DNA of 28,628 nt from a virus. The position numbers and the translations under genes are program-made. Shown here one piece after another: positions 1 through 28,628 of the stretch (within the stretch, counting starts at the first letter, position 1; each line of letters starts with the position of its first letter). The stretch covers positions 1 through 28,628 of IMG/VR virus record IMGVR_UViG_3300037089_000218; one strand, 5' to 3'. Below the pieces are notes generated by a model. It ran no database searches. It saw only the letters and a program-made list of their open reading frames with translations, and was not told the DNA's origin.

Positions 1-176
1 TTATAGTTGTTCTGAACAGTAGTGGAGTATGCCTGCTGCTGATCGGCTTCTTGTTTCTCTTGTCCTGTTGGCCCACAAAGTTTCGCAATGGGGCCGCAGT
101 AATCATAGGACTCTTCCTTCTCACGAATCCACTCCATTGTCTCCATATCAAGTACACAACGGGTGATTACTTTCAT
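1..176 (-). CDS. Partial phage protein, N-terminus only
   Basis: This is the first 58 codons of a gene that continues past the left edge of the window. It starts at an ATG at 176 with a strong TAGGAG ribosome site 7-8 bases upstream. The visible N-terminus reads MKVITRCVLDMETMEWIREK, followed by a Ser-Tyr-Asp-Tyr-Cys-Gly-Pro stretch and a Gln-rich segment. It sits directly downstream of the 133-aa gene in the same direction, so it belongs to the late structural transcript. I recall similar N-termini in unnamed phage structural proteins, but the visible part does not support a function. Confidence 0.75.
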   Translation of the reverse strand, partial: MKVITRCVLDMETMEWIREKEESYDYCGPIAKLCGPTGQEKQEADQQQAYSTTVQNNY

Positions 177-187
177 GCTCAATTCTC

Positions 188-589
188 CTAAAACATCAAA
201 ACGTAATCGTTACCCTTACTGTGGACGAATCCCAGTCGGGTCGTAAGAAAGGCTATCAGTTTGGGGCTGATGCTCTCTGTGATGATTCCTTTCACGCCGT
301 CCACGCGGGCGCAAACACTGAATCGTGGAATCGCTTCTGAAATGCTCAGGGCCACACGGGCCTCGCTTACTTCGGAAGGGGTAGCGAACTGACTGTGGAG
401 GCGAACCAAATCGCCTTCCCGGTCGAACCGTACGAATACTGTGACGCCGCGCTCGTCAGTTAACTTGAACGAAAGATAGCCGCGGAGCCACCAATCAGTT
501 TCCTCTTTACTGTGATGCCATGAATCCTCATCCACCCAACTCTTCAACAGGGGCAAATCTTCCTGCGTTGTTGCTACGAAATTTATCAC
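188..589 (-). CDS. Small protein with possible GNAT-like fold
   Basis: A protein of about 133 aa. The frame extends to a TTG at 595, but the GTG at 589 is the better start because AGAGGA lies 6 bases upstream of it; at the TTG the same motif has no spacing. An early strand (INFVAT) precedes an acidic, Trp-rich helix region (DLPLLKSWVDEDSWHH). A central beta-rich part follows, and a C-terminal LGFVHSKGNDYVLMF resembles the last strands of GNAT acetyltransferases. I see no clear acetyl-CoA binding signature, so this is a weak fold guess. It lies between a tail-appendage gene and the partial gene at the left edge, so a virion or host-modification role is possible. Confidence 0.6.
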   Translation of the reverse strand: MINFVATTQEDLPLLKSWVDEDSWHHSKEETDWWLRGYLSFKLTDERGVTVFVRFDREGDLVRLHSQFATPSEVSEARVALSISEAIPRFSVCARVDGVKGIITESISPKLIAFLTTRLGFVHSKGNDYVLMF

Positions 590-602
590 GACCAATCCTC
601 TC

Positions 603-2018
603 TTAACTTGGACTCCAATTCATCGACCAAAAATCTACGATCATCAGGCGATTGAGCCCTGATGGGGAAGCTGTGTCGTCGTTCCCCATCATGAAAATAG
701 GGATCAGGGACGGAAAACCCGAAAGAGTTCCGGCTTGAAAGTTAAGCCCAACGGGTGTCGAATAATCAAATCCTACAGAGGCATCGACCCCTACAACAAG
801 AGGCCACGTCCCGTTCATCAGTGTCGCCGCGCCAGTAAAACCCGAAGAAGTTATAATCGATCCAGTACCCCACGGGCCAATTCCGCTTGTGTTAACTGTC
901 CAGTTGAGGGTGCCATAGCCGTTTGCCGATTGCGAGGCATTCGTAGGTGTTATGCTCATCGCTGGGAGGGGAGTTGTCAGAACAAAAGTTCCATCCAGCG
1001 TCACAGTAACTATCCCGCCCGCCGCAAAAGAAATGGTCAGCGTGTGCCACACACCCTGCGTCGGAGCAATGTTGGTTACAAGCGTTACTCCTTGAGTGTT
1101 GTTTCTCACCGAAGGCTCAGGATACGGATTTGTTACGACTTCTAGCGTGAAAAAAGAGTCGTTGATGCTTGGCGCAGTCGTGCTGGTGTCGTAGCGCACT
1201 CCGATAAAAACAGATGGGCGAGACACGCTAGAACCGATATAGTTGTCGATCTGATTCCCGGTCAACCCAACATACAGAACGGATTGAGCCATACTAAAAC
1301 TCGAAGAAAAAGATTCGGGTTCCACTGCTTCAAGTTTGAATATATAAGTCAGCGTTGCTCCCGGATAGTCCGCCAAAGGCCAAGTAAGCTGCGAAATTTC
1401 CGCGTTACTGAAACTCCCGCTACCCGCGAAAGTAAGCCATCCCGCCTCAGATACTACGGCGTTGTTGGCAAATGCATACTGGCCCAAGTGAGGAAATCCG
1501 CCCCCCATCTGACCGCCATAAATAGTCGTCACGCCCAGCAAAGCCCAACCCAACTGACCAATGCTAACAATTGGGATTGTGCCCCCGATATTGTTTGAAC
1601 TCATCGCCGCATGAAAATTGTCTACCAACTGGAATGCAGGAGGCGGTGCTGCTGGCGTCGGCAGAGGAATCTTTGCGATAGCTGCATCAATTAGGGGCTG
1701 AGCTACGCTCTTAACTGTCGCCACGTTTTGCGAGACGCCGCCCGGAGCGATGGGCATCAAACGATCTGTAGGAACACCGGAGCCCGGCGTGCCTGCATCA
1801 ACCAAGTCTGGCGACAATCCAAGGAACGGAGGCAGCTGTCCTGACTGAAAATTGTCGATCCCTGTGCTGGCCGTAGGGGGCCCGCCAAAATTGCGGACGT
1901 TGGGATTCACCGGCGCAGAATTTACGGGCTGCCAATTCTCAGGGAGTCCGGCTTCCTCTTGAATCGTCTGGGGTGGAGGAGGCGTTGCTGCTTTGGGTGT
2001 ATCTTTTTCGTCGGCCAT
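603..2018 (-). CDS. Tail appendage protein with lectin-like beta-sandwich
   Basis: A 471-aa protein. The first 130 or so residues are Pro/Ala/Asn-rich and probably extended (for example AATPPPPQTIQEE). From about residue 135 the sequence becomes beta-rich. It contains SVFIGVRYDTSTT, later WHTLTISFAAGGIVTVTLDG, and a final VDFWSMNW. The W-x-L-x-I-x-F ... V-x-V-x-L-D-G pattern is typical of concanavalin A/LamG-like carbohydrate-binding domains. The ATG shares its A with the TGA stop of the 1362-aa tail gene upstream (TGATG), so translation is probably coupled. I infer a receptor-binding or decoration role at the tail. The lectin assignment is by pattern only. Confidence 0.7.
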   Translation of the reverse strand: MADEKDTPKAATPPPPQTIQEEAGLPENWQPVNSAPVNPNVRNFGGPPTASTGIDNFQSGQLPPFLGLSPDLVDAGTPGSGVPTDRLMPIAPGGVSQNVATVKSVAQPLIDAAIAKIPLPTPAAPPPAFQLVDNFHAAMSSNNIGGTIPIVSIGQLGWALLGVTTIYGGQMGGGFPHLGQYAFANNAVVSEAGWLTFAGSGSFSNAEISQLTWPLADYPGATLTYIFKLEAVEPESFSSSFSMAQSVLYVGLTGNQIDNYIGSSVSRPSVFIGVRYDTSTTAPSINDSFFTLEVVTNPYPEPSVRNNTQGVTLVTNIAPTQGVWHTLTISFAAGGIVTVTLDGTFVLTTPLPAMSITPTNASQSANGYGTLNWTVNTSGIGPWGTGSIITSSGFTGAATLMNGTWPLVVGVDASVGFDYSTPVGLNFQAGTLSGFPSLIPIFMMGNDDTASPSGLNRLMIVDFWSMNWSPS

Positions 2019-5000
2019 CAGAACTCTACGAAAAGGCGGCCAAAAATTGTCATGTTATAAATCATATCTTGATTCGGGGTTTGCCCAAAATCGACCTGAA
2101 TCTGAAGGTGACGGCAACGCGCCAACTTTCCCGTAGACGCGAAGTAATACCGATTCGGAGAATAACTCTTCGGCGTGATCGTCGCACCATATAACGACGG
2201 AGGATCGAACTGCGGAATCCTTGCCATCGGAGTAAACGTGCCTGCGATCTCGTTCAGCAGGGTGCTGACTATGGGTTGATATGCAACACCCGACATATCC
2301 ATCTCAAGGAACTTCAGTACAGCCAACTGTCCGGGATGGGCCAGCATGATGCTTCCCATGATAAAGTTGGCATCGTACATCGTGCCAATAACAGAAGGTG
2401 AAGTTGAGGGTACAGTGACGCCGTTACTCAACATTGTCACTGCGCCGTTCCGAGCCAACAACCGCCCAGTTACCGCAGCATCGGTGTCCACAGAAATGGA
2501 CGTGAGCGCGAGTATGGTTCCCACGAAAACCGAACTGACTCCTAGAGTGGCAGAACTTCCGACTTGCCAGAACACATTAGTGGACTGCGCGCTGTCCGTC
2601 AGAACTATGGATGTGCCTGTGCCAGTTATCAAAGTTGTCGCCATTTGGAAGATCCAAAAAGCGTTGGGGTCGCCACCCCCGTCGAGTGTCAAAGTTCCTG
2701 TCGTTATGGTGAAGGTACCGCTGAGCGAACTGTACACGCCGGGTGCAGGGCTCGTGCCGCCCAACTCCGTCGGGATTGTCACCGCGCCGGGGTACGCCGC
2801 GGCCTGGAGGTACACCAAAGTCAAATCTGTTTGTGCTTGAACCGCAGCCGGGTTGTCAACATTCGTGGCCCCCGTCACCACGGGAGAACCAGTCACTGCG
2901 CTGCCCGGCGACAGACCCAAGTCACCGGTGACGGTTGTTGGACCAGAATTCGTAATCGTGGTACCGGCCAAAACCCCGTATGTGGATGTCGTCAAAAGGT
3001 TGATGGGCGAAGGAGTGACTACGGAGCCACCGTCCGTGAAAATACCGATATTGCGTTCCAAAATTTGTTTGCCGCCAGTCGTCGCACCCACGAGCAACTT
3101 CTTGATACCCGCAGAAACTTCCACGCTCTGAACCATCTGGCAACCATTCGTGATGTTTGCAAAAGGAGACCAAATCGGCTCAGGCCCGTTCGCACCACCC
3201 GGGATCTGAGTCGGGTTGCAGCGATACCAGCCTGTGCTGCCGTCTGCAACCATGATGCAGTTGTCTATGCCAGACTGTTGAACCGCGAGATAGATGTCGT
3301 TGGGGTTCATGACCGCAAACTTGTCGCCCAATGCGAATCCGAAGTTTGGCGCGTTCAAGGAAGGACTCAAGGACTTAACCTGTCCGTCCGAGCTGAAGAA
3401 GTAAATCTGGCCCATATAAACGTCCAAGGCGTTGTAGCTGAGCAAACCAATTCCCGGAGCCAGCGTCAGGGGGTAGAACGATGAAGTCAAGGGACCACCG
3501 GCAATAATCTCAACGCTATCCGTCAACATGACAATGAGGCCCTGCGAAGTCTTCACGACGCGCGTTACAGTCGCGAGATACGGAAACTCGTCGATGGGGT
3601 TGAATGCCGCGTTCGGATTGCCTGTGATGACGTCGGGACCGCCGCTCCAAATAACCGATGCGCCATCTGCGCCCCAAATGCGTTCGAAGTTGTAAACCAT
3701 GGGCAAGAACGTCGAAGGAGGCGGATCGTTCTCATCGTCAATCGGTGCCGGAATCAAGTTGTTCAAGCCGGGATAAATCGCAGTCGGCGTGTCCGGCAGA
3801 TAGTCGTTGAACGACCAAACGCCTGGCACCGTCGGCGACAGAGGGGGAGGATTCGGAATCTCGGTCAAGTAGAACATGTTGTCCGCGCCACCGCCATCCG
3901 CAGAGCGCCAGATGATGATCGTGTCAACCGCAGGATTCAAGGAGCCGATCCCTGAGATCGTATTCACGGCGCCGCTGTTCGAGCCAGTGATCGTGTACAC
4001 GGGGGATGCAGTTGAGATGTCGCCCAGTTCAGATCCTGTTGGAAGACCCAATCCTTTCGAGTACCCAGGAGGAGGCGTTGTGTTGTACGGATCGGTTAAG
4101 AGCCGCGATTCATACGAATAGGCGTAAACATAACCCTTCGTCCAACTCAAAGAATTCGTCAACGCGATACCATCGTTGTACCACGTGATCGCGTTGTCTA
4201 CAGTCTGCGCGCCCTTCGTGAGCCATGACGGGGCCGACATGCCCGACAAGCCAGACTCTAAAACGAATTCGATGTTCGCGTTACTATCGATGACTGCCGC
4301 AGAACCATAAGGCTGCGATATGCTGGGGGGCGCAAATCCGTCAATCGGCAAATACCAAATCGTGTTCGTTGTCCAAGCCATACTCTGGCCGACGCAGGTC
4401 CAAATAACAGAGCCGTCGTTTGTGACGCCGCCGTACAAAGTGTTCCAGTTTGCGGGTTCCGTTCCGGCTGAGATCCCAGTCGTGGTGCAGACTTGGAAGT
4501 TACCGTTCGTATCCACGATGACTGAGAATATTGAGGCGCCAGTGACCCACTGAGTGTAGTTGGTATCCGCAGTCCATGTTCCGTTGCCCAACATCGTCCA
4601 GCCCAACTGACCGTCGTATGTTTGAAACCCCGGAATTATGCCCCATGTCGGTGGTGTAGCGCCACTGCCGGTTGTGCCTGACGTAGTAGCAACTTGCAAA
4701 TAAACTGTTTGGCCCGTAGGAGGGGGAAGAACCAACGTTGGTTCTATGATTGCGCTGTTAGGATACTTCGGACGGATTCCGCTCGAAGGAATGTTATATA
4801 CAGCCTCAAGCGTGTTGGCTTTCCACGGCTGCACCATTGATGGTGTTGCGCCAACCTTACCGATGTTCTGCCATTTCGTATCGTCTCCGTCCCCGACGAA
4901 AGGACCGTCCTGCCCAGGAGCGAAAACCGCGTTAAAATTCGGACGAACGCTTCCCGAAGTTCGTGAAGTACTCTGCGACATAATGAAGATGCACATCGTG

Positions 5001-6106
5001 CCGGGATCGTAGATTGGCTGGCCCGCCTGATAAACAGTTGATCCCTGCCACTCAGTGATCGGGCCCTCATTCGTCCACGTCACGCCGCTCACGATGCCAT
5101 CAGGCGTTGTGCCCCCCGTCGTTTGATTCCAAGCCGGTTGACCGTTGGACGACAACCCATAATGCCCCGTAGGATTGGTACCGTCCGCGTTCACGGTATA
5201 GAGCTGTTGGATGTTTCCTTTCGCATCCAAGATGAGGCCCATGGTGCTGTACACCGAATTGGCCTGCCACACTACCGCAGACGCGCCACTCTCTGTAATG
5301 AGAACGTTGGGTTGTTTCAAGGGCGCGACAATACCCCACTGCCAAACCAATCCGTTGGGGCCGCCCGGCGTGTACACGCGCGTGTCAACTCCGTCGCCCA
5401 TATAGAGGACGCCATCGACCGCTGTGAAACTCGTTTGTCCCGCGCCCACCGATTTGGCAAAGAGCATTTGCGGGGCCACGCTCGCAGAAGGACTCTGCGT
5501 ATCGTACCAAACTGCGCCTGCGGTAAGGGCGGTTCCGGCATGAGTGTCCAGCGCGGCGTTGATGTTGTTCAAAACTAATGTCGTTCCAGTAGATGCGATG
5601 CAAGTAAAAGTGCCGTTGTTCTGGGATAGATCGAATTCCGCAACCAAAAAGATCAAACCCACGAATGCGCCATTGGGGAACTGCAAGGGGGCTGCCGCGC
5701 CGTCGGTGATCACGCCAGTGTATGTACCCGAGACTCCGGGATTCACCGAAGTGACTGCAGTCAACGCGAATGTCGGCGAATCGCCTGTATCGATAATAAC
5801 TTGAATCTGACCTAATGCCGTCTGGAAAGAGAACGCTCGATCCGGCGTCGTGGGATAGATCGCGCCTGAGAAGGGACTGAGACCGGGCCGACGCGCGAGC
5901 GTCAAAAGGTTCGTCAACTCGACGTTAGATCCTGCCCACAAAGCATCAGGGCGCCCACCGTAAAACCTACTTGTAGCGACATCGGAGGGGTCGTGAAGTA
6001 CCGAACGCTGGGTGTACAAACCAGTAAATTGCTTATCCATGAACAACGGCACGTAGCGCGGAGCCTTCTGGGGTTGCGCGCCCGCTGTCTCAAGTAAATT
6101 AGTCAT
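2018..6106 (-). CDS. Large tail protein carrying an inserted DUF3494 ice-binding-like domain
   Basis: A 1362-aa protein, the largest in the window. The body is beta-rich, with many repeats of Trp-x-x-x-x-x-Tyr strands (for example WKANTLEAVYNI, WTADTNYTQW), typical of podovirus-like tail hub or needle proteins. Residues 1035 to 1232 form a complete DUF3494 domain: YGVLAGTTITNSGPTTVTGDLG, NPAAVQAQTDL, PGVYSS, LTLDGGGDPNAFWIFQM, TNVFWQVGSSATLG, FVGTILALTSISV and GRLLARNGAVTMLSN. The domain interrupts a conserved tail segment: GGKQILERNIGIFTDGG lies before it, and MYDANFIMGSIMLAHPGQLA resumes after it. In DUF3494 proteins this fold is a beta-solenoid, ice-binding in some members and adhesive in others. 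The stop overlaps the next ATG. The start overlaps the GIY-YIG gene by 8 bases. Confidence 0.88.
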   Translation of the reverse strand: MTNLLETAGAQPQKAPRYVPLFMDKQFTGLYTQRSVLHDPSDVATSRFYGGRPDALWAGSNVELTNLLTLARRPGLSPFSGAIYPTTPDRAFSFQTALGQIQVIIDTGDSPTFALTAVTSVNPGVSGTYTGVITDGAAAPLQFPNGAFVGLIFLVAEFDLSQNNGTFTCIASTGTTLVLNNINAALDTHAGTALTAGAVWYDTQSPSASVAPQMLFAKSVGAGQTSFTAVDGVLYMGDGVDTRVYTPGGPNGLVWQWGIVAPLKQPNVLITESGASAVVWQANSVYSTMGLILDAKGNIQQLYTVNADGTNPTGHYGLSSNGQPAWNQTTGGTTPDGIVSGVTWTNEGPITEWQGSTVYQAGQPIYDPGTMCIFIMSQSTSRTSGSVRPNFNAVFAPGQDGPFVGDGDDTKWQNIGKVGATPSMVQPWKANTLEAVYNIPSSGIRPKYPNSAIIEPTLVLPPPTGQTVYLQVATTSGTTGSGATPPTWGIIPGFQTYDGQLGWTMLGNGTWTADTNYTQWVTGASIFSVIVDTNGNFQVCTTTGISAGTEPANWNTLYGGVTNDGSVIWTCVGQSMAWTTNTIWYLPIDGFAPPSISQPYGSAAVIDSNANIEFVLESGLSGMSAPSWLTKGAQTVDNAITWYNDGIALTNSLSWTKGYVYAYSYESRLLTDPYNTTPPPGYSKGLGLPTGSELGDISTASPVYTITGSNSGAVNTISGIGSLNPAVDTIIIWRSADGGGADNMFYLTEIPNPPPLSPTVPGVWSFNDYLPDTPTAIYPGLNNLIPAPIDDENDPPPSTFLPMVYNFERIWGADGASVIWSGGPDVITGNPNAAFNPIDEFPYLATVTRVVKTSQGLIVMLTDSVEIIAGGPLTSSFYPLTLAPGIGLLSYNALDVYMGQIYFFSSDGQVKSLSPSLNAPNFGFALGDKFAVMNPNDIYLAVQQSGIDNCIMVADGSTGWYRCNPTQIPGGANGPEPIWSPFANITNGCQMVQSVEVSAGIKKLLVGATTGGKQILERNIGIFTDGGSVVTPSPINLLTTSTYGVLAGTTITNSGPTTVTGDLGLSPGSAVTGSPVVTGATNVDNPAAVQAQTDLTLVYLQAAAYPGAVTIPTELGGTSPAPGVYSSLSGTFTITTGTLTLDGGGDPNAFWIFQMATTLITGTGTSIVLTDSAQSTNVFWQVGSSATLGVSSVFVGTILALTSISVDTDAAVTGRLLARNGAVTMLSNGVTVPSTSPSVIGTMYDANFIMGSIMLAHPGQLAVLKFLEMDMSGVAYQPIVSTLLNEIAGTFTPMARIPQFDPPSLYGATITPKSYSPNRYYFASTGKLARCRHLQIQVDFGQTPNQDMIYNMTIFGRLFVEF

Positions 6107-6722
6107 TGCTCACCGCACAAAGAGAACAAGTCGGCACAACTATTCCGCGGCCAATATGCCACTGTTTATGAGACGATGCCTTACCGCCGTTACTGCAACT
6201 CTCTTTAGTAGCGGGGTTCCCACGCAACTCCATTCTTCGGCGACCTGCTTGTGACTGATGTTCTCTTGTTCGCATACTTTCCAAGCGCCCATTGTCAACG
6301 CTCAATTGCCCGTTAATCTTCCCGCCAATCTTTCCGCCGATGCGCCCCCCAATCTTTCCGGCTTTAGACATCTGTCCCGAAATACTGGACGTCGCTCTTC
6401 CGCCAAGACTGGCAATATTGAATTCGAGAGGGTGATTTAACCACTGAACAAGGGGAGACATTAAGTTTCTTCCACCATCTTCTCTCCACGCCTCGTTTCG
6501 TCCGATTTCAAGGTTTTCAACGGCCTTAAGGTATATTGGGAAAAAATCAGGATCGTCATGCTCCACAACTCGGAGAGAAACTAACTCATGGGTTTCGTCA
6601 CTGAACCAATCGTGTCGATTACGATATCCGACAGTTCGTTCACGCAGCGTTCTGACTGTGGACCCAACCATTTCGATCTTCCCTATTTTCAAATTCTTCA
6701 CGCCGTAAATTGTTCCGATCAC
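6099..6722 (-). CDS. GIY-YIG homing endonuclease, free-standing
   Basis: A 207-aa protein. The N-terminal 60 residues match the GIY-YIG pattern in relaxed form (IYGVKNLKIGKIEMVGSTVRTLRER...), with the conserved Gly-Ser-Thr and an Arg helix. A glutamate-containing segment (NLEIGRNEAWREDGG) follows. From about residue 115 there are Gly-Lys/Arg-Ile-Gly-Gly repeats of the NUMOD3 DNA-binding type (GKIGGRIGGKIGG). The C-terminus has HIGRGIVVPTCSLC, a possible small zinc or DNA-contact motif. The start is a GTG overlapping the stop of the upstream 240-aa gene, and the end overlaps the start of the large tail gene by 8 bases. It is thus wedged exactly between two structural genes, as mobile endonuclease genes usually are. 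No intron flanks it. Confidence 0.85.
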   Translation of the reverse strand: MIGTIYGVKNLKIGKIEMVGSTVRTLRERTVGYRNRHDWFSDETHELVSLRVVEHDDPDFFPIYLKAVENLEIGRNEAWREDGGRNLMSPLVQWLNHPLEFNIASLGGRATSSISGQMSKAGKIGGRIGGKIGGKINGQLSVDNGRLESMRTREHQSQAGRRRMELRGNPATKESCSNGGKASSHKQWHIGRGIVVPTCSLCAVSND

Positions 6723-7441
6723 TGACCACGCGCCTGATTGCCCTGCTGAGTACGAAGTTGCTGAGCCTGAGCCTGACTGCCGCGAATGTTGAACTGAGCC
6801 AAGACTGAGTTGCGCTGCATTTCGTTCAAGCCCTCGGCCTTAGCCAGAAGAGCAGCCACGCCGCGCATGCGATACCGCTGCGCTTCCTGAGCATTGTCCA
6901 CCGCCTCGTATGCTTCGGCGGCGAAGAGATTGTTGAAGATATCTTTGTACTGCGTAGGGATAGGCCAAGGACCGGTCAGATCGTCCATGTCAGGAATCAA
7001 AGTCTGGTACGTAAGCGTTGCTTTGTAGGCTTGGTCCGGGATTGACATGAATCGCAAAGTCACGTTCGTGCCGTACTCCACCTGATGGACTGAAACAGCT
7101 TTGGGTTCGGCTGGTTTCGAAACCGAGACACCCAAAGCAACGGTGTTGTACACATCCTTCACATCGAAGGCGTACTTGCCGTCCGCAGTCGTCAGCGTGA
7201 CTTTTTCCAAGAAACTGAAGTCGGTAAGAGCAACCACATAGTCTTGCTGTGAAGGGACGAGGGTGAGAAGAGTTGACTCCTCACGATTCCAACCCCACGT
7301 GAGTGGCGCGTTCGTGATCGTCGAGATAATCATATTCGCTACTGAGATCGCGGGTTCGTTGGCGATTCCCGCAGTCAGTGGAGAGTACTCAATGAACGTC
7401 TGTGCCCAGTTAATCGTTTGCTGAAGAGTGTATGATGCCAT
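6719..7441 (-). CDS. Head-tail adaptor-like structural protein, second paralog
   Basis: A 240-aa protein starting at an ATG just below the stop of the 369-aa gene. Its first 80 residues (TLQQTINWAQTFIEY, EPAISVANMIISTI, WGWNREES, SQQDYVV) align with the N-terminus of the 369-aa protein upstream (TLQQIVNVALAF, EPALTIANDVMNAI, KWNEL, SWQQDYAV). The two are therefore tandem paralogs. A helical segment (YKDIFNNLFAAEAYEAVDNAQEAQRY) sits near residues 165-195, and the C-terminal 30 residues are Gln-rich. Position next to the large tail protein and this architecture suggest a podovirus-type tail adaptor or tail-tubular component. No exact family can be named from the sequence alone. Confidence 0.75.
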   Translation of the reverse strand: MASYTLQQTINWAQTFIEYSPLTAGIANEPAISVANMIISTITNAPLTWGWNREESTLLTLVPSQQDYVVALTDFSFLEKVTLTTADGKYAFDVKDVYNTVALGVSVSKPAEPKAVSVHQVEYGTNVTLRFMSIPDQAYKATLTYQTLIPDMDDLTGPWPIPTQYKDIFNNLFAAEAYEAVDNAQEAQRYRMRGVAALLAKAEGLNEMQRNSVLAQFNIRGSQAQAQQLRTQQGNQARGQ

Positions 7442-7450
7442 TGTCAGTCC

Positions 7451-8560
7451 TTAGTACTGATACGGGTATCCGCCGCCGCGCCACAATCCTGCACGACGCT
7501 GCTGGCCGCCCATGATGCCTCGGTCTGGAACGAAGATGTTCTCTTCGAGTTCACGATCCTGCTTCGCGCGCAACTCGACCATGGATTGAAGCCAAAGTTG
7601 CCACTCATCCTTAAACTTTCCACGAACTTTTGAGTCTGTGGAGTATCTGTATGCTTGTGCGATAAACCCTTGTCGAAAATTGGGTTCGTATTGATCTGGA
7701 AGCGGAAATAGTGTTTGACTTAACGAAGTGAATCTGACGGGCTGAGCCTGACCGATCAAAAGGAATTGCCATACTGCGCCTGTCTGCGAAGGAGTGGGGT
7801 TGATACGGAATCCCTGACCCCAGGGATCGACAACAGTCCAGCGAGTTGTGGCGCCGGTCCCGAAAACTACCGCGCCGGGAAGAGCGTTCGCCGCAGCGAC
7901 GGGCGCTGCGCTGCCCTCAATGCCGTAAGTGGTGAGCACGAGCAAGTTTCCGTTCGCGTCCTGAATCTGTGTGATCGGATTCGAAGGCATACTCTGCGAG
8001 CCCAAAGGGGTCGTGTACGAAGATCCCGGGCCAGGGTTGTTACCGATGCTCTGGGTGCCATTGTTCAGCGCGCCCCATGTGCCGTAGTACAAAGTATGGT
8101 TGGGGAAGAAGTTGGCCAGAAAAAGAGGGTTGCCGCCGCCCGATGAGCCCATGTCTGCGATGTAGTTGGCTCCGGGATTCTGTTGCAACTCTCGGCCCAC
8201 TTCGACTTCGCGAAAAGGCTTGGGGAATGAATCGCTGTTGATGTCCACGCAAATGCCGCGTTCGAGCCACGCCAAATTCGTCAAAGACTGACCAGCCTCG
8301 GGCTGACCCGGGCACCAATTCGCGGGATAGACTACTGCGTAATCCTGCTGCCAGCTGTTCGTGTAGAATGGGGGCAGAACCAGTTCGTTCCACTTGCCGG
8401 GAAAAGATGTGCCGCAGATCGCGTTCATCACGTCGTTGGCAATCGTCAGAGCGGGCTCTGAGGAGTCTCCCGCAGTATTCAGGACGGGTTCGATATCGCC
8501 GAAGGCCAAGGCCACGTTTACTATCTGCTGCAAGGTGACACGCGACTGAGTCGTAATCAT
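7451..8560 (-). CDS. Head-tail adaptor-like structural protein, first paralog
   Basis: A 369-aa protein. Its ATG overlaps the stop of the HNH gene upstream (ATGA), implying coupled translation. The N-terminal module (residues 1-80) is shared with the next gene. The middle (about residues 130-270) is a beta-rich insert absent from the shorter paralog, containing GIEGSAAPVAAANALPGAVVF and WTVVDPWGQGFRINPTPSQT. The C-terminal part has a helical segment (FRQGFIAQAYRYSTDSKVRGKFKDEW) like that of the paralog, then an Arg/Gly-rich tail. I infer a virion adaptor or tail-tubular protein in the connector. The role rests on position and on similarity between the two neighbours, not on a recognised family. 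Confidence 0.75.
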   Translation of the reverse strand: MITTQSRVTLQQIVNVALAFGDIEPVLNTAGDSSEPALTIANDVMNAICGTSFPGKWNELVLPPFYTNSWQQDYAVVYPANWCPGQPEAGQSLTNLAWLERGICVDINSDSFPKPFREVEVGRELQQNPGANYIADMGSSGGGNPLFLANFFPNHTLYYGTWGALNNGTQSIGNNPGPGSSYTTPLGSQSMPSNPITQIQDANGNLLVLTTYGIEGSAAPVAAANALPGAVVFGTGATTRWTVVDPWGQGFRINPTPSQTGAVWQFLLIGQAQPVRFTSLSQTLFPLPDQYEPNFRQGFIAQAYRYSTDSKVRGKFKDEWQLWLQSMVELRAKQDRELEENIFVPDRGIMGGQQRRAGLWRGGGYPYQY

Positions 8561-9108
8561 TTCTCTCCACCCAAATAAGAAGCAATCTTTCTAATATGCG
8601 TCAAAAAGTCTTCTACTCTCATACTTCTCTTCATATAGTTACACAAATCACAACACGGAACGCAATTTCCTACTTCATACCCAATCTTGTTATTCATTCT
8701 GTCCACTCCGTTACATAAATACGGAACCACATTGATAACGGATCGGTTCTTCGCATAATAAGGTTTCGGGACCGAGCCGCAATATGCACAAGACTTGCTC
8801 GTTATTTCTCGAAAATCCTCTTTACTCAAATTAAAAGAATGACTGCGTGTTTTAGCATTACACTTATATTGAATATATGTCGTGTTGAAACTCCCTAAGT
8901 CGCCCGGCAATGTACGAGTTTTAAGTCGAAGGCATCCGCAACTTTTTGAGTATCCGCGCTTCAACGCATTACTTGAAGCAACGTGGTCATTTCCACAATC
9001 ACATTTACACTCCCAATAAGTATGGCGCCACCCGTCTCTAGAAGCAGTTCGTTTTATCACTACTAATGCATTAAATCTCTGTCCTACCAAATCTTTCAAT
9101 CTACTCAT
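8557..9108 (-). CDS. HNH homing endonuclease with N-terminal zinc ribbon
   Basis: A 183-aa protein. An N-terminal DNA-binding module has a four-Cys cluster (CKCDCGNDH ... SKSCGCLR). A classic phage HNH core follows from about residue 105: SCAYCG, then NGVDRMNNKIGYEVGNCVPCC and CNYMKRSM. The His position is replaced by the NGVDRxxxxxGYxxGNxVPCC form seen in many phage HNH proteins. It ends in ATGA overlapping the start of the 369-aa gene, so it is free-standing. No strong ribosome site precedes the ATG; GGATG lies nearby. A hairpin with a CCATGAA loop ends 25 bases upstream of the start, matching hairpins before two other endonuclease-like genes. Confidence 0.9.
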   Translation of the reverse strand: MSRLKDLVGQRFNALVVIKRTASRDGWRHTYWECKCDCGNDHVASSNALKRGYSKSCGCLRLKTRTLPGDLGSFNTTYIQYKCNAKTRSHSFNLSKEDFREITSKSCAYCGSVPKPYYAKNRSVINVVPYLCNGVDRMNNKIGYEVGNCVPCCDLCNYMKRSMRVEDFLTHIRKIASYLGGEK

Positions 9109-9132
9109 ATAACATCCATGAAAGGTTTTGTC

Positions 9133-9155
9133 AGGAGGAGTTCATGGCTCCTCCC
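9133..9155 (-). promoter_or_regulatory. CCWNNAN-loop hairpin upstream of the HNH gene
   Basis: On the minus strand a stem of 7 bp (plus an outer G-U pair) closes a 7-nt loop CCATGAA. It ends 25 nt before the HNH start codon and is followed by GACAAAA, with no U-tract, so it is not an ordinary terminator. Loop form and spacing match three other hairpins in the window (14236-14260, 23765-23785, 25621-25643), while the stem sequences differ. A role in limiting translation or in RNA processing is inference. Confidence 0.65.
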
Positions 9156-9166
9156 GACTTTTGTAG

Positions 9167-9256
9167 CTACAAACTCTTAACTCTCGAAAGGCGGTTGCGT
9201 TCTCGAATTCCCCGGAATGTTTGGCGCCTTGCGACTGTGCTCTGTGTGTTAATCAT
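9167..9256 (-). CDS. Possible 29-aa basic small ORF
   Basis: A short ORF in the 240-bp gap between the 92-aa gene and the HNH gene. ATG at 9256 is preceded by AAGAGGAAGT, a good ribosome site. It encodes a basic peptide (7 Arg among 29 residues, for example RRQTFRGIRERNR) and stops inside the palindrome TTTGTAGCTACAAA. It lies just after a putative terminator. It could be real or chance; no homology is recognised. Confidence 0.3.
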   Translation of the reverse strand: MINTQSTVARRQTFRGIRERNRLSRVKSL

Positions 9257-9271
9257 ACTTCCTCTTAAAAC

Positions 9272-9302
9272 ACAAAAATTTCGCAGCTTGGGTTAAGCTT
9301 GC
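9272..9302 (-). terminator. Putative intrinsic terminator after the 92-aa gene
   Basis: On the minus strand an AGCTT / AAGCT stem, extended by GC pairs around a bulge, encloses a short AACCC loop. It is followed by GAAATTTTTG. It begins about 50 bases downstream of the stop of the 92-aa gene. The stem is weak, so termination may be partial. Confidence 0.45.
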
Positions 9303-9349
9303 AGGAACTTTTGTTGTGGGATATTACAGGAGAGAACACGAGGCCTCGA

Positions 9350-9628
9350 TTAATACGTGAATGTCCCTGTTGGTAATTGTGTGAGCTGCGCGGGAGGCGT
9401 GAAGTTCACCAGTCCGTTATTCAGAGCAGCCGCCAACATCTGAGGGGCGACCAGTGCTTCGACCGCCGCATTGCTGATGGCCAATGCCTGCTTGATCGCA
9501 GAATAATTCATCTGAATGTTGAACGCCACCGGACCCGTAGACGGAATATTGTCCACCGTCCCGATGATGGTTGCGATGTCGCCAACTGCGGTTGCGCTGG
9601 TTACGACGTATGTGTGTGTAGCTGCCAT
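9350..9628 (-). CDS. Small virion-type protein, 92 aa
   Basis: A 92-aa protein with a strong ribosome site (GGAGGAATAAA) before the ATG. The N-terminal half is beta-rich and hydrophobic/Thr-rich (THTYVVTSATAVGDIATIIGTV). It is followed by a predicted helix (YSAIKQALAISNAAVEALVAPQ) and ends in QLPTGTFTY. It is translated from the same transcript as the 96-aa gene upstream. I do not recognise the family. Its composition and place suggest a minor virion or decoration protein. Confidence 0.65.
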   Translation of the reverse strand: MAATHTYVVTSATAVGDIATIIGTVDNIPSTGPVAFNIQMNYSAIKQALAISNAAVEALVAPQMLAAALNNGLVNFTPPAQLTQLPTGTFTY

Positions 9629-9640
9629 TTTATTCCTCCC

Positions 9641-9931
9641 TTACACGTTAGAACTTGAAGTTGCGGCAGGGAAAACCAACGTAAAAGCCTGATTGATAAT
9701 CGCGTTAACTGCCAAAACAGATGAAAGCGTTATGGTAACTAACCCGTTACCCGAAACAGCCACGCCGGATACGCCCGAACTGAGCGAATACGCCAGTGCT
9801 GACGGGAAACTCCCGAGAAAAGCTAGAGCAAACGGAGCCTTTGTAAGGTCTATCGTTGCGGAGTTAGAAATTCCGTCTCCTACCAAATATAGACTTACTG
9901 AACTGAGAGTTGCGTTTCCGTAAATCTGCAT
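9641..9931 (-). CDS. Small Ser/Leu/Val-rich virion-type protein, 96 aa
   Basis: A 96-aa protein with ribosome site AAGGAGATTTAAA before its ATG. The start lies inside the 3' end of the endonuclease VII-like gene (37-base overlap), which suggests that the endonuclease inserted just ahead of it. The sequence is beta-prone and of low charge (for example SVSLYLVGDGISNSATIDL and SGNGLVTITLSSVLAVN), typical of small phage structural proteins. No known family is recognised. Confidence 0.65.
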   Translation of the reverse strand: MQIYGNATLSSVSLYLVGDGISNSATIDLTKAPFALAFLGSFPSALAYSLSSGVSGVAVSGNGLVTITLSSVLAVNAIINQAFTLVFPAATSSSNV

Positions 9932-10380
9932 TTTAAATCTCCTTGGGTGTATTCCAAATACTCTGCCCCTAATCTAAGAACGATTGGGCTATCTATAGAT
10001 GAGCCGAGCATCCGATTGCAATTATCGCACAAAAAACCCCGAACACATTTTCCGCATGAAATCTTACCCGAACAACACTTGTGGTCATGATCTACACACA
10101 AACGTTTCTGTGGAGTTGGCGGTTTACGACAAATTGCACAAACCCCGTTTTGTTTTTCGAGTATCACATTATACTGTTCAATTGTTAGATGATACTTAGT
10201 TTTAAGTGTCCAGCCAAGTAATCCGAGTTCGGCACGCTTTTTATTTCTGGACTTTTCCTTAAGTTTGCGATCCTGCTCTCGATGCTCTCGGGCCCATTTA
10301 GTGGTATATTGTGAAGACTCGCCTGGACGTAATTGGCGATATTTTCGCATATACGCAGCTTTCTCCTCTTTAGTTCTCAC
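9895..10380 (-). CDS. Endonuclease VII-like homing endonuclease
   Basis: A 161-aa protein. The first 50 residues are basic helices (KAAYMRKYRQLRPGESSQY, WAREHREQDRKLKEKSRN). The catalytic zinc module follows: YNVILEKQNGVCAICRKP, then VDHDHKCCSGKI, CVRGFLCDNCN and a final LGSSIDSPIVLRLGAEYL helix. This is the recombination endonuclease VII layout, with CxxC, DHDH and CxxC. The long frame begins with a GTG inside the upstream stop (GAGTGA). An ATG at codon 11 with GAGGAG 11 bases upstream is an alternative start. Both ends overlap structural genes, so it is free-standing. Confidence 0.88.
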   Translation of the reverse strand: MRTKEEKAAYMRKYRQLRPGESSQYTTKWAREHREQDRKLKEKSRNKKRAELGLLGWTLKTKYHLTIEQYNVILEKQNGVCAICRKPPTPQKRLCVDHDHKCCSGKISCGKCVRGFLCDNCNRMLGSSIDSPIVLRLGAEYLEYTQGDLKCRFTETQLSVQ

Positions 10381-11873
10381 TCCTCAGTCCCCATGGTTAT
10401 TATTCGCACGCTTCCGCCAGCAAGTGCGGTTGTTAGCGCGACGTTCAGGACGTTGTTGGCCGTCGCGGACTGAATCCCGAATGCGCCTAGATCAATTGTA
10501 GTCGTGAGACCCGTTCCGACCGCAGTTGTTACCGCAGTGGTCGGGATAAAGATATCCACTACGACAGGCATGTTAGTCGCAGAGTCTATGAATTGAATAG
10601 ACACAACAGTTCCAGCGGCCACGGAGGCATTGTCACTAATCTGCACAAACGCTTTCAGCAGGCGGAATTTGTTTCCGCTACCCGGAGTCCACACTGCCGT
10701 ATTTCCCGTTCCAGCCGCAGACGTAATCTGCGCCGTTTTGAAAACGGTCGGGGTCCGCATCTTGCTCCAGCCCTGCAATGCTGCGTTTGCCGTGCCGCTG
10801 AATGAGCCACCATAAACTCCCTCGTTCACATACGCCGCAGCAGATGAGCTGCTTACGGATGGAAAAATACCAGAAGACGCTATGTTATCAGCAGGGGTAT
10901 TTACCAATATCGCAGCCACCCTTAAAGCTCCTGCTGTCGTCAGTGACATCGGGTCTGTTTGTGTCGCAGTATATCCGGGAGAGGAAGTTGCGACCGCACC
11001 TTCCATTAGCGTTCCAGTTTGTCCGCTCGTAGTCGAACCTTGCGCTGCGTTGGTCGGCTGAAGCGCGGATGTAGAAGCCCCGGTCGGAAGTGGTGAACTC
11101 GTCTGTATCACGCGCAAGTTCCCGGCCAAATCTTCTGAAAGCGAGACTTGATCGCCCTCCGTCCAAGTCGGTGCCGCAGCATTTGCAATAGCGCCCAATG
11201 TGCCGATGTTCGTTGCGCCCGGAGCAGCGTTGTTATTTGTTTTGTTACCTGTTACAACTTGAGTTCCGCTCGGAGTACCAGAAACAGGTATAGCCGTACC
11301 GCCCGAGACGCCCTGAACCGTAAGTACGCCTGCTGACGGAGTACCCGCAGTGCCGTCGAGAACGGCGCCAGCATGTCCAACGATGTCAGATGTCACCGTA
11401 CCCGAAACGGGCTGAGTAGCTTGGAAAAACGTACCGGTAACAGCCACGGAGTTAGTAACAAAAGCATTCACGCCCGGAACGTTTACTGCGCCCGGAGATG
11501 TTCCATAAGCCGAAGGAGAGCCTAATGCAACCCCATTCCACTGTGTGATGTTAGTGGACGCGTTTGCAGCAGGCGTAAAAGTACCAGAAACAGGGAGGGG
11601 ATTCGCAGCGGAAACACCGGTCAAAAGTCCGCCGACGTTGAAGCCGATAAAATCCGCACTTGCCGGAACCGCAGCACCTGTTGGACCGGCTGCGGCGTTA
11701 CCGCCGATGCTGCCGGAAAATGTCGCAGAAACAAGTAGATTTCCATTAACGTCGCATTGGAGGGCGCACACACTCCCCCTCGGAACTGTTGGTGTCGTCG
11801 CGTTAAATACTGCGCCAGTGAGAAATGAAGTACTGGGCTTTGCGCCGTTTACTGGACCTGTCGTCGTTGGCAT
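10377..11873 (-). CDS. Repetitive virion structural protein, 498 aa
   Basis: A 498-aa protein rich in Ala, Thr, Ser, Gly and Val, with loosely repeated strand motifs such as NPLPVSGTFTP, VAVTGTFFQATQPVSGTV and GTAIPVSGTPSGTQVV. A C-terminal region of about 130 residues (FKTAQITSAAGTGNTAVW, FRLLKAFVQISDNASVAAGT, GGSVRIITMGTEE) looks like a separate beta-sandwich. This is typical of phage fibre, whisker or decoration proteins. Its ribosome site (GAGGATAT) directly precedes the ATG, after a terminator-like hairpin. The 3' end overlaps the endonuclease VII-like gene by 4 bases. Confidence 0.7.
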   Translation of the reverse strand: MPTTTGPVNGAKPSTSFLTGAVFNATTPTVPRGSVCALQCDVNGNLLVSATFSGSIGGNAAAGPTGAAVPASADFIGFNVGGLLTGVSAANPLPVSGTFTPAANASTNITQWNGVALGSPSAYGTSPGAVNVPGVNAFVTNSVAVTGTFFQATQPVSGTVTSDIVGHAGAVLDGTAGTPSAGVLTVQGVSGGTAIPVSGTPSGTQVVTGNKTNNNAAPGATNIGTLGAIANAAAPTWTEGDQVSLSEDLAGNLRVIQTSSPLPTGASTSALQPTNAAQGSTTSGQTGTLMEGAVATSSPGYTATQTDPMSLTTAGALRVAAILVNTPADNIASSGIFPSVSSSSAAAYVNEGVYGGSFSGTANAALQGWSKMRTPTVFKTAQITSAAGTGNTAVWTPGSGNKFRLLKAFVQISDNASVAAGTVVSIQFIDSATNMPVVVDIFIPTTAVTTAVGTGLTTTIDLGAFGIQSATANNVLNVALTTALAGGSVRIITMGTEE

Positions 11874-11890
11874 ATATCCTCGTTAAACCT

Positions 11891-11919
11891 AAAAATTGCG
11901 AGGCGACCTTAGCCGCCTC
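11891..11919 (-). terminator. Intrinsic terminator after the 100-aa gene
   Basis: Minus-strand hairpin GAGGCGGC-TAAG-GTCGCCTC (8 bp with one G-U), followed by GCAATTTTT. It lies between the stop of the Lys/Arg-tailed gene and the start of the 498-aa structural gene, so it probably attenuates or ends the upstream transcript. Confidence 0.7.
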
Positions 11920-11928
11920 TGGTATTTG

Positions 11929-12231
11929 TTATACAACCGGAACTTCTAAATCAACCTGCTTTCTCTTTCTACGCTTCGGTGCAGGTTCTTCGACTGCCGG
12001 AACTTCTGCCGGGACTTCTGACTTTTGCGGCACTGGGGCTTGAATAATCGTTGTGAAATCCTGCGACAGGGAATACTGACCCGTTAAAGACAATTCATAC
12101 TTCTTAGACAACAGGGCCCCATATGACTGAAGCATGCTAATAGATTCAGCGGCCTTCTTGTTATCCTCGTCGACTCGTCCTTGGAGCAACTTCAAAATTG
12201 ATGTTTCTGAGGCTTCCATCTTGATGTTCAT
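11929..12231 (-). CDS. Small helical protein with basic C-terminus
   Basis: A protein of about 100 aa. The frame is open upstream to a GTG at 12321, but that stretch contains a strong terminator-like hairpin. I therefore choose the ATG at 12231, giving MNIKMEASETSILKLLQGRV. The N-terminal two thirds is helical (VDEDNKKAAESISMLQSYGALLSKKY). The C-terminus is a Pro/Glu-rich linker followed by PKRRKRKQVDLEVPVV. Its shape (helix then a short basic tail) could suit a capsid-associated or DNA-contacting protein, but no family is recognised. Confidence 0.6.
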   Translation of the reverse strand: MNIKMEASETSILKLLQGRVDEDNKKAAESISMLQSYGALLSKKYELSLTGQYSLSQDFTTIIQAPVPQKSEVPAEVPAVEEPAPKRRKRKQVDLEVPVV

Positions 12232-12274
12232 TGTGTTCTTCTTTCCGGGAAGGACTATCTGCCGATCCCATTGT

Positions 12275-12305
12275 AAAATTCCGAGACGGCGAGTTGCCTC
12301 GCCGT
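12275..12305 (-). terminator. Hairpin with GCAA tetraloop and T-run
   Basis: Minus-strand stem ACGGCGAG / CTCGCCGT closed by a GCAA tetraloop, followed by CTCGGAATTTTA. It lies just after the stop of the 183-aa gene and before the start chosen for the next gene. The U-run is short and some bases away, so this may be a weak terminator or a stabilising hairpin. Confidence 0.5.
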
Positions 12306-12321
12306 TCCGGGGTACTTGCAC

Positions 12322-12873
12322 TTACTCTGGTGTCGCCTCTCCCATGTCTTCGTCCTCTGCGGCCTTGTACTCAATAGGCTTGCTGGGGATTTCCGACTGA
12401 CTAGGCGTGTTGCTCGACTGCGCGAACAGTTCCAGTGCTTCCACCCAACCGATTCGCGTGTGGTTCTTTTTCTTCCGACCGTTGCGGACAAGATACTCTA
12501 CCGTGTCTTGCGGTGTCCAACGCATCTTGCAAATGAAGCAACCGATCTTCTGAGTCTGATCGATGTATGTGTGATAGAACAGGGCGTAATCCTTGATCCC
12601 CGTCTTCGACTTGACTCTGCCGCCCTTCAAGTGGGTGCAACGCGACTGCTTCGCAAACAACTTGTTGTTGCGGTTCAGGGTGTTAATTCCCCGCTGCTTC
12701 TGACGCGCGAGAGACGCTTCCGCTTGCGCGGTCTCCGCTTTCGCGGCTGCCTCTTCACGACGCATGAGACTGCGGAACAGCAAAGTACGCTGTTGCTCTT
12801 CTGTGAATTCGACCGGCGCGGTTTCCGCCGTTGCTGCCTTTACTGCCTCGTCCTTTTCTACTTGGTTTGCCAT
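12322..12873 (-). CDS. Cys/His-containing phage protein, probable zinc-binding
   Basis: A 183-aa protein with ribosome site GGAG before its ATG. Residues 20-65 form an Ala/Glu/Arg-rich helix (EEQQRTLLFRSLMRREEAAAKAE). The central domain has SRCTHLKGG, then HTYIDQTQKIGCFICKMRW, so Cys-x-His and Cys-x-x-Cys pairs are well placed for one zinc ion. An acidic tail (EYKAAEDEDMGEATPE) ends the protein. The gene follows the 217-aa gene after a 52-base gap. I have seen this general layout in unnamed phage proteins between capsid and tail genes. The exact role is unknown. Confidence 0.65.
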   Translation of the reverse strand: MANQVEKDEAVKAATAETAPVEFTEEQQRTLLFRSLMRREEAAAKAETAQAEASLARQKQRGINTLNRNNKLFAKQSRCTHLKGGRVKSKTGIKDYALFYHTYIDQTQKIGCFICKMRWTPQDTVEYLVRNGRKKKNHTRIGWVEALELFAQSSNTPSQSEIPSKPIEYKAAEDEDMGEATPE

Positions 12874-12925
12874 TTCGACTCCAACACTGTCTTATGTTGC
12901 ACCAGTGTGTGTTATCCGGTTCCCA

Positions 12926-13579
12926 CTATACTGTCAGGTCGGCGGATGGTTCTGCCTTCATCTTGTTACGGCGAGTCCACAAAGTCTTCCGGTAAATGCT
13001 GCTGACGATTCCGCCAGTCGGCTTGCCGAAAATTCTATGGGCCCTTTCTTCTGTCATGATGCCCTTGATGATCAGCTGCATTAGTACGGTACGCCAACCC
13101 CTGAATCGTTCACCATTGGGTAGGTTGTGGGCGTCCAGCCTAAGGACCGACCATTCGTATTGAGCAGGAACCTGTAAATAGCATATATAGATTATTTCTT
13201 GTCCTCTGGCTGCCCAAAGCGCGACGGTTCCCGGAAGATTATTATCAACCGTAAAACATCGAACTCCGTTATCTCTCAGCCTCTTGACAAATTCTCTGGT
13301 CGCTATAGGATGAACTTTACGCGGTTTTTCGTCTGCTAGCAAATCTTGATGGGGCATTTTGTAGCCCTCTACTTGCGCGTCTGACGCTTCTTTTTCCGCT
13401 TGGAAACTCTCTTTCACAAATGCTTTGTATTCTTCGGGGTGCTTATACCAGTCTGGTATCCCGCCCGCCAATAACTGTTTAATGGCTTCTTTTGTTGCAG
13501 CATTCTTCATTCCGGTACTACGAATAGGATCATCTACTTCAACTAAGCCCGACTTCGAAGTGCTGTATTGTACTGCCAT
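12926..13579 (-). CDS. Conserved-looking phage protein of unknown function, 217 aa
   Basis: A 217-aa protein with ribosome site AAGGATGA before its ATG. The start lies 41 bases inside the 3' end of the upstream basic endonuclease-like gene. The N-terminal half has IKQLLAGGIPDWYKHPEEYK and a charged helix. The middle is beta-rich (VRCFTVDNNLPGTVALWAARG). The C-terminal third contains FRGWRTVLMQLIIKGIMTEE and AHRIFGKPTGGIVSSIYRKTLW. The balanced composition and hydrophobic core suggest a folded globular protein. I do not recognise the family. Confidence 0.6.
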   Translation of the reverse strand: MAVQYSTSKSGLVEVDDPIRSTGMKNAATKEAIKQLLAGGIPDWYKHPEEYKAFVKESFQAEKEASDAQVEGYKMPHQDLLADEKPRKVHPIATREFVKRLRDNGVRCFTVDNNLPGTVALWAARGQEIIYICYLQVPAQYEWSVLRLDAHNLPNGERFRGWRTVLMQLIIKGIMTEERAHRIFGKPTGGIVSSIYRKTLWTRRNKMKAEPSADLTV

Positions 13580-14210
13580 CTTTCATCCTTTCATATCTCC
13601 AAAGAATAAAGTCTCTGTAGGAGTCGAACAGAAGACTTGTATTTACCTCACCTCTCAAAGCTCTTTCTATGTCATCGTATGACTTTGCCCAGCGAACTTT
13701 ACAATTGTGCCCGTTAAGTACATTCCAAACTAACTGCTCTCTATGTAGCCGGTCAAATCCTATTTTGAATTCTGTCTTAATAACAGACGCGTCAGGAATA
13801 CCGTGAAGAAACTCTTTCTTCGCCTTCTCTCTATCCTCATTTATCAAAGACATCATAGAATCGTATAGCACATCTAGAGACAACCCCCGTTTCGGGCGCG
13901 ATCCGATTAGCTTAAATATTACAGCTCTAATTTCAGATGCGTGCCTAAGCACCGCATGCGATACCGGATTTAAGATATATAACCGATGGTGAAATAACCG
14001 TCGCCTTTCTTTGTTTTCCGATTTAGACCAATACACCTTACTTCTAGCTGCCTTCGCTGCTTTACGCTCATCTCGATGCGCAAGATAATCCCGTTTACTG
14101 TTTTCCTTAACTTTCTCGGGGTTAGCTTTTCTCCACACTCTAGCTATTTCTCTAACTTTCTCTGGATTTTCTTTTCTCCACTTCTTATTACGTTCTGCTT
14201 GCGTTATCAT
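13539..14210 (-). CDS. Basic endonuclease-like protein without recognisable HNH core
   Basis: A 223-aa protein with a strong ribosome site (GAGGAGGGCAAA). The first 60 residues are Lys/Arg/Glu repeats with the N-P-E-K-V signature (WRKENPEKVREIARVWRKA, NPEKVKENSKRDYLAH) found at the N-terminus of endonuclease VII-like phage proteins. It has no CxxC pairs and no His-Asn-His core. The C-terminal domain (FKIGFDRLHREQLVWNVLN, CKVRWAKSYDDIERALRGE) is different and unrecognised. Upstream is the CCWNNAN-loop hairpin also seen before two endonucleases. Downstream it overlaps the next gene by 41 bases. It lies just past the two introns of the capsid gene, so it may encode their mobility nuclease in trans; that is inference. 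Confidence 0.6.
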   Translation of the reverse strand: MITQAERNKKWRKENPEKVREIARVWRKANPEKVKENSKRDYLAHRDERKAAKAARSKVYWSKSENKERRRLFHHRLYILNPVSHAVLRHASEIRAVIFKLIGSRPKRGLSLDVLYDSMMSLINEDREKAKKEFLHGIPDASVIKTEFKIGFDRLHREQLVWNVLNGHNCKVRWAKSYDDIERALRGEVNTSLLFDSYRDFILWRYERMKDGSTIQHFEVGLS

Positions 14211-14235
14211 TTTGCCCTCCTCAAAAGAGCGTGAC

Positions 14236-14260
14236 GAGGGTGTGTTTGAGGCACACCCTC
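14236..14260 (-). promoter_or_regulatory. CCWNNAN-loop hairpin upstream of the basic 223-aa gene
   Basis: Minus-strand 9-bp stem GAGGGTGTG / CACACCCTC closing loop CCTCAAA, with no U-tract directly after (GTCACG follows). It ends 25 nt before the ATG at 14210. It belongs to the set of four hairpins with a constant loop pattern and varying stems. Confidence 0.65.
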
Positions 14261-14298
14261 ACCACTAATCTTAGCATGCAAACGGTTTACCTCAAGAC

Positions 14299-14327
14299 AT
14301 CTTAACACAGATGGCCGTCCGTGTCAA
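14299..14327 (-). promoter_or_regulatory. Strong sigma70-type promoter after the capsid gene
   Basis: On the minus strand TTGACA (14327-14322) and TAAGAT (14304-14299) are separated by exactly 17 bases. This is a consensus -35 box and a five-of-six -10 box. It lies 11 bases beyond the stop of capsid exon 3 and reads toward the 223-aa, 217-aa and later tail-side genes. This suggests that the endonuclease-like gene and everything below it can be transcribed independently of the capsid transcript by host RNA polymerase. Confidence 0.75.
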
Positions 14328-14338
14328 GAGTCTTTGTT

Positions 14339-14645
14339 TTATTGAATCGCTGGCCTGTTTGTTACCGCGTACGCGGGATCGGTCATTTCTGCCGATCTCT
14401 CATAGTTACGTTTCCCATGAGAGCAGACTATCGCATCGCCCCGAGGGGCGTTCTCTCGCTTAGTCGTTCACGGTGCCTTTCGGCTTCCGCCCTGTTTGCA
14501 TTTCAGCATCCAAGTCAATCAGAGAGAATTTTCTACTAACAGATTACGCTGCTAGGAGTCCAAGTTGAACAGAGTCAATAAAACGAACGCGCTGCGTCCC
14601 TGCGCCAATTGCGGGCGGGAGGGTAACGGTTTGGTGGAACTTGTC
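14339..14645 (-). other. Capsid exons 2 (14569-14645) and 3 (14339-14354)
   Basis: Exon 2 is 77 nt and reads GAC AAG TTC CAC through ATT GAC TCT GT in the exon 1 frame. Exon 3 is 16 nt: G completes a Val codon, then CCA GCG ATT CAA TAA. Both 5' splice sites follow UGU, as group I introns require a terminal U, and both introns end in a G. Exon 2 would be unread in any normal ORF call because it has no start codon. Confidence 0.85.
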
Positions 14646-15813
14646 CTTTGTATTACAACCCTTTCGGGAAGGTCGAGTCATTTCTGCTCGACACTCATGG
14701 TTGTTATTCCCATGAGAGTAGACTATCGCATCGCCTTGCGGCGTTCTCTCGCTTAGTCGTTCACGGTGCCTTTCGGCTTCCGCCCTGTTGGCGTTTCAGC
14801 TTCCAAGTCAATCAGAGAGAATTCTCACTCGCTTTCGCGAATGACCCCCGCTCTTACGCCGCTAGCGCAAGAGTTGTTGAGGCACACCAGCCACCAATCG
14901 TTGCAGTCGGGTCGAACGAAGACGGAGGGGCGTCAGTCACGACTTTACAGTCGATTGTACGCCAGTCGCCTTCATCCAGATCGGTGTCGCCCGGAACTTC
15001 GAGCCACACGCCGATGTACGCGTAGTTACCGCAAACGTAGGTACGGAAAGCGATGGAGCCCGTACCGCTATAGTTCGGGGTCTGCGTGACAAACGGAGTC
15101 TGACGGAACACAACGTTCGTGCCCGGCAGTTCGATCTCTTTGGTCTGGTCGCTGCCAGCCATTTCGTCGAACTTGCTCATGTTTGCGTACTTCCACAGAT
15201 CGACGATGGAGTTATTAACTGTCGTCGCGTTGTAGATGTCGCCCAACACGTTCGGGCTGATCGCGCCCATGAACTTGCCTTTCTTGCAGGGCAGAACGTC
15301 ATTGCTGACGAGCTGCTGCTTCATCTCGCGGATCGTTGCGAGATCAAGGGTAAACGGAGCCGCCAGCAAACCACTCTGGTTGACCGTTGAATCCACTGCC
15401 GCGGCGGAATCCAACACCGTGCTGTACAGTTCGGAAATGCTCTGTCCAGCCTGGTATCCGAGTTCCACTGCGCTATTTCCAACCAACTCATCGATTGCCG
15501 AAGCAATGGCGAACGAGCTGAAGTTGGAGTAGTTGTTCCACTCGCCGACTTGCGCGGGGGAACTGATCTGGGTGATCTCCATCGGAGAACCCACAACGCC
15601 GTCGGCAGACTGAGACGTATCGCCTGCGAGGGTGTTGTATTGGAAGAACGTGCGGTTGATGCCCATGTGAAGCGGCTGCACGCGTCGTTCTGCCATTGTT
15701 ACGAAAGCATCGGTTTCGCCCTTCAGGTTCGGGATCAATTCTTTGTCAAACAGAATTGCCTGAGCCGTCAGAACGTTTCCGACGTTAGATGCTGAGGGTG
15801 TCGGTCCACTCAT
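14339..15813 (-). CDS. Major capsid protein, gene split into three exons by two group I introns
   Basis: The capsid protein resembles the N4-gp56 / HK97-fold family: FDKELIPNLKGETDAFVTMA, then ELGYQAGQSISELYSTVLDS, TIREMKQQLVSNDVLPC and MGAISPNVLGDIYNA. The unspliced frame (15813-14854, 319 aa) ends in nine non-homologous-looking residues after Gly-Gly-Trp-Cys. Removing two introns joins exon 1 (15813-14884), exon 2 (14645-14569) and exon 3 (14354-14339) into 1023 nt, or 340 residues. The new C-terminus continues DKFHQTVTLPPAIGAG and ends RVRFIDSVPAIQ. AGAGGAC precedes the ATG. The gene follows the scaffold-like gene, as expected. Intron 1 could also end 6 bases later, removing Asp-Lys. Confidence 0.88.
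14355..14568 (-). ncRNA. Group I intron 2 of the capsid gene
   Basis: A 214-nt intron with no ORF. P7 pairs GACUA (14465-14461) with UAGUC (14430-14426) and P3 pairs UUCUCUC (14528-14522) with GAGAGAA (14457-14451). P8 is CGCCC-CUCG-GGGCG (14450-14437). A P9-type hairpin CUCUCAUGG / CUAUGAGAG follows, then GAUCGG-CAGAAAUGA-CCGAUC (14397-14377) and a final CCGCG/CGCGG hairpin before ACAAACAG. The P1 helix is poorer than in intron 1: GCAG can pair with the exon end CUGU, with a mismatch beyond. Most of the core is identical to intron 1. Confidence 0.88.
14646..14883 (-). ncRNA. Group I intron 1 of the capsid gene
   Basis: A 238-nt intron with no ORF. P1 is an 8-bp helix of exon GCUGGUGU (14891-14884) with internal guide GCGCUAGC (14868-14861), placing the required U-G pair at the splice site. 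P3 is UUCUCUC (14821-14815) with GAGAGAA (14750-14744). P7 is GACUA (14758-14754) with UAGUC (14725-14721). P8 is CGCC-GCAA-GGCG (14743-14732). Toward the 3' end are CUCAUGG / CCAUGAG, then GUCGAG-CAGAAAUGA-CUCGAC (14692-14672), then CCC-GAAA-GGG, ending ACAAAG. A GCC-GAAA-GGC hairpin lies in the P4-P6 region. Confidence 0.9.
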
Positions 15814-15845
15814 GGTGTCCTCTACTTACGAAACTGACCGTGAAC

Positions 15846-17249
15846 TTATTTCTTTGCCAACAGAGCGTTGATTTTGTCGTAGAACTTTGGATCTAATTTG
15901 TGTCTACGCTTCATCTCGTCTGACGACATCGTTCTCAGTTCTTTGATCAAATCCGTTCGGGTCTGTGCCGCGGACTTAGGAACAGGTGCGACTCCCGTGA
16001 GAGTCGTGCCTGGAATAAGGCCTGCGTTGACCCCAGGACGCTTCGCCGGTGCCGCCGCTGCCGGATTAGTGGCTGCGACTGCTGGCGCTGCGGGTGCCGC
16101 AGGAACAGCCACTGCCGGAGTTGAGGCCGGTGCGACTGGCGCTGCTGGCGCCGCTGCTGGTACCGCCGTAGCGGTTGCAACGGGTTGAACAGCCGGTGCG
16201 GGATTGGCCGCTGGCGGTTCAGATACTGGTGCTGCTGGGGCGTACCGTTGAATGACGGGCGCCAATTGTGGTTCGAGGTTCCCTAATGCAATTTCAAGAT
16301 TTTCTGCCGTCCACTTGAGGTTGTTGTCCACAAGGAACTTCGCCAACATGTTGTTGTTGGCCTCACAGTTGTTGTAGTTGCTTGCGTTGACCACGTTGTT
16401 CCGCAAGAATATGAAACTCTGTTTCTCTTCCTCGGCGAGTCTGACAGCCTCTCTTGCGGCTGCGGACTCCTTCTGTGTTGCTGACGCCGCGATCTTCGTA
16501 ACCGCTGCCGTGCGGATCTTGGGGTCTTCGGACGTGAGGTTCACCGCCGCTTCGTCAATCTCCGCTTGAGTAATCTCAACGGGGGCTGGGTCGCGGAAAA
16601 CCGGCTTCTGCTTCTTCAGCCGATCAATCGCCAGAACTGCTTGCCGATACGATTCCTGCTTCTTGGCTTCCAACTCTTCAGCCGAAGATGCTTCGAGGTG
16701 AGTCTTGTTTCCAATCGGATTGCCGTCGGCATCGCGCACTTGGTAGTCGTAGACGTGCCGCGTCGGGGTCTTGGCCGCTTCAGCTGCCTGAAGAGCTTTG
16801 ACTGCCGCTTCCGCCGCTACCCGAGACGCCTCGGCTTCGGCTGCAACACGCGCTACCTCTGCGTTCGCTGCCACCAGTGCCGCCGCTTCTTCTTCGGGAG
16901 TCGGTGTCGCGATATTTGCTATCGTGATTACTCCCGGTTCTGCCAATACTGTGCCCGCTGCGGCCTCTGCTTCTGCCGCGACACGAGCTGCCTCGGAATC
17001 TGCTGCCGCTTGTTCGGCAATCAGGTCTGCTGCCTTCGCACCCTTGCGCGCGATCTCCGCGGCAATGAGTTCGTCGATCTTGACCTTCCCTTCCGGGTGG
17101 GCGAGAATGTCCTTCATCTGCTGCCCACTCATCTTCTTGACGTCTGTGTACGTCAACTCAGGTATCGCGGGGGTCTTGTACTGCACTGGCGGCACTGCTG
17201 GATCGAGAACGCCAGAAATCATCTTCACGAGTTCAGGTGATACTGTCAT
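15846..17249 (-). CDS. Scaffold-like capsid assembly protein
   Basis: A 467-aa protein encoded between the portal-side genes and the capsid gene, with ribosome site AAAGGAGTATCAAA. The composition is dominated by Ala, Glu and Val. Residues 70-150 are a long Ala/Glu coiled-coil candidate (EQAAADSEAARVAAEAEAAA). A more conserved-looking middle (HVYDYQVRDADGNPIGNKTH, then ELEAKKQESYRQAVLAIDRL) follows. Residues 345-415 are Ala/Pro/Val low-complexity. A short basic C-terminal helix (TRTDLIKELRTMSSDEMKRR) could contact the coat, as scaffold C-termini do. Position and composition fit an internal scaffold. No protease motif is seen. Confidence 0.7.
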   Translation of the reverse strand: MTVSPELVKMISGVLDPAVPPVQYKTPAIPELTYTDVKKMSGQQMKDILAHPEGKVKIDELIAAEIARKGAKAADLIAEQAAADSEAARVAAEAEAAAGTVLAEPGVITIANIATPTPEEEAAALVAANAEVARVAAEAEASRVAAEAAVKALQAAEAAKTPTRHVYDYQVRDADGNPIGNKTHLEASSAEELEAKKQESYRQAVLAIDRLKKQKPVFRDPAPVEITQAEIDEAAVNLTSEDPKIRTAAVTKIAASATQKESAAAREAVRLAEEEKQSFIFLRNNVVNASNYNNCEANNNMLAKFLVDNNLKWTAENLEIALGNLEPQLAPVIQRYAPAAPVSEPPAANPAPAVQPVATATAVPAAAPAAPVAPASTPAVAVPAAPAAPAVAATNPAAAAPAKRPGVNAGLIPGTTLTGVAPVPKSAAQTRTDLIKELRTMSSDEMKRRHKLDPKFYDKINALLAKK

Positions 17250-17261
17250 TTTGATACTCCT

Positions 17262-17627
17262 TTATTGTTCATTGTCTTGCAGGTCGAGAAGCCGAATCGT
17301 GCTTTGTACCTTATCGGTTTCTTCGTCCAATTTTGCTTCTTCTTCATCTTCCATCTGCTTCTGCGCCGCGGCGTTGACGTGAGCCATGACTGCGCTACGC
17401 AACGACATACAGAAGTCATTGGTGGCGCGCGCTGTTAGCGTTAGCCTCTCCAACACTTCCCTGTAATTCTCGGTACCAACTGGATCAAGACGAATAGGAT
17501 CTGCCGCGGATTCGCGGACAGCATCATCCATCAGGGCCACGAACACATCGAAACCCGGATGCTTCGTCATGGCCCAAAGGTTCAGCTGTTCTTGTTCCGT
17601 CATTTCTCGGAGTAACATCCGTGCCAT
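17262..17627 (-). CDS. Small helical protein between portal and scaffold
   Basis: A 121-aa protein with ribosome site AAAGGAAG. The first part is helical (MARMLLREMTEQEQLNLWAM, then FDVFVALMDDAVRESAADP). The rest is a charged helix with an acidic tail (QKQMEDEEEAKLDEETDKV). It sits directly after the portal gene in the same operon and just before the scaffold-like gene. Small helical proteins at this site often assist head assembly or packaging, but no family is recognised. Confidence 0.65.
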   Translation of the reverse strand: MARMLLREMTEQEQLNLWAMTKHPGFDVFVALMDDAVRESAADPIRLDPVGTENYREVLERLTLTARATNDFCMSLRSAVMAHVNAAAQKQMEDEEEAKLDEETDKVQSTIRLLDLQDNEQ

Positions 17628-17649
17628 TGGAACTTCCTTTCTTGCCTAC

Positions 17650-19770
17650 TTAGATTGCTTGCGTCGAACCGAACCCTGTGCCGCCGGGCTCGCCCTGAAC
17701 TTCTTCGGGCGTAGTGGCCTGCTCGATAGACTGACGGAGGACTTCGTTCCCGGCCTTGCCGAGTTGCTTCGAATCTTCCATCGTCTCTTCGTGCTCGAAC
17801 TGCGCCTGTTGAGACTGGCCCTTTGCCTGCAACTGCATTTGCATGAGGGCTGCCTTGGTGTTGGACTTCGCCGTTGCCATTTGCTCCGGCGTCATCTTCT
17901 TCAAGAAAGCCTGAGAGAACTTCCAGCCTGCTGCGTCCGCGAAGGCCTTGAAGATCGCGACTGGATCGAAAATGTATCCGGCTGCGGCCAAGTCCTGCGT
18001 GAAGGTTGGGTTGTTGAAAATCTGCAACATGATCGGCAGGAACTGCGCCATTTCCTTCTTAGCGCCCAGCTTCGTGCCAGCCAGAACCTCGTATTCCATC
18101 TTCGCGTTGCGAAGCTTGAACTGGTCCAGCTTGTAAGTCTTCGCCATTACCTGACCGGCGATCTTCCGCATAACAGAAGCCGGGAGGCAATCGTTGTTCA
18201 GTTCGTCCATGATGTACAGCCACGGAATGAAAATCTGCCGAACGAAACGGCCTGTCGGGCCGTCGAGTCGCGATGCGTTAGCTTGAACGACCGCAGCCGC
18301 TCCGGTGCCGGAGCGCATACCTGTTGCCTTGTTACCCATACCGCCCGCGCCCTGCACAACCTGTTCGTTGGCGCCGGAAGTCGCAGCACCCGCACTCTGG
18401 GCCTGCTGAATGAATGTCCATGCTTCGCCGGGCACAGGAGGCATTGTCAGGAACTTGAAAGCCTTGTCCACGTCCTCATCAACGTCGATGATGCCGCCCT
18501 GCTTCCAGCGAATATTCTGCGTGGGTGTGTTGAAGCCTTTCTTACGAATCGCAGTCGGCTGCAAACCATAAGCGAGCAGGTCGAGGGCGATGTTCGTGAT
18601 GCCCTGTTCAACCAACTGATCACTTCCGATTAACTGGCCCAGGCCCTGTCCGTAGAAAGCGTCTGGGATGTTGCGCCAGTTCGCGCTCAGGAATGGGGTC
18701 TTGCCGTACGGGTTGGCTTCGTTGCGAATGAGAATGTTGTGGCCGTTAAAGCACAACACAACGATGACCTTCTCGTTGTCCCACCGTTCGAGAATTTCGA
18801 GAGCGTTCCCGGTCGGGTCCGCGGTTGTCTTGTAACTTCGCGGAACGGCGTGCTGCAAATAGCCACGCATGCCCTCAGGCAGCGTCAATGCGATGTTGTC
18901 CACGCCCGTCGAAGGGTTGGACAAGAAAAGCGCCCGCAACTCTGCCTCAGTCGGGATGTCGTATCCCTCGATGCCGCGCAGGTGATCCAAATCAGTCCAT
19001 GTTGCGTAGTCGCGATAGATGACGTAGTGCGCGCGGCGGATGTCGCCGTAGCGGCACGAGGGGTCAACCATCACGCATCGGATATCGCAATACTTGATCC
19101 AAGGATGCGAAACAAGGTCGTCATCGAGAACAGTCTTGAACTCGTCTGACTCCGGCGTCTCGCGCTGCTGCGGGCCCGACGGCATATCAATCGTCAGGGG
19201 ATCGTCGATGCGAACGTAACGCTTCGTTTTCTTGGTGTACTCGACGTATCCCCACTTGGCGATACACGTCCCTAAGAGGCCCATCTGATCCAGCATGCGC
19301 TCTGTTTCTTCTTCGAACTTCATGTCCCAAAGCTGTTCGGAGAATATCGCAGTCTTGACCTTTACTGTGTCGTCATCTGTGTTAGGGAGGGGACGCAGAA
19401 GGAACGGAGGATCTTCGTAGAAAATTCCGCCCATGATCTTGGGGACGATGGAACTAAGATGGTTGCTGACCGTGAACTTGGGAACGTTGGCCTGGGCCAC
19501 GTTGCCACCATCGAAGGCACTGGCTGACGCCGGTGACTGATAGATCACGTCCGAGAGAGTCCAGCCTGATGCCCACTGGTTCACGTTGATATACGTGGCG
19601 CAGGTATTGGCGTCATCAAGAACGAGTTTCAAGGCCGCTGCATCCTTGAACAACATCGTTCCTGTATCTTCGTCCCTCTTCATGTCCTCTGTGTGGATTT
19701 CGCCGACAGGGTTCAACACCCGCTCTTGGAGGGTTGCGCGTGCTGCGTTCAGTTGCTCTTCGTTATACAC
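17650..19770 (-). CDS. Portal protein
   Basis: A 706-aa portal of the large podovirus/P22-like size class. It forms the dodecameric DNA gate at one capsid vertex and is the docking site for the terminase. Typical segments are VSNHLSSIVPKIMGGIFYED near residue 103, DQMGLLGTCIAKWGYVEY, then a hallmark stretch NPYGKTPFLSANWRNIPDAF followed by YGQGLGQLIGSDQLVEQG. The C-terminal 70 residues are Gln/Lys-rich helices (MQMQLQAKGQSQQAQFEHEE), probably the barrel. The start is a GTG that shares its first G with the terminase TAG stop (TAGTG), with AGGGGG upstream, so the two genes are translationally coupled. Confidence 0.88.
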   Translation of the reverse strand: MYNEEQLNAARATLQERVLNPVGEIHTEDMKRDEDTGTMLFKDAAALKLVLDDANTCATYINVNQWASGWTLSDVIYQSPASASAFDGGNVAQANVPKFTVSNHLSSIVPKIMGGIFYEDPPFLLRPLPNTDDDTVKVKTAIFSEQLWDMKFEEETERMLDQMGLLGTCIAKWGYVEYTKKTKRYVRIDDPLTIDMPSGPQQRETPESDEFKTVLDDDLVSHPWIKYCDIRCVMVDPSCRYGDIRRAHYVIYRDYATWTDLDHLRGIEGYDIPTEAELRALFLSNPSTGVDNIALTLPEGMRGYLQHAVPRSYKTTADPTGNALEILERWDNEKVIVVLCFNGHNILIRNEANPYGKTPFLSANWRNIPDAFYGQGLGQLIGSDQLVEQGITNIALDLLAYGLQPTAIRKKGFNTPTQNIRWKQGGIIDVDEDVDKAFKFLTMPPVPGEAWTFIQQAQSAGAATSGANEQVVQGAGGMGNKATGMRSGTGAAAVVQANASRLDGPTGRFVRQIFIPWLYIMDELNNDCLPASVMRKIAGQVMAKTYKLDQFKLRNAKMEYEVLAGTKLGAKKEMAQFLPIMLQIFNNPTFTQDLAAAGYIFDPVAIFKAFADAAGWKFSQAFLKKMTPEQMATAKSNTKAALMQMQLQAKGQSQQAQFEHEETMEDSKQLGKAGNEVLRQSIEQATTPEEVQGEPGGTGFGSTQAI

Positions 19771-21869
19771 TACGCTTTCCCCCTATTGAGCCTGATCCCC
19801 GGAATGTTGAACGGGGTGTTTCGTGATTCTTTCTGTTCGGCTGTTTGAACTGCGGACCACGCGAGGCTCGATGCGCTCTGGCCGCCGCCGCCGAAAATTG
19901 CGTTCTTCATGTGTTCCCGCATAGCTTTATCTTGCGCTGCCTTCATCTGGGCCGCCATCTCGGGGCTTGGGAGGGTCGTCGGAAGGAACTGATGCAGGTA
20001 CCCAATCGCATCCGGGATGTCGTCCTTGCGAGCTTTCGTGCTCTTCTCGCCCTTGTATTGTACGAACTGTTTGAAGGTCTCTTCGATCCAGTCGCCGCCA
20101 ACGAAATACAGAAGATCATCGTTCAGCAAAATCTCAAGCTGTTTGATGCGATTCTTCTTGGCGCCCTTGGATTGATCTGGCTTCATCATGAGGGGTTGAA
20201 ACGAATACTCATGAACCATGCAGCGATACGCGATCTCCCTTTTCAGGATGTCGCCCCCTGTAATCTCTTCCAGCATAACTTTCTTGGGGTTCCATTTCTT
20301 CGCGAACATCACGATCTGGAAAGCCAGTTCGGAATACTTCCACTTCCCGAACTTCACCTCAAGAATAATGAAGCCCCACTTACCGTCGGTCGGGCGCTTG
20401 TAGGTTCGGCCCGCAACCAGCACAGACCAATCGCTCCACTTGTTGTCCGAGTAGGCCCAGTCGCCGGTGACGAAGATGTCGCCTTCCGCGCGTGGATCAA
20501 CCCGATACAGGCCTGAGTACTCGTGCTTCCTCAACACGTCTATGTCAAACGTGATCCTGAAAGGGTCTACAACTTCAGCATCGGTTGGGTCGTTCAGCTT
20601 CTGGTTTCGGAACTGGCGCTCTTCATCCTCGGTCGTCCCGAGTTCGGCCTTCAATTCGTTGAAGCCTTCGCCGATCTTCTCGGGGAACAGAAGATCAACC
20701 ATGTCCTCTTTAAGGTCATGGATGTTGACTTTCTCGAAGCCAACTTTGACTGTCCAAACGCCCTTGCAATAGTATTTCAGAGGATTGGTTTCGGTAGCGG
20801 CGCCAATCAAAGTGCCGTAGTAATCTGGAACCTTACCGCTGAAGTAGCGGGTTCCAACAATGTCTGTGAATCCGTGACCACCCACAATGAACTTCGAAGA
20901 ATCGATCTTGGTCTTGAGGGATTTGCGCGCGTCCTCGTTTTCCGAGTTCGAGTTGGTCACAACGTCGTCCATCTTACGGATATCGGCGTGCTTACCTGAA
21001 ATACCTTGCTTGGTCGAGCGGACCCAGAGAGACGCGTCCTTCTGGTGATTGATCGCCGCTGGACACCACATGTCTTCGTTCGACGTACCCTTGACGCCGG
21101 TCAGAATGTATTCTGGGAACAGGAGATGAAAATCCGTAGGATCTTCATTGCCCTGAAGGTTGAACCGTTTCTTAACCTCACCCAAGAAGTCGTCGGCCAA
21201 TTCTTCCGTACCTGACAGAATCGAGATCATGCAATCTGGCGCATTCAAGAACCACTGTACGCAATCCGCGCAATTGATAACCGTCTTGTAGAAACCGCGA
21301 GGAAACAGAAGCAGCATGCGCTTCTCGCGAGGAAAACGGTGAATCGCTTCACGCATATCCTCAAGCGTATAGCCTTCGTAATACACCCCATCAAAATCTT
21401 TCTTCACGAACATGTCGCAGACAGGCCCGTGCACCCTTTGAATCAGGGAGCGAAGCCGCAACAGTTCATAGCAAAGCCAGAACAAGTCCTTGCGTGCCTT
21501 GTCGCGGAGTTCAAGCCACTCGTCAAAAGTGATGCGTCGGCCCAGTATCTTGGCCGAGCAGGGCTTCAGTACGCGCTTCTTTTTCTTTTTCTTGTCTTCC
21601 TCTTCCTCGTCGCGCTCCTGCTTAATGCCGAGAAAGATCATCGCCAACTGCGTGCACGAGCGAACTTCGGACCTGTATCGATAGCGGATCTCAGGCTGTC
21701 CGTCCTTGAGCAGCACCCGTTCATCGTCCATGGATGCGGCACGCGCGAGTACGTCCTGCACATCCTCCGCGGGCTCAAGTTCAACTTTTTCCGTCAATGC
21801 ACGAGTCGCCTTCTTGATGGACCACGCTTTCTTGTTCCATTCCTTCTTCTGCTCAGGTGTATACGCCAT
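19770..21869 (-). CDS. terL: Terminase large subunit
   Basis: The packaging motor ATPase and nuclease, 699 aa. I choose the ATG at 21869 because GGAGAAAGGAT precedes it; the frame extends 10 codons further. The ATPase domain has a diverged Walker A (LLLFPRGFYKTV, about residues 187-197), followed by SILSGTEELADDFL. ADIRKMDDVVT is a plausible Walker B. The C-terminal RNase H-like nuclease has VTGDWAYSDNKWSDWSVL, KVMLEEITGGDIL and the late acidic KDDIPDAIGYLHQFL. The N-terminus carries an odd charged tract, EEEEDKKKKKKR near residue 90. No separate small terminase gene is recognised upstream. Confidence 0.93.
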   Translation of the reverse strand: MAYTPEQKKEWNKKAWSIKKATRALTEKVELEPAEDVQDVLARAASMDDERVLLKDGQPEIRYRYRSEVRSCTQLAMIFLGIKQERDEEEEDKKKKKKRVLKPCSAKILGRRITFDEWLELRDKARKDLFWLCYELLRLRSLIQRVHGPVCDMFVKKDFDGVYYEGYTLEDMREAIHRFPREKRMLLLFPRGFYKTVINCADCVQWFLNAPDCMISILSGTEELADDFLGEVKKRFNLQGNEDPTDFHLLFPEYILTGVKGTSNEDMWCPAAINHQKDASLWVRSTKQGISGKHADIRKMDDVVTNSNSENEDARKSLKTKIDSSKFIVGGHGFTDIVGTRYFSGKVPDYYGTLIGAATETNPLKYYCKGVWTVKVGFEKVNIHDLKEDMVDLLFPEKIGEGFNELKAELGTTEDEERQFRNQKLNDPTDAEVVDPFRITFDIDVLRKHEYSGLYRVDPRAEGDIFVTGDWAYSDNKWSDWSVLVAGRTYKRPTDGKWGFIILEVKFGKWKYSELAFQIVMFAKKWNPKKVMLEEITGGDILKREIAYRCMVHEYSFQPLMMKPDQSKGAKKNRIKQLEILLNDDLLYFVGGDWIEETFKQFVQYKGEKSTKARKDDIPDAIGYLHQFLPTTLPSPEMAAQMKAAQDKAMREHMKNAIFGGGGQSASSLAWSAVQTAEQKESRNTPFNIPGIRLNRGKA

Positions 21870-21928
21870 ATCCTTTCTCCATTGATTGTGCTGCAACATC
21901 TATTGTACTGCGGTGGCGCGTGCTGCAA

Positions 21929-22192
21929 CTACTGAGGGTACTGTTTCTCGGCGTCTTGATAAGCCTTTACGTTGTCCTGATTGTTCTTGATTCCTTCTGC
22001 GGCATCCTCGCCCGAACTCTTAGCAGCGGGTGCGGGTGCGGCAGGCGCGGTGAAGTTTGGCTTGCGTGCCATCTTATACGATGCGTTGGCATGCTGGCCT
22101 GAAGGCTTGGGCGAAGGAAACTTAGCGTTGGCTTCCTTCAACGTGTGCTTAGCCCCTTCTAATGCCTGTGTGATTCCTGATGCTGCTCCCAT
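21929..22192 (-). CDS. Small protein with ASYKMARK motif
   Basis: An 87-aa protein. The frame extends to 22360, but AGGAG lies just before the ATG at 22192, and the region above it holds a terminator. The N-terminus is helical (MGAASGITQALEGAKHTLKE). HANASYKMARKPNF follows, then Ala/Pro-rich sequence and a charged C-terminal helix (IKNNQDNVKAYQDAEKQYPQ). The ASYKMARK segment recurs as ASYAMARK in the 66-aa protein at 26049-26249. It lies just upstream of the terminase in the same direction. Function is unknown. Confidence 0.65.
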   Translation of the reverse strand: MGAASGITQALEGAKHTLKEANAKFPSPKPSGQHANASYKMARKPNFTAPAAPAPAAKSSGEDAAEGIKNNQDNVKAYQDAEKQYPQ

Positions 22193-22204
22193 GTGAACTC
22201 CTAG

Positions 22205-22265
22205 AAAAATTGAGGCTGTGTTTCCCGTCGAGGGGAATGAACACCTTCGCTGCTTAACCGGCCTC
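22205..22265 (-). terminator. Terminator after the secreted-protein gene
   Basis: On the minus strand GAGGC and GCCTC pair around an inner hairpin (GTGT..TTCCC-CTCGAC-GGGAA-ACAC), and AATTTTT follows. It lies between the stop of the secreted protein gene and the 87-aa gene, so it would isolate the former. Confidence 0.6.
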
Positions 22266-22292
22266 TGCGGTATCGCGCTTCGGGGAACAATG

Positions 22293-22688
22293 TTATTGAA
22301 CGATGTTGATGGAGACAAACACGGATGGGTCGTCATAAGAATACATGACATACCCGTCATCTACGACAAGCACATAAACGTCGCTACCGAAAACCCACTC
22401 CGGCCAAACGTCGCATCCGAACCAAAAACCGTCGAAGAATACTTCTCTGCGCCCGCCTCTGTCGCGCACGCCTCTATCCTGATCAATGCGCCCGTGACGA
22501 TCCCGATTGAAGTGACCATCGCCACCGCGGCTATGTTGCTCACCGCCGCGACTGTGTTGCTCGCCACCGCTACCGCGCGAACCGCCACCGTGACTCCCGC
22601 TACGACTGCCACCGTGACCGTGTTGCACCATTGCTGTAGGTGCTACGAGAAGTACTGCTGCCAGAACAAATCCAATGAGGGATTTCAT
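22293..22688 (-). CDS. Secreted Gly/His/Arg-rich protein, moron-like
   Basis: A 131-aa protein with AGGAGAAACA before the ATG. The N-terminus is a clear signal peptide (MKSLIGFVLAAVLLVAPTAM, cleavage probably near VQHG). Next comes Gly/His/Arg/Ser low complexity (QHGHGGSRSGSHGGG, repeated GGEQHSR), then a compact aromatic domain (FFDGFWFGCDVWPEWVF, DVYVLVVDDGYVMYSY). I recall similar layouts in short exported proteins of Acidobacteriota, so a host origin is likely. It is followed by its own terminator, lies among phage accessory genes and has no virion features, so it looks like a moron expressed in the host envelope. Confidence 0.7.
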   Translation of the reverse strand: MKSLIGFVLAAVLLVAPTAMVQHGHGGSRSGSHGGGSRGSGGEQHSRGGEQHSRGGDGHFNRDRHGRIDQDRGVRDRGGRREVFFDGFWFGCDVWPEWVFGSDVYVLVVDDGYVMYSYDDPSVFVSINIVQ

Positions 22689-22705
22689 TGTTTCTCCTGT
22701 GCAAT

Positions 22706-23128
22706 CTAGAACTTATTTTCCGGGTACTTCCTGCGAAGGTAGTAGAACCCCACGCCCGCAATCCACATGGGATAGACAGTAAGTTTCAAGGCGTCCAGAA
22801 CGTCGTCCCCTTGGAGCATGTCGCCGATTGACGAAACCCCATCATCGCCGATCATCCAATCATCGAGGAAACGCAGTTTCGTATTCGCATCCGCGCACTT
22901 GTGAATGTAATCCTTGCGTTCCTGGGCCTTGGACTTCTGCTTCATATTAAGCGGCTCAACCACGGGTTTCGGGGCCATACGCTCTTGACAAGCGTACATG
23001 CTGACGGGCATCTGCCCGCCATTTCTCCAAATTACCGTTTCGTTCATCATCGCGCCAGCCAACATCACTAGCGTAGGGATGAGCAGAATGGGCCAACCCA
23101 AAAACGTGAACAACTTCTTGATACTCAT
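22706..23128 (-). CDS. Small membrane protein with two hydrophobic segments
   Basis: A 140-aa protein. The ATG at 23128 follows AAAGGAA; the longer frame above it overlaps the neighbour in another frame and is rejected. An N-terminal transmembrane segment (LFTFLGWPILLIPTLVMLAGAMM) follows a short basic start (MSIKK). A second, weaker one lies near the C-terminus (VYPMWIAGVGFYYLRRKY). The soluble region between is charged and contains two Cys. It forms a pair with the 98-aa membrane protein directly upstream. A lysis or envelope role is possible but unproven. Confidence 0.65.
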   Translation of the reverse strand: MSIKKLFTFLGWPILLIPTLVMLAGAMMNETVIWRNGGQMPVSMYACQERMAPKPVVEPLNMKQKSKAQERKDYIHKCADANTKLRFLDDWMIGDDGVSSIGDMLQGDDVLDALKLTVYPMWIAGVGFYYLRRKYPENKF

Positions 23129-23138
23129 TGAAATTCCT

Positions 23139-23435
23139 TTACTGAGGATTTGGTGATGCGGGCACCGTGGGCACGGCAGCCGGTGCCGTGGGTGTAACTG
23201 GGTTCTGACTGAACGACTGGGCCGCGGTCGCAATTTTGTTGGCAGAATACGGGCCGATAACAAAAGCCGTTATGCCGTCGAGTGCGGGAAGGCCGTGTGT
23301 CAGGATTAGGATTCTGCTCACCCAAACAATCGCAGCAATACCGAAAACCGCGGTCATGACGTGGCCCAAAGAAATGACGCCCTTGGAGTCCCCGAACATC
23401 TCCCGAGAAATCTTCTTGACGCCAGCTGCGTTCAT
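23139..23435 (-). CDS. Small membrane protein, possible holin-like
   Basis: A 98-aa protein with GGAAG before the ATG. It has a first transmembrane segment (SLGHVMTAVFGIAAIVWVSR) and a second hydrophobic stretch (PALDGITAFVIGPYSANKI). A Pro/Ala/Thr-rich tail ends SPNPQ. Size and the two membrane segments would suit a holin, but no endolysin is recognisable nearby, so the assignment is only a possibility. It is in one operon with the 67-aa and 140-aa genes. Confidence 0.65.
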   Translation of the reverse strand: MNAAGVKKISREMFGDSKGVISLGHVMTAVFGIAAIVWVSRILILTHGLPALDGITAFVIGPYSANKIATAAQSFSQNPVTPTAPAAVPTVPASPNPQ

Positions 23436-23437
23436 TG

Positions 23438-23641
23438 TTACTTCCCGTGCTTGAATTTACCCATCGTCGCGGCAAAGTTCGCCATGTGTGCGATGTGGGG
23501 GTTCGAACTACCCTTCGCGGCCTCGATCTTTTCCTTGGGGATAGTTGCGTCCTCAGAGATACCGAGCGCGCGATGGAGCCCGCCATGTCGAAGTCCATGG
23601 ATAGCCCTGTAAAGTGAGACGTTATGTTTCTTTTCAGCCAT
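23438..23641 (-). CDS. Small conserved-type phage protein (GLHRALGI motif)
   Basis: A 67-aa protein. The ATG at 23641 follows TTAGGAGCGAAGC, so I reject the longer frame. The core is YRAIHGLRHGGLHRALGI, then IPKEKIEAAKGSSNPHIAHM and ANFAATMGKFKHGK. I have seen this GLHR(A/S)LGI..IP..K pattern in very small phage proteins of unknown function that occur near head genes. It is basic and helical, so nucleic-acid or head association is conceivable. The start overlaps the stop of the 34-aa ORF upstream. Confidence 0.7.
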   Translation of the reverse strand: MAEKKHNVSLYRAIHGLRHGGLHRALGISEDATIPKEKIEAAKGSSNPHIAHMANFAATMGKFKHGK

Positions 23642-23738
23642 TTGCTTCGCTCCTAAATTCCGAAACTTTAGATAACCACACATCGAACTCGCTCGTGGTC
23701 ATGTCTGACCTAGCCTTATTACAACGCTTGGCGTCCAT
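23634..23738 (-). CDS. 34-aa small ORF with strong ribosome site
   Basis: An ATG at 23738 preceded by TTTAGGAGAATAAG begins a 34-codon frame (MDAKRCNKARSDMTTSEFDV and on). Its stop overlaps the start of the 67-aa gene (ATGGCTGA), a layout typical of real coupled genes. A CCWNNAN-loop hairpin ends 26 nt upstream of its start. The peptide is charged and has no recognised relative. It may be a functional leader or a decayed remnant. Confidence 0.5.
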   Translation of the reverse strand: MDAKRCNKARSDMTTSEFDVWLSKVSEFRSEANG

Positions 23739-23764
23739 CTTATTCTCCTAAACAGAATCGACTG

Positions 23765-23785
23765 GGGCGTGGTTTAGGCACGCCC
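23765..23785 (-). promoter_or_regulatory. CCWNNAN-loop hairpin upstream of the 34-aa ORF
   Basis: Minus-strand stem GGGCGTG / CACGCCC closing loop CCTAAAC, followed by CAGTCG and no U-tract. It ends 26 nt before the 34-aa ORF. It is the only member of the hairpin set that does not precede an endonuclease-like gene. Confidence 0.6.
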
Positions 23786-23819
23786 GCAATCTGCGCCCCG
23801 GTAATGAGCCGAGGAATGA

Positions 23820-24041
23820 CTATGAACTTTGAACCTTTGCATCGGCCTTGATCTTTGCGGCTGCCAACACGGCATCGGCAAGCAACAAAGCAGCCGCCAG
23901 CTTAGCGTCAGCCAAGACTTCGGCTTTCAGCTTCTCCGGCATCGCCTTCAGCTTGAAATGCCCTATAAGGGCGGCAATCAAACCGACCAGAGCCGTGATG
24001 AATGCAAGGATCGCAATGGTGAGTTGTAAATGCTCTCCCAT
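23820..24041 (-). CDS. Single-pass membrane protein with Ala-rich helix
   Basis: A 73-aa protein with ribosome site GAGGTGG. An N-terminal transmembrane helix (LTIAILAFITALVGLIAALIG) is followed by a basic connector (HFKLKAMPEKLKAE). A long Ala/Leu/Asp helix (LADAKLAAALLLADAVLAAA) then continues. The layout could suit a holin-type or membrane-anchoring protein. I cannot place it in a family. It lies in the accessory block, right after the His-rich paralogs. Confidence 0.65.
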   Translation of the reverse strand: MGEHLQLTIAILAFITALVGLIAALIGHFKLKAMPEKLKAEVLADAKLAAALLLADAVLAAAKIKADAKVQSS

Positions 24042-24055
24042 GTTACCACCTCTAT

Positions 24056-24373
24056 TTACATTCCTGCGGGGCCTGCGCCTGCTGCCGGGCCCGCACCAGC
24101 TGCGGGTGCTGCGCCTGCTGCTTGCGCTTCCGGCAAACCCGACTGACCTGCGTCGGCCTCGGCTTCGCCCGGGTTGGGTGTACCAAGATTGTCCTGCATA
24201 CTGTCATGAACCGAATCCAGACCAGCCCCGGCGTGCTTCACGTCGTGCTCGGGTCCGTCTTCGTGAATGTGATGGATCGTGTGCGAGCCATCTGTGTGGT
24301 GCTCGATATGCGTGGACTTGAAACCGTGTCCCGCATGAGCCTTCTTTTTCTTTGCGTGCTCTTTTTCTGCCAT
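24056..24373 (-). CDS. His-rich protein, short paralog
   Basis: A 105-aa protein with GAGGGT before the ATG. The N-terminal 60 residues are very His-rich: HAGHGFKSTHIEHHTDGSHT, then IHHIHEDGPEHDVKHAG and LDSVHDSMQDNLG. The C-terminal half is Ala/Gly/Pro low complexity. The same N-terminal domain opens the 260-aa protein encoded directly upstream, so the two are tandem paralogs. Regularly spaced His residues on beta-like stretches suggest metal binding, but this is inference. No named family is recognised. Confidence 0.7.
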   Translation of the reverse strand: MAEKEHAKKKKAHAGHGFKSTHIEHHTDGSHTIHHIHEDGPEHDVKHAGAGLDSVHDSMQDNLGTPNPGEAEADAGQSGLPEAQAAGAAPAAGAGPAAGAGPAGM

Positions 24374-24393
24374 TTTACCCTCGTAAAAAGTTG

Positions 24394-25176
24394 TTATTTA
24401 ACTCCGGGCGAAATAGCCCCTGACGCGTCTTCTGGATGAGACGGCGTTCCACGCCCGCCCCCGCCACCACCGCCACCACCTGAACCGTCTCCCTTACCGC
24501 CTGATCCACCCGCCCCCGGCCCGTCGCCGCTCTTAACGTCCGCGCTCTTCGCGTCTGACGCTCCGCTTGTCGCGCCGGAATTGATGGTGATGTTTATAGG
24601 AGCTGCGCCCTTCGGCTCTTTACCCTTACCGCCCTTGCCGGATTTGGAACCTGTTGACGTTTCCGTACTCGAACTTCCCGAAATGGTTATTGTCGTGGTG
24701 CCGCCCGTTGCCGCCCCACCTGTTGATGTCGATGCGCCGCCAGTTGCCGCGCCGCCTGTTCCTGCGCCGCCAATTCCGCTTCCTACGCCGCCTGTAGATG
24801 CCCCACCGGGACTTGATCCGCCTGTCTCTGTGGATGTGTGAGTCGGTGAGTTCCCTGTTCCTGCATCTTTATCTTCTCCTGTTGCGGGGGCTCCACCGGC
24901 CAACGATGCTACTTTATCGTGGATGCCCGGCGAAACTTTCTCTTCCAAGGCTTCGGGATCTTTACCCTCGTCCTTCAAACCCTTCTCCATCTTCTCGGGA
25001 TCGAGATGATCCTGTAAACTGTCGTGAATGCCATCGAGATTGCCGACAGCGTGCTCGACATCATGATCTGGGCCGCCCTCATGCTCGTGTTTTATGGCAG
25101 CACTCCCGTCATCAAAATGAGTAATGTGAGTCGATTTGAAGCCGTGACCCGCGTGGGCTTGTAGTTTTTCCGCCAT
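24394..25176 (-). CDS. His-rich protein, long paralog with Gly/Thr-rich tail
   Basis: A 260-aa protein with GGAG before its ATG; the start lies inside the last 65 bases of the endonuclease VII-like gene. Residues 1-60 match the short paralog (HAGHGFKSTHITHFDDGS, then HEHEGGPDHDVEHA, LDGIHDSLQDHL). An acidic helix follows (PEKMEKGLKDEGKDPEALEE). From about residue 105 to 245 it is Gly/Thr/Ser-rich, with repeats such as GGAATGGAST and a poly-Gly run near the end. The tail is likely disordered. Its low-complexity DNA may be prone to copy-number change. Confidence 0.7.
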   Translation of the reverse strand: MAEKLQAHAGHGFKSTHITHFDDGSAAIKHEHEGGPDHDVEHAVGNLDGIHDSLQDHLDPEKMEKGLKDEGKDPEALEEKVSPGIHDKVASLAGGAPATGEDKDAGTGNSPTHTSTETGGSSPGGASTGGVGSGIGGAGTGGAATGGASTSTGGAATGGTTTITISGSSSTETSTGSKSGKGGKGKEPKGAAPINITINSGATSGASDAKSADVKSGDGPGAGGSGGKGDGSGGGGGGGGGRGTPSHPEDASGAISPGVK

Positions 25177-25591
25177 CTAAATCTCCGTGTTTCTTTAAAT
25201 ACAGAATTGACTTCTCTAAAATATCGATGCTGTCGTGAGCGCCACCCAAAACCCAATTACAAAGTCTACAAAGCAACTCACGGTTCTTTCCTGTCTTATG
25301 GTCGTGATCCACATACGGGCTCTTTAGAAGAAGGGAGCATATAGCACATCTGCCGCCTTGTGCCCTAAGCATCTTGTCAAAATCTTCTTGAGAAATTCCA
25401 TATTTTCTAAGTCTATGTCTTGCTGCGGTCTTCGCCGGATTTAGATGGTATTTTCTCCTGTTGCGAGCATTCACTTTCTCTTTATTACGACGCTCGTAAC
25501 TTCGACGGAGTTCCGCTGCTTTCTCGGGGTGATTCAAACGCCATCGACGACTGGCGGCCCTACGCGATTCAAGATTCTTTTCTTTTTGCAT
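25112..25591 (-). CDS. Endonuclease VII-like homing endonuclease
   Basis: A protein of about 159 aa. The ATG at 25591 follows GGAGAGAACAGGACA; the longer frame runs through a hairpin and is not chosen. The N-terminal 60 residues are basic with N-H/K-P-E/x-K repeats (RRWRLNHPEKAAELRRSYER, RKYHLNPAKTAAR). The nuclease core is FDKMLRAQGGRCAICSLLL, YVDHDHKTGKNRELLCRLCN and LGGAHDSIDILEKSILYL, with CxxC, DHDH and CxxC in the endonuclease VII order. It overlaps the following His-rich gene by 65 bases and is free-standing. Confidence 0.88.
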   Translation of the reverse strand: MQKEKNLESRRAASRRWRLNHPEKAAELRRSYERRNKEKVNARNRRKYHLNPAKTAARHRLRKYGISQEDFDKMLRAQGGRCAICSLLLKSPYVDHDHKTGKNRELLCRLCNWVLGGAHDSIDILEKSILYLKKHGDLDGGKTTSPRGSRLQIDSHYSF

Positions 25592-25620
25592 TGTCCTGTT
25601 CTCTCCACTATAGAGATGAC

Positions 25621-25643
25621 GGGGAGTGATAGTGGCACTCCCC
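25621..25643 (-). promoter_or_regulatory. CCWNNAN-loop hairpin upstream of an endonuclease VII-like gene
   Basis: Minus-strand 8-bp stem GGGGAGTG / CACTCCCC closing loop CCACTAT, followed by GTCATC without a U-tract. It ends 29 nt before the chosen start. The palindrome TGTAGCTACA lies a few bases upstream, as it also does above the HNH gene hairpin near 9163. Confidence 0.65.
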
Positions 25644-25646
25644 ATC

Positions 25647-25763
25647 TTATGTAGCTACAAAATTTGCGGCACTCGTGTCGGATGCTCTTCTGCACCCACT
25701 TGAGGTAGGGCTTAGGAAGACGGCGGTAGCCGTCCCGGCATCATTTCCGGGGTGCGCTGGCAT
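25647..25763 (-). CDS. Possible 38-aa small ORF in a structured leader
   Basis: A short frame from the ATG at 25763 to a TAA at 25647, in the gap above the endonuclease VII-like gene. It reads MPAHPGNDAGTATAVFLSPT and ends SAANFVAT. The codon pattern looks coding and the frame is open further upstream, but no ribosome site is well placed at the ATG (AGGAG lies about 20 bases away). The same DNA folds into several hairpins, so it may instead be a structured RNA. I cannot decide. Confidence 0.3.
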   Translation of the reverse strand: MPAHPGNDAGTATAVFLSPTSSGCRRASDTSAANFVAT

Positions 25764-25805
25764 GCCGCGAGGAGCCAGTTCTTCTCCTACACGAGCCCGT
25801 CTCGT
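25690..25805 (-). ncRNA. Candidate structured RNA of consecutive hairpins
   Basis: On the minus strand four simple hairpins follow one another just after the stop of the 80-aa gene: ACGAG/CTCGT, AGGAG/CTCCT, CCCGG/CCGGG and GACGGC-TACC-GCCGTC. No U-tract follows. It could be a leader RNA for the endonuclease gene or a processing structure. No known RNA family is recognised. Confidence 0.35.
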
Positions 25806-26047
25806 TAAGCGTCCATGCCCCCACCGGGCTCCTGACTAGGAACGGCGCCGGGCGCGCCCATGCCATATGGCGCATCTGCAAATTGACCTGCTGGTTTCGC
25901 AGGCGTAAGTTTCGCAGGCGTAAGTTTCGCAGGCGTAAGTTTCGTGGGCTTCGCTGGCTTATTACCCTTGTCCTTGAACGACTTTATGGCGTCCGTGATT
26001 CCCGGACCCAGCCCTTCTTCCGATGCGTGTCCGTCTCCGAATGCCAT
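25805..26047 (-). CDS. Small protein with KLTPA repeats
   Basis: An 80-aa protein. The ATG at 26047 follows GAGGAGC; the longer frame is rejected. The N-terminus is MAFGDGHASEEGLGPGITDA with a helix IKSFKDKG. A Lys/Pro/Thr linker holds three KLTPA repeats encoded by a 15-bp tandem repeat. The tail is Gly/Pro-rich (FADAPYGMGAPGAV). The APYGM segment loosely echoes the ASYxMARK segment of two other small proteins here. Function is unknown. Confidence 0.65.
   Translation of the reverse strand: MAFGDGHASEEGLGPGITDAIKSFKDKGNKPAKPTKLTPAKLTPAKLTPAKPAGQFADAPYGMGAPGAVPSQEPGGGMDA
25901..25945. repeat. Three 15-bp tandem repeats
   Basis: The unit aggcgtaagtttcgc occurs three times in a row; the last copy differs at its final base. 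It lies in frame in the 80-aa gene and encodes KLTPA, so copy number can change without breaking the frame. Confidence 0.9.
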
Positions 26048-26048
26048 A

Positions 26049-26249
26049 TTAGCTCCTCGCCTTACGCGCCATCGCGTACGAGGCGTGTTTGTGTACGTGC
26101 TGAGGCAATCCCTTCTCGGGCACTGCCGCAAATTCGTGGAGTTGTTTGTGGCTCATCTTCTTGAGCCCGGCGTTCTTGGCCGACAACTCTTCTGGGTGAT
26201 GCTCTGCGATGGCCATGGCCTCGCGCTGCGCTACGCTAACTGCTGGCAT
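26049..26249 (-). CDS. Small DUF3008-like phage protein
   Basis: A 66-aa protein with AGGGGG before the ATG. It begins MPAVSVAQREAMAIAEHHPE, continues LKKMSHKQLHEFAAVPEKGL and ends PQHVHKHASYAMARKARS. The plan (N-terminal Pro-Ala-x-Ser-x-x-Gln, then M-S-x-K-Q-x-x-E-F-A and K-G-L-P) resembles the short DUF3008-like proteins common in phages and bacteria, whose function is unknown. The C-terminal ASYAMARK is shared with the 87-aa protein. Confidence 0.7.
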   Translation of the reverse strand: MPAVSVAQREAMAIAEHHPEELSAKNAGLKKMSHKQLHEFAAVPEKGLPQHVHKHASYAMARKARS

Positions 26250-26250
26250 G

Positions 26251-26622
26251 TTACCCCCTCGCCTTCTTGCGCTTCTCTCTCGACGTATTTTCGAGGTGGT
26301 TCATAAGCGAGGTGTGAAGCAGGCCCACCGATTTCTCTACTCCATCTTGGCGCTCGCCGAATCGAATCATCTGGTCGCCCAATCTCACGTGACCGGCCTT
26401 CAGGTCACTTAGTACAACGTCTTGACTATCCAAAGAATGCTGAAGCGTGGGGATGCAATTTGTGTCCAACTTGTCGATTGTTGAACTAATGTGAACAACC
26501 TTACGGACTACAGGCGCAACCAACTTCTGATACAGAAAGGTGATCACCGAAACAAACGCCATCGCGGCGCCGGTTATTTTTCCCCAAAATAGAAACTGAT
26601 GAATCAAGTTGTGTTGGATCAT
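26251..26622 (-). CDS. Membrane-anchored coiled-coil protein
   Basis: A 123-aa protein from the ATG at 26622; an alternative start lies 39 bases upstream inside a hairpin. No strong ribosome site is seen. A transmembrane segment (FWGKITGAAMAFVSVITFLY) near the N-terminus is followed by heptad-like helices (VVHISSTIDKLDTNCIPTLQ, SLDSQDVVLSDLKAGHVRLG) and a basic tail (SREKRKKARG). One membrane anchor plus a coiled coil could suit a spanin-like or membrane-tethered role, but no lysis cassette is evident. Confidence 0.6.
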   Translation of the reverse strand: MIQHNLIHQFLFWGKITGAAMAFVSVITFLYQKLVAPVVRKVVHISSTIDKLDTNCIPTLQHSLDSQDVVLSDLKAGHVRLGDQMIRFGERQDGVEKSVGLLHTSLMNHLENTSREKRKKARG

Positions 26623-26637
26623 GGTGATGTTGAGAAA

Positions 26638-26657
26638 GGGAGGACTTGCGCCCTCCC
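26638..26657 (-). terminator. Terminator-like GCAA-loop hairpin
   Basis: Minus-strand stem GGGAGGGC / GTCCTCCC (8 bp, one G-U) with a GCAA tetraloop, followed by TTTCTC. It lies between the 212-aa virion gene and the membrane-coil gene. The U-run is short, so termination would be partial. Confidence 0.45.
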
Positions 26658-26721
26658 TCACTCGGATCGTAGACCGAGGCCGTCACATGTGTGGCGCGCT
26701 CTCGAATGTCGTGCGATTTGA

Positions 26722-27360
26722 TTAGTTGGTGATTGCGAAGTTGTACAGATTCGCGGTGTTGCCGACGACTGACGTACCGAACGTCACGCCCAATACGAGA
26801 CCAAACACCGGTTCAACCTGGAACGGCAGAAGAACAGGATTGATGCCTGGGTATGAGTTGCTGGTTGACGGCAGGAGCCCGGCCAGCGTGCTGGTCAGAG
26901 CTGCGCCTGCGGTGCTGATGGTGTTGTCGATCAAGAACGTCTGGGTACCCTGAATCAAAGCCGACAGAGAATCACCCGTAATCTTGACGTTCATATCGAA
27001 CGGATAAAATACACCGTCAGATGCTTCAGCCGCATATGCGCCAGATGCTGCGATGGTTGTGTAGACCGGAGCTGCCACAGTGCCGGTGTTAGCCCGCAAA
27101 GTGAAAGTCACAGTCGAAGAACCGCCGCCGACGCCCACTGCGAAGTTACCCGTTGCAAGAACGTTAAACGACTGACCGTTCAAACGATTCGAGCCCGGAA
27201 CCAAAAGCTGACCTGCCGCGGATGTAGCCGAAGGGGTCAAGTTGCTCACCCCAATCGAAGGACCGGGAAGGTTCGGGAAATACTTAATTGCGGTACCTGT
27301 TCCGCCAACAGTGGACGGACTGGAACCATTGATACTGTACTGCGTAAGTGCTTGAGACAT
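26722..27360 (-). CDS. Virion structural protein, 212 aa
   Basis: A 212-aa protein with ribosome site GAGGAAACAAC. It is low in charge and rich in Ser, Thr, Gly, Val and Ala, with alternating strand patterns (SSTVTFTLRANTGTVAAPVY, FYPFDMNVKITGDSLSALIQ, VFGLVLGVTFGTS). It ends NLYNFAITN. This is typical of a phage beta-sandwich virion protein (decoration, fibre or tail component). The preceding 238-base gap is highly structured RNA. Confidence 0.65.
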   Translation of the reverse strand: MSQALTQYSINGSSPSTVGGTGTAIKYFPNLPGPSIGVSNLTPSATSAAGQLLVPGSNRLNGQSFNVLATGNFAVGVGGGSSTVTFTLRANTGTVAAPVYTTIAASGAYAAEASDGVFYPFDMNVKITGDSLSALIQGTQTFLIDNTISTAGAALTSTLAGLLPSTSNSYPGINPVLLPFQVEPVFGLVLGVTFGTSVVGNTANLYNFAITN

Positions 27361-27417
27361 GTTGTTTCCTCTTTTTTTATATACCTTGAATGCAACGGAT
27401 CACGCTGCAACAAAGCT

Positions 27418-27501
27418 TTAGTAAAGAGCGACACGCATGTACGCGCCACTCCATGTCCAGCGGTCGTTTGCTGGATCAAAATTAGCCGGGGTTTTGCCTC
27501 A
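27418..27501 (-). pseudogene. Coding-like C-terminal fragment without a start
   Basis: In one minus-strand frame, between an in-frame TGA (27504-27502) and a TAA (27420-27418), the sequence reads GKTPANFDPANDRWTWSGAY followed by MRVALY. It looks like a real protein end (aromatic, balanced), but it has no start codon. The frame of the upstream gene continues open past its own stop and could join this one by a +1 shift at an AAC-CCC run. Alternatives are a decayed gene, an exon or chance. Confidence 0.35.
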
Positions 27502-27570
27502 CGGCTGAGCACCCCGCGCGCTCCTCGTCTCGGGAGGCCCAAGGGCCGCGAGATAAGTCCAGACCCTTCC
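27440..27570 (-). ncRNA. Candidate structured RNA with possible pseudoknot
   Basis: On the minus strand, an outer CUGGA/UCCAG helix encloses a long hairpin (UCUCG, GGCCC / GGGCC, CGAGA). Then GAGC..GGGG..GCUC..CCCC can form an H-type pseudoknot with an inserted GCC-GUGA-GGC hairpin. A further hairpin, UCCAGC / GCUGGA, competes with the outer helix. It lies in the leader of the 212-aa virion gene. No known family is recognised. Confidence 0.4.
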
Positions 27571-27598
27571 GATTCAAACGGTTCAGGCTGGAAAGAGA

Positions 27599-27982
27599 TT
27601 AAACGTACGAGACAGTTACTACAACAGGACTTGCCGGGCTAACTGTACCAGCCGTGCCACCCTGCGTAACGCAAGCCGCGCTCAACGCGGTGTTGAAAGT
27701 GACGCCAACGACTGCGCCTGTGAAATATTCGTGGGTCACGACCGAGCCGCCTGGGGCGTAGATGATTTCATCCGGCGGTGTGGCGCCCAAGGTTACGCTG
27801 AGGTTGCTCAAGTTGAACAACTTGACGTACGAGGGCGCGCTGATGTTCTGGCTGTTGTCCACCTTCACGAAAAGCAAAAGGGCGGAAGACGACTTGATGC
27901 CATCGACCGAATTTCCCATCGCGGAGTCTTGGAAGAGGTACTGATTAGTCGGCGTGCCTACGTCGATTTGGGTTATACTCAC
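27599..27982 (-). CDS. Small virion-type protein, 127 aa
   Basis: A 127-aa protein starting at a GTG at 27982, chosen because AAGGAG lies 7 bases upstream. The longer frame overlaps the glycosyltransferase gene in another frame and is rejected. It begins with SITQIDVGTPTNQYLFQDSA. Beta-rich sequence follows (ALLLFVKVDNSQNISAPSYV, NLSVTLGATPPDEIIYAPGG), then Val/Thr/Ala-rich sequence ending VVVTVSYV. The pattern suits a small beta-sandwich virion or decoration protein. It follows the glycosyltransferase in the same operon. Confidence 0.7.
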   Translation of the reverse strand: MSITQIDVGTPTNQYLFQDSAMGNSVDGIKSSSALLLFVKVDNSQNISAPSYVKLFNLSNLSVTLGATPPDEIIYAPGGSVVTHEYFTGAVVGVTFNTALSAACVTQGGTAGTVSPASPVVVTVSYV

Positions 27983-27992
27983 TGCGTTCTCC

Positions 27993-28628
27993 TTAGATCT
28001 TATAAAGCTGTTCAACGTATTCCGGGGCGTCGTAAGGACAAACCACGGAAGCATTCTGTTTAACAATCGCGCAATCCTGACAACCTTCCCAACCCGTCGC
28101 GGATGGGCGACAATGCGCCCGACATCGATAACCACACTGGGGTCGAAATATTATGCGACGATTCGTACTATCTTGGGGTAGTATGCCCTGGGCGGCAAGG
28201 ACACCGCCAACCCATCTATCCTCAATAGGATCTCCGTCCCACGTGGCTCGTGCTACAAACTCTGCCGCACGATGACTCAGCGTGTAACCGAATCCACTGC
28301 AATACAAACCGTTAGAGTGCCCAACATAATCCCCCAACTCTTTAAGGAGATTGTGCGGCCTGACCAAAGTATCGTCGTCAGTCTTCAAAATGAAATCGTA
28401 GTCCCGCTCCGCGGCCCACGCGAACATGGCCTGAACCTTGAGGGGAAGAAATCGGTACTCGTCAGACACCGGCAACTGTACAATGTCCGGGGAGCCGGAG
28501 AATGCGCCATCACCCCAAAAGAACTTGACGTCGATCCCTGCGGCTTCCGCGTCTGGAACCCATGTGCAGCGCTGAGCGTTGGCGCGCTCGATGAACTTGT
28601 GGCATGTGGTCACGCCGATAAGGAATCT
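27993..28628 (-). CDS. Partial GT31-like glycosyltransferase
   Basis: At least 211 residues, open to the right edge; the reading RFLIGVTTCHKFIERANAQR shows that the gene begins outside the window and that the GTG at 28613 is not the true start. The key motif is DFILKTDDDTLVRPHNLL, whose Asp-Asp-Asp binds metal and sugar nucleotide in galactosyltransferase-type (GT31) enzymes. Downstream are YCSGFGYTLSHRAAEFVARA and DRWVGGVLAAQGI, matching the acceptor-side region of that family. The C-terminus is Cys-rich (CGYRCRAHC, WEGCQDCA). In phages such enzymes modify virion proteins, host surface or DNA; which one cannot be told here. Confidence 0.85.
   Translation of the reverse strand, partial: RFLIGVTTCHKFIERANAQRCTWVPDAEAAGIDVKFFWGDGAFSGSPDIVQLPVSDEYRFLPLKVQAMFAWAAERDYDFILKTDDDTLVRPHNLLKELGDYVGHSNGLYCSGFGYTLSHRAAEFVARATWDGDPIEDRWVGGVLAAQGILPQDSTNRRIIFRPQCGYRCRAHCRPSATGWEGCQDCAIVKQNASVVCPYDAPEYVEQLYKI

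Follow-up and report, generated by a model that had tools for sequence, protein, structure and literature searches.

Related phages have acquired a DUF3494 domain, the fold of ice-binding proteins, at least twice, at four sites of their predicted tail nozzle and from different DUF3494 lineages. The window, that is the whole stretch of DNA analysed here, is one metagenomic contig, a virus record 28,628 bases long, and it derives from a soil-type bacterial virus with a short tail. We read its inserted segment as a modular adhesive domain, probably present in six flexibly tethered copies round the tail nozzle and binding ice or another extracellular surface, a reading to which we give a probability of roughly 0.6.

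Insertion of a DUF3494 domain into a tail protein

The earlier note had placed a DUF3494-like domain at positions 2411-3004 of the minus strand, residues 1035-1232 of a 1362-aa phage tail protein. These coordinates proved exact, and all five of the motifs quoted for the domain were present in the open reading frame. The features of this gene are as follows.

2018..6106 (-): tail nozzle protein as modelled, 1362 aa, with an N-terminal platform, a beta-propeller, a large inserted beta-rich repeat region and a C-terminal platform
3014..3079 (-): N-terminal linker of the insert and the preceding propeller-exit segment, residues 1010-1031 (model residues 241-262), pLDDT below 50
2405..3004 (-): inserted DUF3494 (PF11999) domain, residues 1035-1234 by the analysis-specific profile; the Pfam match, residues 1045-1231, corresponds to 2414-2974
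2384..2401 (-): C-terminal linker of the insert, SPSVIG, residues 1236-1241 (model residues 467-472), pLDDT below 50
2018..2395 (-): C-terminal platform segment after the insert, starting YDANFIMGSIMLAHPGQ, with relatives at 48 viral loci and aligned with Tunturi_3

The profile search strongly supported the DUF3494 assignment. PF11999 (Ice_binding/DUF3494) matched residues 1045-1231 over its full model (1-208) with an E value of 3.3e-51 and a score of 174.3 bits (compare with the Pfam curated cut-off of 28.7). At the DNA level the same family gave a single match in the window, at 2414-2974 (-) with an E value of 5.5e-55, and no match in 14 control genomes. When the PDB was searched with phmmer, 25 sequences were retrieved, nearly all named ice-binding or antifreeze proteins, and all of them aligned to the insert region, the best being 6eio (EfcIBP, E 4.6e-41).

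We then modelled residues 770-1362 with AlphaFold2. The domain block, whose pLDDT was about 89-98, is predicted to form a discontinuous beta-solenoid with a long helix, as in PF11999 members, and it superposed on solved ice-binding proteins in Foldseek comparisons, with a TM score on target length of 0.95 (rmsd 1.1 Å) for AnpIBP 7bwy and of 0.88 (1.2 Å) for EfcIBP 6eio. As the linkers on both flanks were of low confidence, the domain is probably free-standing. It thus shares with the DUF3494 ice-binding proteins EfcIBP (6eio) and AnpIBP (7bwx) the full-length profile, the solenoid with its long helix and the B-face residues; in contrast to them, it is spliced into a phage structural protein instead of being secreted, and its ice-binding capacity is putative.

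A whole-protein scan of viral contigs with the 1362-aa ORF (P0001) returned nothing, and relatives were therefore sought with separate alignments of the domain and of its flanks. Scanning with the C-terminal platform segment led to 48 viral loci. About 40 nozzle proteins of the set have no DUF3494 and run on without a break at the insertion site of the window, the equivalent of ILERNIGIFTDGG being directly joined to YDAxFxMGSI in the insert-less homologs. In the same way, gp19 of phage Tunturi_3 reads LLNRDLASSEDNGTQYPANAVMGSM without interruption where the window reads ILERNIGIFTDGG-[insert]-IGTMYDANFIMGSI. The segment is thus inserted and not intrinsic to the fold, as had been proposed, and its place is the loop that leads from the last strand of the beta-propeller to the C-terminal part of the platform.

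The window being a lone metagenomic contig, a bacterial DUF3494 gene might have been mis-joined to a phage gene during assembly. To all practical purposes this is excluded by two further viral contigs, IMGVR 3300014501_000002 and 3300050133_000049 (L003 and L004), which come from other data sets, judging by their names, and which carry the same insert at an identical junction in an intact reading frame. Their domains are 78-79% identical to that of the window, and the whole nozzle proteins are 61-63% identical over their full length. Synonymous divergence between L003 and L004, with a dN/dS of about 0.04, also argues against an artefact, as does the fact that the insert and the remainder of its gene are close in GC content. 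The DUF3494 domain is under purifying selection; between L003 and L004 its dN/dS is 0.043, compared with 0.06-0.08 for the flanks.

The carrier protein and its genomic setting

Searching the PDB sequences with the nozzle family profile gave no match, nozzle chains included, and at the profile level the nozzle could not be aligned significantly with SU10 gp17. The fold of the carrier was modelled via L017, an insert-less homolog of 1167 aa (42-row alignment, AlphaFold2 pLDDT 82.5, pTM 0.70). This model matched the nozzle proteins of Pa223 (Z 21.2), SU10 (20.8), VP1 (20.4), crAss001 (19.8), P22 (18.3) and T7 (15-16), with rmsd values mostly of 3-4 Å. Its best 30 structural matches (Z 21.2-14.4) all came from short-tailed phages, as tail or virion entries, and non-phage beta-propellers ranked below the nozzles, at Z 13.5 and lower. 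On the strength of these matches the carrier, a phage tail protein in the earlier note, is specified by modelling as a podovirus tail nozzle of the SU10/P22/T7 type.

The surrounding genes belong to a podovirus-type structural module, listed below.

6719..7441 (-): SU10-type adaptor protein (PF24175 SU10_adaptor, E 3.3e-6), the attachment partner of the nozzle in SU10 (PMC9509320)
14854..15813 (-): major head protein (phrog_1357, E 4.3e-7)
17650..19770 (-): SU10-type portal protein (PF23899, E 3.7e-20; phrog_1216, 2e-20)
19770..21899 (-): terminase large subunit (PF17289, phrog_38), with its best annotated relative in Tunturi_3 (tblastn)

The window thus resembles SU10, P22 and T7 in the modelled fold of its nozzle (compare with SU10 gp17, P22 gp10 and T7 gp12), and SU10 in its portal and adaptor; it differs from all three in bearing DUF3494 on a nozzle with no detectable sequence match to the PDB nozzle chains. 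Instead of DUF3494, the SU10 nozzle has four Ig-like domains, between blades 2 and 3 (PMC9509320). The nozzle of SU10 is a hexamer attached to the adaptor, and the edge of propeller blade 1 is the dock for the short tail fibres (PMC9509320). Because nozzles with this fold are hexameric, that of SU10 among them, we infer six nozzle copies, and hence six domain copies per virion, for the virus of the window.

By both terminase and tail protein (tblastn), the nearest isolate is Tunturi_3, a podovirus of Tunturiibacter (Acidobacteriota) which comes from Finnish tundra soil and has a tail of about 21 nm (PMC11924767). Its gp19 (PP885686) is a homologous nozzle with 32% identity in the matched stretches (tblastn) which, unlike the window nozzle, lacks the DUF3494 insert; it is annotated as 'head decoration protein'. 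Residues about 240-720 of the window nozzle (3900-5400 (-)) contain repeats of the form W..T.Y..G..V.D.NGN.Q..T..G.SG...P.W....G..T.DG.V.W...G, one of which (residues 531-572) is matched by PHROG 20658 'head decoration', and this repeat match may be the source of the gp19 label. Pfam recognised no other domain in five long nozzle relatives that lack the insert.

Some other genes of the window can be mentioned. Two separate recombination endonuclease VII genes (PF02945) lie at 9895-10380 (-) and 25112-25645 (-) of this one 28.6-kb fragment. Between adaptor and nozzle, a 207-aa ORF (6099-6722 (-)) overlaps the start of the nozzle gene and contains a GGRIGGKIGGKINGQ repeat; it had no match in a Pfam scan and may, by resemblance only, be a mobile endonuclease. 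At the edge of the fragment is a galactosyltransferase-like gene (27993-28613 (-), PF01762, E 4.9e-13).

Four insertion sites and the occurrence of DUF3494 in viruses

When the DUF3494-bearing nozzles were mapped by sequence on the L017 model, the domain was found at four sites, all of them inter-strand loops.

Site A, L017 model residues 1027-1033: L011 and L013, one loop before site B, between LLVG and ILER
Site B, L017 model residues 1039-1048: the site of the window
Site C, L017 model residues 975-978: L093, between the strands preceding GTGWYRLNP
Site D, L017 model residues about 79-87: L025/L026, near the N-terminus, after RRPG

Domains of sites A and B fell near cellular DUF3494 sequences in the domain tree, and those of sites C and D in a separate, exclusively viral clade. 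A single clade of all the inserted domains was rejected (p-AU 4.9e-41). Nor did the eight insert-bearing rows of the nozzle tree form one clade (p-AU 1.8e-71), and the presence of the insert there required four changes. Neither a single clade of both site-A domains (p 0.47) nor one of the A and B nozzles (p 0.066) was rejected, so sites A and B may, as far as the trees go, be one acquisition whose position shifted later. That both sites lie near the position of the SU10 fibre dock is only a suggestion, given the non-significant profile alignment to SU10 gp17.

A pattern-based scan with phage domains found about 45 distinct viral contigs with DUF3494; such counts are lower bounds and not a census. 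Their carriers comprise nozzles, an adaptor-like protein (L097) whose gene lies next to that of a nozzle, a 2288-aa protein (L075), small proteins with phage-like flanks and others that start with a fibronectin-III-like sequence (weak Pfam match). By eye most of these proteins have no obvious signal peptide, the exceptions being L084 and L089, possibly host-type proteins. In several contigs there are two or three copies. It seems that the domain serves virus particles as a sticky, reusable attachment. The domain is also optional or dispensable, since related contigs of 97-117 kb had no PF11999 match.

Every DUF3494-bearing phage that we found is metagenomic: three DUF3494 queries gave no match among 50,697 annotated phage records, and a PHROGs search with the 1362-aa ORF (P0001) returned no DUF3494 family. 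Three Arctic viral contigs with PF11999 were read as carrying auxiliary genes for host cryoprotection (PMC11515562). In the available part of that report these genes are not described as virion parts, whereas the window domain lies inside a virion protein and would therefore act on the particle. No PF11999 match was obtained for S-SKS1, which that report names as having homologs. In the literature that we found, which left most subscription journals outside its coverage, none named DUF3494 together with phage.

Among genome contigs, a scan with a narrow alignment gave no match and one with a broader alignment found 488. Domains 48-61% identical to the phage ones (L110-L189) are common in mesophilic soil Actinobacteria, which calls into question ice as the sole ligand of the family; they also occur in Parcubacteria and Bathyarchaeota MAGs.

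B-face and possible function of the domain

In AnpIBP the ice-binding site lies on the B-face, where the changes S153Y and T156Y cut activity to 17% (PMC7277481). Aligned to AnpIBP, the window reads TTITNS, SAVT, GAVTML, TSISVD, SSATLG and TTLITG at the mapped B-face positions; the equivalents of S153 and T156 are S and T, and the outward columns 1, 2 and 4 are T, S, A or G with the exception of one I. In the clade of the window, the B-face columns were more conserved than the other T/S/A/G columns (0.81 compared with 0.66, p 0.012), and the same held in the second viral clade (p 0.006). S153 and T156 were also present in 41 of 41 cellular DUF3494 sequences, many from mesophilic Streptomyces and relatives with a similar face, meaning that an intact B-face does not single out ice. 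T, S and A predominate in the window at the B-face column compared with hyperactive ice-binding proteins; if the domain binds ice, EfcIBP is thus a better guide than those proteins.

Adhesion would be the best supported general function. Each virion would display six flexibly tethered DUF3494 copies, arranged round the tail and outside its channel, and the flat B-face of each would be an adhesive patch for an extracellular surface, either ice in freezing soil, a polysaccharide or a particle surface, which would keep virions where their hosts live. Ice is a plausible but unproven ligand and, although we put it at less than even odds, the leading single one, because it is the ligand demonstrated for the fold in the literature found and because Tunturi_3, the closest isolated phage, is from tundra soil. 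Most of the remaining probability goes to particle surfaces and to polysaccharide of the host or of the soil. That phage particles bind ice, the nozzle ring holding virions at ice in freezing soil or limiting ice damage, we propose only tentatively; in the literature found, ice binding is not described for any virion.

A more specific role would be that of an accessory adsorption domain recognising a polysaccharide or protein on an Acidobacteriota-type host. The domain sits on the tail nozzle, which comes near the host during infection, the blade 1 edge of the SU10 propeller docks short tail fibres, and Tunturiibacter is the host of the nearest isolate. Rapid diversification is usual in receptor-binding parts, however, and the domains of the window, L003 and L004 have remained 78-79% identical, with a dN/dS below that of the flanks; DUF3494 is also found in non-nozzle proteins, one of them adaptor-like. 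We thus consider receptor binding unlikely. Less probable again is a domain without any outside ligand that would stabilise the nozzle or space its neighbours. Extra beta domains are frequent on virion proteins, as with the four Ig-like domains of the SU10 nozzle, and many relatives do without the insert, but the low-confidence linkers on either side suggest a free domain, a fixed structural contact is hard to reconcile with four different sites, and the B-face columns are more conserved than comparable ones.

Ig-like virion domains of the Hoc, BACON and PKD types represent the same idea, adhesive modules being reused on various virion proteins (PMC13370021), with a different fold; DUF3494 is not named in the phage-module literature that we found. 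The ice-binding fold joins a short list of add-on adhesive modules on phage particles, and it was acquired repeatedly at several positions within one tail protein. The view of viral PF11999 genes as host-protecting auxiliary genes is questioned, since the phages described here build the domain into the virion. One small soluble domain makes two matters directly testable, virion ice binding and another ligand for the DUF3494 proteins of mesophiles.

Finally, phages with a nozzle DUF3494 (in G007, an adaptor-like gene) often encode one or two more DUF3494 proteins. These extra loci are at 5706-6275 in G001 (L008, 383 aa), 99050-99607 in G003, 91663-93260 in G005 (two), 15606-16157 in G006 and 75126-75716 in G007. 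In L008 the stretches on either side of the domain, LDLLQVVDEGGDMLLNVTYKGVV and YDIFDIIGQGDSPIYHLDYLGVAYY, resemble each other, as though the domain had been spliced into a repeat protein.
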